Assembly (NCBI RefSeq): GCF_013409595.1
Contig: NZ_JACCBD010000001.1
Location: 1,426,001-1,490,000, forward strand
Reading direction: 5' to 3'
Source of the DNA: Leucobacter aridicollis
GTDB taxonomy: Bacteria > Actinomycetota > Actinomycetes > Actinomycetales > Microbacteriaceae
DNA: 64,000 nucleotides
Both the position numbers and the translations under genes were made by a program. A model generated the notes under the pieces. It was not told where the DNA came from, ran no database searches, and worked only from the letters and a program-made list of their open reading frames with translations. Below, piece by piece: positions 1-64,000 of the stretch (the first letter of the stretch is position 1; each line of letters starts with the position of its first letter).

Positions 1-483
1 AGCGCCCTGCGAGCTCAGCGTCGCGATTGCGCCCTCGTCGAGGCGCCAGACCAGGTCGACCTTCGTCAGCTCGTCCTGCACCTCGGCAAACCTGCCGAAC
101 TGGTCGCCGGTCTCGATCATGAACCCGCGAGCGCCCGAGTCTTCAAGGATCCAGTGGATCTGCAGGGCGGACGAGGTCTCGTAGACGGGGACCATGACCG
201 CGCCCGCGTAGTGCAGCGCGAAGTCGACGAGCGTCCACTCGTAGCTCGTCTTGCACATGAACGCGATGTGGTCGCCGGGTTCGACGCCGGCCGCGACGAA
301 CCCCTTGGCGAGGGCAACGACCTGGTTCCGGAACTCGGTCGCCGTGATGTCGGTCCAGCCGCCGTTCGACGGCGTCGCGAAGAGGGCGCGGTCGGGGGTG
401 GCCGCCACCCGCTGTTCCAGAAGGTCTGTAATGTTATCCTCGGGAACCGGGGGAACGAGCAGTGGTGTTTCTGACAGCTTCAC
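1..483 (-). CDS. Long-chain fatty-acid-CoA ligase (AMP-binding), N-terminal part; runs off the window
   Basis: The visible 161 residues are the N-terminus of an acyl-adenylate-forming enzyme. This family activates fatty acids with ATP and CoA. The segments RVAATPDRALF, KTSYEWTLVDFALHYAGAV and ETSSALQIHWILEDSGA match the FadD15-type long-chain acyl-CoA synthetases; the ATP-binding and catalytic motifs would lie beyond base 1. The start is GTG at 481-483, with AAAGGAG just upstream on the minus strand. It is divergent from plsC, so about 140 bp hold both promoters. The pairing makes sense because acyl-CoA is the donor used by PlsC-type enzymes. Family assignment is firm, substrate is not. Confidence 0.88.
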   Translation of the reverse strand, partial: MKLSETPLLVPPVPEDNITDLLEQRVAATPDRALFATPSNGGWTDITATEFRNQVVALAKGFVAAGVEPGDHIAFMCKTSYEWTLVDFALHYAGAVMVPVYETSSALQIHWILEDSGARGFMIETGDQFGRFAEVQDELTKVDLVWRLDEGAIATLSSQGA

Positions 484-621
484 GGCAACTCCTTTGTACC
501 TCGTGTCGGACGCTGTGCGCAGCGGTTTCGCCGCGGACATGTATGCTCTCACCCTATCTCTATGCGCCTGTGGATGCGCGGGCCCGCTATTCTGGAGCTC
601 TACGAAGGGAACCAGCTCACT

Positions 622-1302
622 TTGCTTTACTGGATCTTTAAACACCTGATCGTCGGGCCCTTTTTGAAAGCGGTGTACCGGCCGTGGGTGGAGGGAGCCG
701 AGAACATTCCGGCGACTGGCCCCGTAATTCTTGTCGGGAATCACCTATCGGTCATTGACTCGTTTTTCCTCCCGATCATGATCGAACGACGCGTCTACTT
801 CCTCGCGAAGAGCGAATACTTCACCGGGAAGGGCCTCAAGGGCTGGCTCGTGAAGACCTTTATGCTCGGCGTCGGGCAGCTGCCCATCGACCGCTCGGGC
901 GGCAAGGCCTCTGAGGCATCGCTGAACACGGCGCTGAAGGTGCTCGACCGCGGCGATGTGCTGGGCATCTACCCCGAGGGCACGCGCAGCCCGGACGCGA
1001 GGCTGTACCGCGGCCGCACGGGCGTCGCGCGCATGGTGCTCGAGTCTGGCGTGCCCGTCGTGCCCGTCGTCATGATCGACACCGAAAAGGCGATGCCGAT
1101 CGGAGCGAAGTTCCCGAAGATCCGGCGCATCGGCACCGTTATCGGCCAGCCGCTCGACTTCTCGCGCTTCGAGGGGATGAGCGCAGACCGCTTCGTGTTG
1201 CGAAGCGTGACGGACGAGATCACGCTCGCGATCCAGGAGCTCAGCGGCCAGGAGTACGTCGACGTCTACGCCTCGAGCGTTCGGGAGCGTACCGGCAAGT
1301 AG
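622..1302 (+). CDS. plsC: 1-acyl-sn-glycerol-3-phosphate acyltransferase (PlsC family)
   Basis: Transfers a second acyl chain to lysophosphatidic acid on the inner membrane face. With the TTG start at 622 the protein has 226 residues. The catalytic HX4D motif is NHLSVIDS (His41, Asp46) and the phosphate-binding EGTR motif lies at about residues 119-122, the usual order and spacing. The N-terminus is a short hydrophobic amphipathic segment. The reading frame is open from ATG 562, which would add 20 residues unlike the family; GAAGGGA at 604-610 favours TTG 622. It sits upstream of aroG as in other Actinobacteria. Substrate specificity is inferred from the family. Confidence 0.88.
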   Translation: MLYWIFKHLIVGPFLKAVYRPWVEGAENIPATGPVILVGNHLSVIDSFFLPIMIERRVYFLAKSEYFTGKGLKGWLVKTFMLGVGQLPIDRSGGKASEASLNTALKVLDRGDVLGIYPEGTRSPDARLYRGRTGVARMVLESGVPVVPVVMIDTEKAMPIGAKFPKIRRIGTVIGQPLDFSRFEGMSADRFVLRSVTDEITLAIQELSGQEYVDVYASSVRERTGK

Positions 1303-1371
1303 GTGGCAGGTTCGCTCATGGCTGTGGTGTGGAATGCCACGCCGGTGCGGCGTGTTGGGTAGTGTTGAGTG

Positions 1372-1397
1372 GTGCCGCCAATAGGGGCGGCACTTTT
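1372..1397 (+). terminator. Hairpin plus T-run just before aroG (terminator or attenuator)
   Basis: An 8-bp stem (GTGCCGCC 1372-1379 with GGCGGCAC 1386-1393) is followed by TTTT. It lies 70 bp past the plsC stop and only 14 nt before the aroG ATG. A second hairpin (CACGCCG/CGGCGTG, 1338-1354) precedes it. It could simply end the plsC transcript, or work as an attenuator in an aroG leader. Confidence 0.5.
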
Positions 1398-1411
1398 GAG
1401 ATACACACGGG

Positions 1412-2803
1412 ATGGCCATGAACGCAGCAAGCGTAGAGACCCTGACGGCGCAGCAGACCTTTGAGCAGCTCGATGCATATCGTGCACTCGAGGCGAAGCA
1501 GCAGCCGAGCTGGCCCGACGCCGCAGCGCTCGAGTATGCGAAGGCCGAGCTGTCGACGCAACCGCCGCTCGTGTTTGCCGGCGAGGTCGATCAGCTCCGC
1601 GAGCGGCTCGCAAGCGCGGCCCGCGGCGAGGCATTCCTGCTGCAGGGCGGCGACTGCGCGGAGACCTTCGAGGCCGCGACGGCCGACAAGATCCGCGACC
1701 GCGTGAAGACGCTCCTGCAGATGGCCGTCGTGCTCACATACGGTGCCTCGATGCCGGTCATCAAGGTCGGTCGCATGGCCGGCCAGTTCGCGAAGCCCCG
1801 ATCGAGCAACGAGGAGACCCGCGAGGGCGTCACGCTGCCCGCGTACCGCGGCGACCTCGTGAACGGTTACGACTTCACCGAGGCCTCGCGCACCGCTGAT
1901 CCGAGCCGACTCGTGCGTGGCTACCACGTCTCCGCGTCGACGCTGAACCTCATCCGCGCGTTCACGCAGGGCGGGATGGCCGACCTGCGCCAGGTGAACT
2001 CCTGGAACCAGGGCTTCGTGTCGAACCCCGCGAACCAGCGGTACGAGGCGCTCGCGACCGAGATCGACCGCGCACTCCGCTTCATGGACGCGTGCGGCGT
2101 TGACCACACCGCGCTCACCCAGACCGAGTTCTACGTGAGCCACGAGGCGCTGCTGCTCGACTACGAGCGTCCGCTTGCGCGCATCGACTCGCGGACGGGG
2201 GAGCTCTACGGCACCTCGGGGCACATGCTCTGGATCGGCGAGCGCACCCGCGACCTCGACGGCGCGCACGTCGACTTCCTCTCGAAGCTGCGCAACCCGA
2301 TCGGCGTGAAGCTCGGCCCGACGGCGACGACCGACGACGCGCTGCGGCTCATCGACAAGCTCGATCCTGAGCGCGAGCCCGGCCGCCTGACGTTCATCAC
2401 CCGCATGGGCGCCGAGAAGATCCGCGACGTGCTCCCGGGCCTGCTCGCTGGCGTTCGCGACGCCGGCGCGCAGCCGCTGTGGGTCACCGACCCGATGCAC
2501 GGCAACGGCATCACGACCGCGACCGGGTTCAAGACCCGCCGCTTCAACGACGTGATGGACGAGCTGCTGGGCTTCTTCGAGGCTCACCGCGAGGTCGGAA
2601 CGTACCCCGGCGGCATCCACGTTGAGCTCACCGGGGACGATGTCACCGAGTGCCTCGGCGGTTCGGAGAACATTGACGAGGAGGCGCTCGCGACGCGCTA
2701 CGAGTCGGTGTGCGACCCGCGGCTCAACCACATGCAGTCGCTTGAACTCGCGTTCCAGGTGGCTGAGGAGCTCAAGCGGACCGTCGGCGCCGGCGCCCGC
2801 TAA
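1412..2803 (+). CDS. aroG: 3-deoxy-7-phosphoheptulonate (DAHP) synthase, class II
   Basis: First enzyme of the shikimate pathway: condenses phosphoenolpyruvate and erythrose-4-phosphate. The 463 residues match the plant-like class II family in length. Diagnostic blocks are present in order: LLQGGDCAETF (metal cysteine), RGYHVSASTLNLIRAF, FYVSHEALLLDYE, HMLWIGERTR, NPIGVKLGPT, WVTDPMHGNG and GGIHVELTGDDVTECLGG. Start is ATG 1412; an in-frame ATG at 1418 is possible. A strong terminator follows. In mycobacteria the class II enzyme (Rv2178c) is likewise next to a Ser/Thr kinase gene. A hairpin with a T-run directly upstream may regulate it. Confidence 0.95.
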   Translation: MAMNAASVETLTAQQTFEQLDAYRALEAKQQPSWPDAAALEYAKAELSTQPPLVFAGEVDQLRERLASAARGEAFLLQGGDCAETFEAATADKIRDRVKTLLQMAVVLTYGASMPVIKVGRMAGQFAKPRSSNEETREGVTLPAYRGDLVNGYDFTEASRTADPSRLVRGYHVSASTLNLIRAFTQGGMADLRQVNSWNQGFVSNPANQRYEALATEIDRALRFMDACGVDHTALTQTEFYVSHEALLLDYERPLARIDSRTGELYGTSGHMLWIGERTRDLDGAHVDFLSKLRNPIGVKLGPTATTDDALRLIDKLDPEREPGRLTFITRMGAEKIRDVLPGLLAGVRDAGAQPLWVTDPMHGNGITTATGFKTRRFNDVMDELLGFFEAHREVGTYPGGIHVELTGDDVTECLGGSENIDEEALATRYESVCDPRLNHMQSLELAFQVAEELKRTVGAGAR

Positions 2804-2813
2804 CGCATCGAAG

Positions 2814-2858
2814 ACCCGCCGGTTCCGGCTCGCGAGAGTTCGGGCCCGGCGGGTTTTT
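2814..2858. terminator. Rho-independent terminator between convergent aroG and the kinase gene
   Basis: Stem ACCCGCCGG (2814-2822) pairs with CCGGCGGGT (2846-2854), followed by a T-run to 2858. It ends aroG on the plus strand. The kinase gene ends convergently at 2936. Confidence 0.85.
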
Positions 2859-2935
2859 CGTGCGCGCGTGTGCGCGGAACGGCACGGGCGACAGCGAGAA
2901 TTGCCGCGCGTGCCCGCGCACGCTTCCGCGCAGGG

Positions 2936-4918
<1,983 letters not shown>

Positions 4919-5012
4919 GAGGAAAGTCTACGGAAGATTCCATGCGCATACCCTGCCGCGCGCCGTGTGCTGACGGATTGCGCTTCGCGGATTGCGCTGG
5001 CAGAGTTATGGG

Positions 5013-5360
5013 GTGTCAGAGAATACTGCGTCAATCGGCTCGACCCTCACTATCCCCGAAGTCGCCGAGCGCTTCGGAATCCCGCTCGGCAAGGTGCACC
5101 GCCTTGTGGAGGAGCACTACCTCGCGATCGTGCGGATCGACGGCATCAAGCGGATTCCCGTCGAGTTCCTCGCCGACGACGAGCCCCTGCATTCGCTGCG
5201 CGGCACCCTCCTCGCGCTGAGCGACGCCGGGCTCAACGAGGAGGAGTCGGTGAACTGGCTGTTCACCATGAACGACGAACTCGGCGTGCGTCCGATCGAC
5301 TCGCTCCTCATCGGCCACAAGAGCGCGGTGCGTCGCGCAACCCAGTCGCTGGCGTTCTAG
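5013..5360 (+). CDS. Small DNA-binding protein, Rv2175c family (putative kinase substrate)
   Basis: A 115-residue protein with an N-terminal helix-turn-helix (TIPEVAERFGIPLGKVHRLV) and a C-terminal helical domain ending in RRATQSLAF. It resembles the Rv2175c family, whose mycobacterial member is phosphorylated by PknL and binds DNA. GTG 5013 is chosen because it begins M-S-E-N-T next to the conserved part; TTG 4992 is also in frame. There is no Shine-Dalgarno. The divergent arrangement with the kinase gene supports a regulator-substrate pair. DNA target unknown. Confidence 0.75.
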   Translation: MSENTASIGSTLTIPEVAERFGIPLGKVHRLVEEHYLAIVRIDGIKRIPVEFLADDEPLHSLRGTLLALSDAGLNEEESVNWLFTMNDELGVRPIDSLLIGHKSAVRRATQSLAF

Positions 5361-5395
5361 CGCCGCGGGAGGGCAAGCTCCGCTCGCGGTCCCGG

Positions 5396-6490
5396 TTAGG
5401 CGTCGCGGCTGGCGGCGCGCCCCGCGAGCGCGCTCAGCCGCTCCGCCGCGGCGCCGTCGAGGTCCGAGAGCGCCCGGTGCGCGCGGTCGATGTTGCGGGT
5501 GATCATCTGCTCGACCTGCTGCTCGGCGCCGCTGTCGCGAATCGTTCGCTGCAGCATGTACACCTGCTCGGCATCGAGGTCCGTGCCCAGCAGATCGTCG
5601 AAGATGCGGCGCTGGGTCACCGGGAGCGCCTCGCGCGCCAGGGTCACGAGCACTGTCCGCTTGCCTTCGACGAGATCGTCGCCGCTCGGCTTGCCGGTGA
5701 GCTCCTCGTCTCCGAAGACGCCGAGGAGGTCGTCGCGCAGCTGGAAGGCCACGCCGACGGGGAGCCCGAAGCCCGCGAGCGCGGCCTCCTGCTCGGTGCT
5801 TGCTCCGGCGAGCGCTCCGCCGATGAGCAGCGGCGCCTCGACGCTGTACTTCGCCGACTTGTAGACGAGCACGCGGGTCGAACGGTCGAGCTGCTCCGCG
5901 TGCTCGGCGAAGCTCGAACGCTGCTCCTCGAGGACGTCGAGGTACTGGCCGACGGCGACCTCGCTGCGCATGCGGTTGAAGTGGGCGCGCGCCGCACGGG
6001 CGAACGCGGGCTCGGCCGCGGCGTCGCAGGCGCGGTTCATGAGCTCGTCAGACCACGATTGGAGCAGGTCGCCGAGCAGGATCGCGCTCGAAATGCCGAA
6101 GTGCTCGGGCGCGCCGCGGTGGCCGTGCTCGCCGTGGAGTCCAGCGAACCGCTTGTGCACGGCGGGGCGGCCCCGGCGGGTGTCCGAGCGGTCGATGACG
6201 TCGTCGTGGATGAGCGCGGCAGCGTGGAAGAGTTCGAGGGCGCACGCGGCGTCGAGGACCGCGCCGAACTCGGCGGTTACCGGGCCCGCGATATCGAGGG
6301 GACGAACAGCGCGGTACCCGTGGACAGCGAACAGTGCCCGGAAACGCTTGCCGCCGGTCAGGAAGTCCTTGGCCTCATCGAGAAGCGGAGCCGCGTCTGG
6401 GCCGAGCGGCTCGAGCTCTGCGCGGTGACTGTCGATGATGTCGTTCAATCGCTCCTGTATAAGGCCTGCGAGTCTCGTCGTTTCGTCCAC
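5396..6490 (-). CDS. idsA2: Polyprenyl (geranylgeranyl/farnesyl-type) diphosphate synthase
   Basis: Trans-prenyltransferase that adds isopentenyl diphosphate to allylic diphosphates. It feeds quinones, carotenoids and polyprenyl carriers. In the 364 residues the first Asp-rich motif is DDVIDRSDTRRGRP (96-109) and the second is DDLLGVFGD (253-261). GGKRFR at 47-52 is the diphosphate-binding region. Start is GTG 6490, with TAGGCT exactly 6 nt upstream, so probably leaderless. It ends close to the convergent Rv2175c-like gene. Chain length cannot be set from sequence alone; the symbol follows the mycobacterial syntenic gene. Confidence 0.88.
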   Translation of the reverse strand: MDETTRLAGLIQERLNDIIDSHRAELEPLGPDAAPLLDEAKDFLTGGKRFRALFAVHGYRAVRPLDIAGPVTAEFGAVLDAACALELFHAAALIHDDVIDRSDTRRGRPAVHKRFAGLHGEHGHRGAPEHFGISSAILLGDLLQSWSDELMNRACDAAAEPAFARAARAHFNRMRSEVAVGQYLDVLEEQRSSFAEHAEQLDRSTRVLVYKSAKYSVEAPLLIGGALAGASTEQEAALAGFGLPVGVAFQLRDDLLGVFGDEELTGKPSGDDLVEGKRTVLVTLAREALPVTQRRIFDDLLGTDLDAEQVYMLQRTIRDSGAEQQVEQMITRNIDRAHRALSDLDGAAAERLSALAGRAASRDA

Positions 6491-6561
6491 CCGACTAGCC
6501 TATCCGGCGGCCGGGGTCGTAGACTGGAAGGGAAGACTTTTCTTAGGGTGAAGGGGACATC

Positions 6562-6930
6562 ATGGCGCTGTCAGAACACGAACAGCGGCTGCTCGACGAG
6601 ATGGAGCGCCGGCTCTATCAGAGCGAGGCTGATCTGCTTCCCGCTTCGACGGGCGTGCCGCGTCGCTTTAACTACCGTTCGCTCGTGCTGGGCACACTGC
6701 TCGCGCTCGCCGGAATCGGTCTGCTGATCGGCGGAGCCGCAATGCAGCAGCTGTGGCTCGGGCTCATCGGGTTCGTCGCCATGCTCGGCGGCGTACTCGT
6801 GATGTTCTCCAAGCGCACCGAGGTGGAGCCAGAGCAGCTCTCGTCGAGCGCGCCTCGAGCCGCCCAGTCCAAGGAATCACTCGCGGACCGTATGGAACGC
6901 CGCTGGGATGAGCGGATGGGCGGCCAGTAG
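6562..6930 (+). CDS. DUF3040 two-helix membrane protein
   Basis: A 122-residue actinobacterial membrane protein of unknown function. A charged N-terminus (SEHEQRLLDEMERRLY) is typical of DUF3040. Two transmembrane helices follow (about 38-58 and 64-82), then a Ser/Arg-rich cytoplasmic tail. In many Actinobacteria this family lies just upstream of mraZ, as here. The start ATG 6562 has GGGGAC upstream, and TAGACT at 6520-6525 is a good -10 element. A strong terminator separates it from mraZ, so it is transcribed on its own. Confidence 0.85.
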   Translation: MALSEHEQRLLDEMERRLYQSEADLLPASTGVPRRFNYRSLVLGTLLALAGIGLLIGGAAMQQLWLGLIGFVAMLGGVLVMFSKRTEVEPEQLSSSAPRAAQSKESLADRMERRWDERMGGQ

Positions 6931-6949
6931 CCCCCCACTTTCCTCCCCA

Positions 6950-6982
6950 CGGGTCACAGCTTCGGCTGTGGCCCGTTTTTTT
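6950..6982 (+). terminator. Strong Rho-independent terminator after the DUF3040 gene
   Basis: An 11-bp stem (CGGGTCACAGC with GCTGTGGCCCG, one G-T pair) is closed by a TTCG tetraloop and followed by seven T residues. Confidence 0.93.
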
Positions 6983-7039
6983 ATGCCCGCCGGGGGCTGC
7001 TCGGGTCGTCGTCTCCGAGGAGCAGCCTCCCCGCCGTCG

Positions 7040-7117
7040 GTACGTATGGGATCGGTCGAAGGCCCGTGCGTAAGGGATCGGCAGCACAACCGTGCGTATG
7101 GGATCTGCAGAAGATAG
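7040..7117 (+). repeat. Three tandem 26-bp repeats upstream of mraZ
   Basis: The core GTRCGTAWGGGATCKG occurs at 7040, 7066 and 7092, an exact 26-bp period. The remaining ~10 bp of each unit is variable. The third unit runs into the ~55-bp quasi-palindrome at 7102-7155. No reading frame explains it. Confidence 0.75.
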
Positions 7118-7155
7118 GCCCGACACCCGCAGGATCGCCAGGCGTACGGCAGATC
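7102..7155. repeat. ~55-bp quasi-palindromic repeat, copy A
   Basis: Bounded by GATCTGCAG and GCAGATC, with the core GCCCGACAC beginning 7 nt after the left end. The same ends, core and spacing recur at 61883-61937 and 62073-62127 in the opposite orientation. Confidence 0.7.
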
Positions 7156-7355
7156 TCAGGGGTACCGGCCGAGCGCCTGCGCGCCTCTCGAGCCTCAGAA
7201 TGCGCGAAATGAGGCAAATCGACTCCACTTTGCTCCACCAAGCAACTACAGGCCTGTTTCGAGAATGATCCACGAAATACCGGACATTTGCGTGATTAGT
7301 GGAGGGAAGTGGAGTACCGTGGGAGAAACGTATCGAATGAGGAGGGGAGTGGACT

Positions 7356-7787
7356 ATGTTTCTCGGCACGTTCACTCCGCGCCTCGACGAGAAGGGGCGG
7401 CTGATCCTCCCCGCAAAGTTTCGCGACGAACTCGCTGACGGCCTCGTCATCACCCGCGGTCAGGAACGCTGCCTCTACGTCTTCAGCGAGAGCGAGTTTG
7501 AGGCGATGCACGACCGCGTTCGGCAGGCGCCGCTCACCTCGAAGCAGGCGCGCGACTACCTCCGCGTGTTCCTCTCCGGAGCACACCCCGAGACCCCCGA
7601 CAAGCAGCACCGCGTGACGCTGCCCCAGACGCTCCGCGACTACGCGGGCCTCGACCGAGAGCTCGCCGTCATCGGCGCAGGCTCCCGCGCCGAGATCTGG
7701 GACGCGCAGGCCTGGGAGACCTACCTGACCGAGCAGGAATCCGTCTTCTCCGACATCGAAGAGGAGGTGATTCCCGGCATGTTCTAG
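7356..7787 (+). CDS. mraZ: Transcriptional regulator MraZ
   Basis: Ring-forming AbrB-fold DNA-binding protein that controls the dcw cluster. It has 143 residues, the usual length, with two SpoVT-AbrB half domains: [18 protein letters not shown] near residue 9 and [15 protein letters not shown] near 90. The start ATG 7356 follows GAGGAGGGG. First gene of the division and cell-wall operon; rsmH starts 13 nt after its stop. Probably self-regulated through the 10-bp-spaced GTGGAG repeats upstream. Confidence 0.95.
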
Positions 7788-7800
7788 CCGGGAACACGTC

Positions 7801-8772
7801 ATGGCACAGCCCACACCACGCAACCCTGCCGAGCTGCACACGTCCGTCATGCTCGAGCGCTGCGTCGAGCTTCTCGCCCCCGGGGCCGAGCGCGACGGCG
7901 CCTTCGTCGTCGACGCGACGCTCGGCATGGGCGGGCACACCGAGGCACTCCTCGAGCGCTTCCCTGGCCTCACCGTCATCGGGCTCGATCGCGATACCGA
8001 GGCGCTCGAGCTCGCCGGCGCCCGGCTCGCCCGGTTCGGCGACCGGTTCGTGCCGGTCCACGCGGTCTACGACGAGATCGACAGGGCGCTCGCCGAGGCG
8101 GGCGCGACAAGCATCGATGGCGCGCTGTTCGACCTCGGCGTCTCCTCGCTGCAGCTTGACGACGCCGACCGCGGCTTCGCCTATGCGCAGGACGCGCCGC
8201 TCGACATGCGCATGGATCAGACGCGCGGGCGCACCGCCGCCGAGATCCTCGCAGAGGAACCCGAGGGGCGACTCCGGGAGCTATTCGAGCGCTACGGCGA
8301 GGAGCCACTCGCCGGCCGCTACGCGCGGGCGATCGTCGCCGCGCGTCAGGTCGCACCCCTCGAGCGTTCCGGCCAGCTCGTCGATGTGCTGCAGGAGGCG
8401 ACCCCGGCCGCCGTCCTCGGCAAGCGTCACCCGGCGAAGCGCGTCTTCCAGGCGCTGCGCGTCGAGGTCAACGGCGAGCTCGCGACGCTGGAGCGCGCGA
8501 TCCCCGCGGCGATCGACAGGCTCAACCTCGGCGGCAGGCTCGTCGTGATGTCGTACCAGTCGCTCGAGGATCGCATCGTCAAGCGAGCGATCCAGGCCAG
8601 GAGCCGCTCCACGGCACCGCAGGGCCTCCCGGTCGAGCTTCCCGAACACAAGCCTGAACTGCGCATCCTCACGAAGGGCGCGGAACAGGCAACTGACGAA
8701 GAGAAGGCAGTCAACCCGCGCGCCATCCCGGCGCGGCTGCGCGCGGCTGAACGAGTAAGGGAAATGTCATGA
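7801..8772 (+). CDS. rsmH: 16S rRNA (cytosine-1402-N4)-methyltransferase
   Basis: Methylates C1402 in the decoding centre of 16S rRNA. The 323-residue protein has the SAM-binding block VVDATLGMGGHTEALL, the FDLGVSSLQLDDADRGFAY signature and RVFQALRVEVNGEL, all typical of RsmH (MraW). Second gene of the dcw operon. Its stop overlaps the ftsL start (ATGA), implying translational coupling. Confidence 0.96.
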   Translation: MAQPTPRNPAELHTSVMLERCVELLAPGAERDGAFVVDATLGMGGHTEALLERFPGLTVIGLDRDTEALELAGARLARFGDRFVPVHAVYDEIDRALAEAGATSIDGALFDLGVSSLQLDDADRGFAYAQDAPLDMRMDQTRGRTAAEILAEEPEGRLRELFERYGEEPLAGRYARAIVAARQVAPLERSGQLVDVLQEATPAAVLGKRHPAKRVFQALRVEVNGELATLERAIPAAIDRLNLGGRLVVMSYQSLEDRIVKRAIQARSRSTAPQGLPVELPEHKPELRILTKGAEQATDEEKAVNPRAIPARLRAAERVREMS

Positions 8773-9356
8773 ACGCCACAGTTCCCGTCGAGGTCGACCC
8801 GATCGAGCTGTTCGGCGCGCCAGCGCCGCTTCGCGACACCTCCCGCGACCGCGCGGACAGGCTGCGCCCGGCTCCGGCTCCCGCCCCGAAGCCCAAGAAG
8901 AGCCCCGTGCTCGGCGCGATTGTCGCCGTCTGCGTCATCCTCGGGATCTTCGCGGCCCAGCTCGCCCTGAGCATCCTCGTGTCGCAGGGCGCGTACGAGA
9001 GCCGCGCGCTCGAGATCGAGGAGCGCGACCTCGGCCGCGTCGAGCGGGTGCTGTCGCAGAATCTCGACAAGCTCGCCTCGCCGCAGAACCTCGTCGAGAA
9101 CGCTGCGGCGCTCGGCATGGTGCAGAACGTCGCCCCGGCGACGATGCGCCTGAGCGACGGCGCGATTCAGGGCGACCTGAACTCGGTCACCCGCGAGGCC
9201 AGCCCGAACCTCGTGCCGAACGCCCAGCTCGAGAACCTCCCGGTCGTTGACGCCAAGGGGCTGCTCACGAGTCGAAACGCTCAGGCGGCTCCCATCGTGG
9301 ACGCCGCTGCCGCCGTAGCATGGCAGGGCAAGCTTCCCGCACCAGAAACGCACTAG
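8769..9356 (+). CDS. ftsL: FtsL-like division protein
   Basis: Small bitopic divisome protein. It is assigned by position (rsmH-here-ftsI) and topology more than by sequence: a Pro/Ala/Lys-rich cytoplasmic N-terminus (residues 1-47), one transmembrane helix (about 47-70), then a periplasmic coiled-coil segment (SRALEIEERDLGRVERVLSQ onward). The 195 residues are long for FtsL; a ~75-residue low-complexity tail follows the coiled coil. It overlaps rsmH by 4 nt. In the family FtsL partners FtsB/FtsQ and activates the FtsWI synthase. Confidence 0.8.
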   Translation: MNATVPVEVDPIELFGAPAPLRDTSRDRADRLRPAPAPAPKPKKSPVLGAIVAVCVILGIFAAQLALSILVSQGAYESRALEIEERDLGRVERVLSQNLDKLASPQNLVENAAALGMVQNVAPATMRLSDGAIQGDLNSVTREASPNLVPNAQLENLPVVDAKGLLTSRNAQAAPIVDAAAAVAWQGKLPAPETH

Positions 9357-9388
9357 TCCGCTCGGCGGGCCCGTTAGGAGACGAACGA

Positions 9389-11206
9389 GTGTTGTGGCGA
9401 ACCCTGCGAGGCACGCGAGGGCGAAACCTGGTGGTCTTCGCCATCCTCGTGCTCGTCGCGCTCGCCTTCATGGTTCGGCTTATTGATCTGCAGATGATCT
9501 CGGCGGCGGCGATGAACGAGGAGTCGCACGAGAAGCGTGCGGTTCCCGTCACGATCCCGAGCGTTCGGGGCGACATTGTCGACCGCAACGGCAACGTGCT
9601 CGCCACGACCGACGAACGCTACGACGTGCAGCTCTCGCCGAAGAACGCGAGGCTCAACAAGGGCGTGTTCACGCGGCCCGACGTCGAGCGCGGGGCCGGG
9701 ACGATCGAGGTGACCGCCGACCAGGCCTACGCAGAGATCGGCTCGGTCACCGGCCAGAGCGGCGCCGAGATCAAGAAGATCGTCGACGACGCGATCGACG
9801 AGAACCCGAAGTCGGACTTCGCCTATGTCAAGCGCGGCGTCGACCTCAACCAGCTGCAGGAACTCAAGGAGCTGCAGATCCCGTGGCTCACGTTTGAAAG
9901 CCAGCACAAGCGCGTGTACCCGAACGGCGCCGTCGGCGGCAACATCGTCGGCTTCGCGGGGCAGGACGAGGTCGCCCAGGCCGGCGTGGAGCTCTCGCAG
10001 GACGAGTGCCTCGCCGGCGAGGACGGTGCCGAAACCTACGAGCGCGGCGCCGACGGCATCCAGCTCCCTGGCAGCGTGGTTGAGACGAAGAAGGCGCAGA
10101 ACGGCGGCACCGTCGAGCTCACGATCGACCTCGACCTGCAGTGGGCGAGCCAGCAGATCATCAACCAGCAGGTGGACAACGTCGGCGCCGAGTACGGCTA
10201 CCTCGTGATCATGGACGCGAAGACTGGCGAGCTCGTCGCGGTCGCCGAGGACGGCTCGGTCGACCCGAACGACGTCGGCGCCGTCGACGGTGACCGGCGC
10301 AACGCCCGCGCCTTCACCTCGCCCTATGAGCCGGGCTCGACCTTCAAGGTCATCACGGCGGCCGCGCTCATCGACCAGGGGCTCGCGACGCCGCAGAGCA
10401 CCGTCACCGCGCCGGACAACTGGCAGCCGCAGTCGGGCGTCACCTTCAGCGACTGGTTCAACCATGGCCCGGCGAACTGGACGCTCACCGGCACCCTCGT
10501 CTACTCCTCCAACGTGGGCATCTCGATGCTCGGCAGCCAGATGTCGCCCGAGACGCGCTACGAGTACCTCAAGAAGTTCGGAGTGGGCCAGCCGACGAAC
10601 GCCGGCATGCCGCTCGAGGACGCGGGGATGTTCGCGGACGTCGCCGACTGGGACGCGCAGACGAGCTACGTGACGATGTTCGGCCAGGGACTGTCGTCGA
10701 CGATCGTGCAGACCGCCGGCGTCTTCCAGACGATCGCGAACGACGGGGTGCGCGTGCCGCCGTCGATCGTGAAGAAGTGCGCCCCGCCCGAGGGTAAGGC
10801 GACCGCGCCCGATCACGGCGACGATGTCACGGTGATCTCGCCCGAGGCCGCGGCCGAGACGCGCAAGATGCTCGAGACGATCGGCACCGACGGCCTCATC
10901 AAGGACATGGCCTCGATCCCGGGGTACCGGATCGGCGGAAAGACTGGCACGGCCGAGCAGTCGGACGGCCAGGGTGGCTACCGTACCGACTTCGTGTACA
11001 GCTTCGCCGGCATGTTCCCGATGGACGACCCGCAGTACGTGATCGTGGCAACCGTCGCGTACCCGCACGGCGGCGACGGGACCGCTGCCGCCGTGACCGC
11101 ATTCCACGACGCGGCCGAGTCCACGATCCGCAAGTTCCATATTCCGCCCTCGACCGGCAAGTACGAGAAGTTGCCAATTGGCGACGAGCTCGCGTCAGCT
11201 GGGTAG
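9389..11206 (+). CDS. ftsI: Septal peptidoglycan transpeptidase (class B PBP, FtsI/PBP3)
   Basis: Cross-links septal peptidoglycan together with FtsW. After a short cytoplasmic tail and a transmembrane anchor (VVFAILVLVALAFMVRLIDL) come the PBP dimerisation domain (VRGDIVDRNGNVLATT) and the transpeptidase domain. Its motifs are SxxK = STFK (Ser317), SxN = SSN (373-375) and KTG (518-520). There are no C-terminal PASTA domains. The frame is open from ATG 9320, which would overlap ftsL by 37 nt. GTG 9389 is preferred because TAGGAG sits 8 nt upstream and the protein then begins just before the anchor, giving 605 residues. Confidence 0.95.
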   Translation: MLWRTLRGTRGRNLVVFAILVLVALAFMVRLIDLQMISAAAMNEESHEKRAVPVTIPSVRGDIVDRNGNVLATTDERYDVQLSPKNARLNKGVFTRPDVERGAGTIEVTADQAYAEIGSVTGQSGAEIKKIVDDAIDENPKSDFAYVKRGVDLNQLQELKELQIPWLTFESQHKRVYPNGAVGGNIVGFAGQDEVAQAGVELSQDECLAGEDGAETYERGADGIQLPGSVVETKKAQNGGTVELTIDLDLQWASQQIINQQVDNVGAEYGYLVIMDAKTGELVAVAEDGSVDPNDVGAVDGDRRNARAFTSPYEPGSTFKVITAAALIDQGLATPQSTVTAPDNWQPQSGVTFSDWFNHGPANWTLTGTLVYSSNVGISMLGSQMSPETRYEYLKKFGVGQPTNAGMPLEDAGMFADVADWDAQTSYVTMFGQGLSSTIVQTAGVFQTIANDGVRVPPSIVKKCAPPEGKATAPDHGDDVTVISPEAAAETRKMLETIGTDGLIKDMASIPGYRIGGKTGTAEQSDGQGGYRTDFVYSFAGMFPMDDPQYVIVATVAYPHGGDGTAAAVTAFHDAAESTIRKFHIPPSTGKYEKLPIGDELASAG

Positions 11207-11217
11207 GATCGATACAC

Positions 11218-12777
11218 GTGACCAGCACTTCCGGTGATCTTACGATCCGACCCCAGCACCCGCAGAAGGTGACGCTCGCGCAACTCGCTGAGCCCTTCTC
11301 CCTCGAACTCGCAGCGACAGACGGCGAGGTGGGTGTCACCGGCGTGACGATCGACTCGCGCGACGTCCGGCCGGGCGACCTCTACGTCGGGATTCCCGGG
11401 GCGAGGCACCACGGCGCGAACTTCGCCCAGGCGGCGCTCGCGAGCGGCGCTGCGGCGATGCTCACCGACGCGGCGGGGCGCGACCTCGCGCTCGCTGCGG
11501 GCGTGACAGGGCTGCCGATCCTCGTCGCTGGCGTGCACCCGCGTTCGATCCTCGGCGAGCTCTCGGCGCGGGTCTACGGCACCGACACGCTCGCGGCGAA
11601 GACCTTTGGCGTGACCGGCACGAACGGCAAGACGAGCGTCGTCTACTGCATCGCGCAGATCCTCGAGGCGGCCGGGCTCAGGCCAGGCCTGAGCTCGACG
11701 GCTGAGCGCAGGATCGGCGACGAGGTGATCGTCTCGAACCTCACGAGCCCCGAGGCCTCCGAACTGCACGGCCTGCTCGCGCGCATGGTCGAGCGCGGCG
11801 TCGAGGGCGTCGCGATCGAGGTATCCGCGCAGGCGATCGGCCGCCACCGCATCGACGGCGTGCACTTCGACGTCGTCGCGTTCAACAACTTCTCGCAGGA
11901 TCACCTCGAGGAGTACGGCGACATGGAGACCTACTTCCAGGCGAAGCTCGCGTTGTTCGCCCCGGAGCACGCCGCACGTGGCGTTGTCGTCGTTGACGGG
12001 CCGTGGGGCCAGCGCGTCGCCCGCGAGTCGCAGATCCCGGTGACGACGCTCGCGACCGAGTACGGGCAGAGCGCCGACTGGCACCTCGCGATCACCGCGC
12101 AGACCCTCGACGGTGTCGCGTTCGTGCTGCAGGGGCCGGAGGGCGCGCACTTCCGCGGCCGTGTCCCCGTCTTCGGTCGCTTCATGGCCGAGAACGCGGC
12201 GCTCGCGCTCATCATGCTGCACGAGGCAGGCATCCCGATCTCGCAGGTCGAGGCTGGGCTCGAGAACGGGCTCATCCCCGTGCAGATCCCGGGCAGGCTC
12301 GAGGAGATCACGGAGGGTGGCGCAGGCCCCAGGTTCTACGTGGACTACGGGCACACGCCCGGCGCCTTCGAAGCGATGCTCGACGCGCTCGGCGAGGTCG
12401 CCGAGGGCAAGATCATCTTCATGTTCGGAGCCGACGGCGACCGCGACACCACGAAGCGCGAGGAGATGGGCAGGATCGCGGCTGCCGGCTCCGACGTGCT
12501 CATCGTCTGCGACTACCACCCGCGGAGCGAGCCGCCCGAGCAGATTCGCGCGCAGCTTCTCGCTGGTGCGCGCTCGGCCGCGCACGCGACGCTGCACGAG
12601 GAAGCCGATCCGAAGCGCGCGATCCGCCTCGCCATTTCCCTCGCGGAACCCGGCGACGTTATTCTGTATGCCGGTCCCGGACACGAGGACTACCAGGAGG
12701 TCGCCGGGGCGTTTATCCCGTACTCGGCGCGTGATGAAGTACGCGGCGCGCTCCGCGAGGCAGGATTGCTTGCGTGA
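11218..12777 (+). CDS. murE: UDP-MurNAc-tripeptide synthetase MurE
   Basis: ATP-dependent ligase adding the third stem-peptide residue to UDP-MurNAc-dipeptide in the cytoplasm. It has 519 residues in the three-domain Mur fold; the P-loop is GTNGKTS (134-140). At the specificity site the sequence is Y-H-P-R-S-E (433-438) rather than the D-N-P-R that recognises meso-diaminopimelate. The added residue is therefore probably a different diamino acid, consistent with B-type peptidoglycans. Start GTG 11218, 12 nt after ftsI; TAGGAT overlapping the ftsI stop could be an internal -10. It overlaps murF by 4 nt. Confidence 0.94.
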   Translation: MTSTSGDLTIRPQHPQKVTLAQLAEPFSLELAATDGEVGVTGVTIDSRDVRPGDLYVGIPGARHHGANFAQAALASGAAAMLTDAAGRDLALAAGVTGLPILVAGVHPRSILGELSARVYGTDTLAAKTFGVTGTNGKTSVVYCIAQILEAAGLRPGLSSTAERRIGDEVIVSNLTSPEASELHGLLARMVERGVEGVAIEVSAQAIGRHRIDGVHFDVVAFNNFSQDHLEEYGDMETYFQAKLALFAPEHAARGVVVVDGPWGQRVARESQIPVTTLATEYGQSADWHLAITAQTLDGVAFVLQGPEGAHFRGRVPVFGRFMAENAALALIMLHEAGIPISQVEAGLENGLIPVQIPGRLEEITEGGAGPRFYVDYGHTPGAFEAMLDALGEVAEGKIIFMFGADGDRDTTKREEMGRIAAAGSDVLIVCDYHPRSEPPEQIRAQLLAGARSAAHATLHEEADPKRAIRLAISLAEPGDVILYAGPGHEDYQEVAGAFIPYSARDEVRGALREAGLLA

Positions 12778-14210
12778 TTGAACTGAGTTTCTCCGAGGTC
12801 GCTGCCGCAACGGGAGGCCGGCTCGTGCTCGCTCCCGGCGACACGCCCGACACGCGCGTTTCGGGGGAGTCGCAGACGGACTCCCGCGAGGTGCAGCCCG
12901 GCCAGATCTTCTTCGCCCGGCGCGGTGACGACACTGACGGGCACCTCTTCGCGGGCAAAGCCGCCAGGGCTGGCGCAAAGCTGCTCGTTGTCGAACGCGA
13001 GCTCAGCGAGGCGGAGCTCGGCCTCGACGCGGGCGCCCCCGCCGTCACGCTGCTCGTCGTCGATGACGCGACCGACGCGCTCGGCGCACTCGCAACCGAG
13101 GTTGTCCAGCGGCTGCGCGCGAGCGACAAGCTGACAATCGTCGGCATCACCGGGTCGAACGGGAAGACGACGACGAAGAACCTCGTCGCCGCGATGGCGG
13201 AGACGATCGGATCGACAGTCGCGAGCGAGAAGTCGTTCAATAACGAGGTCGGCGGGCCGATGACAATGCTCCGCGCCACGCCGGAGACCGAGACCCTTGT
13301 CGCCGAGATGGGCGCAAGCGGGATCGGCGAGATCGCGCGGCTCACCGGCATGGCGCAGCCCCACATCGGGGTCGTGCTCACCGTCGGTCTCGCGCACGCC
13401 GGAGAGTTCGGCGGCATCGAGGCCACGTTCCGCGCGAAGAGCGAGATGGTGCAGAGCCTCGACGCCGACGGCGTTGCCGTGCTCAACCGCGACGACCCGC
13501 GCGTCGCGAAGATGGCGGAGCTCACCCCGGCCCGGATCGTCTGGTTCGGCCAGCACCCTGACGCCGATGTGCGCGCGAGCGACATCGAGCCGTCCGCGAG
13601 CGGTACGACCTTCACCCTGCACGCCGGGGGCGAGTCGCGCCCCGTCACCTTCCGGGTGCTTGGCGAGCACCACGTGATGAACGCGCTTGCTGCGGCGGCC
13701 GTTGGGACGACGCTCGGGCTGTCGCTCGACGCAATCGTCGAGGTGCTCGAGGCGGCCACGCTCGCCGCGCCCGGCCGCATGCAGGTGCTCGGCGGCCGCG
13801 ACGGCATCACCATCATCAACGACGCCTACAACGCGAGCCCCGATTCGATGAGCGCCGCGCTGCGCACGCTCGCCCAGATCACGAAGCCCGAGGGGCGCTC
13901 CGTCGCCGTGCTCGGCGCGATGACCGAGCTCGGGGACTACACGATCGAGGAGCACCTGCGCGTCGGGCTGCAGGCGGTGCGCCTGCGCATCCGGCAGCTC
14001 GTCGTCGTTGGCCGCGACGCCCGCGACCTGCACATCAGCGCGATCAACGAGGGATCGTGGGATGGCGAGAGCGTCTTCTTCGAGACGCAAGACGAAGCTT
14101 TTGATTATCTACTCGAAATGCTCACGACCGATGACACGGTGCTCGTGAAATCTTCGAACGCCGCGGGCCTGCAGGCCCTCGGAGACCGCCTGGGGGAGGC
14201 ATACGCATGA
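12774..14210 (+). CDS. murF: UDP-MurNAc-tripeptide-D-Ala-D-Ala ligase
   Basis: Adds the D-Ala-D-Ala dipeptide to UDP-MurNAc-tripeptide, completing the cytoplasmic pentapeptide precursor. The 478-residue protein carries the Mur ligase P-loop ITGSNGKTTTK near residue 127, the NNEVGGPMT segment, and the MurF signature NDAYNASPDSM. It starts at GTG 12774 inside the end of murE and overlaps mraY by 4 nt, so translation is coupled along this operon. Confidence 0.96.
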   Translation: MIELSFSEVAAATGGRLVLAPGDTPDTRVSGESQTDSREVQPGQIFFARRGDDTDGHLFAGKAARAGAKLLVVERELSEAELGLDAGAPAVTLLVVDDATDALGALATEVVQRLRASDKLTIVGITGSNGKTTTKNLVAAMAETIGSTVASEKSFNNEVGGPMTMLRATPETETLVAEMGASGIGEIARLTGMAQPHIGVVLTVGLAHAGEFGGIEATFRAKSEMVQSLDADGVAVLNRDDPRVAKMAELTPARIVWFGQHPDADVRASDIEPSASGTTFTLHAGGESRPVTFRVLGEHHVMNALAAAAVGTTLGLSLDAIVEVLEAATLAAPGRMQVLGGRDGITIINDAYNASPDSMSAALRTLAQITKPEGRSVAVLGAMTELGDYTIEEHLRVGLQAVRLRIRQLVVVGRDARDLHISAINEGSWDGESVFFETQDEAFDYLLEMLTTDDTVLVKSSNAAGLQALGDRLGEAYA

Positions 14211-15292
14211 TTGCCATGCTCATCGCGGCGGGGTTCTCGCTGATGTATTCACTGCTACTGACGCCGCTGTTCGTCCGCGGCTTCAACAAGCTCCGCTGGG
14301 GCCAGCCGATTCGCGTCGACGGGCCAAAGGAGCACGAGACGAAGCGGGGCACGCCAACGATGGGCGGCCTGATCTTCCTCTCGGGGTCGGTGCTCGCGTA
14401 CTTCGTCGGCAAGCTCGTCATGGGGGAGACCCCGACACCGTCCGCGCTGCTCGTGATCCTCATGGCCGTCGGCGCCGGCACGGTCGGCTTCATCGACGAC
14501 CTCATGAAGACCCGGATGCAGAACTCGGCTGGCCTCGGCGGCTGGGCGAAGATCTTTGGCCAGGTCGTGATCGCGGTCTCGTTCGCCCTGCTCGGGCTGC
14601 AGTTCGCGAACGAGCACGGCCTCACCCCGGTGTCGACGCACATCTCGATCTTCCGCGACCTGCCGTTTGACTTCATGAGCCTCGGCGTCATCGCGGGCAC
14701 GATCCTCGTGATCCTGTGGGTCATGGTGATCGTCACCGCGACTACGAACGCCGTCAACGTGACCGACGGGCTCGACGGTCTCGCCGCGGGCGCATCGATC
14801 TTCGCGTTCTCGGCGTACGTGCTCATCGGCTTCTGGCAGTCGGCGCAGAACTGCGCGGCAACGGCGGGCGAGGCCGGCTGCTACGAAGTGCGCGATCCGA
14901 TGGACCTCGCGGTCATCGCGGCCGCGTTCCTCGGCGGCGTCGCAGGCTTCCTGTGGTGGAACACGAACCCCGCGCAGATCTTCATGGGCGACACCGGCTC
15001 GATGGGTATCGGCGGCGCGATCGCTGCGCTCGCGATCCTCACCCGCACCGAGGTGCTGCTCATCCTCATCGGCGGTCTGTTCATCATCGAGACCGGCTCG
15101 GTGATCTTGCAGCGGCTCTACTTCAAGGTGACGAAGGGCAAGCGGATCTTCCTCATGAGCCCGATTCACCACCACTTCGAGCTCAAGGGCTGGGCCGAAG
15201 TGACGATCGTTGTTCGGTTCTGGATGATCGCCGGGATCTTCGCGATCGTCGGGATCGGCGGTTTCTACGCAGAATGGGTGCTGAACCAATGA
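14207..15292 (+). CDS. mraY: Phospho-MurNAc-pentapeptide translocase
   Basis: Integral membrane enzyme that transfers phospho-MurNAc-pentapeptide to undecaprenyl phosphate, forming lipid I. It has 361 residues with about ten transmembrane helices. Catalytic motifs seen: GFIDDLMK (Asp pair), TNAVNVTDGLDGLA, NTNPAQIFMGDTGSMGIG and the cytoplasmic SPIHHHFELKGW. It overlaps murF and murD by 4 nt each (ATGA). Confidence 0.97.
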   Translation: MIAMLIAAGFSLMYSLLLTPLFVRGFNKLRWGQPIRVDGPKEHETKRGTPTMGGLIFLSGSVLAYFVGKLVMGETPTPSALLVILMAVGAGTVGFIDDLMKTRMQNSAGLGGWAKIFGQVVIAVSFALLGLQFANEHGLTPVSTHISIFRDLPFDFMSLGVIAGTILVILWVMVIVTATTNAVNVTDGLDGLAAGASIFAFSAYVLIGFWQSAQNCAATAGEAGCYEVRDPMDLAVIAAAFLGGVAGFLWWNTNPAQIFMGDTGSMGIGGAIAALAILTRTEVLLILIGGLFIIETGSVILQRLYFKVTKGKRIFLMSPIHHHFELKGWAEVTIVVRFWMIAGIFAIVGIGGFYAEWVLNQ

Positions 15293-16770
15293 CCGCAGTA
15301 CAGGATCGCCTCGCGGCGCTGACGAGCTGGCACCACGACTGGTCGGGGCTGCGCGTCGCCGTGTTGGGCCTCGGCGCAACCGGCTTCTCCGTCGCGGACA
15401 CCCTCGTCGAGCTCGGGTCGCGCGTTCGCGTGGTGTACGGCAAGCCTGACGCCGACCGCGAGCGTCTGCTCGACGTGATCGGTTCCGAGCGCGCACTCGC
15501 CGAGACCGATGAGGCGCAGCTCGCCGATCTCCAGGCGTTCGATCCCGAACTCATCGTGATCTCTCCGGGATACCCGGCGCACCACCCGGTCGTGCGCTGG
15601 GCGACCGAGCGCGACGTGGCCGTCTGGGGCGACATTGAGCTCGGCTGGCGGCTGCGCGACAAGACTCCGCGGGTCGCCGACTGGATCTGCATCACCGGGA
15701 CCAACGGCAAGACCACGACGACCCAGCTCACCGCGCACATGCTTGTCGCCGGCGGCCTGCGTGCGGCTCCCGTTGGCAACATCGGCACCCCGCTGCTCGA
15801 CGCGCTCCGCGACCCCGTCGGCTACGACGTGCTCGTGCTCGAGCTCTCAAGCTTCCAGCTCGAGCGCGTGCATTCGATGTCGCCATACGCGAGCGCCTGC
15901 CTGAATCTCGCCGACGACCACCTCGACTGGCACGGTGGCGCGCAGGCGTACCGCGACGCCAAGGCGAAGGTCTACGAGCACACGCAGGTCGCCTGCGTCT
16001 ACAACCGCGGCGACCTTGAGACCGAGCGGATGGTTGAGGAGGCGGACGTCATCGAGGGCGCCCGCGCGATCAGCTTCGGGCTCGACACCCCGCCGCCGAG
16101 CGGCTTCGGCGTCGTCGACGGGATCCTCGTCGACCGCGGCTTCCACACCGGTCGCCGCGACGAGGCCTACGAACTCGTCACCGTCGATGAGCTCACGGAT
16201 CGCGGAATCGGCCAGCCACACATGGGCCTGAACATCCTCGCCGCGGCGGCGCTCGCTCGCTCGCGCGGCGTGGAGCCGGCGGAGATCGCGAGCGCCGTCT
16301 TGAGCTTCACGCCCGACGCGCACCGCGCCCAGCAGCTCGGCGAGCACGCCGGGGTGCGCTGGGTTGACGACTCGAAGGCCACGAACGTGCACGCGGCCGA
16401 CGCGTCGCTGCGCGCGCTCTCTGGCGTCGTCTGGATCGTCGGCGGGCTCCTCAAGGGCGTCGACATCACGCCGCTCGTCGCCGAGCACGCCTCGCGGCTG
16501 CGCGCCGCGGTCGTCATCGGTGCGGATCGCGCAGAGGTGCTCGGGATCCTCAAGGAGCACGCGCCGGGCGTACCGGTCGCGGAGATTACCGCCGAGCGCG
16601 GCCTCGACGTCATGCGTGACGCCGTCCGAGAGGCCGCGGCGCTCGCGCAGCCCGGCGACACGGTACTGCTGTCTCCGGCCTCCGCATCGATGGACCAGTT
16701 CGTCGACTACGCGGACCGTGGGCGCGCCTTCCAGGATGCGCTCCGGGAGCTCTCGACGGACTCGGAGTAG
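15289..16770 (+). CDS. murD: UDP-MurNAc-L-alanine-D-glutamate ligase
   Basis: Adds D-glutamate to UDP-MurNAc-L-Ala. The reading frame is open far upstream into mraY, but ATG 15289 overlapping the mraY stop gives the family-length protein of 493 residues beginning M-T-A-V-Q. It shows the N-terminal UDP-binding fold (VAVLGLGATGFSVADTL), the P-loop ITGTNGKTTTTQL, and NLADDHLDWHG, with HRAQQLGEHAGVRWVDDSKA near the C-terminal domain. ftsW follows after 3 nt. Confidence 0.96.
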   Translation: MTAVQDRLAALTSWHHDWSGLRVAVLGLGATGFSVADTLVELGSRVRVVYGKPDADRERLLDVIGSERALAETDEAQLADLQAFDPELIVISPGYPAHHPVVRWATERDVAVWGDIELGWRLRDKTPRVADWICITGTNGKTTTTQLTAHMLVAGGLRAAPVGNIGTPLLDALRDPVGYDVLVLELSSFQLERVHSMSPYASACLNLADDHLDWHGGAQAYRDAKAKVYEHTQVACVYNRGDLETERMVEEADVIEGARAISFGLDTPPPSGFGVVDGILVDRGFHTGRRDEAYELVTVDELTDRGIGQPHMGLNILAAAALARSRGVEPAEIASAVLSFTPDAHRAQQLGEHAGVRWVDDSKATNVHAADASLRALSGVVWIVGGLLKGVDITPLVAEHASRLRAAVVIGADRAEVLGILKEHAPGVPVAEITAERGLDVMRDAVREAAALAQPGDTVLLSPASASMDQFVDYADRGRAFQDALRELSTDSE

Positions 16771-16773
16771 CTG

Positions 16774-17994
16774 ATGGGGGCCAGGGGCGGGGAGCCGGGC
16801 AGCGGGAAAGCCCGGCCCGCCCTCGCCGGCGCGCGGATCTCGCTCGGGGCCGCGGCGAAGACGGGCAACAATCGGACCGTTGCGCTGCTGTGGGGCATCA
16901 CGCTGTTCCTCACGGGCATCGGGCTCATCATGGTGCTGTCGGCGTCGTCGGTGACGTCGTACACGCAAGACCAGGGGAGCCTCGGCGGGTTTACGCGCCA
17001 GCTCGTGTTCGCGGCTCTCGGCCTGCCGCTCATGGTGTTCGCGGCGACTCGCAAGCTCGACTTCTGGAAGCGCTGGGCCTGGTGGTTCTTCGGCGCGGGG
17101 CTGCTGCTGCAGGCCCTCGTGTTCACGCCGCTCGGCTTCGCCGTCGGTGGCAACCGCAACTGGCTGCTCATCGGAAACATTCAGGCGCAGCCGTCCGAGG
17201 CGTTGAAGCTCGCGCTCGTCGTCTGGATCGGCGCGGTGCTCCTCAAAAAGGAGAAGTACCTCGGGCAGGTGTCGCACGAGCTCGTCCCGATCGTGCTCCC
17301 CGGGGCGCTGCTTGCACTCGGGCTCGTGCTCGCCGGCCGCGACCTCGGCACCGTGCTCATCATGGCCGCGCTCGTGATCGGCGCCATGTACTTCGGCGGC
17401 GTGAGTTTCAAATCGCTCGGGATCATCATCGCTGGCGGCGTCATCGCGACGATCTTCTTCGTCGTGACGAGCGAGAACCGCATGAAGCGCCTCTTCGAGC
17501 ACTCGGGCGGCGAGTCGGACTACTCCGGCATCGGCTGGCAGCCGCAGCACGGGGTGTGGGCGCTCGCGAACGGCGGGATGTTCGGGGTCGGGCTCGGCGG
17601 CTCGAAGGCGAAGTGGAACTGGCTGCCCGCCGCCGACAACGACTACATCTTCGCGATCATCGGCGAGGAGCTCGGCTTCGTCGGCGCAATGCTCGTGATC
17701 GTCCTGTTCATCGTGCTCGCGGTGCTGATGCTGCGGGTCATCTCGCAGGCGCGCGACAGGTTCGGCCGCGCCGTCGTCGGCGGGGCGCTCGTGTGGATCG
17801 TCGGCCAGGCGTTCGTGAACATCGGCGTCGTCATCCGCATCTTCCCCGTGCTCGGCGTGCCGCTGCCGCTCATCAGCTCGGGCGGCACCGCGCTCGTGTC
17901 GTGTCTGGTGACGATGGGGGTCGTGATTTCGGTCGCGCGCGACGCGAAGGCCTACCGTGAGGAACTTGCGCAGGGCGCATCCGTGGCACGATAG
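16774..17994 (+). CDS. ftsW: Septal peptidoglycan glycosyltransferase FtsW (SEDS)
   Basis: Polymerises lipid II at the septum with FtsI. The 406 residues hold ten transmembrane helices. Typical SEDS features: GGNRNWLLIG, QPSEALKLALV, GRDLGTVLI, the large loop ending at YIFAIIGEELGFVGA, and PLPLISSGGTALV near the C-terminus. A Gly/Arg-rich cytoplasmic head of about 30 residues precedes the first helix. Start ATG 16774 lies 3 nt after the murD stop. murG begins at 18000. Confidence 0.95.
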   Translation: MGARGGEPGSGKARPALAGARISLGAAAKTGNNRTVALLWGITLFLTGIGLIMVLSASSVTSYTQDQGSLGGFTRQLVFAALGLPLMVFAATRKLDFWKRWAWWFFGAGLLLQALVFTPLGFAVGGNRNWLLIGNIQAQPSEALKLALVVWIGAVLLKKEKYLGQVSHELVPIVLPGALLALGLVLAGRDLGTVLIMAALVIGAMYFGGVSFKSLGIIIAGGVIATIFFVVTSENRMKRLFEHSGGESDYSGIGWQPQHGVWALANGGMFGVGLGGSKAKWNWLPAADNDYIFAIIGEELGFVGAMLVIVLFIVLAVLMLRVISQARDRFGRAVVGGALVWIVGQAFVNIGVVIRIFPVLGVPLPLISSGGTALVSCLVTMGVVISVARDAKAYREELAQGASVAR

Positions 17995-17999
17995 GTGCT

Positions 18000-19076
18000 A
18001 TGACAACGTACCTCCTCGCTGGCGGCGGCACCGCCGGACACGTGAACCCGCTGCTCGCCCTCGCTGACCGTATTCGGGAGCGCGAGGCGGACGCCGAGAT
18101 CGTCGTGCTCGGCACGAAGGAGGGCCTCGAAGCGCGGCTCGTCCCCGAGCGTGGCTACGAGCTGTCGACGATCGCAAGGCTGCCTTTTCCGCGCAAGCCG
18201 AACGGGTACGCGCTGACCTTTCCGGCGAAGTACCTCGGCGCGATCCGGGAGGTGCGGGAGCTGATCCGCGAGCGCGGCGTCGACGTCGTCGTCGGGTTCG
18301 GGGGGTACGCGTCGGCTCCCGCCTACCGGGCCGCCGCCAAGGAGGGGATCCCCGCCGTCATCCATGAGGCGAACGCGAAGCCGGGGATGGCGAACAAGCT
18401 CGGCGCCAGGTCGACGTCCTTCGTCGGCGTGACGTTCGCCGACACGCCGATCGCGCACGCGCGAGTCACCGGCATGCCGCTCAGGCCCGAGATCGAAGCG
18501 CTCGATCTGACCGCGCTGCGCGGCGAGGCTCGCGCCCACTTCGGCTTCGATCCTGACCGGCCGACCCTCCTCGTGACCGGCGGCTCGCTGGGCGCGCGCG
18601 CCATCAACCGCGGAATCTCCGGGTCGGCGCAGGCGATCGTCGACGCTGGCGTGCAGGTGCTCCACGTCTGGGGTGGGCTCACCGAGATCGAGGATCCGGG
18701 CGTCGCGGGTTACACGGTCATTGAGTACTGCGACCGGATGGACCTCGCGTTCGCGGCCTGCGACCTCGCGATCTCGCGCGCGGGATCGACGACGGTGAGC
18801 GAACTCTCGGGCCTCGGGGTCCCCGCCGTGTTCGTACCGCTCAGCCACGGCAACGGCGAACAGCGGGCGAACGCGGCGGGCGTCGTCGCCGCAGGCGGGG
18901 CGATCATGGTCGACGACAACGAACTCACGCCTGCGTGGGTGACGGGCACGCTGCTTCCGCTGATCACCGATGAGGATCGCCTGCGCGCCATGTCCGAGCG
19001 CGCTCGGCGTGCGGGCTCGCTCGACGGCACGGCCAACCTGTACGACCTCGTCCGCGAAGCCGTTGCGACCCGCTAG
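18000..19076 (+). CDS. murG: UDP-GlcNAc:lipid I N-acetylglucosaminyltransferase
   Basis: Converts lipid I to lipid II on the inner membrane face. Family GT28, 358 residues. It carries GGGTAGHVNPLLALAD at residues 7-22, HEANAKPGMANKLG in the N-terminal lobe, LVTGGSLGARAIN at the inter-lobe hinge, and SRAGSTTVSEL with VPLSHGNGEQRANA for UDP-GlcNAc binding. The next gene probably overlaps its end by 14 nt. Confidence 0.96.
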   Translation: MTTYLLAGGGTAGHVNPLLALADRIREREADAEIVVLGTKEGLEARLVPERGYELSTIARLPFPRKPNGYALTFPAKYLGAIREVRELIRERGVDVVVGFGGYASAPAYRAAAKEGIPAVIHEANAKPGMANKLGARSTSFVGVTFADTPIAHARVTGMPLRPEIEALDLTALRGEARAHFGFDPDRPTLLVTGGSLGARAINRGISGSAQAIVDAGVQVLHVWGGLTEIEDPGVAGYTVIEYCDRMDLAFAACDLAISRAGSTTVSELSGLGVPAVFVPLSHGNGEQRANAAGVVAAGGAIMVDDNELTPAWVTGTLLPLITDEDRLRAMSERARRAGSLDGTANLYDLVREAVATR

Positions 19077-20286
19077 CGCCGCACCCGCCATCGCCCCGCG
19101 CTCGTGGGCGATGCTCGCGGTGATGGTGTTCGGTCAGGCGTCGACGACGGTCGTCACGGCGACTCCCGCGTTCCTCATTCCCTACCTGCATTCCGAGCAG
19201 GGCATGAGCCTCGCCAGCGCCGGCGTGCTGGCGGGCGCCCCGCACCTGGGGCTCGTCCTCACGCTCATCGCGTGGGGCGCCCTCACCGACAGGTTCGGCG
19301 AACGCAGGGTGCTGCTCGCGGGACTCGCGCTCACCACGCTCGCGGTTGCCGCGTCCATGCTGGCCCAGGGATTCGCCTGGCTCGGCATCGCGCTCGTCGC
19401 GAGCGGCGCGATGTCGGCCTGCATCAATAATGCGAGTGGCCGGCTCATTGCGGGTTGGTTCCCGATCGACAAGCGCGGCCTCGCCATGGGCATCCGCCAG
19501 ACCTGCCAGCCGGTCGGCATGGCGGTCGCGGCGCTCGCGGTGCCAGCGGCGGCGAACGCGTGGGGCATCACCGGGGCGCTCGCGTTCGGGGGCGTGCTCA
19601 CGCTCGTGAGCCTCGTCGCGTGCGCGATCGTGGTCGTCGACCCGCAGATCCCGGCGAAGACGCTCGCCCAGGCGAGTAGCAACCCGTACCGGGAATCGGG
19701 CACGCTGCTCAGGATCCATGCGGTGTCAGTGCTGCTCGTGATCCCGCAGTTCGTGCTCTCGACGTTCGGACTCGTGTGGTTCGTGATTGGCTTTGGCTGG
19801 AGCGAGCTTGCCGCGGGCGCGCTCGTCGCGGCCGCACAGCTCATCGGCGCGGTGGGTCGCATCGTCGCTGGCGTCTGGAGCGACCGCGCGGGCTCGCGAC
19901 TGCGTCCGATCCGGATCATCGCCGTCGCCTGTGCCGCGCTGCTGCTGCTGTCGGCTGCGTTCGGATGGGCCGACTGGGCGATCCCCGCCGCGATCGCCTA
20001 CGTGCTCGTGAGCTGCGTCAGCGTCGCTGACAACGGCCTCGCGTTCACCGCCGTCGCGGAGATCGCCGGGCCGCGCTGGTCGGGCCGCGCGCTCGGGGCG
20101 CAGAACACGGGTCAGTTCCTCGCCTCCGGACTGCTGCCGCCGGCGATCGGCGCCCTCATCGCGGTGCTCGGGGTGCCGGCGGCGCTCGCGATCGTCGCGA
20201 TTGCGCCGCTCATCGCCGTTCCCATCGTGCCGTCTGAGGACGACGCGCACGCCACAGCCACGCGCACGGCCAAGGCGGTACGCTAG
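19063..20286 (+). CDS. MFS transporter inserted in the dcw cluster
   Basis: A major facilitator superfamily permease of about 407 residues with twelve predicted transmembrane helices. GALTDRFGERRVLL is the loop 2-3 motif A of the family, and GIRQTCQPVGMAVAAL lies in helix 5. Start is uncertain: TTG 19063 overlaps murG by 14 nt, while ATG 19111 would begin within helix 1, so TTG 19063 is preferred. It lies in the operon between murG and murC, where the standard cluster has no transporter. Substrate cannot be inferred. It could export a cell-wall precursor or amino acid, or be a neutral insertion. Confidence 0.82.
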   Translation: MRPASAAPAIAPRSWAMLAVMVFGQASTTVVTATPAFLIPYLHSEQGMSLASAGVLAGAPHLGLVLTLIAWGALTDRFGERRVLLAGLALTTLAVAASMLAQGFAWLGIALVASGAMSACINNASGRLIAGWFPIDKRGLAMGIRQTCQPVGMAVAALAVPAAANAWGITGALAFGGVLTLVSLVACAIVVVDPQIPAKTLAQASSNPYRESGTLLRIHAVSVLLVIPQFVLSTFGLVWFVIGFGWSELAAGALVAAAQLIGAVGRIVAGVWSDRAGSRLRPIRIIAVACAALLLLSAAFGWADWAIPAAIAYVLVSCVSVADNGLAFTAVAEIAGPRWSGRALGAQNTGQFLASGLLPPAIGALIAVLGVPAALAIVAIAPLIAVPIVPSEDDAHATATRTAKAVR

Positions 20287-20363
20287 AAGCCGCGCGAGCG
20301 CGCTGCCGGACACGGTTTGGCACGCGGCAAGGCGCCCGTTCGACAGCCCGAGGAGGCTCCCTG

Positions 20364-21794
20364 ATGATCTATCCCGACACCCAGCTTGAGATCCCCGAGG
20401 ACCTCGGCCGCGTGCACTTCGTCGGCATCGGCGGGGCAGGGATGAGCGCGATCGCCCACATGATGAGCGCCGCAGGCGTGCGCGTGACGGGATCCGACCG
20501 CGGCGCGAACTACAGCACCCAGGCGCTCGAGGCCGCGGGCGTGCAGATTACGGTGGGCCACCGCGCCGAGAACGTCGGAGACGCCGACACGCTCGTCGTC
20601 ACGGGCGCGCTGTCGCAGGACAACCCCGAGTACGTCGAGGCGCGCGAGCGCGGGATTCCCGTGCTGCACCGCTCGCAGGCGCTCGCTTGGCTCGCCCGCT
20701 CGAAGCGGCTCGTCGCCGTCGCGGGCGCCCACGGCAAGACGACGTCGACAGGCATGCTCGCAACGGCCCTGCTGGGGCTCGGCCAGGACCCGTCGTTCGT
20801 GAACGGCAGCGTCATCGCGGGAATCGGAGCCGCCTCCGCGGCGGGCACGGACGACCTGTTCGTGATCGAGGCGGATGAGAGCGACAAGTCGTTCCTCATC
20901 TACGACACGCAGGTCGCGCTCGTCACCAACGTGGACCCCGAGCACCTCGACTTCTTCGGCTCGCGCGAGAACTTCATGGCGGCGTTCGTCGACTTCGCGC
21001 GCGGCGCGAGCGAGCTGCTGGTGATCTCCGCCGACGATCCCGGCGCGCTCGAGGTGCTCGCCGCCCTCCGCGCCGAGCGCGACGGCAGCGCCGCCGCGCC
21101 AGTGCGCACGTTCGGCTTCGCGAGCGACGCTGACGTGCGGATCGTTTCCGTCGACACCGCTGATCGCGCTGTCCTGGAACTCGAGATCGCGGGGGAGCGC
21201 TTCGCCGAGCAGCTCGGGGTGTTCGGTCGCTACAACGCGGTGAACGCCGCAGGCGCCGTCGCCGTGCTCACCGGGCTCGGTTTCGAGCCAGGAGCCGCAC
21301 TGCGCGCGGTCGCCGGGTTCACCGGAACGCACCGCAGGTTTGAGTCACACGGCGAGCCCGGCGGAGTGCGCGTCTACGACGACTACGCCCACCACCCAAC
21401 CGAGGTCGCCGCGCTGCTCGACTCCGCCCGCTCGGTCGCCGGCGATGGCAAGCTCATCGTCGTGCACCAGCCGCATCTGTTCAGCCGTACCAGGCTGTTC
21501 CACGCGGAGTTCGCGGAGGCGTTCTCACTTGCCGACCACACGATCGTGCTCGAGATCGATCCGGTGCGTGAGGCGCCCGACCCGTCAACGACGGGAGCGC
21601 TCGTGACCGAGGCCTTCGCGGACCGCAGCCGCGCGAGCTACATCGACGACTGGGATGCGGCCATCGCGCGGGTCGTCGAGCTCGCGGCCCCCGGCGACCT
21701 CGTGCTCGTCGTCGGCGCGGGCAACGTGTACAAGATCGTGCCGCAGCTCGTCGAAGCGCTGAGCGCGACGGTCGGAGATTCGGACCGCGCGTGA
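20364..21794 (+). CDS. murC: UDP-N-acetylmuramate-L-alanine ligase
   Basis: First Mur ligase, adding L-Ala to UDP-MurNAc. The 476 residues include the N-terminal FVGIGGAGMSAIAH, the P-loop GAHGKTTSTGM, the DESD segment (IEADESDKSFL), NVDPEHLDFF, and the C-terminal YDDYAHHPTEV. The start ATG 20364 has AGGAGG 7 nt upstream. That strong ribosome-binding site suggests fresh initiation after the MFS gene. It overlaps ftsQ by 4 nt. Confidence 0.96.
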   Translation: MIYPDTQLEIPEDLGRVHFVGIGGAGMSAIAHMMSAAGVRVTGSDRGANYSTQALEAAGVQITVGHRAENVGDADTLVVTGALSQDNPEYVEARERGIPVLHRSQALAWLARSKRLVAVAGAHGKTTSTGMLATALLGLGQDPSFVNGSVIAGIGAASAAGTDDLFVIEADESDKSFLIYDTQVALVTNVDPEHLDFFGSRENFMAAFVDFARGASELLVISADDPGALEVLAALRAERDGSAAAPVRTFGFASDADVRIVSVDTADRAVLELEIAGERFAEQLGVFGRYNAVNAAGAVAVLTGLGFEPGAALRAVAGFTGTHRRFESHGEPGGVRVYDDYAHHPTEVAALLDSARSVAGDGKLIVVHQPHLFSRTRLFHAEFAEAFSLADHTIVLEIDPVREAPDPSTTGALVTEAFADRSRASYIDDWDAAIARVVELAAPGDLVLVVGAGNVYKIVPQLVEALSATVGDSDRA

Positions 21795-22975
21795 AGCGTC
21801 CAGGTGGGTTCGACGCGGGGCAGCAGCGGGAGCCCGAGCGGTCAGCCGCTGACGTCAGGGCGGAGCGTGAGGCGCACGCGCGCGAGGCCGCGGCCCGCGA
21901 GGCTGCGGCCAGGGAGGCCGCCGAACGCGACGCGCGCGAGCGCGAAGCCGTCGCCCGCGAGCGGGAGGCACGCGAGTCGGCCACGCGAGCAGCCGAGCGC
22001 GAGTGGCTCGCTGAGCGCACGCAGGCTGTAGACGCGGTCACGGGGTCGGCGAGCGGCACCGGCGCTACCGGTGCCACCGATCCGGATCCCGCCGACGCCC
22101 AGGAGACGCAGGACATCTCGGCCTCGCTCGACGTCGCCCGGCTGCGGGGTGCGCCGGAGCGCGTGCGCGCGCTGCTACCGAAGCGCGAACCGCGCGAGGT
22201 CGACCCCGTCGTCGCGGCGGCGAAGCGGCTGCGCGCCGCAGAGCGGCAGAACAAGCGGCGCGTGAAGCGCGAGACGAAGCGGTTCACCGCCGAGTCGCGG
22301 CGGCGGCGGAGGCGCGTGCTCATCGCGCTCGCGACGGTCGCCGCGCTCGTGCTGTTTGTGCTCGTCGGCGCGTTCACTCCGATCATGTCGGTGCGGGAGA
22401 TCAAGGTTGAGGGCGCGACGAGCGTGAACGCCGATGAGGTGACCGAGGCGCTTTCGGGGTTCAACGGCGTGCCGCTTGCCCTGGTCAACGAGAACGACGT
22501 CCTCCGGGCGCTCGAACCGTTCCCGCTCATTCAGCGCTACGCCATCGAGCGCGTGCCGCCGAGCACCCTCATCGTGCGGATCGAGGAGCGGGTCCCGGTG
22601 ATCGCGATCGCTGAGGGCGACTCGCTGCGGCTGTTCGACGCGGCAGGCGTTGTGCTCGGCGATGTCGCCGAACGCCCCGAGGGGGTGCCGCTCGGGACCA
22701 CCGCAATGCGCAACACCTCTTCGAAGGGGTTTCAGGCCGCCTCGCGTATCGTCCGCGACATGCCTGCCGGGCTGCGCGCGCAGCTCACCGAGGTGAGCTC
22801 GGCGAGCGGCCAGGACGTGACGTTCACGCTCGCGAGCGGGGTCGAGGTGTTCTGGGGCAACCCCGAGGAGACGAAGCGAAAGTCGCTTGTTCTCGAGACG
22901 ATGCTGAAGTCGCTGGGGGATCGGCCGGTGAGCCATATCGACGTCTCCTCGACCGAGTCGCCCATCTTCAAGTAG
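21791..22975 (+). CDS. ftsQ: Cell-division protein FtsQ (DivIB) with a long charged N-terminus
   Basis: Bitopic divisome protein, 394 residues. The topology is typical: a transmembrane helix at about 176-195, then a POTRA domain beginning VREIKVEGATSVNADEV, then the FtsQ beta domain. The cytoplasmic part is unusually long (about 175 residues). Residues 24-72 are an Ala/Arg/Glu run built on A-R-E-A-A units that should form a continuous helix or coiled coil. A very basic stretch (about 145-175) sits just before the membrane. It overlaps murC by 4 nt (GTGA). Confidence 0.92.
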   Translation: MKRPGGFDAGQQREPERSAADVRAEREAHAREAAAREAAAREAAERDAREREAVAREREARESATRAAEREWLAERTQAVDAVTGSASGTGATGATDPDPADAQETQDISASLDVARLRGAPERVRALLPKREPREVDPVVAAAKRLRAAERQNKRRVKRETKRFTAESRRRRRRVLIALATVAALVLFVLVGAFTPIMSVREIKVEGATSVNADEVTEALSGFNGVPLALVNENDVLRALEPFPLIQRYAIERVPPSTLIVRIEERVPVIAIAEGDSLRLFDAAGVVLGDVAERPEGVPLGTTAMRNTSSKGFQAASRIVRDMPAGLRAQLTEVSSASGQDVTFTLASGVEVFWGNPEETKRKSLVLETMLKSLGDRPVSHIDVSSTESPIFK

Positions 22976-23107
22976 ATTCGCGGCGTGTCGAAGGCGCCGG
23001 GTGGGCGTGGAGCCATACCGTTGACACGAAAGCGTATACGGCAATACTAACTTTGAAGTTCAAGTAGAACTTTAATGTTGCTCGTACTTGAAGGTTGAGG
23101 GGACCAG
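22976..23107 (+). promoter_or_regulatory. ftsZ promoter and leader with inverted repeat
   Basis: TTGACA at 23021-23026 is a consensus -35. AATACT at 23043-23048 (spacer 16) is the best -10. Just downstream, AAGTTC (23056-23061) and GAACTT (23067-23072) form an inverted repeat with a 5-nt spacer in an AT-rich stretch, placed like an operator or 5' leader hairpin. ftsZ therefore has its own promoter besides operon read-through. Confidence 0.65.
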
Positions 23108-24307
23108 GTGGCCATGAACCAGAACTACCTCGCGGTGATCAAAGTTGTCGGAGTCGGCGGCGGCGGCGTCAACGCCGTAAACCGCATGATTGAGCTCGGG
23201 CTCCGCGGTGTCGAGTTCATCGCGGTGAACACCGACGCGCAGGCACTGCTCCTCAGCGATGCCGACGTCAAGCTCGACGTCGGCCGCGAGCTCACCCGCG
23301 GTCTCGGCGCGGGCGCCGACCCCGAGGTCGGCCGCCGGGCCGCCGAGGACCATGCGGAGGAGATCGAGGAGGCGCTTGCCGGCGCCGACATGGTCTTCGT
23401 GACCGCAGGCGAGGGCGGCGGCACCGGCACCGGAGCCGCGCCAGTCGTCGCACGCATCGCGAAGTCGATCGGGGCACTCACGATCGGTGTCGTCACCCGC
23501 CCGTTCAGCTTCGAAGGCAAGCGCCGCGCGGCGCAGGCCGACGCCGGCGTCAACACGCTGCGCGAGGCAGTCGACACCCTCATCGTCGTGCCGAACGACC
23601 GCCTCCTCGAGATCAGCGAGCCCGGCATCAGCATGATCGACGCGTTCGCCGCGGCCGACCAGGTGCTCCTCGCCGGTGTCCAGGGCATCACCGACCTCAT
23701 TACCACCCCCGGCCTCATCAACCTCGACTTCGCGGACGTCAAGTCCGTGATGCAGGGCGCCGGCTCCGCGCTCATGGGCATCGGCTCCGCACGCGGCGCC
23801 GACCGAGCCATCAAGGCCGCCGAGCTCGCCGTCGCCTCGCCGTTGCTCGAGGCGTCCATCGAGGGCGCGCACGGCGTGCTGTTCTCGATCCAGGGTTCCT
23901 CGAACCTCGCGCTCAGCGAGATCACCGAGGCCTCCACGCTCGTGCAGGACGTGGTGCACCCCGAGGCGAACATCATCTTCGGCACCGTCATCGACGAGAC
24001 CCTCGGCGACGAGGTGCGCGTGACTGTCATCGCCGCAGGCTTCGACGAGGAACCGGCCGGGCAGGCCCGCAGCGCCTCGGCCGACCGCGGTCGCCGCGCA
24101 GGCCACGTCGAAAGCATCGAGGAAGCGTCGGCCGTGAGCGCGGCGCTCGCGGGCACCGGCGCACGTGCGGCATCGAACGATGTCGCTGAGGAGACCGGCG
24201 AGTTCGGGGGAGCGCTCCAGCACCCGCCCGTTGAGGAGCAGCTGCGCGATCCCGCGTTCGACGGCGACGATGACGACGACCTCGACATCCCCGCCTTCCT
24301 GCGATAG
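23108..24307 (+). CDS. ftsZ: Cell-division GTPase FtsZ
   Basis: Tubulin-like GTPase forming the Z-ring. It has 399 residues, with N-terminal [13 protein letters not shown], the tubulin signature [10 protein letters not shown], the synergy region [11 protein letters not shown], and the conserved C-terminal peptide [12 protein letters not shown] that binds SepF. GTG 23108 with GAGGGGA upstream is preferred; ATG 23114 is in frame. The linker (about 320-385) is acidic. It has its own promoter. Confidence 0.97.
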
Positions 24308-24316
24308 GACGAGCAC

Positions 24317-25015
24317 GTGAGCGTCACTGAGGCGTCCGCTGCCTACGAGGGTCTCGCCGACCGGTTGCACGCGGTGCAGGACGGGATCGCCGAGGCCTGC
24401 CGGGCCGCCGGCCGCGATGCGTCGGAGACGACGCTGATCGTCGTCACGAAGTTTCACCCGGCGAGTCTCGTCGAGGCGCTCGCGGAGCTCGGCGTCCGCG
24501 ATGTCGGAGAGAACCGGCATCAGGAGGCGCGTGAGAAGTCCGCGCAGCTCGCCGGGCTCGACCTGAACTGGCACTACATCGGGCAGCTGCAGACGAAGAA
24601 GGCTCGGCAGGCCGCCCAGTACGCCGCGGCGATCCACTCGATCGATCGCGCCCAGCTCGTGGATGCGCTTGCGAGCGTCGACCGAGCGCTCGACGTGTTC
24701 CTCCAGATCAACCTCACGGACGATCCGGGCCGCGGCGGCGCGGCCCCGAGCGAGATCGAGCCGCTCACCGAGCACATCCTCGGGACCGAGTCGCTCGTGC
24801 TCCGCGGCGTGATGGCGGTCGCCCCGCTTGAGGAGCCTGCCGCGCAGGCGTTCGAGCGCCTGGCCGGCTACTCCGACCGGGTTCGCGCCCTCGCCCCGGA
24901 GGCGACGGCGATCTCCGCGGGAATGACGCACGACTACGCCGAGGCGATCGCGGCAGGGGCGACACACCTGCGAATCGGCAGCGCAATCACGGGAAACCGG
25001 CCGGATGCCCGGTAG
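24317..25015 (+). CDS. PLP homeostasis protein, YggS family
   Basis: Single-domain alanine-racemase-fold protein that binds pyridoxal phosphate without known catalysis; the family balances PLP pools. It has 232 residues. The PLP lysine is in TLIVVTKFHPASLVEAL, followed by GENRHQEAREK, WHYIGQLQTKKAR, and SAGMTHDYAEAIAAGATHLRIGSAI. It sits between ftsZ and sepF, the usual Gram-positive location. GTG 24317 lies 9 nt after the ftsZ stop, with AGGACGAG upstream. Confidence 0.93.
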   Translation: MSVTEASAAYEGLADRLHAVQDGIAEACRAAGRDASETTLIVVTKFHPASLVEALAELGVRDVGENRHQEAREKSAQLAGLDLNWHYIGQLQTKKARQAAQYAAAIHSIDRAQLVDALASVDRALDVFLQINLTDDPGRGGAAPSEIEPLTEHILGTESLVLRGVMAVAPLEEPAAQAFERLAGYSDRVRALAPEATAISAGMTHDYAEAIAAGATHLRIGSAITGNRPDAR

Positions 25016-25045
25016 TCTCAAGGCAAACAACCGTTGGGAGAACAG

Positions 25046-25531
25046 ATGAGCAACCCGTTGAAGAAGACAATGGTGTTCCTCGGACTTGCCGAGGAGGGCC
25101 TCGAAGAGGAGCCGGTCGCTCAGGCCGCGCCCGAGCGCGAGCCCGCTCCCTCGGCGCAGGCCGCGGCGAAGCCCACTCAGGCGCCGCGCCCGGCAGTGGC
25201 GCCGCTTCGGCGGGTTACCCCTGTTCGCAATCAAGCACCTCAGGCAATGAACGAAATCTTTACTGTCCACCCGACGGCGTACCGCGACGCGCAGGTCATC
25301 GCCGAGAGCTTCCGCGACGGCATCCCCGTCATCATGAACCTCTCGCGCATGAGCGACGATGAGGCCAAGCGCCTGATCGACTTCTCGAGCGGTCTGACGC
25401 TCGGCCTGAACGGGCGGATCGAACGCGTGACGAGCAAGGTCTTCCTGCTGACCCCCGAGCACATCGAGGTCGGCAGCGACGAGCCCGCCAGCGAGGCCGA
25501 CGGTTCGTTCTTCGTGGCTCCCACCGCATAG
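25046..25531 (+). CDS. sepF: Cell-division protein SepF
   Basis: Membrane anchor for FtsZ in bacteria lacking FtsA. With ATG 25046 (GGGAG upstream) the protein has 161 residues: an N-terminal amphipathic helix ([16 protein letters not shown]), a Pro/Ala-rich linker, and the SepF core ([18 protein letters not shown] through [12 protein letters not shown] and [11 protein letters not shown]). A likely -10 element TAGTCT lies at 25013-25018, over the end of the PLP-protein gene. It overlaps the YggT gene by one base. Confidence 0.95.
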
Positions 25532-25827
25532 TGGAGATCCTCTATATCTTCACCACCGTGGTGCGCATCGCGCTACGGCTCTTCGTGCTGCTGCTCTGGG
25601 CGCGGTTCATCCTTGACTGGGTGACCGTGCTCGCGCGCGGGTTCCGCCCGAAGGGCATTCTCGCGATCATCGTCGAAGCGGTGTACATGATCACCGATCC
25701 GCCGATTCGCCTGTTCCGTAAGATTCTCCCGCCAATCCGACTCGGCCAGGTCGCCCTCGATCTTGGCTGGTTCTTGACAATGTTCGCGTGCATCATTTTG
25801 CTCAGGATTATCCCTGGCTGGGTGTAA
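25531..25827 (+). CDS. YggT family membrane protein
   Basis: A 98-residue protein with two hydrophobic segments (VVRIALRLFVLLLWARFILDW and FLTMFACIILLRIIPGW) around a YggT-type loop (YMITDPPIRLFRKILPPIRL). Function is not settled for the family; in Actinobacteria and Firmicutes it lies between sepF and divIVA and is linked to division or osmotic adaptation. GTG 25531 overlaps the sepF stop by one base, so it is probably translationally coupled. Confidence 0.9.
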   Translation: MEILYIFTTVVRIALRLFVLLLWARFILDWVTVLARGFRPKGILAIIVEAVYMITDPPIRLFRKILPPIRLGQVALDLGWFLTMFACIILLRIIPGWV

Positions 25828-25868
25828 ACCCCGTAAGCTCAATGAGAGTTTGCTAGCGTTGACGTGTA

Positions 25869-25884
25869 GATCGCGCGAGCGATC
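25869..25884. promoter_or_regulatory. Palindrome in the divIVA leader
   Basis: GATCGC and GCGATC are perfect inverted arms around GCGA, 25 nt before the divIVA start. It may be a 5' leader hairpin or an operator; which is not clear. Confidence 0.4.
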
Positions 25885-25908
25885 CAACCCACAGAAAGAG
25901 ATTTAACG

Positions 25909-26556
25909 ATGGCCCTAACTCCTGAAGACGTTGTGAATCAGAAGTTCACGATCACGAAGTTCCGTGATGGCTACGATCTCGATCAGGTCGATGACTTCCT
26001 CGACACGGTCGTTGAAGAGATCCGTCAGCGCGACGCAGAGAAGCAGGAGCTGGAGGCGAAGATCGCCGAGCTCACCGCTCAGCTCGAGGAGCGCGGCCCC
26101 GTCGCCGCCGACGAGACGATCGTCGTTGAGGCGCCTGTCGCAGTGGCACCCACGCCCGCGCCCGCCGAGGAAGCTCCGGCAGCCGACGGTGCGCAGCGTC
26201 CCGATGCAATCAAGTCGAGCGCGATGCTCCAGATGGCGCTCGAGCTGCACGACAAGTACGTCAGCGAGGGCGAAACCACCCGCGACGAGCTCATCAACGC
26301 CGCGCAGACCAAGAGCACGCAGATGGTCGACGACGCCGAGCGCACCGCTCGCGAGCTCGTCGAGGAGGCGCAGAAGCGCCGCACCGACGAACTCCGCGCG
26401 CACAGCGACGAAATGGAGAAGCTCAACCAGGTCGTGGCCGAGCTCCGCGGCTTCGAGAGCGAGTACCGCTCCACGCTGCGCTCGTACATCCAGTCGCAGC
26501 TTCGCGATCTCGACAGCTCGCCCGAGCCGCTCGTGAGGCCTGAGGGCCTCGAGTAA
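25909..26556 (+). CDS. divIVA: Polar growth / septum-site protein DivIVA (Wag31)
   Basis: Membrane-curvature-binding coiled-coil scaffold that organises polar cell-wall growth in Actinobacteria. It has 215 residues: the conserved N-terminal lipid-binding domain (DVVNQKFTITKFRDGYDLDQ, residues 6-25), a first coiled coil to about 62, a Pro/Ala-rich linker (about 68-96), and a second coiled coil (ALELHDKYVSEGETTRDELI through the C-terminus). Start ATG 25909 with AAAGAGA upstream. It usually closes the division-gene block. Confidence 0.95.
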   Translation: MALTPEDVVNQKFTITKFRDGYDLDQVDDFLDTVVEEIRQRDAEKQELEAKIAELTAQLEERGPVAADETIVVEAPVAVAPTPAPAEEAPAADGAQRPDAIKSSAMLQMALELHDKYVSEGETTRDELINAAQTKSTQMVDDAERTARELVEEAQKRRTDELRAHSDEMEKLNQVVAELRGFESEYRSTLRSYIQSQLRDLDSSPEPLVRPEGLE

Positions 26557-26563
26557 ATCGAGG

Positions 26564-27271
26564 GTGAAGACAACAACTTCAGCCGCAGCGGCACCAACCA
26601 CCCGTCGTAGGGTGTTGGTGCCGCTGTTGCTCGTAGCAGTCGCGGCCACGGTCCTCATCAGCGACCAGATCGTGAAGAACTGGGTCGTCGCGACCCTGCC
26701 GGAGGGCGAGACCGTACCGGTGCTCGGCGGCTTCCTGCAGTGGCACTTCGTGCGCAACCCCGGAGCGGCATTCTCGATTGCGAGCGGGCAGACGTGGATC
26801 TTCACGATCCTCTCCGCGATCGTCGTCGGGGTCATCATCTGGCAGATCCGGCGCCTGCGCTCGGTGCCGTGGGCGCTGTTCCTCGGGCTGCTGCTCGGCG
26901 GCGTGCTGGGCAACCTCACCGACCGGCTCACGCGCGAACCAGGGTTCCCTGAGGGGCACGTCATCGACTTCATCCTCACGCCGTGGATGATGCCCGCGAT
27001 CTACAACATCGCCGACATCGGCATCGTCAGCGGCATGATCCTGTTCGTGCTCATCACGATCTTCGGGCTGTCGATCGAGGGCGGCCGCGAGAAGCGCGGC
27101 GCTGAGGCTGAGGGCGAGGCTGAGGCTGAGGCCGCCGATCCTGAGGTGGCCGACGCTTCCGATGGTGCGGCCGACGCCGCCGATGGTGCGGCCGACGCCG
27201 CCGACGCTCCGGCGCGTCCGGGTCAGGCGCCCGGCGCAACAGAGGAAAGGTCAGCGGGTGGAACACCGTAG
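26564..27271 (+). CDS. lspA: Lipoprotein signal peptidase II with acidic C-terminal extension
   Basis: Membrane aspartyl protease that cleaves prolipoprotein signal peptides. Four transmembrane helices; the catalytic aspartates are Asp120 in GNLTDRL and Asp151 in YNIADIGIV, and RNPGAAFS is the conserved loop. The protein has 235 residues, about 60 more than usual, because an Ala/Glu/Asp-rich tail (from about 178) carries a perfect 21-bp duplication. Start GTG 26564. It overlaps the pseudouridine synthase gene by 14 nt. Confidence 0.94.
27161..27202 (+). repeat. 21-bp perfect tandem duplication in lspA
   Basis: Two identical 21-bp units (27161-27181 and 27182-27202) encode D-G-A-A-D-A-A twice in the C-terminal tail of LspA. 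The length keeps the frame. Confidence 0.85.
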
Positions 27272-28175
27272 TCTGCCAGTGCCCGACGGGCTCGCGGGCG
27301 AGCGCGCCGACGCCGCGCTCGCGAAGCTGCTCGGGTTCTCCCGGAGTTTCGCGCAGGACGTTATCGCGGCTGGCGGCGTTGCGCTTGACGGCGAGGTTAT
27401 TCCGAAGTCCGCGAGGCTCAGTGCCGGCGCCCTGCTCGAGGTGAGCTGGGAAGGTAAGGCAGAACCGACAGTCGTTCCCGTCGACCTGCCCGAGCTCGGC
27501 ATTGTCTACGATGACGACGACCTCGTGGTGATTGACAAGCCGGCGGGAGTCGCCGCCCACCCGTCGCTCGGGTGGACCGGGCCGACGGTTCTCGGCGCGC
27601 TCGCGGGCGCCGGGTATCGCATCGCGACGTCGGGCCCGCCGGAGCGGCAGGGCATCGTCCACCGGCTCGACGCCGGGACGAGCGGTCTCATGGTCGTCGC
27701 GAAGAGCGAGCGCGCGTACAGCCTGCTCAAGCGAGCCTTCCGCGATCGCGAGGTCCGCAAGATCTACCACGCGGTGGTCCAGGGGCACCCCGACCCGTTC
27801 TCCGGCACGATCGAGGGGTCGATCGGCAGGCATCCCGGCCACGAATGGAAGTTCGCGGTGACGAGCGACGGCAAGCCGTCCATCACGCACTACGAGACCG
27901 TCGAGGCGTTCCCGTTCGCGACCCTGCTCGAGATTGAGCTCGAGACCGGGCGTACCCACCAGATCCGCGTCCACATGTCAGCGCAGCGCCACCCGTGCGT
28001 GGGCGACACGATGTATGGCGCCGACCCGGTGCTGTCCGAGCGCCTCGGCCTCACTCGCCAGTGGCTCCACGCGATGCGGCTCGGGTTCCGGCACCCCGGC
28101 ACGGGGGAACCCGTCGAGTTCGAGTCGACGTACCCGGCCGATCTGCAGCACGCGATCGACGTCCTCGACGCGTAG
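27258..28175 (+). CDS. rluD: Pseudouridine synthase, RluA/RluD family
   Basis: Isomerises uridines in 23S rRNA. The frame is open further upstream, but GTG 27258 has AGGAAAGG at the right distance and gives 305 residues. An N-terminal S4 RNA-binding domain ([20 protein letters not shown]) precedes the catalytic domain with HRLDAGTSG (Asp138 catalytic), [18 protein letters not shown] and [12 protein letters not shown]. It overlaps lspA by 14 nt; lspA-rluD-dnaE is the common actinobacterial order. The exact target uridine is inferred only from the family. Confidence 0.92.
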
Positions 28176-28339
28176 TTCAGCCGCCGCGGGAGCCGCAGCG
28201 GCGGTCCCTCGGTGCTCCGAGCCCGCTGCCGCTGGCGGCGCGCGCGGGCCGCGGCGCCGACGCGAGCGCATGAGCGACCCTGGGTGTGCGCCCACGGTGG
28301 ACGCGGTACCCTTGAACAGTCTTCGAAAGGGGCTCTTGA

Positions 28340-31300
28340 GTGTCGGATTCTGACGGTTTCGTTCATCTCCACGTGCACAGCGAGTACTCGATGCTCGACG
28401 GCGCAGCGCGCGTGAAACCGCTCATGCAGGCGGTCGCCGAGCAAGGGATGCCGGCAGTCGCGATGACCGACCACGGCAACACGTTTGGCGCCTTCGATTT
28501 CTGGAGTTCCGCGAAGGATGCCGGGGTGAAGCCCATCATCGGCATCGAGGCATACCTCGCTCCGGGGACGCACCGATCCGACCGCACGCGGGTGCGCTGG
28601 GGCGACGGCGGTGGCGACGACGTGTCCGGCGGCGGCGCGTACACCCACATGACGATGCTCTCCGAGACGACCGAGGGCATGCACAACCTGTTCAGGCTGT
28701 CGAGCTACTCCTCGCTCGAGGGCTACTACTTCAAGCCGCGTATGGATCGCGAGCTGCTGCAGACCTACTCGAAGGGGCTCATCGCGACGACGGGCTGCCC
28801 GTCGGGCGAGATCCACACCCGCCTGCGCCTCGGCCAGTACAACGAGGCGCGGCAGGCTGCCGCCGAGTTCCAGGACATCTTCGGCAAGGACAACTTCTTC
28901 TGCGAGATCATGGACCACGGTCTCGAGATCGAGCGCCGCGTGCAGAAGGATCTGCTCGCGATCGCCCGGGATCTCGGGATTCCGCTCCTCGCGACCAATG
29001 ACCTCCACTACGTGCACGAGAACGACGCCGAGGCGCACTCGGCGCTGCTCTGCGTGCAGTCGGGCTCGCGCCTCGACGACCCGAACCGGTTCCAGTTCAG
29101 CGGCTCCGGCTACTACCTGAAGAGCGCGGCCGAGATGCGGCACATCTTCCGCGAGCTGCCCGAGGCCTGCGACAACACGCTGCGCATCGCGGAGCGCTGC
29201 GAGGTCGAGTTCAACACGTCGGCCAACTACATGCCGCGCTATCCCGTGCCGGAGGGGGAGAGCGAGGACAGCTGGTTCGTGAAGGAAGTGGAGAAGGGCC
29301 TCCACTACCGCTACCCGAGCGGCATCCCCGACGCGGTGCGCAAGCAGGCCGAGTACGAGATCGGGGTCATCATTCAGATGGGCTTCCCCGGCTACTTCCT
29401 CGTCGTCGCGGACTTCATCAACTGGGCGAAGGAGAACGGGATCCGTGTGGGCCCCGGCCGCGGCTCGGGCGCGGGCTCGATGGTCGCCTATGCGATGAGG
29501 ATCACCGACCTCGACCCGCTGCAGCACGGACTCATCTTCGAGCGGTTCCTGAACCCCGACCGCGTCTCCATGCCCGACTTCGACGTGGACTTCGATGATC
29601 GTCGCCGCGGCGAGGTCATCAAGTACGTGACAGAGAAGTACGGCGACGAGCGCGTCGCGCAGATCGTGACCTACGGCACGATCAAGTCGAAGCAGGCGCT
29701 GAAGGACGCGTCGCGCGTGCTCGGGTTCCCGTTCGGCATGGGCGAGAAGCTCACGAAGGCGATGCCGCCGGCCGTGATGGCCAAGGACATTCCGCTCTCG
29801 GGCATCACCGACTCGGAACACCCCCGGTACAAGGAGGCGGCCGAGTTCCGCGCCGTGCTGCAGGAGGATCCTGACGCGAAGCGAGTCTACGAGACCGCGC
29901 TCGGCCTCGAGGGGCTGAAGCGCCAGTGGGGCGTGCACGCGGCTGGCGTCATCATGTCGAGCGATCCGCTCATCGACATCATCCCGCTGCAGAAGCGCGA
30001 GCAGGACGGCCAGATCGTCACGCAGTTCGACTACCCGACCTGTGAGGGCCTCGGCCTCATCAAGATGGACTTCTTGGGGCTGCGAAACCTCACGATCATC
30101 TCTGACGCGCTCGAGAACATCAGGCTGAACCGCGGGGTCGAGCTCGACCTCGAGCGGCTCGAACTCGACGATGCCCCGTCGTACGAGCTGCTCGCCCGCG
30201 GCGACACGCTTGGCGTGTTCCAGCTCGATGGCGGCCCGATGCGCGGCCTGCTGCGCCTCATGAAGCCGGATAACTTCGAGGACATCTCCGCCGTGCTCGC
30301 GCTCTACCGCCCGGGCCCGATGGGCGCGGACTCCCACACGAACTATGCGCTGAGAAAGAATGGGCTGCAGCCCATCACGCCGATTCACCCCGAGCTCGAG
30401 GAGCCGCTGAAGGACGTGCTCGACACGACCTTCGGCCTCATCATCTACCAGGAGCAGGTGATGTCGATCGCGCAGAAGGTCGCGGGGTTCTCGCTCGGTC
30501 AGGCGGATATTCTCCGTCGCGCGATGGGCAAGAAGAAGAAGTCCGAGCTCGATAAGCAGTACGAGGGCTTCTCGGGCGGCATGCACGAGCGGGGCTACAG
30601 CGACGCCGCCGTGAAGGCGCTGTGGGACATTCTGCTGCCATTCTCGGACTACGCGTTCAACAAGGCGCACTCGGCCGCATACGGCGTGGTGAGCTACTGG
30701 ACCGCGTATCTGAAGGCCCACTACCCGGCGGAGTACATGGCCGCGCTGCTCACGAGCGTCGGCGACTCCAAGGACAAGCTCGCGATCTACCTGAACGAAT
30801 GCCGGCGGATGGGCATCAACGTGCTGCCGCCGGCGGTCAACGAGTCGTTCGCGAACTTCTCGGCGGTCGGCGACGACATCAGGTTCGGGCTCGGTGCCAT
30901 TCGCAACGTCGGCACGAACGTCGTCGAGGCGGTGCGCGAGGCCCGCGAATCGAAGGGCAACTTCGAGTCCTTCCACGACTACCTCAAGAAGGTTGCTCTG
31001 CCCGCGCTGAACAAGCGCACGATCGAGTCGCTCATCAAGGCCGGCGCGTTTGACGGCCTCGGCGGCACACGACGCGCGCTGCTCGAGATCCACGAGGCGG
31101 CGGTCGAGGGCGCGGTGAAGGAGAAGCGCGCCGAGGAGAACGGTGACGTCGGCTTCGACTTTGACAGCCTCTTCGCGGAGGCAGCGGAAGCCACCGGCGC
31201 GGGCACGGAGACGGTATCGCTGGTGCCGGAGCGGCCCGAGTGGAACAAGAAGGACAAGCTCGCGTTCGAGCGCGAGATGCTCGGGCTGTACGTGTCCGAT

Positions 31301-31891
31301 CATCCGCTTCGCGGGCTCGAGACGACACTCGCGAAGGAAGCCTCGGCGACCGTCGAGCAGGTGACGAACCCGGATGCGAACTTCGATGGTGAGACCGTGG
31401 TGCTCGCCGGCCTCCTCACGAGCGTGCAGCACCGCACCGCGAAGTCAGGCAACCTCTACGGCATGGCGACGATCGAGGACTTCACCGGCGAGATCCAGGC
31501 GCTGTTCATGGGGAAGTCGTACCAGGAGTTCGGCCCGATGCTCCAGCCGGACTCGATCGTTGCGCTCCGCGGCAAGCTCAACGCGCGGGACGACGGCATG
31601 TCCATGCACGCCTACGGGGTGCGCGGCATCGACGCGTCCGTGCAGGACGAGGCCGGGACCCTCGCGCTCACGCTGACCGAGGCGCGGGCGACCGAGCCGC
31701 TGATGGAAGAACTTCAGTCAACGCTGAAGCGACACCCGGGCGATTCAGAGATTAGGCTAAACCTCATCACACCGCACGCCGTGCGGGTGTTTGAGCTCCG
31801 CGAGCGCGTGCGAATCTCTTCGGACCTGTTCGGTGAGCTCAAGGGGCTGTTGGGGCCGCGATGCCTCATGGATGTAGAGGAGCTTGTGTAG
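28340..31891 (+). CDS. dnaE: DNA polymerase III alpha subunit
   Basis: Replicative polymerase of 1183 residues. The N-terminal PHP domain starts [13 protein letters not shown]. The catalytic aspartates lie in [12 protein letters not shown] (411-422). [16 protein letters not shown] and the fingers segment [14 protein letters not shown] are typical. A helix-hairpin-helix region ([20 protein letters not shown]) and an OB fold ([18 protein letters not shown]) follow. GTG 28340 has AAAGGGGC upstream. Its stop overlaps the nadE start by one base. Confidence 0.97.
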
Positions 31892-32733
31892 TGGACGAAC
31901 TGCAGCGCCGGATCATTCGGGAGCTCGGCTCCCAGCCGGAGATCGATGCCGCCGCGGAGATCGAACGGCGGGTGGCATTCCTCGCCGAGTACGCAGCGGC
32001 AATCCCCGGGGTCCGCGGCTTTGTGCTCGGCATCTCGGGTGGTCAAGACTCGTCACTTGCCGGCCGGCTCGCGCAGCTCGCTGTCGAGCGTCTCCGCGAG
32101 AGCGGACGGGACGCCGAGTTCTGGGCGATGCGTCTCCCGTACGGCGTGCAGCACGACGAGGACGACGCGCAGCTTGCGCTCTCCTTCATTCGCCCAGACC
32201 ACACGGTGACGGTGAACATCGCGGCGTCGGTCGACGGCATGGTGTCGGCGCTCACCGAAGCGACTGGTGAGCCTGTCAGCGACTTCAACAAGGGCAACGT
32301 GAAGGCGCGTGCCCGAATGGTCGCACAGTATGGGCTCGCGGGCGACCGCGGCCTCATCGTCATCGGCTCGGACCACGCGGCCGAGGCGATCACTGGGTTC
32401 TTCACGAAGTTCGGCGATGGCGCTGCCGACGTCATCCCGCTGCAGGGGCTCACCAAGAGCCAGGGCGCGTCGATGCTGCGCGAGCTCGACGCGCCGGACA
32501 GGCTCTGGGAGAAGGTGCCGACCGCGGATCTTCTCGACGGCAAACCCGGCGAGACCGACGAGTCCAGCCTGGGCGTGACCTACACCGAGATCGACGCATA
32601 TCTGCGCGGCGAGCAGGTGTCCGATGCCGCGCGCGCGAACCTCGAGCGCCGGTTCCTCGCGACCGACCACAAGCGGCGGGTGCCGGTTGGACCACACGAC
32701 GCCTGGTGGCGTGGAGAAGGAGTGAACGCATGA
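31891..32733 (+). CDS. nadE: NH3-dependent NAD+ synthetase
   Basis: Amidates nicotinic acid adenine dinucleotide to NAD+. It has 280 residues, so it is the short ammonia-dependent form without a glutaminase domain. The N-type ATP pyrophosphatase P-loop is [54 protein letters not shown] and ATDHKRRVP are NadE blocks. GTG 31891 overlaps the dnaE stop and has GAGGAG 8 nt upstream. It overlaps msrA by 4 nt. Confidence 0.95.
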
Positions 32734-33254
32734 CGACGACCTATGTGTTGGGTGGCGGCTGCTACTGGTGCCTCGACGCGGCCTACCGGGCGCTGCGCGG
32801 CGTCGTCGCCGTGCGCTCAGGCTTCGCGGGCGGCGACATGCCGAACCCGAGCTATGAGGCCGTCTGCACCGGGCTGACCGGGCACGCCGAGATCGTCGAG
32901 GTCGAGTTCGACGAGACGGTGCTGCCGCCGGCCGTGGTGCTCGACGCATTCTTCACGATGCACGACCCCCGGCAGCTCAACCGCCAAGGCAACGACGTCG
33001 GCACGCAGTACCGGTCGGTGATGTTTTACGCAGACGACGCGCAGCGCGAGCTCTTCGAGGCCGCGCGCGCTCGCGCCGACGAGGCCTGGGGCGGGGGAGT
33101 CGTGACCGAGATCGCGCCCCTCGCGACCGTCTACCCGGGGCCGGAGGAACATCAGGACTTCTTCGCGAAGAACCCGACCCAGGGGTACTGCCTCGCGGTC
33201 GCGGTGCCGAAGGTGAATAAGATCCGCGCGGGCTTCGCCGAGTACCTCGTCTAG
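32730..33254 (+). CDS. msrA: Peptide methionine-S-sulfoxide reductase MsrA
   Basis: Repairs Met-S-oxide in proteins. It has 174 residues. The catalytic cysteine lies in [13 protein letters not shown] near the N-terminus (usual motif GCFWC). [39 protein letters not shown] and [14 protein letters not shown] [14 protein letters not shown] match the family. ATG 32730 overlaps the nadE stop and has AAGGAG upstream. Confidence 0.93.
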
Positions 33255-33260
33255 CCGGCA

Positions 33261-33986
33261 ATGACCGAGACCCGAGCCGCCAGCACGGAGGCGCCGACCA
33301 CCTGGGTGCACGGCGCGCTCGCGCTGCGCCCGGTCGCGCTCGCGTTCAGGGTGCTCTCGGCGGTGCTCATCGTCGCCGGCATCGTCCGCATCACGGGCGT
33401 CCTCGGGCCGGACCCGAGCTGGCTGGCGTTCACGTTCTACACCGTGCAGAGCAACGTGCTGTGCCTCATCTGGATGCTCGTGCTCGTCGGCGCAACTGTC
33501 CGGGACGTGGCGACGCGCGGCCCACGCGGGCTGTCGTCGCCGTCCGCGGCATGGAGCGCGGCGATCATGATGGCGATCACGATCACGATGCTGGTCTACC
33601 TCGTGGTGCTCGTGCCCACCTCCTTCGTGCAGGGCAGCGACTACGTGCCGTTCTCGGTGACGGACAACCTGATCCACATCGTGACCCCGTGCCTGCTGAT
33701 CCTCGACTGGCTGCTGTTCGTGCCGAAGGGCAGGTTGCGAACCGGCGATCCCGTGCGCTGGCTCGCGTTCCCGCTCGTGTACCTGGTGTTCGCGTTCACC
33801 TACGGCGGTCTGGGGGGAGAGTTCTCTCCGGGCCAGCGCTATCCGTACCCGTTCTTGAACGTCGAGGCGCACGGCGTCGGCGGCGTCGCGCTGTGGGTGG
33901 CGGGCCTCGGGGTCGCGCTTGCCGGGGTCGGCTACCTCTACCTTTGGCTCGACCGCGCGCTCTCGCGAGGCTCGCGTCGCGCGTAG
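33261..33986 (+). CDS. Pr6Pr family six-helix membrane protein
   Basis: A 241-residue integral membrane protein with about six hydrophobic helices (about 26-48, 56-80, 95-118, 131-149, 163-185, 205-226). The segments FTFYTVQSNVLCLIWM and VTDNLIHIVTPCLLILDWLLF, plus GGEFSPGQRYPYPFLNVEAHG, resemble the Pr6Pr family (related to FAR-17a/AIG1-like proteins), whose role in bacteria is unknown. It starts 6 nt after msrA and probably shares its transcript. Confidence 0.75.
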   Translation: MTETRAASTEAPTTWVHGALALRPVALAFRVLSAVLIVAGIVRITGVLGPDPSWLAFTFYTVQSNVLCLIWMLVLVGATVRDVATRGPRGLSSPSAAWSAAIMMAITITMLVYLVVLVPTSFVQGSDYVPFSVTDNLIHIVTPCLLILDWLLFVPKGRLRTGDPVRWLAFPLVYLVFAFTYGGLGGEFSPGQRYPYPFLNVEAHGVGGVALWVAGLGVALAGVGYLYLWLDRALSRGSRRA

Positions 33987-33989
33987 CGA

Positions 33990-34496
33990 TCATACCGAGG
34001 CCAGCTCCGGGGTGAAGCCGTCGGCGGAGGTGGCGCCCGACGTGGCGCCCACGGCCTTCGGCTCTGGAGGGGCCGCGACGCCGACGTGAGCGGCCCCGTC
34101 GGACGGGGCAGGTTCGGCTGCTGCCCCGCCGCCGTCGACGGCGCTGGCCTTGAGGAACCCCGAGACCCCGAAACGCACGTCGTGCCCGACGCCCTCGGCG
34201 TCGACCTCGACGGCCGTGCCGCGCTTGCCCTCGTTCTCCCAGTCGCGCAGCCGGAGCCTGCCGGCGACGACGATGCGGTCGCCCTTCTTGAACGACTGTT
34301 TCGCGTGGCGGGCGAGGCCGCGAAAGGTGTTGATCGTGAACCAGTTCGTGTCGCCGTCCGACCACTCCTTGGTCTCCGCGTCGAACCGGCGGTCGGAGCT
34401 TGCGAGCCGGAACGTGCAAAACTCGGCCCCGCCAGCTGGCGTGAAGAGCTTCGGCTCGGTGGCGATCTGACCGATGACGCTGATGTGCTGGGCCAT
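33990..34496 (-). CDS. ssb: Single-stranded DNA-binding protein (second Ssb-type paralogue)
   Basis: OB-fold protein of 168 residues beginning M-A-Q-H-I-S-V-I-G. The OB domain covers about 1-105 (FCTFRLASSDRRFD, DTNWFTINTFRGLARHA, KKGDRIVVAGRLRLRDWENE). The rest is a Pro/Ala-rich tail that does not end in the canonical acidic D-D-x-P-F. It is not next to rpsF/rpsR, so it is likely an accessory or competence-type SsbB. ATG 34496 is supported by AGGGAG upstream; the frame is open to 34646. Confidence 0.88.
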   Translation of the reverse strand: MAQHISVIGQIATEPKLFTPAGGAEFCTFRLASSDRRFDAETKEWSDGDTNWFTINTFRGLARHAKQSFKKGDRIVVAGRLRLRDWENEGKRGTAVEVDAEGVGHDVRFGVSGFLKASAVDGGGAAAEPAPSDGAAHVGVAAPPEPKAVGATSGATSADGFTPELASV

Positions 34497-34725
34497 GGTG
34501 GCTCCCTCTCTGTCTCGCAGCCAGCCGATGATGTCAGCGCTGCTTCCTCGTCGCACCCGCGCGCCGCGGGCGGCTCCCACCAGCATGGGGGTCGCGCTCG
34601 GGGCGCACGAGCGATCGCATGGTGTTGTGGACAACGACCCGCGCACGGGTGAGCCAGCGAGCCTGTGGGCGAAGCTCTCAGCATTGCTGCGGTTCCGTCA
34701 GGCCGGCTCCCCATAGACTTGGGGC

Positions 34726-35208
34726 ATGGTTGTGAATCGAGCTCGTCGCGCTGCGGCAACGGTTGCAGGCGCTGCGGCACTGATGCTGGCTCTCAGCTCG
34801 TGTTCGCTGCTCGAGGGGCCCACGCCGGTAACGCCGGAGCGGCCGCCGGTCGAAGTCCCAGCCGAGCCCGCAACGTTCGTTCCCGGCGGGACGTCCGAGG
34901 AGAATCTGCCGTTCTTCGGCCAGGTACTCCGCGAGTACGCCGCGGGCGAGCAGCCGGTGCAGGGCCAGCCGATCGTCGACGCTCTCGTCGCCGGAGGCTT
35001 CGATAGGCAGACGATGCAGGTCTCGTTCGACGCGTCCAAGACGGGCCTCGCCGCCGACAGCATTTACGTCGCGGTTCGCACCGGCGAGAGCTGCCTGATC
35101 GGGCAGGTTTCAGCTGAGGATCGCGACGCAACCGCGGAGGTCGTCGGCGCGATCGGGCCCGACAAGAACGTCTGCCTCATCGGCCAGACGCGTCCCATCG
35201 ACTGGTAG
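34726..35208 (+). CDS. Predicted lipoprotein, DUF6993-like
   Basis: A 160-residue exported lipoprotein with signal ARRAAATVAGAAALMLALSS and a lipobox ending L-S-S-C (Cys26). The mature part is a small domain with two conserved cysteines in ESCLIGQV and KNVCLIGQ; the paired C-L-I-G segments suggest a duplicated fold or disulfide. Resemblance to DUF6993 is from memory. TAGACT lies exactly 6 nt before the ATG with no Shine-Dalgarno, so it is probably leaderless. Function unknown. Confidence 0.78.
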   Translation: MVVNRARRAAATVAGAAALMLALSSCSLLEGPTPVTPERPPVEVPAEPATFVPGGTSEENLPFFGQVLREYAAGEQPVQGQPIVDALVAGGFDRQTMQVSFDASKTGLAADSIYVAVRTGESCLIGQVSAEDRDATAEVVGAIGPDKNVCLIGQTRPIDW

Positions 35209-35228
35209 CGGTGGCGCTCGCCGGACGC

Positions 35229-36053
35229 CTAGCCGACGTCCCAGAGCAGCCGGTAGTACGCGATCCGATCCTGATCCGGGGCGATTCCGTACCCCTCGTA
35301 CACCAGGTGATCGAACCCGGGCCCGTGGTTCCAATCGATGCTCCACGCGGCGACCGCAAGGTCGGCCCAGCGGTCGGCGACGCCGAGCGAGCCGAGATCG
35401 ACGTGCGCGGCGAAGCGCCCCGCGGGATCAAGCAGCGTGTTCGGCGCGCACGCGTCGCCGTGGCAGACCACGAGCCGATCAGGATCGGGCGCCTCATGCA
35501 GCCGCCGCCGCACGCTGTCGACGGTGAGATCCCGGTAGCCGCGGTGCCAGTCGCCGGGGCTCTCGCCCGAGGCGACGCGCTCCTCGAAGCGCTCGATCCG
35601 GCCGTCGATGCCCCATTCGAACGGGCACTCGGCGACGGGGAGGGTGTCGTGCAGTCGCCGCAGCCCGGCACCGATCGCGAGAGCCGCGGTCGCGGGCTCC
35701 GCGATCCACTGCGGCTCGACGGCCGACGCGCCCGCGAACGCGCGCGTGATGAGCCAGTCGCCGTCCTCGGTGGAACCGTGGCTCAGCACCTCCGGCACGG
35801 TCGCCCCGTGCGCGCGCGCCCACGTGAGCCGGGTCGCCTCGGCGGCAAGATCCAGCTCTGGGGTGCCTGCCGGCACCCACTTCACGTAGCGGTCGCCGTC
35901 GCCTGGCGCTCCCTCGTCCCGGAACGTGAGCCCGCCGAGCTCGTTCACCCAGACGGGAACGAGGTGCCGGCCGCCGGTGAGGTCGCGCACAGGATCGGGG
36001 ACGGCGACCGGTCCCGTTGGGATCTCGGCGACGGGTTCGGGTGCGTCATACAT
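35229..36053 (-). CDS. Aminoglycoside phosphotransferase family protein, APH(3')-like
   Basis: A 274-residue small-molecule kinase. The catalytic loop is VVCHGDACAPNTLLD (HGD motif) and the metal segment is HVDLGSLGVADRWADLA, closer to APH(3')/APH(3'') enzymes than to general choline-kinase-like proteins. GDRYVKWVPAG may carry the ATP lysine. ATG 36053 has TAGACT 7 nt upstream on the minus strand, so it is probably leaderless; the frame is open to 36152. Resistance cannot be concluded, because chromosomal relatives often have other substrates. Confidence 0.8.
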   Translation of the reverse strand: MYDAPEPVAEIPTGPVAVPDPVRDLTGGRHLVPVWVNELGGLTFRDEGAPGDGDRYVKWVPAGTPELDLAAEATRLTWARAHGATVPEVLSHGSTEDGDWLITRAFAGASAVEPQWIAEPATAALAIGAGLRRLHDTLPVAECPFEWGIDGRIERFEERVASGESPGDWHRGYRDLTVDSVRRRLHEAPDPDRLVVCHGDACAPNTLLDPAGRFAAHVDLGSLGVADRWADLAVAAWSIDWNHGPGFDHLVYEGYGIAPDQDRIAYYRLLWDVG

Positions 36054-36106
36054 GCAGCCGAGTCTACGGAGTCGGCGCGACTGCCGCGCGGTCGCGTAAA
36101 TCTGAG

Positions 36107-36133
36107 TTCGACCTGACCGAGAGCGGGTAGAGT
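36107..36133 (+). promoter_or_regulatory. Possible ettA promoter
   Basis: TTCGAC (36107-36112) and TAGAGT (36128-36133) with a 15-bp spacer lie about 64 bp before the ettA start. The -10 resembles others in the window; the spacer is short. Confidence 0.35.
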
Positions 36134-36196
36134 AGTCGGCGATAGATTCCACCTCGTGAAGCAGGGAGTTCGGAGCGCACGCGCTTTTGAAAATAT

Positions 36197-37876
<1,680 letters not shown>

Positions 37877-37885
37877 CGCGTGACC

Positions 37886-37920
37886 GAGTGCCCGCAGGCG
37901 AGTCCTGCGGGCACTCGTGT
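37886..37920 (+). terminator. Terminator after ettA
   Basis: A 13-bp perfect stem (37886-37898 with 37904-37916) and a 5-nt loop, followed by GTGTTTTG. The next gene's TTG start lies 37 nt further on. Confidence 0.85.
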
Positions 37921-37956
37921 TTTGCCACCCGTCGCCTCCCGCGAAAGGACCGCACC

Positions 37957-38424
37957 TTGGCTCGAGCCCACGTCACCCTGCCCCTGCGCTGGGGCGACCA
38001 AGACGCCTACGGGCACGTCAATAACGTCGTGTTCGCCCGCCTGCTCGAGGAGGCCCGCGTGCGGGTGCTCTGGCTCGGTGCGGCGGCCGAACCCACCGGG
38101 CTCGAACAGCACTTCCAATCGAATATCGCGGGCGGGCCGAAGATGCTCGTCGCGAGCCAGTCGATCGAGTTTCTCAGCGTGCTCGAGTACTCCGAGCAAC
38201 CGGTCACGGTGGAGCTCTGGATCGGCAAGCTCGGCGGCGCGCACCTTGAGATCCACTGCGAGATCGTCGACGGCGCGGCGGCCGGGCGCTCCGTCGTCGC
38301 GCGTGCGATCACCGTCGCGGTGATGGTCGACGGCGACACGCTAAAGCCCGCACGCCTGAGCCCCGCGGGGCGCACGGCCGTCCGCGCCTGGATGGACGAG
38401 CCGCTCGTCCTTGGGCGCGGCTAG
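37957..38424 (+). CDS. Acyl-CoA thioesterase, 4HBT hot-dog family
   Basis: A single hot-dog domain of 155 residues. The 4HBT signature is LRWGDQDAYGHVNNVVFARL with the catalytic Asp and downstream HVNN. The frame is open far upstream into ettA, but GAAAGGA lies 8 nt before TTG 37957 and the protein then begins at the domain. Hydrolyses acyl-CoA esters in the family; substrate unknown. It is convergent with tesB. Confidence 0.87.
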   Translation: MARAHVTLPLRWGDQDAYGHVNNVVFARLLEEARVRVLWLGAAAEPTGLEQHFQSNIAGGPKMLVASQSIEFLSVLEYSEQPVTVELWIGKLGGAHLEIHCEIVDGAAAGRSVVARAITVAVMVDGDTLKPARLSPAGRTAVRAWMDEPLVLGRG

Positions 38425-38448
38425 CGGCACACCGTCCTCCGGTGGTCG

Positions 38449-39345
38449 CTACCGGGGAAGCCGGATCATCGACTCCTGCGAGACACTCGCGACGAGCGCG
38501 CCCGAGCGATCGTAGAAACGCCCGTGGGCGAGCCCGCGGCCGCTCTGCGCGGTCGGCGACTCGAGTTCGTACAGCAGCCACTCGTCGACGCGGAACGGCC
38601 GGTGGAACCACATGCTGTGATCGAGACTGGCCGCGCTCATCCCCGGCGTTGCCCAGGGGATGCCGTGCCGGCGCGCGACAGGCTCGAGCAGCAGGTAGTC
38701 GGAGGCGAACGCGAGCGCCGCAGAGTGCAGCGCCTGGCCGCCGTCGAGGGGCTCGCGGCTCTTGAGCCACACCGCCTGACGGCTGCTGGGCTCGCCGGCC
38801 TCGACCAGGATGTCGCCCTCAACGTGGCGGAAGTCGAACGGCCGGTTGAGCACCCACGAGTTGCGGCGCTCGCCGGTGAGATGGCCGTACTTGTCCCACA
38901 CCGACGGGAGATCCTCGGGCTGCGTGATCGCCGAGGTGTCGAGGCCCTCCTGGTGATCGAGCCCCTCTTCGCGCCCCTGGTACGAGGCGATCAGTGACAT
39001 GAGCACCTGACCGTCCTGGTAGGCCTGCGCGCGCCGCGTCGAGAACGACCGGCCATCGTGGAGCCGCGCGATCTCGAATGTCATCGGGGTGTGGCTGTCG
39101 CCGGGGCGCACGAAGTACCCGTGCATCGAGTGGATCTCGCGCCCCGCGGGTGCAGTCAGCCCCGCGGCCATCAGCGCCTGCCCGAGCACCTGCCCGCCAA
39201 ACGCCCGGCCGTGCGGGGTGGGCATCGCCGGACCGGTGAAGATGTCGTAGTGGGTGCGCGCCTCCGTGTTTGCGAGCGCAAGCATCTCAGCGAGGTTCGG
39301 GGCAGGAATCTCGTCGCCGTGTGGAGTCTTCGCCGCATCAGTCAT
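38449..39345 (-). CDS. tesB: Acyl-CoA thioesterase II (TesB)
   Basis: A double hot-dog thioesterase of 298 residues from ATG 39345. FTGPAMPTPHGRAFGGQVLG and SMHGYFVRPGD mark the N-terminal hot-dog, DHSMWFHRPFRVDEWLLYE and GRFYDRSGALVASVSQE the C-terminal one. Hydrolyses medium- to long-chain acyl-CoA. TAGACT lies 7 nt before the start, so it is probably leaderless. It is divergent from the hypothetical gene at 39427, whose start is arranged the same way. Confidence 0.92.
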   Translation of the reverse strand: MTDAAKTPHGDEIPAPNLAEMLALANTEARTHYDIFTGPAMPTPHGRAFGGQVLGQALMAAGLTAPAGREIHSMHGYFVRPGDSHTPMTFEIARLHDGRSFSTRRAQAYQDGQVLMSLIASYQGREEGLDHQEGLDTSAITQPEDLPSVWDKYGHLTGERRNSWVLNRPFDFRHVEGDILVEAGEPSSRQAVWLKSREPLDGGQALHSAALAFASDYLLLEPVARRHGIPWATPGMSAASLDHSMWFHRPFRVDEWLLYELESPTAQSGRGLAHGRFYDRSGALVASVSQESMIRLPR

Positions 39346-39426
39346 AGGCCTCAGTCTATGTCGCAGCCGTGCCGAGGGAAGCAAGCTCGCGGCTGCCGTC
39401 AATCTTCCGCCGATAGGCTGAGGGCG

Positions 39427-40089
39427 ATGACCGCACAGATTTTGACCCTAGGCCTCGCAGACCAGCACACCCGGGACGACCTGCAGAACTATCTGTCGCG
39501 CCTCGCCCGCCTCGGCGAGGCCGAGGTGCGGCTGCAGACCCGCGGCAGCGCGCTCGCGGTCTACGGCTGCACCCAGGCGCCGGCCGGGATTATGGACGAA
39601 TCGCCCGTCGTGCTCGTGATGCGGGCGTTCCCGCTTGCGGCGGCGCCCGCCGAGCCAGTCGACACCGTCGTGGAGGTGCGTTCCCTCACCGACAGGCTCG
39701 CCCGCGCCGAGTCCGGGCTCGACCTGGCGCTGCCCGACGTGGAAGTCGCCGCCGCCTGGACCGGCGTGTTGCCGCCGATCGCGGGCTGGGAGGCGCGCGG
39801 CGAGATGGACGCGGGATCGCTCGCCGTCGTCGCAGCCGAGGGGATGGCTCGCGTCGCCGAGAACGTTCCAGCCGACGCGGGCGACCCCGTCGTGCAGAAG
39901 GTGCGGAGGGCCGTGTGGGGGAGCGAAATCGCCCCCGGAATCCCCGCCGCAGCCGCGTTCGCGGCCGAGGGTCTCGGCTTCCTGTCGGGCATCGATCGCC
40001 TGACAATTTCGGGCACGCGCGCGTGGACAAGACTGAGCAGTCGTAACGGACACGTCATCTTGCGCCGCGGCGTCGGCCTCATGAGCTAG
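39427..40089 (+). CDS. Hypothetical actinobacterial protein
   Basis: A 220-residue cytoplasmic protein that I do not recognise. No signal peptide or transmembrane segment. The N-terminal half is an alpha/beta region (LTLGLADQHTRDDLQNYLSRL), the C-terminal half is Ala-rich helical and ends with GLGFLSG and RNGHVILRRG. TAGGCT lies 7 nt before ATG 39427 and no Shine-Dalgarno is visible, so it is probably leaderless. It is divergent from tesB and 31 nt before rpoZ. Confidence 0.7.
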   Translation: MTAQILTLGLADQHTRDDLQNYLSRLARLGEAEVRLQTRGSALAVYGCTQAPAGIMDESPVVLVMRAFPLAAAPAEPVDTVVEVRSLTDRLARAESGLDLALPDVEVAAAWTGVLPPIAGWEARGEMDAGSLAVVAAEGMARVAENVPADAGDPVVQKVRRAVWGSEIAPGIPAAAAFAAEGLGFLSGIDRLTISGTRAWTRLSSRNGHVILRRGVGLMS

Positions 40090-40114
40090 AATAGACGGGT
40101 CTATCTAGAGGAGT
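40087..40114 (+). promoter_or_regulatory. rpoZ -10 element and ribosome-binding site
   Basis: TAGAAT at 40087-40092 overlaps the stop codon of the preceding gene. GAGGAG near 40108-40113 precedes the rpoZ ATG. Transcription of rpoZ can thus start between the two genes. Confidence 0.55.
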
Positions 40115-40120
40115 TAATTC

Positions 40121-40372
40121 ATGGCTAATGTCAACGGCATCATCGACCCACCGATCGACGATCTGCTCGACAAGGTGGACTCGAAGTACGCTCTGGTCGT
40201 TTTCGCTGCTCAGCGCGCGCGCCAGATCAACGACTACTACACCGATCTGCACGACGGAAACCTGTTCGACAACGTCGGGCCCCTCGTGGACTCGTCGGTT
40301 GACGACAAGCCGCTGTCGATCGCGCTGCACGAGATCGTCGAGGGCAAGCTGCAGATGACGCCCAAGGCGTAA
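40121..40372 (+). CDS. rpoZ: RNA polymerase omega subunit
   Basis: An 83-residue omega subunit that helps beta-prime fold and assemble into RNA polymerase. It contains the conserved [20 protein letters not shown] segment with A-R-Q-I-N-D-Y-Y, and ends with [15 protein letters not shown]. Start ATG 40121 with GAGGAG upstream. metK follows after 104 bp; the coaBC gene often found between them in Actinobacteria is absent. Confidence 0.93.
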
Positions 40373-40476
40373 CTGCTCGCACTGTCGGTGGCGCCGGATA
40401 CCCTCTAGGTACCGGCGCCACAGCCATTCTGGGGCCACGTGGTTCGGCCCAATTCATTACTATTCGAGGAGCATCC

Positions 40477-41664
40477 GTGCTGCGTCAGTTCACGTCCGAG
40501 TCCGTCACCGAGGGGCATCCCGACAAGATTTGCGATCGCATCTCTGACTCGATCCTTGACGCGATGCTTGAGCAGGATCCGGGGGCGCGCGTCGCCGTCG
40601 AGACGCTCGTGACGACCGGGCTCGTGCACGTCGCCGGCGAGGTATCCACGAGCGGGTACGTCGAGATCCCGCAGCTCGTGCGTGACGCGATCCGCGGGAT
40701 TGGCTACACGAGCTCGGAGATGGGCTTCGACGCCTCGTCGTGCGGCGTCTCGGTGTCGATCGGGCAGCAGTCGCCCGACATCGCGGGCGGCGTCGACGTC
40801 TCACTGGAGGCGCGCGAGGCCGGCGACGACGACGCGCTGAGCGCGCAGGGCGCCGGCGATCAGGGCATCATGTTCGGCTTCGCGACTGACGAGACCCCCG
40901 AGCTGCACCCGCTGCCAAGCTGGATCTCGCACCGCCTCGCTGAGCGACTCACTGAGGTCCGCAAGAGCGGCATCATTCCCGAGCTCCGCCCCGATGGGAA
41001 GACCCAGGTCACCATCGGCTACGACGGTGACCGCCCCGCCTCCATCGAGGCTGTCGTCGTGTCGACGCAGCACGCGGCGAGCCTGTCGATCCCGGCGCTG
41101 CGCGAGGCCGTCGCCCGCGAGGTCATCAATCCGGTGCTCGAGCAGGTCGATCTGCCGCGCGCCGACGCCAAGTTCTTTATCAACCCGGCCGGTCCCTTCG
41201 TGATCGGCGGCCCAATGGGCGACGCCGGCCTGACCGGCCGCAAGATCATCATCGACACCTACGGTGGCGCGAGCCGCCACGGCGGTGGCGCGTTCAGCGG
41301 GAAGGATCCGTCGAAGGTCGACCGTTCGGCAGCCTACGCAATGCGCTGGGTCGCGAAGCACGTGGTGCGCGCGGGGCTCGCCCGTCGGGCGGAGCTCCAG
41401 GTCGCCTACGCGATCGGACGTGCGCACCCGGTCGGGCTCTACGTGGAGACCTTCGGCACGGAGACCGTGCCGACCGCCGTCATCGAGGCCGCCGTGCGCG
41501 AGGTGTTCGACCTGCGTCCGCTCGCGATCATCCGCGATCTCGAACTGTTGCGCCCGATCTACGCGCAGACGAGCGCCTACGGCCACTTCGGCCGCGAACT
41601 GCCCGACTTCACGTGGGAAGCGACGCCGCGCGTCGCTGAGCTGCGCGCAGCCGCAGGGCTCTAG
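40477..41664 (+). CDS. metK: S-adenosylmethionine synthetase
   Basis: Makes S-adenosylmethionine from methionine and ATP. It has 395 residues. ATP-binding and active-site blocks: [51 protein letters not shown] and the P-loop-like [22 protein letters not shown] 40477 has CGAGGAG upstream. No SAM riboswitch-like structure is evident in the 104-bp leader. It runs into priA after 13 nt. Confidence 0.97.
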
Positions 41665-41677
41665 TTGAGGCGGCGGC

Positions 41678-43792
41678 GTGTCGGCCGGTGAGCTGAGCGA
41701 CGTCCCCGCCGACGCGGAGCACGGCGAGTCGGCCGCTCCAGCCACGGAGGAGCCGGCCGCTCCCGCGTCGACGTGCAGCTGTCTCGACGCCGAAGCGCCA
41801 AACGGGCGTGCCGTCGCCGAGGTGCTGCTCGATTCGGCGCTCCCGCAGCTCGACCACCTGTTCGACTACGCCGTCCCCGAGGAGCTCGCGGGCGAGCTGC
41901 GGGTCGGCCAACGCGTTCGCGTGCCGTTCCGCAACCAACAGCGGAAGGCCTTCGGGTACGTCATCGGGTTCGCCGAGACGAGCAGCTTCGGCGGTGAACT
42001 GTCGCCGATCGCCGACATCGTGAGCCCGGTCCCGCAGCTCACGCCCGAGGTCTGGCGGCTTGCCCGCGCGGTCGCCGACCGTGCCGGCGGCTCGGCGGGC
42101 GACATTCTGCGTCTCGCGATCCCAGGCAGGCAGGTGCGCGTCGAGAAACAACACCTCGCCGCCGCCGGGACGCCGCCCGAGGCGTCAGCGCACGCGCCAG
42201 CCGAACCACTTGACGCCGACTCAGCGGCCATCGCCGCCAGGCTCGTCACTGGCGAGCGGCTCGCGCTCACCGCGACGCACTCGCCCGAACGGCTGTCGAC
42301 AGGTGAGTGGGTTGGCGCCTGGGCGATCCGGCTCGCCCACGTCGCGATGGCGGTCCATGCCGCGGGCAAGAGCGCGATCGTCGTGCTCCCGGACTACCGC
42401 GATCAGGATCAGCTCCAGAGTGCCCTCGCCGCCCTCGGCGCCGCCGACGTGCTCCGCGTCGACGCGAGGCAATCGAACGCCGAGCGCTATGGCAGTTTCC
42501 TGCAGGCGCTCGACGGGGTGGCTCGGATTATCATCGGGAATCGCTCCGCCGTCTATGCTCCGGCGCACGAGCTTGGCGCGATCCTGATCTGGGACGACGG
42601 CGACCCCGTCCTCGCCGAGCCGCTCGCGCCCTACGTGCACGCACGCGACGCGGCGCTGGTGCGCGCCGAGCAGTCGGGCGCCGGGCTGTTCTTCGCCGCG
42701 CACGCCCGCAGCGCCGAGGTCGAGCGGCTGACCCTCATCGGCTACGTGCAGGACCAGGTGAACCCGCCCAGGCGCACCCGCGTCATCCACGCCGATCAGT
42801 CGATCGCGCCGGACGCGTTCGCCGGACGCGTGCCAGACTTCGCGGCGAAGACAATCCGCGAGGGGCTCCGGACGGGACCCGTGCTCGTGCAGGTCGCGAC
42901 GCCCGGGTATGCGCCCGTGTCGGTGTGCGGCGACTGCGGCGACCTCGCCCGGTGTACTGCTTGCGGCGGCCCGATCGGGTTCCGCACGGCCGGAACTGCC
43001 GCGTGCCGGTGGTGCGGGCAGCACGCAGGCGGGTGGGCGTGCGCAGGCTGCGGCGGCAACCGGCTCGCCGAACGCGGCATGGGATCGGCCCGGACGGTCG
43101 AGCAGTTCGAACGCCAGTTCCGCGGGTTTCGCGTGCTGCTCTCCGACGGCGACCACCCACGCGAGCGCGTCGACGCGAGACCTGCGATCGTGGTCGCGAC
43201 ACGCGGGGCCGAACCGCTCGCGGCTGGCGGGTATCGGGCGGTCGTGCTGCTCGACGCGGAGCGGCTGCTGAGCCTCGAGAACCTGCGCGCCGGCGAGGAC
43301 TGCCTGCGGTGGTGGGAGAACGCTGCCGCGCTCGCCGCGCCTGACGGGGTCTGCCTCATGGCCTCCGGCGGCGGTCCCGTGGTGCAGGCGTTCGTCACGG
43401 GGCGGATCGACGAGTGGCTGCACAGCGAGCTCCGCGACCGGCAGGCGCTCAGGTACCCACCCGCCGTGCGGGTCGCGAGCGTGACCGGCGGTTCCGCCCA
43501 GGTCGATCGTGCGCTCGCGGCGCTCCGCACTCCGGACACGTTGGCCGGCGTCGAGGTGCTCGGGCCGACGCCCGTTGCAGCGTCCGACCCCGCCGCGCGC
43601 GGAGCCAAGCTTGTTCGGGCGATCGTGCGGTTTGAGTATGCGCGGGGGAGCGACGTCGCGAAGCGCCTCCGTGGTGCGCTCGTCTCGGATGCGGCCGGGG
43701 CCTCGTCTCGCCAGAAGGGGCGCGCCCCCGGGCGGGCCGTCCCCGAGGCGCTGAGGCTGCGGTTCGATGACCGCGGCGTGTTCGACGGGTAG
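41678..43792 (+). CDS. priA: Primosomal protein N' (PriA), degenerate actinobacterial form
   Basis: Replication-restart protein, 704 residues. The N-terminal 3'-end-binding domain is present (VLLDSALPQLDHLFDYAVP), and eight zinc-ligand cysteines occur in VCGDCGDLARCTACGG and CRWCGQHAGGWACAGCGG. The helicase motifs are lost: no GxGKT loop is seen, and the usual DEEH box is replaced by IWDDGDP. Loss of ATPase motifs is known for actinobacterial PriA, so it probably acts as a structural factor. It is convergent with trpB across a 26-bp inverted repeat. Confidence 0.92.
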   Translation: MSAGELSDVPADAEHGESAAPATEEPAAPASTCSCLDAEAPNGRAVAEVLLDSALPQLDHLFDYAVPEELAGELRVGQRVRVPFRNQQRKAFGYVIGFAETSSFGGELSPIADIVSPVPQLTPEVWRLARAVADRAGGSAGDILRLAIPGRQVRVEKQHLAAAGTPPEASAHAPAEPLDADSAAIAARLVTGERLALTATHSPERLSTGEWVGAWAIRLAHVAMAVHAAGKSAIVVLPDYRDQDQLQSALAALGAADVLRVDARQSNAERYGSFLQALDGVARIIIGNRSAVYAPAHELGAILIWDDGDPVLAEPLAPYVHARDAALVRAEQSGAGLFFAAHARSAEVERLTLIGYVQDQVNPPRRTRVIHADQSIAPDAFAGRVPDFAAKTIREGLRTGPVLVQVATPGYAPVSVCGDCGDLARCTACGGPIGFRTAGTAACRWCGQHAGGWACAGCGGNRLAERGMGSARTVEQFERQFRGFRVLLSDGDHPRERVDARPAIVVATRGAEPLAAGGYRAVVLLDAERLLSLENLRAGEDCLRWWENAAALAAPDGVCLMASGGGPVVQAFVTGRIDEWLHSELRDRQALRYPPAVRVASVTGGSAQVDRALAALRTPDTLAGVEVLGPTPVAASDPAARGAKLVRAIVRFEYARGSDVAKRLRGALVSDAAGASSRQKGRAPGRAVPEALRLRFDDRGVFDG

Positions 43793-43858
43793 GTCGGGCC
43801 CGCGGGGCGGCACGGCGTGGCGTTCCAGGGTCCCGCCCCTTCCCGTGCCCCCGAGCGC

Positions 43859-43920
43859 GACTTTCTCTACGGTTTGACGTAGTTCGAGAGGCGCAACTAC
43901 GTCAAACCGTAGAGAAAGTC
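43859..43920. repeat. Perfect 26-bp inverted repeat between priA and trpB
   Basis: The arms 43859-43884 and 43895-43920 are exact reverse complements with a 10-nt spacer. Each arm contains CTCTACGGTTTGACGTAGTT or its complement. It is much more AT-rich than its surroundings and has no T-run. It may serve both convergent genes as a terminator, or be a dispersed palindromic element. Confidence 0.85.
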
Positions 43921-43988
43921 TGGCGGGTGGTGGCTGGCGGGGCGGGTGCTGGCGGGTGGGAAACCCGGGGGCCTGCCCCGAACGCCGC

Positions 43989-45206
<1,218 letters not shown>

Positions 45207-45260
45207 GAGTGGAGATCCTTCGTGGTCACTGAGTGTGTGTCTGAACGCCACTCGTGAGAC

Positions 45261-45288
45261 AAAAAACACCGCCTCCGAGAGGCGGTGT
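45261..45288 (-). terminator. Attenuator terminator of trpB
   Basis: Read on the minus strand, a 10-bp perfect stem ACACCGCCTC/GAGGCGGTGT with a 3-nt loop is followed by six T residues, 55 nt before the trpB start codon. It fits stem 3:4 of a classic trp attenuator. Confidence 0.88.
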
Positions 45289-45295
45289 CGAGGTG

Positions 45296-45327
45296 CATGC
45301 AGATGCGTGAAGAGTGACCGCCCTAGG
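45296..45327 (-). promoter_or_regulatory. Downstream half of the trp attenuator (antiterminator strands)
   Basis: On the minus strand this contains ATCTGCATG (45296-45304), the exact complement of CATGCAGAT at the trpL start codon beyond the IS. It also has GGGCGGT (at 45317-45323), which can pair with ACCGCC of the terminator stem. The IS left end abuts it. Confidence 0.7.
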
Positions 45328-46390
45328 TGTACTGACCCGGAGGGTTGTTGACATAGGAGAGACCTTCGTTGTCGAGTTGGAGCTGTCTAGTTCCCCTACT
45401 CGCTCAAACGAAGGTCTCTCATGTCTCACGCTAATGCCCGGCTCGCTCCTGCCGGTAGAATGATCCTGGTCCAACGCATTCAATCGGGTCGCCCTGTCGC
45501 TCATGTTGCCTCGGAGATGGGAATCTCGCGCACGACTGCGTGGCGGTGGTGGCGCAGGTTCCAGGAAGCCGGGGTTACGGGATTACGGGATCGGTCGAGC
45601 GCGGCCAGGTCGCATCCGCGGCGCACTCCCGGATGCATGGAGACCCGGGTGCGGATCGTGCGCGCGCTCACCAGACGTGGCCCGGTATTCATCGCGGGCA
45701 AGCTCGGCATGCACGCCTCGACAGTCGGGCGGGTGCTGCGTCGCCATCACACCCCGTTGTTACGTGAACTTGATCCCGTGACTGGGATCAGGATCCGTGC
45801 GGAACGACGGTCCGCGAACCGATACGAACACGAGTATCCGGGCTCGTTGATCCATATCGATGTGAAGAAGCTCGGCCGTATCCCTGACGGCGGTGGGTGG
45901 CGGCTCCATGGGCGCAGCGAACGTCCGAACCGGAAACGAGGACAAGGGTACGACTACGTCCACACCGTGATCGATGACCACTCTCGTGTCGCGTATGCCG
46001 AGATCCACGACGACGAGAAAGGCGTGACCGCGGCCGGTGTCCTTGAACGCGCGATCGGGTTCTACGCGTCGCTTGGGGTACGTGTTGAGCGTGTCATCAG
46101 CGATAACGCGTTCGCGTACCGGCACTCCGCCGCGTTCAGAGACGTCGTCACCCAGCACAGTATTCAGCACCGGTTCATTCGCCCGCACTGTCCCTGGACC
46201 AATGGGAAAGTCGAACGCCTCAACCGCACTCTCGCGACAGAGTGGGCGTACGCGAGACCCTGGACTTCTAACGACGAACGTCGAGCAGGATTGACGGCCT
46301 GGCTTGACTACTACAACCTAGACAGAGCTCACCTCGGCATCGACGGTCAAACTCCCATCGACCGAGTCAACAACGGTCGAGGTCAGTACA
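45328..46390 (+). mobile_element. IS481-family insertion sequence (1063 bp) with CCTAGG target duplication
   Basis: Ends are TGTACTGACC at the left and its complement GGTCAGTACA at the right. The terminal inverted repeats match at 21 of the first 25 positions. CCTAGG flanks both ends directly (45322-45327 and 46391-46396), a 6-bp duplication that fits the N-CTAG-N preference known for IS481. It carries a single transposase gene. Confidence 0.92.
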
Positions 46391-46395
46391 CCTAG
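45421..46395 (+). CDS. IS481-family transposase (rve/DDE)
   Basis: A 324-residue transposase: N-terminal helix-turn-helix (VAHVASEMGISRTTAWRWWR, about residues 25-44), a second HTH (AGKLGMHASTVGRVLRRH), then the RNase H-like catalytic core. The triad is Asp147 (HIDVKKLG), Asp228 (VISDNAF) and Glu265 (NGKVERLNR). It is intact and probably active. The last codon, ACC, begins with the final A of the IS and ends in the flank; the stop TAG lies wholly in the CCTAGG target duplication, so the target supplies it. Confidence 0.95.
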   Translation: MSHANARLAPAGRMILVQRIQSGRPVAHVASEMGISRTTAWRWWRRFQEAGVTGLRDRSSAARSHPRRTPGCMETRVRIVRALTRRGPVFIAGKLGMHASTVGRVLRRHHTPLLRELDPVTGIRIRAERRSANRYEHEYPGSLIHIDVKKLGRIPDGGGWRLHGRSERPNRKRGQGYDYVHTVIDDHSRVAYAEIHDDEKGVTAAGVLERAIGFYASLGVRVERVISDNAFAYRHSAAFRDVVTQHSIQHRFIRPHCPWTNGKVERLNRTLATEWAYARPWTSNDERRAGLTAWLDYYNLDRAHLGIDGQTPIDRVNNGRGQYT

Positions 46396-46424
46396 GCGGC
46401 CCACCACTGAATCACGATCTGCAT
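46392..46424 (-). CDS. trpL: trp leader peptide (trpL), now cut off from trpB by the IS
   Basis: A minus-strand ORF of ten codons, M-Q-I-V-I-Q-W-W-A-A, ending in TAG. The tandem Trp codons are the hallmark of a ribosome-stalling trp leader peptide. TACACT lies exactly 6 nt upstream of its ATG, so the mRNA probably begins at the AUG. The stop codon lies within the CCTAGG target duplication. Removing the IS and one CCTAGG restores leader, antiterminator and terminator in order ahead of trpB. Confidence 0.85.
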   Translation of the reverse strand: MQIVIQWWAA

Positions 46425-46430
46425 GTGGCG

Positions 46431-46460
46431 AGTGTAGCACCAGCGGCGCGCGCGTGTCAC
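46431..46460 (-). promoter_or_regulatory. trp leader promoter
   Basis: On the minus strand, GTGACA (46455-46460) is followed by an 18-bp spacer and TACACT (46431-46436), then 6 nt to the trpL start. It is divergent from and overlaps the promoter of the SWIM gene, whose -10 (TAGCAT) lies at 46471-46476. Confidence 0.75.
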
Positions 46461-46482
46461 CCGTGGTCGCTAGCATCGAGAC

Positions 46483-47916
46483 ATGACGATGCAGCATGCG
46501 CCAGCTCCGCCGGCCCCGCGGGCGTTTGGCGCGCCGACCGGGCTGGGTCCGGACGGGCTGCTGCTCGGGCTTGCGCCGGCGCTCACCGCGCAGGGCATCG
46601 ACCGTTCGCCGAGTTTCTTCTCGGGGTTCGCGACCGAGCCGCTCGTGCTCGCCCGCGGACTCCTCGTGCTCGCCGACATCACGGCGACCCGTTACTTCCA
46701 GTACGTGCCAACGACGATGCGCGACCCGGTACTCACGGCGAATGGTGACCGGCTGCGGGCGGAGTGCTTCTCAGCCTGCAACAGCGTGTACGCGCGGCTC
46801 GATCTGCTCGGCGATGGCTTCGACGGCGGCGACATCGCGCACGGCACGACGAACGTCGATCTCGGCCAGCAGTCGCGCGCGGTGCTGTCCGGGGTGCGGC
46901 GTGCTGAACTGCTGCATCTTGATGTTGGGTCCGGCGGCGCGGTGCTCGCCACGCCGAGCGCCCAGGCAGCAGAGCGCCCCGTGAACATGCCAGATCGGTG
47001 GGTGCGGGCGTTCGGAAACGTCGCCGAACTCCACGCGCGCATGGCACCACTCGTGACGCTGACCGCGCAGGAGGCGCGCGCCTTCGTCTCGGCCGTTCCG
47101 CCGGCGACGGCGAGCGGCCGAACGGCCTGGCTCGCGCCGACGGCAGCGGGAACGCGGATCGCGTCGCGGCCGACGACCGGGGCGATCGCCGTGCCCGGGC
47201 TGCACCGCCTGAGCGCTGCGAAGCGGCTCCTCCCGCACCTGCGCGGCGCGACCGTCTACGGTGCGCCGCACGCGGAGACCGGCGCGGTCGCCGTCGTCCT
47301 TGAACTCCCGCACGCGCGCCTCACCCTCGGCCTGACCGCGGAGGCGTGGCGCGGTCATTCGGGGGAGGGAGCGCTCCTCGCGGCGCTTGCAGGCGACGAC
47401 GTCGTCGCCGACGCGGAAGTCGTCTCGGCGCTGCTCGCCTTCGAACCCGTGCTCGACGCCGACAGTCTGGCACACGCGGCAGGGATCACGCGGGCCCGCG
47501 CGGACGGGGCGATCGCGGTGCTCGCCGCCTCCGGCAGGGTCGGGTGGGATCTCGCGGACGACGCGCACTTCCATCGGGAGCTGCCGGACGATCCGGCGCG
47601 GATCGAGCGCGACGGTCCGCGCCTCGCCGCGGCCCGAGCGCTCGTGGCCGCGGGTCGGGTGGCGCCGGGCGCGGGTGCGGCGGGCTCGGGGGAGCCTCGA
47701 AGCTGGGTCGTGCGGGGCGGCGAACCCGGCGACCACGCCAGCGACAGTCTGGTGCGTGTCGGCGACGACGGGCAGCTCGTGTGCGGCTGCGCGTGGGGTC
47801 TTCGTCACGGCGCAGGGCGCGGCCCCTGCAAGCACGCGCTTGCCGTCGAGATCGTGCGAGCCCGCGCGTCCCAGCACACCGGTCAGCGCACCCCAACACT
47901 GAAGGAGCAGGCGTGA
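46483..47916 (+). CDS. SWIM zinc-finger protein
   Basis: A 477-residue protein with a SWIM finger near the C-terminus: Cys434-x-Cys436-x12-Cys449-Lys-His451. SWIM domains bind nucleic acid or protein. The N-terminal ~300 residues show no motif I can name. A winged-helix-like part (LDADSLAHAAGITRARADGAI) precedes the finger. TAGCAT lies exactly 6 nt before ATG 46483, so it is probably leaderless. It overlaps the next gene by 4 nt (GTGA), implying a two-component unit. Function unknown; similar SWIM genes occur next to DUF6493 genes in other Actinobacteria. Confidence 0.85.
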   Translation: MTMQHAPAPPAPRAFGAPTGLGPDGLLLGLAPALTAQGIDRSPSFFSGFATEPLVLARGLLVLADITATRYFQYVPTTMRDPVLTANGDRLRAECFSACNSVYARLDLLGDGFDGGDIAHGTTNVDLGQQSRAVLSGVRRAELLHLDVGSGGAVLATPSAQAAERPVNMPDRWVRAFGNVAELHARMAPLVTLTAQEARAFVSAVPPATASGRTAWLAPTAAGTRIASRPTTGAIAVPGLHRLSAAKRLLPHLRGATVYGAPHAETGAVAVVLELPHARLTLGLTAEAWRGHSGEGALLAALAGDDVVADAEVVSALLAFEPVLDADSLAHAAGITRARADGAIAVLAASGRVGWDLADDAHFHRELPDDPARIERDGPRLAAARALVAAGRVAPGAGAAGSGEPRSWVVRGGEPGDHASDSLVRVGDDGQLVCGCAWGLRHGAGRGPCKHALAVEIVRARASQHTGQRTPTLKEQA

Positions 47917-50900
47917 GCGCCTCAGCAGCACTGAACGAATCACTCGCGGTGTACCGCGCGCTCGGCTGGACCGACGCAACCCCAGACCTGCCGCCGGAGG
48001 CGATCCTCGCCCTACCGCTCGGCACCCCGGAGCAACAGCGGACCGCGCGCGCCGGGCTGCAGTCGGGCGAGTGGGGATCCTTTGAAGCTCTCGACGCGGC
48101 GAGCTACGGCTGGCGCAGTTGGCTCGGCGAGGGCGTCCACGCAGGACTGCTCGCCCTGTTCGCCATCCGCGTTGGCGTCTCCGCCAAGCGAGCCGTCGCG
48201 GTCGCGCCAGCGAGCGGTGCCATCGGCGACGAGCTGCTCACAGCGGTCATCGCAGACCGGGATGCGGAGTACGCCCAGAGTTTCGTCACGCACGCATCGG
48301 CGCGCGGCGGACGGATGTGGATCGACGCGACCTCGCGCTTCGCTGGCTCCACGGTGCGACTGGTCCACGAGTTTTCGCTCCCGGTTCCCGAGCGCCTGGA
48401 CTACCTCCGCGACTGGGCCGTCTACGCTCTCGGCGCGCCCGCGAACGAGGGATGGTTGCAGCCCCGCGACCGTGGCGAGATTCCCGCAGCGGTGCTCGGC
48501 CCCCGCTTCCGCGAACACGCGGCGGCCGCGGTCGCCCTCGGACTGAGTGTGACCGGGCCGTTCGGTGTGCTGCTCACGGCGGCGCTCGACCGCGGCTGGC
48601 TCGATGCGGATACCGCGCTCGACCTCGGGTTCGCCGGACTCGACGCCGCGCAGCGGCCCGGCGACCGGAAGGTGTGGGCCGCGTTCCTCACCGAGCATCT
48701 CGGGCTCACTGGTGAAGCGCGCCGCGCAGACCTCCTCGGCCGCGCCGACGCGCTGGTGTCGGCCATCGCGACGGGGGACGCGCCCCTCGCCGAGGCGTTC
48801 GGGCCCGCGCTCATCGCCCACGGCGGCGACGACACGCTGCTCGAGGTGCTGATGCTCGGGCTCGGTGTGAAGCCGAAGAAGGCGCGCCGCGCGTTGCTCG
48901 TCGCGGCCGCCGGCCGCCCCGCTCCCAGCGCCGCCGTCAGCGCCGAGGTTGCCGCGCTCGTGGAGCCGCTCAGGATCGGGAACGACGTGCCGCTCGCCCG
49001 CGCGGCAACGCGGCTGCTGGACGCCTGGGGCGTTGCGCCCGACACAGCCGCGATGGTGGGCGCGGGCGCTGAGCCCGCAGGAGCGGCGCCGGGCACCGTC
49101 CGCGGCCGCTGGGAGCCGACTCCGCCGCTCTGGGAGGTGCCGCGGTTCTCGCTCGGGCTGGACGACGGAGGCCGCGGGGTGCGCGAGTCGCAGAGCCGCG
49201 GGTCACGCACGTCGCAGGGCCGCGGGGTGGGCGAGTCGCGGGGCGCCGCCGCGCTCGCTGCCGTGGACACCGCCGCCCTCGCTGCCGAGGAACTTACCGC
49301 GCTCGCCGCGACCCACACTGACGCGCTCGTGGGAGCCGTGACAGCGGCGGCCGCCGAGCTGTCCGTGCGCCCCGAGGGCGGCGCGGTGGACCCGGTCGCC
49401 GAACGCTTCCTCGCGCTCGCGAACGAGCTGGCCCGGCGTGATCCTGATCTCGCCCGCGCGACCCTCCGCGGCGTGCGCCAGCACTGGGTGCCGGGGCTGC
49501 GCAGTATTGCGCAGTGGGTCGCGGGCGAAAGCCTCCCCGCGCTTGACCGGCCGGCCCGCGAAGCGTTCCCCGGCGCGACGCCGACGGTCTTCGGCCCCGC
49601 TCCCGCCCGCGACGCGGCGGTGACGCAGCGCCTCGGCGAGGTCCCCGTGCTGCTCTCGACTCCGACCTGGGATGACATGCGCCTCTCCGCAGACGCGTTC
49701 ACCGCCAGGCTGCGGTCCTACGCCGCGCAAGAGGTGGCGGCGAGTGAGGCCGACCTCTTCCTCGCCCTGCTCCGGGTTGACGCCGCCGCGGTCACGCCCG
49801 AACAGCGCGACGCGCTCCGCCAGATCGACGTCGCCATCGTCGGCCAAGACGGCGCGGAGCTGCCGGTGCGGGCCGGGTCCGTCGCCGCCGAGTACCTCGC
49901 GCAGCCGCTCACCGAGCCCCAGGTCGAACTCGATACGCAGCGGCACTGGTGGGGGACAGCGCACTTCGAACAGCCGCCGGCGCTCGCTGCGTTCCCCGTC
50001 AGGCTGAAGGCCGACACCTACGGAAGCGACATCGGGGTCGGCGTGCTGCCCGTCGGTGGGGACTGGACCGCGCTGGCGGCCGGGGACCTGGACAACGCCG
50101 AGGTCGGCCTCGTGCTGCGCCAGCTCGTGCGGCGGCGCGAGCCGCTCACCCCTGGCCAGGCCATCAACCTTGTCGGAGCGCAGCGCGGCCCCCACGAGCG
50201 CGCCGTCGTCGACGCGACACTCGCGCTCAGGGAGGGCTGGGATCGCGGGCTCCTCGTTCCCGGCGTCGCCGACGTGCGGAAGCTCGGCTGGAGCGAGACG
50301 CCGACGAAACTCGCCGCCTTCGCGTCCGCGTGCCTCGACCTTGCCGATGAGGGGATGCTCGCCGTCGCCTGGCCGCTCCTCGACGATCTCGTCGCGCTCT
50401 CGGTCGCTGCGCCCAGGCGTCTTGCTGGCACCGCCGAACTCGTCGACGCGATCGGAGAGCTGTTGCCCGCGGTGATCGCCGCGGTTGACACTGGCGTCGC
50501 GCCGGCCGGTGCGCTCCAGGTTTCCGGCGTTCGCGCGCTCGCCGCAGCGGGCGGGTCGTCGCGCGCCGTCCAGCTCGCGCGCGCCGTTGTCGCGGGGCTC
50601 CCGGACGCAGCGCCGGAGCGCGCGCCGGAGACGGCCGAACAGTCGGGACCTGCCGAGCCGACGGGATCTGCCGAGCCGACGGGACATGCCGAGCCGACGG
50701 GACATGCCGAGCCGACGGAGCCTGCCGAGCCGACGGGATCTGTCGAGCCGACGGGCGGGCCGGCAACAGCCGAAGCCGTGATGACCGATGCCGAGTTCGC
50801 CGCGTTTTGGCAGTCCGACGTCGTCGCTCCGCCGGCGATCGATGACGGCGCGACGATCCGCGCGCGCTGGCAGGACCCCGCGGCCTCGACGCGGCTGCTC

Positions 50901-51614
50901 GAGATCGAGCTTGAGTTCCCGCCCGAGCGCCTCGCCGATCCCGCCGACGGACCCCGCTGCTTCCGCACCCGCACGTCATGGTTTTACGACCTCGAGCGCG
51001 AGGGCCAGTGCGGGATGACCGAGATCCTCTCCGACGCCGACGAGGTGCGGCACGCTTCGCGGTCGTGGCTGCGGTGGGATCCCGCAGCGCACGCGATCAG
51101 GATCGCCGAGCACCGCAACTGGCGCGACGGCAACGCTGGCCCGCTCGCGAGCGGGGAACCGGTCCCGCCGCTCACGGTCGGCATGGTCGCCGTGCTGCTG
51201 AGCGGCATGAACCATGACAACGGCAGTGGCTATCACGTGCTCGCGGCGGTGCGGGACGGGCGTGTCGGGGCTGACTCCGTCAGGCTCGCGGTCGCGCGGC
51301 TGTTGGAGAGCCCAGATTTCACTCCGGTGAAGCTGGCAGGCATGATCGAGGCCGAGCCGGACTCGCTTGGCGTGCTGTGGCCAGCGCTCACCGAGTCGGT
51401 TCGCGTGGCCGCCGCACAGCCGAGCCCGCCCCGATGGCTGAACCGGGTGCTCGACGCCGCGCTGCTGCGCTCCGCGGCGTGTGTCGAGGCCTCGAGGCGG
51501 GGGCTGATCCCCGCCGACGCTGCCGGCTGGCCCGGACTCGCCGAGCTCGCGGGCCGCACGGGCACGCAGGCCGCGCTGCGGAAGGCGCGGGCGCTGCGGG
51601 ACGCGCTCGGGTGA
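47913..51614 (+). CDS. Very large DUF6493-like protein, partner of the SWIM gene
   Basis: A 1233-residue protein from GTG 47913, which overlaps the SWIM stop and has AGGAG upstream; the frame is open from 47346. It is mostly Ala/Leu-rich helical, suggesting a repeat solenoid (for example GFAGLDAAQRPGDRKVWAAF). An inserted linker (about residues 912-947) is an 18-bp tandem repeat encoding G-x-A-E-P-T. The C-terminal ~300 residues are a separate alpha/beta-like domain (FRTRTSWFYDLEREGQCGMT, LLSGMNHDNGSGYHVLAAV). No signal peptide or membrane segment. The DUF6493 assignment is from memory of the family and its SWIM neighbourhood. No enzymatic motif seen. Confidence 0.78.
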   Translation: MSASAALNESLAVYRALGWTDATPDLPPEAILALPLGTPEQQRTARAGLQSGEWGSFEALDAASYGWRSWLGEGVHAGLLALFAIRVGVSAKRAVAVAPASGAIGDELLTAVIADRDAEYAQSFVTHASARGGRMWIDATSRFAGSTVRLVHEFSLPVPERLDYLRDWAVYALGAPANEGWLQPRDRGEIPAAVLGPRFREHAAAAVALGLSVTGPFGVLLTAALDRGWLDADTALDLGFAGLDAAQRPGDRKVWAAFLTEHLGLTGEARRADLLGRADALVSAIATGDAPLAEAFGPALIAHGGDDTLLEVLMLGLGVKPKKARRALLVAAAGRPAPSAAVSAEVAALVEPLRIGNDVPLARAATRLLDAWGVAPDTAAMVGAGAEPAGAAPGTVRGRWEPTPPLWEVPRFSLGLDDGGRGVRESQSRGSRTSQGRGVGESRGAAALAAVDTAALAAEELTALAATHTDALVGAVTAAAAELSVRPEGGAVDPVAERFLALANELARRDPDLARATLRGVRQHWVPGLRSIAQWVAGESLPALDRPAREAFPGATPTVFGPAPARDAAVTQRLGEVPVLLSTPTWDDMRLSADAFTARLRSYAAQEVAASEADLFLALLRVDAAAVTPEQRDALRQIDVAIVGQDGAELPVRAGSVAAEYLAQPLTEPQVELDTQRHWWGTAHFEQPPALAAFPVRLKADTYGSDIGVGVLPVGGDWTALAAGDLDNAEVGLVLRQLVRRREPLTPGQAINLVGAQRGPHERAVVDATLALREGWDRGLLVPGVADVRKLGWSETPTKLAAFASACLDLADEGMLAVAWPLLDDLVALSVAAPRRLAGTAELVDAIGELLPAVIAAVDTGVAPAGALQVSGVRALAAAGGSSRAVQLARAVVAGLPDAAPERAPETAEQSGPAEPTGSAEPTGHAEPTGHAEPTEPAEPTGSVEPTGGPATAEAVMTDAEFAAFWQSDVVAPPAIDDGATIRARWQDPAASTRLLEIELEFPPERLADPADGPRCFRTRTSWFYDLEREGQCGMTEILSDADEVRHASRSWLRWDPAAHAIRIAEHRNWRDGNAGPLASGEPVPPLTVGMVAVLLSGMNHDNGSGYHVLAAVRDGRVGADSVRLAVARLLESPDFTPVKLAGMIEAEPDSLGVLWPALTESVRVAAAQPSPPRWLNRVLDAALLRSAACVEASRRGLIPADAAGWPGLAELAGRTGTQAALRKARALRDALG
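50645..50752 (+). repeat. Six 18-bp tandem repeats in the DUF6493-like gene
   Basis: Six in-frame units with consensus GGGAYCTGCCGAGCCGAC encode G-[PSH]-A-E-P-T repeats (one unit begins E-P, one reads S-V). Units three and four are identical, indicating recent slippage. Confidence 0.9.
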
Positions 51615-51664
51615 CACAACGCGCCGGGCGCCCGACTCGGCCAGCGGGGTGAGAGAATAGCCTG

Positions 51665-52624
51665 ATGCGTATCGTGTTTGCCGGAACCCCAGAGTTCGCC
51701 GTCCCCAGTCTGCGAGCCTTGGTCGACGCCGGCCACGATGTCGTCGGCGTCGTCACACGCGAGGACGCGCCGCTCGGGCGCAAGCGCGTGCTCACGCCCT
51801 CGCCCGTCGCCCAGGCGGCTTCGGAGCTCGGGATCGACACGCTGAAGGCGAACCGGCTCGGCGACGAGGCGACCGCCTGGGTCCAGGACCGCGCACCCGA
51901 GCTCGGCGTCATCGTCGCGTACGGCGGGCTCATCCGTGAGCCGCTGCTGTCGAGTCCCGCACACGGCTGGATCAACCTGCATTTCTCGGACCTGCCGCGG
52001 TGGCGCGGAGCCGCCCCCGTGCAACGGGCCCTCATGGCGGGGGAGCAGGAGCTCGGGGTGACTGTGTTTCGGCTGGTCGCCGCGCTCGACGCGGGGGACG
52101 TGCTCACGCGCGGCTCGACGACGTTCGCGCCCGGCACCTCAGCCGGCGAGGCGCTCACCGCGCTGTCCGCGTCCGGGACGGATGCACTGCTGCGCGCCGT
52201 CGCACTGCTCGCGGAGGACCCCGAGGCGGGGGAAGCGCAGGTCGGTGAAGACACGTACGCGCACAAGCTCTCGCGCGAAGACGGACTCATCGCATTTGGC
52301 TCGGGGGCGTCTGCGGAGGCCGTCCTCGCGCACTGGGCTGGCGTGACGCCGGAGCCCGGAGCGTACGCGCTCATCGGCGGCGACCCGATCAAGCTGACGG
52401 AGCTGCGTCCGCTCGATGCGGGGCTCGCGGCGGCGGTGCCCGCGGATCTCGCGCCTGGCGAGGCGCGCCTCGTCGCGAAGCGGGCCGTCGTCGGGTGCGG
52501 GACCGTGAACGCTGCAGGAAGCGCCGCCGGGCTCGAGCTCGCGCGTGTGCAGCCGGCAGGGAAGCCGGCCATGGACGGAGCCGCGTGGTTGCGCGGCCGC
52601 GACGGAAAGGCGGACCTCGCGTGA
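51665..52624 (+). CDS. fmt: Methionyl-tRNA formyltransferase
   Basis: Formylates initiator Met-tRNA using 10-formyl-THF. It has 319 residues, with FAGTPEFAVPSLRALVDAGHDV at the N-terminus and the active site NLHFSDLPRWRGAAPVQ (Asn, His); the second conserved Asp is in ALDAGDVL. The C-terminal anticodon-side domain is present. GAGAAT lies 6 nt before ATG 51665, so it may be leaderless. It overlaps rsmB by 4 nt. Confidence 0.96.
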   Translation: MRIVFAGTPEFAVPSLRALVDAGHDVVGVVTREDAPLGRKRVLTPSPVAQAASELGIDTLKANRLGDEATAWVQDRAPELGVIVAYGGLIREPLLSSPAHGWINLHFSDLPRWRGAAPVQRALMAGEQELGVTVFRLVAALDAGDVLTRGSTTFAPGTSAGEALTALSASGTDALLRAVALLAEDPEAGEAQVGEDTYAHKLSREDGLIAFGSGASAEAVLAHWAGVTPEPGAYALIGGDPIKLTELRPLDAGLAAAVPADLAPGEARLVAKRAVVGCGTVNAAGSAAGLELARVQPAGKPAMDGAAWLRGRDGKADLA

Positions 52625-54234
52625 GCGAGCACCAGTCACACAGCGGGCGCGGCGACGCCGCTCGGGGAAACGGCCGCGACGGCGGTCGCAGTGGTGGCAA
52701 TCGCGGCGGGCGGCCGAACGCGGGCCGAGCCAGCGGACGCGGGGGAGCCCCGCGCGGCGGAGCAGGCGGCCGCGGCGGCCAGCGTCAGGGCCGCCCCCGG
52801 ATCTCGGGCGCCAGGATCGTCGCCTACGACGTGCTGCGTGACGTCGTCGAGCGCGACGCGTACGCGAACCTTGCGCTGGCCTCCCGGATCCGGGACGCCA
52901 GGCTCGACGGCCGCGACGCTGCGCTTGCCACCGAGCTCGCCGCGGGGACCCTCCGCTCGCTGGGCCGACTCGACCGCATCATCGAACTGGCCGCGGACCG
53001 GTCGGCCGCGGACATCGACGCGCGCACCCTGAACGTGCTCCGGATCGGCGCGCACCAGTTGCTCGCCATGCGCACGGCGGCGCACGCTGCGGTCCATGAG
53101 AGCGTCGAGCTGCAGCGACTCGTCGGGAATGAGCGCGCCGCTGGATTCGTGAACGGTGTGCTCAGGGAGATCGGGCGGTCCACCAACGAGGAGTGGGACG
53201 CGCGCATCGCCGAGACCGCGAGGAACGCCGACGACGCCCTCGCCGTACGCACGTCGCACCCGGCATGGGTGGTGCGTGCGCTGCGGGACGCGCTCCGCGC
53301 CGAGGGCAGCGAGGCAGAGCTCGACGCGCTCCTCGACGCAGACAACGCCTCGCCACGCGTGAACCTGGCCCTGCTCGAAGGCTCCGGCATCACCGCCGAG
53401 GAACTCGCGCTTGTCGAACCCGACACGCTCGACGCCGTCGGCCCGTCGCCGATCGGTCTTGAGCTCACCGGCGGCGATCCTGGTCGCGCGATCGCGGGGG
53501 CGGAGGAGCGCGCGGCGATCCCGGCGGGCCTCCTGCGGGTGCAGGATCAGGGCTCCCAGCTCGCCGCCCTCGCGCTCGTGCGGGCCACCCCGGTCGCCGA
53601 GGGCGAGCGCTGGCTCGACCTGTGCGCGGGCCCCGGCGGGAAGACCGCGATCCTCGGCGCGGAAGCGGTGGTCGAAGGCGCGACCGTTCGCGCGAACGAG
53701 GTATCCGATCACCGCGCGGAGCTCGTGCGGAATTCGGTCGACGGCGTGCTGGCGCTCGCCCCGGATACGGTGACGGTCGTGAGCCACGATGGGCGCGAGG
53801 AGGAGGCGTTCGGGTGCGGGCGCGAGGGGCACGAGCTGTACGACAGGATCCTCGTCGACGCGCCCTGCTCCGGCCTGGGCGCGCTCCGGCGGCGGCCTGA
53901 GGCACGCTGGCGGAAGCAGCCGAGCGACCTCCCCGAACTTACGGCGCTGCAGACTGAACTCATCGACGCGGCCGTTGCGCACCTGAAGCCGGGCGGCGTG
54001 CTCGCCTACGTGACGTGCTCACCGCACCTCGCGGAGACGCGGGTCGGCGTCGAACGGGCGCTCAAGCGGCATCCCGAGCTGCGTGAACTCGACGCGAAGG
54101 CAGCGGTGCGCGCTGCGGCGCGGGAGGACGCGCAGCCGGAGCTTCCGGGCGACCAGCTCAGCGCGCAGCTGTGGCCGCACCGGCACGACACCGACGCGAT
54201 GTTCGTTTCGCTGCTCACCCGCGAGGCGCGGTAG
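52621..54234 (+). CDS. rsmB: 16S rRNA (cytosine-967-C5)-methyltransferase with RGG-rich tail
   Basis: Methylates C967 of 16S rRNA. GTG 52621 overlaps the fmt stop; the frame is open from 52495. In the 537 residues, a Gly/Arg/Asn-rich tail (about 7-60) precedes a NusB-like domain (ARIVAYDVLRDVVERDAYAN, about 62-195) and the Rossmann methyltransferase (LDLCAGPGGKTAIL). The catalytic cysteines are in VDAPCSGLGALRRRPEARW and VTCSPH. The tail is unusual for RsmB and looks like an RNA-binding RGG region. Confidence 0.94.
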   Translation: MSEHQSHSGRGDAARGNGRDGGRSGGNRGGRPNAGRASGRGGAPRGGAGGRGGQRQGRPRISGARIVAYDVLRDVVERDAYANLALASRIRDARLDGRDAALATELAAGTLRSLGRLDRIIELAADRSAADIDARTLNVLRIGAHQLLAMRTAAHAAVHESVELQRLVGNERAAGFVNGVLREIGRSTNEEWDARIAETARNADDALAVRTSHPAWVVRALRDALRAEGSEAELDALLDADNASPRVNLALLEGSGITAEELALVEPDTLDAVGPSPIGLELTGGDPGRAIAGAEERAAIPAGLLRVQDQGSQLAALALVRATPVAEGERWLDLCAGPGGKTAILGAEAVVEGATVRANEVSDHRAELVRNSVDGVLALAPDTVTVVSHDGREEEAFGCGREGHELYDRILVDAPCSGLGALRRRPEARWRKQPSDLPELTALQTELIDAAVAHLKPGGVLAYVTCSPHLAETRVGVERALKRHPELRELDAKAAVRAAAREDAQPELPGDQLSAQLWPHRHDTDAMFVSLLTREAR

Positions 54235-54261
54235 CGGGCGGCGCTCGCTTGCGCGGGGGTC

Positions 54262-54297
54262 CCGGGGCTCCCGGTGCTCCCGGGGCTCCTGGCGCTC
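54262..54297 (+). repeat. Four 9-bp tandem repeats after rsmB
   Basis: CCGGGGCTC, CCGGTGCTC, CCGGGGCTC, CTGGCGCTC follow one another exactly, 27 nt past the rsmB stop, in a 122-bp gap. No T-run or coding frame is associated. Confidence 0.8.
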
Positions 54298-54344
54298 CCG
54301 CCTGACTGCGGGATGAATTTCTTTCGTTTCCGCGATGTGGCGCC

Positions 54345-54356
54345 TACTCTTACCTT
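54345..54356 (+). promoter_or_regulatory. -10 element of the MFS gene (leaderless start)
   Basis: TACTCT at 54345-54350 ends exactly 6 nt before ATG 54357, with no Shine-Dalgarno, so transcription should begin at the start codon. Confidence 0.55.
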
Positions 54357-55820
54357 ATGAATAAGTCGGGCGCGACGGAGCCCCGCCCCCGTGACACGGC
54401 GCGGGCGGCCTCCGAAGCGCCCACAGACGCCCCCGACGGCGCACCGGGCGGAGCCCCGGTGGAGACGCCCGCGACCGGCGGCCGGACCTTCGCCCACGTG
54501 CTCGTCAACACGGCGGTCGCGAACCTGACGACGAACTTTCTCTGGTTCGCCATCGTGTTCTGGGTGTACCTGGAGACCCGAAGCATCCTCGCCACCGGGG
54601 TCCTCGGGGCCGTCTACATGTTTTTGCTTGCCGGCTGCTCCACGTGGTTCGGGTCGCTCGTCGACCGGATGCGCAAGCACCGCGTCATGCTGCTGAGCGC
54701 CTGGGCGACGCTCATCGCGTTCACCGTCGGCTGCGCACTTTTCTTCGCGGTGCCAGGGGAGCTGCTGCTCCGCCTGGACGCCCCCTGGTTCTGGCTGTTC
54801 ACGCTCGTCGTGCTCGCCGGCTGCGTCGTCGAGCTCATGCGCAACCTCGCCCTGGCGACGACCGTGACGCTGCTCGTGCCCGTCGAGCGTCACGCGAACG
54901 CGAACGGGCTCGTCGGCACCGTGCAGGGGCTCGCCTTCATCGCGACCAGCGTGCTCAGCGGTCTCTCCATTGGACTGCTCGGCATGGGGACGACGATCCT
55001 GCTCGCCACGCTGTTCGTCGCGGTCCCGCTCGTGCACCTGCACCTGCTGCGCATCCCCGAGCCCGTCGTCGCCCGCGATCCTGACCGCGCAGCCGTCGAT
55101 TTCCGCGGCGGGATGGCCGCAATGCTCGCCGTGCCGGGGCTCTTCGCGCTCGTGCTGTTTAGCACGTTCAACAACCTTGGCAGCGGGGCGTTTATGGCGC
55201 TCCTCGACCCGTACGGGCTCACGATGTTCCCGGTGGAGGTCTGGGGACTCGTCTTCGGGCTCGCCTCGACCGGATTCATCGTCGGCGGTCTCGCCGTCGC
55301 GAAGTGGGGCCTCGGGCCGAACCCGATCCGCACCATGCTGGTGCTCGTCGGCATCCTCGGGGTCGTGGGGATCGCGTTCACGATCCGCGAGTGGCCCTGG
55401 CTGTTCATCGCGGGGATCTGGGTGTTCATGGCGCTCATGCCCGCGGTCGAGGCCGCCGAACAAACGGTGATCCAGCGCGTCGTGCCGTTCGAGAAGCAGG
55501 GGCGCGTGTTCGGGCTCGCGATGACCTTCGAGGCGGCGGCGGCGCCGATCACCTCGCTCATCATCGCGCCGATCGCGGAGTTCTGGATCGTGCCGTTCAT
55601 GCGCACCGACACGGGGCAGCGCGAGTGGGGGTGGCTGCTCGGCGAGGGCGACAGCCGCGGGATCGCGCTCATCTTTGTGTGCACGGGGATCGGGATGATC
55701 CTGCTCGCCTGCGCCGCATTCTTCACCCGCTCGTACCGCACGCTCTCTCGCGGGTTCGCCGCCCGGCCGGCGACAGGTCCGGCGCCGCGGCACGGCGCCC
55801 CCGAGACCGCCGTAGACTAG
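54357..55820 (+). CDS. MFS transporter, drug-efflux type
   Basis: A 487-residue permease with a Pro/Ala-rich cytoplasmic N-terminus of about 45 residues and twelve predicted helices. [16 protein letters not shown] is the motif A loop. The helix-5 region [20 protein letters not shown] resembles Tet/Mef-type exporters. Leaderless start (TACTCT, 6 nt). It lies between rsmB and rpe, which are commonly adjacent, so it is probably an insertion. Substrate unknown. Confidence 0.85.
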
Positions 55821-55824
55821 TCAC

Positions 55825-56487
55825 GTGACCGCGCAGCGCATTAACCCCAGCATCCTGTCCGCAGACTTCGTCAACCTCCAGGCAGAGCTCGAGGCCATCC
55901 GCACCGCGGATCTCGTGCACGTCGACGTGATGGACAATCACTTCGTGCCAAACCTCACGATGGGCCCGCCGATCGTTGAGCGCATTCAGGCGGTGTCGCC
56001 GGTGCCGCTCGACATGCATCTCATGATCAGCGACGCCGACCGCTGGGCTCCCGGGTATGCAGAGCTTGGGGCGTTCTCGGTGACGTTCCACGTCGAGGCG
56101 TCGACTGACCCGGTCGCGCTCGCCCGCAAGATTCGGGACATCGGCGCGCGCGCCGGCATCGCGCTCAAGCCGGGCACCGACCCGGAGCCGTACCTCGAGC
56201 TGTTGCCCGAGTTCGATCAGGTGCTCGTGATGACCGTCGAGCCCGGGTTCGGCGGCCAGTCGTTCATGCCCGACATGATGCCGAAGCTGCGACGCTTCGC
56301 CGAGGCGCGCGCGAAGCACGGCCTCGACGTCTGGCTGCAGGTCGACGGTGGCATCACTGTCGATACGATCGGCATCGCGGCCGAGGCGGGCGCAGATACC
56401 TTCGTCGCGGGCTCCGCGGTGTACGGTGGCGTGCCCGAGGAGCGGATCGCCGACCTGCGCGCGGCGGCCGCGCAGCACGCGCATTAG
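55825..56487 (+). CDS. rpe: Ribulose-phosphate 3-epimerase
   Basis: Interconverts ribulose-5-P and xylulose-5-P in the pentose phosphate pathway. TIM barrel of 220 residues. [29 protein letters not shown] (metal His/Asp), [13 protein letters not shown] and VDGGI are all present. GTG 55825 is preceded by TAGACT exactly 6 nt upstream, inside the end of the MFS gene, so it probably has its own leaderless transcript. Confidence 0.96.
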
Positions 56488-56539
56488 CCCGGACGCGCTC
56501 TAGCCAGTCAGCCAACGAGCCCGCGCGCACGAGCGAGCG

Positions 56540-56863
56540 CTAGTCTGCCGCGCCGCCGACGTTCAGTAACACGACGCCGGCGATGGTGAGGGCGACGCCG
56601 ATGAGCTGCAGCGCCGTCAAACGCTCGTGGTAGGCGACGAACCCGATGCCGACCACGAGCACGGTTCCCGCGGCCGACCAGATGGCGTATGCGGTGCCGA
56701 CGGGCATGCTCTGCAGCACGCGCGACAGCAGGTAGAACGAGAGCGCGTAGCCCGCGAGTACCGCGACGGTCGGCCAGAGCTTCGTGAAGCCCTCGGAAAC
56801 CTTCAGCATCGAGGTTGCGAAGACCTCAAGGGCGATGGCGGCGGCGAGAAGTGCCCAGTGCAT
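56540..56863 (-). CDS. Small multidrug resistance (SMR) exporter
   Basis: A 107-residue, four-helix proton-coupled exporter. The essential Glu is in ALEVFATSMLKVSEGFT (Glu14), and AYAIWSAAGTVLV with a GxG-type helix 4 (IAGVVLLNVGGA) follows EmrE/Qac-type members. It works as a dimer in the membrane and exports cationic compounds. GAAGGAC precedes the ATG. Its leader contains 14-bp tandem repeats. It could also be a Gdx guanidinium exporter, though the helix-3 motif favours EmrE type. Confidence 0.9.
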   Translation of the reverse strand: MHWALLAAAIALEVFATSMLKVSEGFTKLWPTVAVLAGYALSFYLLSRVLQSMPVGTAYAIWSAAGTVLVVGIGFVAYHERLTALQLIGVALTIAGVVLLNVGGAAD

Positions 56864-56873
56864 GAGTGTCCTT

Positions 56874-56911
56874 CGTGGTCGGAAAGCCGTGGTCGGAAAG
56901 CCGTGGTCGGA
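56874..56911. repeat. 14-bp tandem repeats in the SMR gene leader
   Basis: CGTGGTCGGAAAGC occurs at 56874-56887 and 56888-56901, then a partial third copy (CGTGGTCGGA, 56902-56911). It lies directly upstream of the SMR start codon on the minus strand. Confidence 0.85.
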
Positions 56912-56977
56912 GTGGCGCGGCGGCGGGGCCGCGGCGGGGGCAGAGCGGTGTGTGCGCGCCCCGCCGCGGCGCGTCGG

Positions 56978-58414
56978 CTAGGAGTCGAAGCCCATGCCGA
57001 CGGCATCCATGGTGCTCAGCCAGAGGCCGCGCTTGCCTTCACGCCGGTCTGAGCGAGCCATCTCGGCCGTGGTGATCTTGACGCCGAGCGCGGCGATCGG
57101 CTCGGGCGGGAACGGGATCGGCTTCTTCCGGACGAGGTCGAGCTGGGTGCGCTCGGTCGTGAGTCCGTCGAGCAGATCGAGCATGACGTTGGCACCGAAC
57201 CGCGTCGCGCCGACGCCGAGGCCGGTGAACCCTGTCGCGGAAACCACGCGGTCGCGATGCGCCCGGGTGAAGAACGAGAAGAACCGGCTGCACGAGTCGA
57301 TCGCGCCACCCCATGCGTGGCTGAATCCGATGTCGCCGAGCACGGGGAACGTCTCGTAGAAGTGCGCGACAAGCCGCCGGTAGGTTGGCTCGCTGTTGTA
57401 GTACTCCTCGTTGAGGCCTTTCCCGAAGTGGTATAGCGCGTCATAGCCGCCGAAGAGGATGCGCTCCAGCCCGTCCGCCCCGCGCGTCTTGCGGATGTAG
57501 TGGAAGCGGTTGTTCATGTCTGCGAGGCCCTGGTCGTTGGCCCAGCCGAGCGCGGCGGATTGTTCGGGCGTGAGCGGATTGCTCATGAGTGCGTAGTCCC
57601 ACACCGGAACCGTGAACGGTCGCGCCCGCTTGAGGAGGTTCGGGAACACGTTCGTGGCGAGCGCGACACGCTGCGCGCGGATCGTCGCGCCGCCGTCGGT
57701 CGTGAGGGTGACGGCGTCGGCAGCGGCGCTGATGCCTGTTGCGTGCGACTGCTCGTAGATGTCGACGCCGAGCTCGAGGCAGACGCGGCGGAGCTCCCAC
57801 GCGAGCTTGGCGGGATGGACGAGCACGTTGCCCTCGCGCTCCCAGAGCGCGCCGTGATACACGGGGGAGTTGACCTCGGTCTGCACTGCCGCGGCATCGA
57901 AGTAGACGGCGTCGGGGTCGGACGCGGCATCGGCCCTGAGGATCGCGTCCTGGTACGGCTCTGAGGCGACGCGCAGCACGCCCGTCTCGCTCCAGTCGCA
58001 GTCCATGTTGTAGCGGCGAACCGTCTCGCCGAACTCGCGGATGTTCTCGAGACCGAGTTCGTGCAGCCGCGCGGTCTCCTTCGGGAGGTGGCGCTCGCCG
58101 TTGCTCGCCCCGTGTGTCAGGCTCGCCTCGCAAAATCCGCCGTTGCGGCCCGAGGCGGCCCAGCCGATGCGTTGCCCCTCGATCAGGATCACGCGCCGTG
58201 ACGCATCGCGTTCCTTCGCGAGGAGCGCGGTCCACAGCCCGGTGTAGCCGCCCCCGACGACTAGGAGGTCGGTCTCGAGCGCCCCCGTCGCGGGTGGCAG
58301 CGCGGCGGGGCGCTCGTCCGTGTCAAGCCAGTACGGCTCGCGGCGGGTGTTCGCGAGGGCTGCGTCGATGCGCTCCGCAGAGACAGCAGCCTCGGCGCGC
58401 TCGTAGGTCGTCAT
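56978..58414 (-). CDS. FAD-dependent amine oxidoreductase (gamma-glutamylputrescine oxidase-like, DAO family)
   Basis: A 478-residue flavoprotein. FAD binding is at VVGGGYTGLWTALLAK (GGGYTG 54-59) and GWAASGRNGGFCEASLTHG is typical of PuuB-like enzymes. The C-terminal SATGFTGLGVGATRFGANV is the second FAD contact. It is divergent from an aldehyde dehydrogenase that would take its aldehyde product, with an Lrp regulator and cupin behind. This matches the oxidation steps of putrescine or gamma-glutamylputrescine use. No gamma-glutamyl ligase is nearby, so the exact amine is unknown. Confidence 0.85.
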   Translation of the reverse strand: MTTYERAEAAVSAERIDAALANTRREPYWLDTDERPAALPPATGALETDLLVVGGGYTGLWTALLAKERDASRRVILIEGQRIGWAASGRNGGFCEASLTHGASNGERHLPKETARLHELGLENIREFGETVRRYNMDCDWSETGVLRVASEPYQDAILRADAASDPDAVYFDAAAVQTEVNSPVYHGALWEREGNVLVHPAKLAWELRRVCLELGVDIYEQSHATGISAAADAVTLTTDGGATIRAQRVALATNVFPNLLKRARPFTVPVWDYALMSNPLTPEQSAALGWANDQGLADMNNRFHYIRKTRGADGLERILFGGYDALYHFGKGLNEEYYNSEPTYRRLVAHFYETFPVLGDIGFSHAWGGAIDSCSRFFSFFTRAHRDRVVSATGFTGLGVGATRFGANVMLDLLDGLTTERTQLDLVRKKPIPFPPEPIAALGVKITTAEMARSDRREGKRGLWLSTMDAVGMGFDS

Positions 58415-58768
58415 GCGTGTTCCTTTTCGATCTTGGGATGGAGCCCCGGCCCGCCGGGAGAGCAGCGGGCCGAGGCGGGGAGACCCGGCTGTGACCGGGC
58501 CGTCGCTGAGCTGGCGGGCTCAGCGGGTCTGAGGGTCGCGGTTGCCGCGTGTGGCGGGTGTGTGCGTCATGACAACTCCGTTGTTATCGGGGTATACCCC
58601 TGCGTCGAGTGGACAAGATGCATCGTGCACTGATTTGCTCAAATAGTCAATTCAGGCGCGCTAGGTTGCTGTCTCAGCAAACTAAACCCGACCTATCTTG
58701 CGGAACCGTGAACCTTGTCGTATGGTTGGCATGCAACATTGCAGTTACTGATACACGGAGGTATCGCC
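58415..58768. promoter_or_regulatory. Divergent control region of the amine-oxidase and aldehyde-dehydrogenase genes
   Basis: These 354 bp carry no gene. They hold several palindromes: ACAAC-TCC-GTTGT (58572-58584), GGGGTATACCCC (58589-58600), TTGCTC-N4-AGTCAA (58635-58650), and TTGCTG-TCT-CAGCAA (58666-58680). TTGCGG (58698-58703) and TATGGT (58721-58726) with 17-bp spacing are a promoter for the dehydrogenase; TTGGCATGCAA lies near its start site. The TTGC-GCAA type sites resemble Lrp/AsnC operators, and an Lrp-type gene lies downstream. Confidence 0.6.
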
Positions 58769-60226
58769 ATGAGTTCCCTGCCAGTGCCGACTCGGACCCA
58801 GTTGTTCATCGCCGGTGAGTTCACCGACGGTGCATCGACCGAGCGCGCCGACATCTTCAGCCCCTCGACGGGCGAGAAGATCGCGTCGATCCCGGTACCG
58901 ACGACCGCCGACCTCGACCTCGCCGTCGCGAAGGCCCACGAGGCGAAGACCGCGTGGCGCAAGCTCGGTGTGTTCGCGCGCGCCGAGATCTGCCACAAGG
59001 TCGGCACCGCGCTCGAGTCCCGCGTCGAGGAGCTCGCCCGCCTGCAGTCCCTCGAGCAGGGCAAGCCCTACGAGGAGTCGCTCTCCGACGTGAAGGAGGC
59101 GGCGCAGCTGTTCCACCTCCACGCGGAGGACGCCGTGCGCCTGTACGGTGAGACGCTGCCCTCGAACGACATTCAGAAGCGACAGATCACCCAGCGCGCC
59201 CCGATCGGCGTGTTCGGCATCATTACGCCGTGGAACTTCCCGCTGCTCATGTTCGCCGAGTTCGTTGCACCGGGACTCGCGACGGGCAACGCGCACGTCG
59301 TGAAGCCGCCGACGAACACGCCCCTTACCGTGCTCGCCGCGATGGACGCCCTGCTCGAGGCGGGCGTGCCCGACGGGCTCGTGTCGGTCCTGCCCGGCGA
59401 GGGTGAGTTCGGTGCTGCCCTCGTGTCGCACCCCGGCATCGACGCGGTCGGCTTCATCGGATCCTCCGCGACCGCGACCAAGATCCAGGCGACCGCCGGC
59501 CTGAAGCCGCTGCTCATCGAGGCGTCGGGCAACGGCCCCGTCGTCGTGCTCGCGGACGCGAACATCGAGCGCGCGGCGAAGGCCGCCGTCGACGGTGCCT
59601 TCTACTGCGCAGGCCAGGTGTGCTGCGCGACCGAGCGCGTGATCGTCCACAAGGACGTCCACGAGGAGTTCGTCGCAGCGGTACTCGAATACTCGAAGAC
59701 CGTTGTGCTCGGCGACCCGTTCGATCCGAACACGAACCTCGGCCCGCTGAACAACGAGGGCGTCGCAGCGAAGATGGACCGTCACATGGAGGATGCGCGC
59801 GAGCGCGGCCTCGATATCCTGCTCGGTGGCGGCCGCCGCGAGGGCCAGCCGACCGACCTGTACTACGAGTTCACCGTCGTTGACAACGTCACCACCGACA
59901 GCCTGCTGTCGCGTGAGGAGTCCTTCGGGCCCGTGCTCCCGATCATCGTCGCGGAAGACGACGACGACGCACTGCGTATCGCGAACGACGACCCGCTGGG
60001 CCTGCAGGGCGCCGTCTTCACCGAGAACCTCTCGAAGGCATTCCGCTTCATGGAGGAGATGGAGACCGGCCAGGTCGTCGTCAACGACTCCAACGGCTGG
60101 TGGGACGTAAACATGCCGTTCGGCGGCGCCGGCGGCAAGGGGACCGGCTGGGGGCGCATCGGCGGCATGTACACGCTGCACGACATGACGTACCTGCGCA
60201 CCGGTGTGATCCACATCGGCGCGTAA
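58769..60226 (+). CDS. NAD(P)-dependent aldehyde dehydrogenase (PuuC/GabD-like)
   Basis: Oxidises an aldehyde to the acid. ATG 58769 with GGAGG upstream gives 485 residues; ATG 58715 in the same frame lacks such a site. ITPWNFPLLMFAEFVAPGLA is the cofactor region, Glu251 lies in LLIEASGNGP, and the nucleophile is Cys285 in GQVCCATERV. EESFGPVLPIIV and NMPFGGAGGKGTG are typical. It is placed opposite the FAD amine oxidase, so the natural substrate is probably the aminoaldehyde it releases. Confidence 0.9.
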   Translation: MSSLPVPTRTQLFIAGEFTDGASTERADIFSPSTGEKIASIPVPTTADLDLAVAKAHEAKTAWRKLGVFARAEICHKVGTALESRVEELARLQSLEQGKPYEESLSDVKEAAQLFHLHAEDAVRLYGETLPSNDIQKRQITQRAPIGVFGIITPWNFPLLMFAEFVAPGLATGNAHVVKPPTNTPLTVLAAMDALLEAGVPDGLVSVLPGEGEFGAALVSHPGIDAVGFIGSSATATKIQATAGLKPLLIEASGNGPVVVLADANIERAAKAAVDGAFYCAGQVCCATERVIVHKDVHEEFVAAVLEYSKTVVLGDPFDPNTNLGPLNNEGVAAKMDRHMEDARERGLDILLGGGRREGQPTDLYYEFTVVDNVTTDSLLSREESFGPVLPIIVAEDDDDALRIANDDPLGLQGAVFTENLSKAFRFMEEMETGQVVVNDSNGWWDVNMPFGGAGGKGTGWGRIGGMYTLHDMTYLRTGVIHIGA

Positions 60227-60239
60227 CGCGCACCCGCGT

Positions 60240-60274
60240 GATCGGCCACGGGGCGTGGTTCCCCGTGGCCGATC
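60240..60274 (+). terminator. 14-bp hairpin after the aldehyde dehydrogenase
   Basis: GATCGGCCACGGGG (60240-60253) and its exact complement (60261-60274) are separated by 7 nt. There is no T-run, as is common for actinobacterial terminators. Confidence 0.65.
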
Positions 60275-60329
60275 GGCGCGTTGATAGATTGTGACGAGCG
60301 CGACCCCCGACCGTCTTGAAGGAGCCCCC

Positions 60330-60857
60330 ATGAAAACCGACCTCGACGACATCGACCGGCGACTCATCGCGATTCTGCAGTCGGACGGGCGGCGCTCGTT
60401 CAAGGAGATTTCCGAGGAGACCGGCATCCCCGCGTCGTCCGTGCGCTATCGCGTGCAGCGGCTCGAGGAGTCGGGGACGCTGCAGATCGTCGGGGTCGCC
60501 GACCCGCTCAGGATCGGGTTCGACAGGCTCGCCCTCGTCGGCTTGAAGTGCGAGATGGGCAAGGCGCGGCTCGTCTGTGAGGAGCTCTCGAAGCTCCCGG
60601 AGACGAGCTACGTGGTGCTCACGACCGGGCCGTTCGACGTGATGGTCGAGGTCGTGTGCCGCGACGTCGCCCACTACACGGAGTTCCTGCACGACCGGCT
60701 GCCCAAGCAAGACGGAATCATCGGCGCCGAGACGTTCTTCGTGCTCGAGGCCTACAAGCTCGCCTACGGGTGGGGCGTCGGCGACACGCCGCCAGTGCCC
60801 GCCGCGGAGGCGGAAGACGACCCAAGTGGAGAGCGCGACGAGCTCACCGCTCACTGA
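60330..60857 (+). CDS. Lrp/AsnC family transcriptional regulator
   Basis: A 175-residue regulator: N-terminal winged HTH (LDDIDRRLIAILQSDGRRSF, then ISEETGIPASSVRYRVQRLE) and a C-terminal RAM ligand-binding domain (LVGLKCEMGKARLVCEEL, GPFDVMVEVVCRD). ATG 60330 follows GAAGGAG. By position it should control the divergent amine-oxidation genes in response to an amine or amino acid. The acidic tail after the RAM domain is extra. Confidence 0.92.
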   Translation: MKTDLDDIDRRLIAILQSDGRRSFKEISEETGIPASSVRYRVQRLEESGTLQIVGVADPLRIGFDRLALVGLKCEMGKARLVCEELSKLPETSYVVLTTGPFDVMVEVVCRDVAHYTEFLHDRLPKQDGIIGAETFFVLEAYKLAYGWGVGDTPPVPAAEAEDDPSGERDELTAH

Positions 60858-60900
60858 ACACCTGCTGCGGTATGCGGCACAGTCGAAGGAGACACACACG

Positions 60901-61302
60901 ATGGCACACGACGAGACTGACGCGCCGGAGGCGGGCGACGCGCCCCTGGCCGCTGGTTCCGTGATTGACACGCTCGCGCTTGGGCTGCCTCTCGAGGACC
61001 TGCCCGCCGCGGAGGTTCGGGCGGGCGCCCCGCTGGCCGGTGCGACCGACATCGACGCCGGGCCCGGGCTGTCGCTCGGCGTCTGGGAGATGACGGCCGG
61101 GACCGCGGTCGACGTTGAGGCCGACGAGTGCTTTATCGTGCTCCGCGGCAGCGCGACGGTGACGATCTTCGGCGACGACGGCGATCCTGATTCGGTGATC
61201 GAACTTCGCCCCGGCTCGCTCGGCCGCCTCGCCGCAGGCATGCGCACCGAGTGGGTCATCCGCGAGGATCTCCGAAAGCTCTATATCCTCCCGGTGGAAT
61301 AA
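60901..61302 (+). CDS. Cupin-domain protein (DUF861/EutQ-like)
   Basis: A 133-residue protein with one cupin barrel: GLSLGVWEMTAGTAVDVEADECFIVLRGSATVTI, then RPGSLGRLAAGMRTEWVI. The E-C-F-I-V-L-R-G segment matches the DUF861 cupins seen beside putrescine and GABA genes. ATG 60901 follows AAGGAG; the frame is open from 60826. It probably forms one transcript with the Lrp gene. Function unknown; perhaps an aldehyde- or amine-handling accessory. Confidence 0.82.
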   Translation: MAHDETDAPEAGDAPLAAGSVIDTLALGLPLEDLPAAEVRAGAPLAGATDIDAGPGLSLGVWEMTAGTAVDVEADECFIVLRGSATVTIFGDDGDPDSVIELRPGSLGRLAAGMRTEWVIREDLRKLYILPVE

Positions 61303-61309
61303 CCTCCGT

Positions 61310-61345
61310 CGGTTGGCTCCCTGCGGATCTGCAGGGAGCCAACCG
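61310..61345 (+). terminator. 15-bp hairpin after the cupin gene
   Basis: CGGTTGGCTCCCTGC (61310-61324) pairs perfectly with 61331-61345 around a 6-nt loop, 7 nt past the cupin stop. Confidence 0.75.
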
Positions 61346-61402
61346 ATACTCTGCTGGAAGGGCGCCAGCTGTGGTGCGCCGCCACGTGGAAAGGACCTGG
61401 TT

Positions 61403-61744
61403 GTGATTCTCGCGTTCTCTGTCGCTCCGAGTGGGGGCGAAACGAGCTCAGACGGTTCAGTTTCGGATGCGGTCGCGCAGGCCGTTGCAATCGTGCGCGA
61501 GTCTGGGTTGCCGCACCGAACGAGCAGCATGTTCACCGAGATCGAAGGCGAGTGGGATGAGGTCTTCGACGTCGTGAAGCGCGCGACCGAGGCCGTCATG
61601 CCGTTCGGCTCGCGGATATCGCTCGTTATGAAGGCCGACATCAGGCCCGGGTTCACTGGCGAACTCGACGGCAAGCTTGAGCGCCTCGAGCAGGCGATCG
61701 AGGGCGGCGTGCCCGACGCCCGGGCCCGCGGCCGCCACAGCTAG
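61403..61744 (+). CDS. DUF77 / MTH1187-type thiamine-binding family protein
   Basis: A 113-residue ferredoxin-like alpha/beta protein: VILAFSVAPSGG at the start, SGLPHRTSSMFTEIEGEWDE in the middle, then SRISLVMKADIRPGF. This matches the YqgV/MTH1187 (DUF77) family, members of which bind thiamine or hydroxymethylpyrimidine compounds. GTG 61403 with AAGGA 7 nt upstream sets the start. It is flanked by a terminator upstream and a repeat-rich gap downstream. No thiamine riboswitch is visible. Confidence 0.82.
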   Translation: MILAFSVAPSGGETSSDGSVSDAVAQAVAIVRESGLPHRTSSMFTEIEGEWDEVFDVVKRATEAVMPFGSRISLVMKADIRPGFTGELDGKLERLEQAIEGGVPDARARGRHS

Positions 61745-61882
61745 CCGTTCTGGGGTGGGGCGCGCAGGGTGCGGCCCTCGGGGCGCCTCTGCTTGTGGTG
61801 CTGCGAGCCCCTGCCTGAGCCCGTGCTTGAGCCTGAGCTTGAGCCCGTGCTTGAGCCCTGCTGCCACGCCCACTTCCAATGT

Positions 61883-61937
61883 GATCTGCAATAGTTAGGC
61901 CCCGCCCGAGGCGTGTCGGGCATTCCACCTGCAGATC
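61883..61937. repeat. ~55-bp quasi-palindromic repeat, copy B
   Basis: Ends GATCTGCA and CTGCAGATC, with core GTGTCGGGC. Reverse-complemented, it lines up with copy A at 7102: CTGCAG, 7 nt, GCCCGACAC. Confidence 0.75.
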
Positions 61938-62072
61938 CACGGACTTATTGCGGCAACGCCTTCCCCTGCAAGCACCTGGGAGAAGCTCCGACTGAGCTGA
62001 ACTCTGTGTCCACTGACCGAAGAGCGGGGAATCCACCGCCTCCCAGAGATCTCCCTCTGCCGCTGTCTATGT

Positions 62073-62127
62073 GATCTGCAGTAGATATGCCCAGCCGCTG
62101 GCGTGTCGGGCATTCGAACTGCAGATT
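62073..62127. repeat. ~55-bp quasi-palindromic repeat, copy C
   Basis: Starts GATCTGCAGTAGATA and ends CTGCAGAT, with the same GTGTCGGGC core and spacing as copy B, 190 bp away in the same orientation. Confidence 0.75.
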
Positions 62128-62315
62128 GCAGTGGGTGCGGGTGCTTGGTGTGGCTGTGACTGGTGCTGGCTGCGGGTGCGGGTGCTGGCTGCGGCTGTGG
62201 CTGTGGCTGTGACTGGTGCTGGCTGTGGGTATGGGTGCGGCTGTGGCAGGGCGGACGAGCCCGCAGCAAGGGCACCGTGGCGCGGGCCGCCCGCCAGCCC
62301 TGATAGGGTTATCGA

Positions 62316-62579
62316 GTGAAAACCTTCGACACGCTCTTCGCCGAGCTCGCCGAGAAGGCCGCATCGCGGCCCGAAGGCAGCGACACTGTCGCCCGGCTGG
62401 ACGCTGGCGTGCATTCGATCGGGAAGAAGATCGTCGAAGAGGCGGCAGAGGTCTGGATGGCGGCCGAGTACGAGTCGCAAGAGGCCTGCGCCGAGGAGAT
62501 CAGCCAGCTGCTGTACCACCTTCAGGTGCTCATGCTCGCAAAGGGCATGACCCTCGAAGACGTGTACACGCATCTGTAG
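62316..62579 (+). CDS. hisE: Phosphoribosyl-ATP pyrophosphatase
   Basis: Second step of histidine biosynthesis. It has 87 residues: [21 protein letters not shown], then [18 protein letters not shown] with the metal-binding E-E-A-x-E, and [17 protein letters not shown] 62316 has TAGGGT exactly 6 nt upstream, so it is probably leaderless. hisG follows after 105 bp. Confidence 0.95.
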
Positions 62580-62684
62580 CGTCGACGCTCGGCTTGAGCC
62601 ATGCGTCGGCGCGTTTCGCTGACCTTTAAAACTCACTCGGCCGAAACACACTCGTGCGCCGGCCACGATGGAAGGACATTCCAC

Positions 62685-63527
62685 ATGCTGCGCATCGCAG
62701 TTCCGAACAAGGGCTCGCTGTCAGAGATTGCCGCGGAGATGCTCGCGGAGGCCGGCTACTCCGGCCGCAAGGATTCCCGCAAGCTTGTTCACGCGGACCC
62801 GAAGAACGACGTCGAGTTCTTCTACCTCCGACCCCGCGACATCGCTACGTACGTCGGCTCGGGTGCGCTCGATGTCGGCATCACCGGCCGCGACCTGCTG
62901 CTCGATTCCGGTTCCGAGGCGCACGAGATCGCGGAGCTCGACTTCGCGGACTCGACGTTCCGGTTCGCCTCGCCCGCCGAGGGCGACATCAAGGAACTCA
63001 CAGACCTGCAGGGCAAGCGCGTCGCGACGAGCTACCCGCTGCTCGTCGACACGTTCCTGCGCAAGCACGGCGTCGAGTCGACGCTCGTGAAGCTTGACGG
63101 CGCCGTCGAGTCGGCGGTGCAGCTCGGCGTTGCCGATGCCGTCGCCGACGTCGTCTCAACGGGCGCGACCCTGCGCGCGGCTGGCCTCGAGATCTTCGGC
63201 CCCGTCATTCTGGATTCGACGGCCGTGCTCATTGGGGGCCCGAGCCAGCACCCCGGCATGGAGCGCCTCATGCGTCGGCTGCGCGGCGTGCTCGTCGCCC
63301 GGAAGTTCGTCATCATGGACTACGACCTGCCGGTCGCGCACCTCGACGACGCGATCGCCGTCGCAGGCGGCATTGAGTCGCCAACCGTGTCGCCGCTGCG
63401 CGACGAGGAATGGGTCGCGGTACGCGTCATGGTTCCGTCCGATGACGCAAACACGATCATGGACAGGCTCTACGATCTCGGCGCCCGTGCGATTCTCGTG
63501 ACCGCGATCCACGCCGCACGCCTGTAA
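62685..63527 (+). CDS. hisG: ATP phosphoribosyltransferase, long form
   Basis: First committed step of histidine synthesis, feedback-controlled by His. It has 280 residues, so it carries the C-terminal regulatory domain. Key segments: [40 protein letters not shown], and [20 protein letters not shown] for PRPP binding. ATG 62685 with GAAGGA upstream is used; the frame is open from 62601. hisF begins 14 nt later. Confidence 0.96.
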
Positions 63528-63541
63528 AGGGAGGGACGCAG

Positions 63542-64000
63542 ATGTCTGTTGCAGTACGCGTGATTCCCTGTCTCGACGTCGCCGGTGGCCGCGTCGTGAA
63601 GGGCGTGAACTTTCTGAATCTCCAGGACGCTGGCGACCCCGTCGAACTTGCCGCGAAGTACGCCGAGCAGGGCGCCGACGAGCTCACGTTCCTCGATGTG
63701 ACCGCGACCGTTGACGGCCGCGCGACAACCTATGACGTGGTGCGTCGCACCGCCGAGCAGGTCTTTATCCCGCTCACCGTCGGCGGCGGCGTGCGCGAGG
63801 TCGACGACGTCGCGCGTCTGCTCGAGGTCGGCGCTGACAAGGTCGGCATCAACTCGGGCGCGATCGCCCGCCCGGCGGTGATCGGCGAGATCGCCGACCG
63901 CTTCGGCGCGCAGGTGCTCGTGCTGTCGCTCGACGTGCGGCGCAGCGATCGGACGCCGAGCGGTTTCGTCGTGACGACGCACGGCGGCAAGCGCGAGACA
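63542..64000 (+). CDS. hisF: Imidazole glycerol phosphate synthase cyclase subunit HisF, 5' part
   Basis: TIM-barrel synthase subunit that joins PRFAR and ammonia. The first 153 residues are visible and the gene runs off the window. [18 protein letters not shown] carries the catalytic Asp near residue 11, [18 protein letters not shown] and [14 protein letters not shown] follow. The second Asp (LSLDVRR) is present. GGGAGGGA precedes ATG 63542. Confidence 0.96.

Follow-up and report, generated by a model that had tools for sequence, protein, structure and literature searches.

Attenuators that respond to tryptophan are known in Corynebacterium and Streptomyces, and in C. diphtheriae candidates have been described before both trpB1EDGC and trpB2A (PMC1262725). 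They combine a Trp-rich leader peptide, an antiterminator and a GC-rich terminator (PMC1262725). For IS481 elements an NCTAGN target rule has been reported (PMC2516522, PMC3053399), with one CCTAAC target site also on record (PMC3053399), and insertion of IS481 in a 5′ region is known to alter expression (PMC3053399). In the Leucobacter aridicollis locus described here, a conserved Trp attenuator has been interrupted by an element of the IS481 family, which separates the leader from the terminator and trpB. The Leucobacter attenuator has the same three parts as its counterparts in Corynebacterium and Streptomyces but controls a single stand-alone trpB (PMC1262725).

All coordinates refer to the window, the whole 64-kb stretch of DNA that was analysed. 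On its minus strand, the order of elements is an extended −10 sequence, the leader ORF, CCTAGG, the 1063-bp element (46390–45328), a second CCTAGG, GGCGGTCAC, a linker containing ATCTGCAT, the terminator and trpB. The leader ORF (46424–46392) encodes the ten-codon peptide MQIVIQWWAA with tandem Trp codons, and its TAG stop lies inside the leader-side target duplication (46391–46396). The terminator hairpin (45289–45265) has the sequence ACACCGCCTC-TCG-GAGGCGGTGT and is followed by six T residues (45266–45261). The stand-alone trpB (43989–45206, minus strand, 405 aa) is intact. The original prediction had listed this leader, the IS, a 10-bp terminator with six T and trpB on the minus strand, and all of them are present.

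The element (45328–46390, plus strand) carries a transposase ORF of 324 aa (45421–46395, plus strand), convergent with trpB transcription, that scored 295 bits against NF033577 (cut-off 224) and thus belongs to the IS481 family. Its inverted repeats span 31 nt including the duplication (25 nt without it) and are 87% complementary. Three identical copies occur in this 3.57-Mb genome, and their target duplications (TCTAGC, CCTAGG and GCTAGG) all fit NCTAGN. Among the 53 other genomes of the genus, a match with E ≤ 1e−50 was obtained in one (G021, 79% identical). At the trpB locus the element entered the CTAG that contains the TAG stop of the leader, in keeping with its NCTAGN target, and the terminator-side CCTAGG (45322–45327) marks the other element boundary. 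Since the target was the leader-peptide stop codon in the attenuator hairpin loop, one palindromic CCTAGG provides stop codons on both strands, that of the leader (46394–46392) and that of the transposase (46393–46395). CTAG is approximately 6.6-fold rarer in the 64-kb window than base composition predicts (28 observed versus ~184 expected), so an element with an NCTAGN preference finds few targets there. At the 5′ end of the transposase gene a 22-nt inverted repeat was observed (45349–45370 and 45407–45428); as the transposase ATG (45421) falls in its 3′ arm, a hairpin may mask the start.

Once the element was removed from the window sequence and one CCTAGG kept, 96 of 97 positions agreed with each of two related loci, L010 (genome G003) and L009 (genome G019); the stretch compared begins at the leader ATG and ends immediately behind the T-run. 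This comparison had been proposed as a test together with the original prediction, namely that deleting 45328–46390 plus one CCTAGG should yield the sequence of relatives. Judged from these alignments, the ancestral empty site exists in relatives. The placement of an IS481 element between leader peptide and terminator is thus borne out by the transposase match, the repeats, the duplications and the empty sites.

A consensus scan of 45200–46560 revealed GTGACA-18-TACACT (46460–46431, minus strand) as the sole sigma-70-like site (mean of 0.3 in shuffled sequences). The extended −10 sequence TGC-TACACT (46439–46431) lies 6 nt 5′ of the leader ATG, and TGN-TANNNT was found 6–7 nt 5′ of the leader ATG in 22 of the 24 relatives compared; the other two (L028 and L030) have TACGAT at 6 nt without the adjoining TGN. 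The −35 candidate GTGACA (46455–46460) matches the consensus but is not genus-wide: it occurs in the two closest of the 24 relatives, and five have, at the appropriate spacing, a hexamer that resembles a −35 in at least 4 of 6 positions. The originally predicted promoter sequence is present in the window. With the −10 only 6–7 nt from the ATG, the leader transcript is probably leaderless, starting at the ATG itself. Leaderless messages are common in Actinobacteria.

The upstream regions of all 24 relatives (L009–L032) contain a Trp-Trp leader and a terminator hairpin. In each, two Trp codons are followed by two more codons and the stop, then by a hairpin and the terminator hairpin. The leader stop is TAG in 13, TGA in eight and TAA in three of them, and all 13 TAG stops lie within CTAG. 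For L016, L020 and L022 the terminator stem returned by a gapless search was weak or incorrect. Other bases interrupt the run of T behind the terminator in several relatives, among them L014, L018, L020 and L022. In the window, alignment and pairing place strand 1, GGGCCGCC with the core GGCCGCC, at 46395–46402, and strand 2, GGCGGUCAC, at 45314–45322, the latter also in the fold model. Strand 3, ACACCGCCUC (45279–45288), identified by terminator scan and pairing, is both the 5′ arm of the terminator and the antiterminator partner, and strand 4 is GAGGCGGUGU (45266–45275). A basal helix, derived from pairing in the aligned rows, joins AUGCAGAU (46417–46424) to AUCUGCAU (45297–45304); all these strands are on the minus strand. 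The 1:2 helix is formed by CCGCC at the leader end and GGCGG after the stop, hence the element sits in the 1:2 hairpin loop.

In the 22 distinct aligned rows, the 1:2 helix was paired at 95.5%, the terminator at 94.5% and the 2:3 helix at 90%; in the basal helix the AUGC/GCAU part was paired at 94% and the inner part at 59%. L028 and L030 are mis-registered in this alignment (A1) and count against the structure in the pairing and covariation figures. For the structure 1:2 plus basal plus 3:4 taken together, 10 pairs changed on both sides versus 5.1 in shuffles (none of 500 as high), more than in any of six slid versions; such changes were seen in 1:2 and in 3:4. In the 2:3 helix no pair changed on both sides and the covariation score was not above shuffles, as would be expected if 1:2 and 3:4 already constrain both strands; the 2:3 helix is consequently without independent support. 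The complementarity between CATGCAGAT and ATCTGCATG, originally taken for the switching pair, is a real pairing but constitutes a basal helix. As the 1:2 switch it was rejected: the competitor of the terminator is GGCGGU just 3′ of the stop codon, and it is the inner basal pairs that hold at 59%.

The mutually exclusive helices 1:2, 2:3 and 3:4 are present in the sequence and in the fold model. In the model of the joined, IS-free RNA, the probability of the 2:3 helix, P(2:3), was 0 without a ribosome and 0.99 with the leader masked, from which we infer a Trp-dependent switch. To judge by its conservation, the ancestral locus is a real Trp attenuator.

A covariance model (R1) was built from 19 of the 24 relatives (alignment A2, which left out L016, L019, L024, L028 and L030). 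It matched in 35 of 54 genomes of the genus. A protein search gave the trpB paralog likewise in 35 of 54, 34 times at full length with at least 80% identity and in G035 as two pieces in different frames. In 34 of the 35 paralog-bearing Leucobacter genomes an R1 match precedes the paralog match by 33–71 nt. This genome is among them; its match (41.9 bits) comprises the terminator-side half together with the IS end. G033 alone has no R1 match before the paralog, but its leader is visible by eye. Second matches in G013 and G067, both in long open frames, were set aside as chance, as was a 29-bit match in G071 with a terminator but no Trp-Trp leader, in a genome without the paralog. Three of 395 other genomes of the order were matched, all from one genus; two of these matches precede a trpB 69–71% identical to the one studied here and the third lies at a contig end. 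Searches with Rfam release 15 gave no gathering hits in the window, and at E ≤ 1 no family match at six relatives' loci, with one unrelated sub-threshold hit.

Leader matches were also observed at 24 of 80 trpB loci (the best 80 of 565), 13 of them Leucobacter-like (L042–L054); the match at L077 is probably chance. Trp-Trp leaders with a terminator precede a stand-alone trpB in L058, L065, L072 and L076 (Boudabousia, another Actinomycetaceae MAG, Gleimia and Micrococcus lylae, respectively). At L064, L079 (Paceibacterota), L068 and L108, a stand-alone trpB is preceded by a leader of the form ..N(I/A)AWWT(A/T)HI.G*. Possible 2:3 (GUGGGU/ACCCAC) and 3:4 (CCCAC/GUGGG plus T-run) helices occur in all four, and a possible 1:2 pairing (CUCAC/GUGGG) at the leader end in L064, L079 and L108. 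These four loci are candidate Trp attenuators in Patescibacteria, and L063 and L075 (Nomurabacteria) have weaker versions. In the window itself, a 477-aa ORF without an NCBIfam family (E ≤ 0.001) and a 1422-aa ORF occupy 46483–51614, between trpB and an ORF at 51665 that we take to be fmt-like from its start motif. In 16 of 24 relatives the examined trpB flank already contains this motif, which suggests that the strain carries additional genes between trpB and the fmt-like ORF.

The stand-alone trpB scored 564 bits against TIGR00263 (cut-off 392) and carries HTGAHKINH and GGGSNAMG motifs, to which we presume a catalytic role. It is a second copy, 55% identical to the canonical trpB approximately 23 kb away. 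The canonical cluster (G000:C1:1490822–1496307) comprises trpE, a 230-aa ORF whose product looks like a membrane protein, trpC, trpB and trpA; trpD and trpG are located elsewhere in the genome. No tandem Trp codons were found in the 530 nt scanned upstream of the canonical trpE. The original prediction had proposed a test of Trp auxotrophy, and auxotrophy as a prediction was rejected: the trpB studied here is an extra copy, and with trpE, G, D, C, B and A all present (the set looked for; trpF lay outside it) auxotrophy is not expected.

Among the best 80 of 565 related loci, the paralog is closer to TrpBs from other phyla (62–69%) than to the canonical copy. A tblastn search of these 80 loci (flanks ~3 kb or shorter, E ≤ 1e−5, this genome's TrpA as sole query) yielded no TrpA; as positive control the query recovered trpA in two loci of the same genus, which bears on same-genus rather than distant TrpA. 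With no trpA match in these flanks, the paralog does not look like part of an alpha-beta gene pair. Its likeliest role would be indole salvage under Trp shortage, and to judge by identity and neighbourhood, rather than by a tree, the stand-alone trpB may have spread horizontally.

On the branch leading to the window, nonsynonymous/synonymous changes in the stand-alone trpB amounted to 11.2/38.2, versus 0.8/57.8 and 8.2/80.2 on two sister branches (Fisher test on rounded counts, P = 0.0024), whereas five control genes pooled exhibited no such shift (P = 0.17). As the counts are small, this hints at relaxed constraint in the lineage but does not prove it. With an intact ORF and a dN/dS of 0.035 relative to G019, the paralog is not a dead gene. 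The trpB of G003 was initially suspected to be broken, which was rejected because the apparent TAG is a slightly earlier natural end (402 aa). At L041 (G035), where the gene is split over two frames, the Trp-Trp leader and the R1 match are intact; the split indicates either a dispensable gene or an assembly error.

In the ancestral arrangement, the probably leaderless ten-codon leader would end in strand 1 (CCGCC), with strand 2 (GGCGGU) after the stop and strands 3 and 4 forming the terminator. When Trp is present, 1:2 would form, its base closed by pairing of the AUG region with the basal 3′ arm, and the terminator would halt transcription; if a ribosome stalls on the Trp codons, strand 2 would pair with strand 3 and trpB would be transcribed. 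The element then inserted at the CTAG of the leader stop, which lies in the 1:2 hairpin loop, so that leader ORF and terminator are both whole and now have ~1.07 kb of antisense, untranslated RNA between them. RNA reading through would cross the untranslated element against the convergent transposase gene and meet an intact terminator, resulting in low expression. We therefore propose, with a probability of roughly 0.6, that splitting of the Trp attenuator in its 1:2 loop has lowered expression of the trpB paralog and left it poorly Trp-responsive, because of the ~1.1 kb of untranslated RNA (polarity), convergent transposase transcription and the intact terminator. The insertion would be tolerated because the canonical trp genes supply tryptophan. 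Of the three outcomes considered for the net expression effect, this is most likely the one that applies.

Another outcome, which we consider unlikely, is constitutive expression from an outward start close to where the IS ends on the trpB side: such an RNA would have no strand 1, so strand 2 would always pair with strand 3 and trpB would be read through whatever the Trp supply. In the fold model, P(2:3) is 0.92–0.99 for RNAs starting 20–100 nt inside the IS end but near 0 for those starting at 130–300 nt. A promoter facing outward is known close to the left repeat of the Bordetella pertussis IS481 (PMC3053399), but the consensus scan yielded no outward site in this IS. The sole trpB-facing TANNNT in the last ~230 nt, TAGCGT (45433–45428), is weak and has no TTGACA-like hexamer in front of it. 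That the conserved arrangement is no attenuator at all, and consists of chance Trp codons before an ordinary terminator of another transcript, is highly improbable. The lack of an Rfam family match and of 2:3 covariation would agree with it, but leader, spacing, 1:2 hairpin and terminator hairpin recur in 24 of 24 relatives, and R1 matches track the paralog in 34 of 35 genomes, the three elsewhere looking like chance.

That the attenuator works only when its parts are contiguous is not established: when the IS-containing RNA is folded at equilibrium, the two halves still pair. The switch could thus survive if the IS termini pair through their inverted repeats and lengthen the 1:2 hairpin by a side domain, leaving a stalled ribosome able to free strand 2, which we regard as quite unlikely. 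In the full read-through RNA, the basal helix (0.97) and 1:2 (0.74) are kept, and masking of the leader shifts P(2:3) from 0 to 0.81. Without a ribosome, however, RNAs with the whole IS shuffled also re-formed 1:2 (0.54–0.77) and the basal helix (0.97) in eight of eight cases; this re-pairing is therefore independent of the repeats, and re-zipping of the inverted repeats was rejected as proof of function. Only the ribosome-masked state separates real ends from shuffles: P(2:3) was 0.99 in five of five RNAs with the IS ends kept and the interior shuffled, versus 0–0.85 (mean ~0.27, n = 7) with the whole IS shuffled, hence in the equilibrium model the ends of the element insulate the switch. That the insertion is structurally transparent altogether, with a 1:2 hairpin carrying a 1-kb insulated side domain and a stalled ribosome switching a terminator more than 1 kb downstream, is a distinctly doubtful proposition; it would follow from a palindromic target in a hairpin loop having received an element with terminal inverted repeats, and if true would mean that attenuation by a stalled ribosome operates across an IS. 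Folding 1.1 kb at equilibrium leaves out co-transcriptional kinetics, Rho and the convergent transposase gene, and loss of Trp control is the likelier practical outcome.

The locus offers a natural, base-exact test of attenuator contiguity, for which the relatives with an empty site can serve as controls. It also reveals a Trp attenuator without a match in Rfam release 15 on a stand-alone trpB known from several phyla. Leader stop codons may moreover be soft spots for insertion: a leader that ends in ..CC TAG GG.. places the rare CTAG within a hairpin loop, and CTAG is found at the stop in 13 of the 24 leaders.

The published Corynebacterium and Streptomyces triple gGCC-rGCy-GGCC differs from the Leucobacter set CCGCC/GGCGG/CCGCC (PMC1262725). 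The stand-alone TrpB of Pelodictyon luteolum, a TrpB1-type protein, is likewise not co-transcribed with trpA, and the relevant part of that report mentions no attenuator (PMC11917138); the Leucobacter protein is likened to it by description, with no group membership implied. ISLxc2 of Leifsonia xyli (PMC2516522) and IS481 of B. pertussis (PMC3053399) share the 6-bp NCTAGN duplication with the Leucobacter element, and in ISLxc2 the transposase stop likewise derives from the duplicated target (PMC2516522). In contrast to both, the target in Leucobacter was the stop codon of a leader peptide in an attenuator hairpin loop (PMC2516522, PMC3053399). In the literature on IS elements inside attenuators, as far as the available text of the sources extends, no same case was recognised beyond Serratia symbiotica, where an IS1182-family element has separated thrABC from the leader and attenuator that belong to it, likewise through IS activity (PMC4122931). 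There the parts are at different genome locations, whereas the Leucobacter locus represents a simple insertion in the loop with both halves in cis (PMC4122931). What is unusual in Leucobacter is the exact position of the element, in the 1:2 loop at the leader's own stop codon, with both halves of the attenuator whole.
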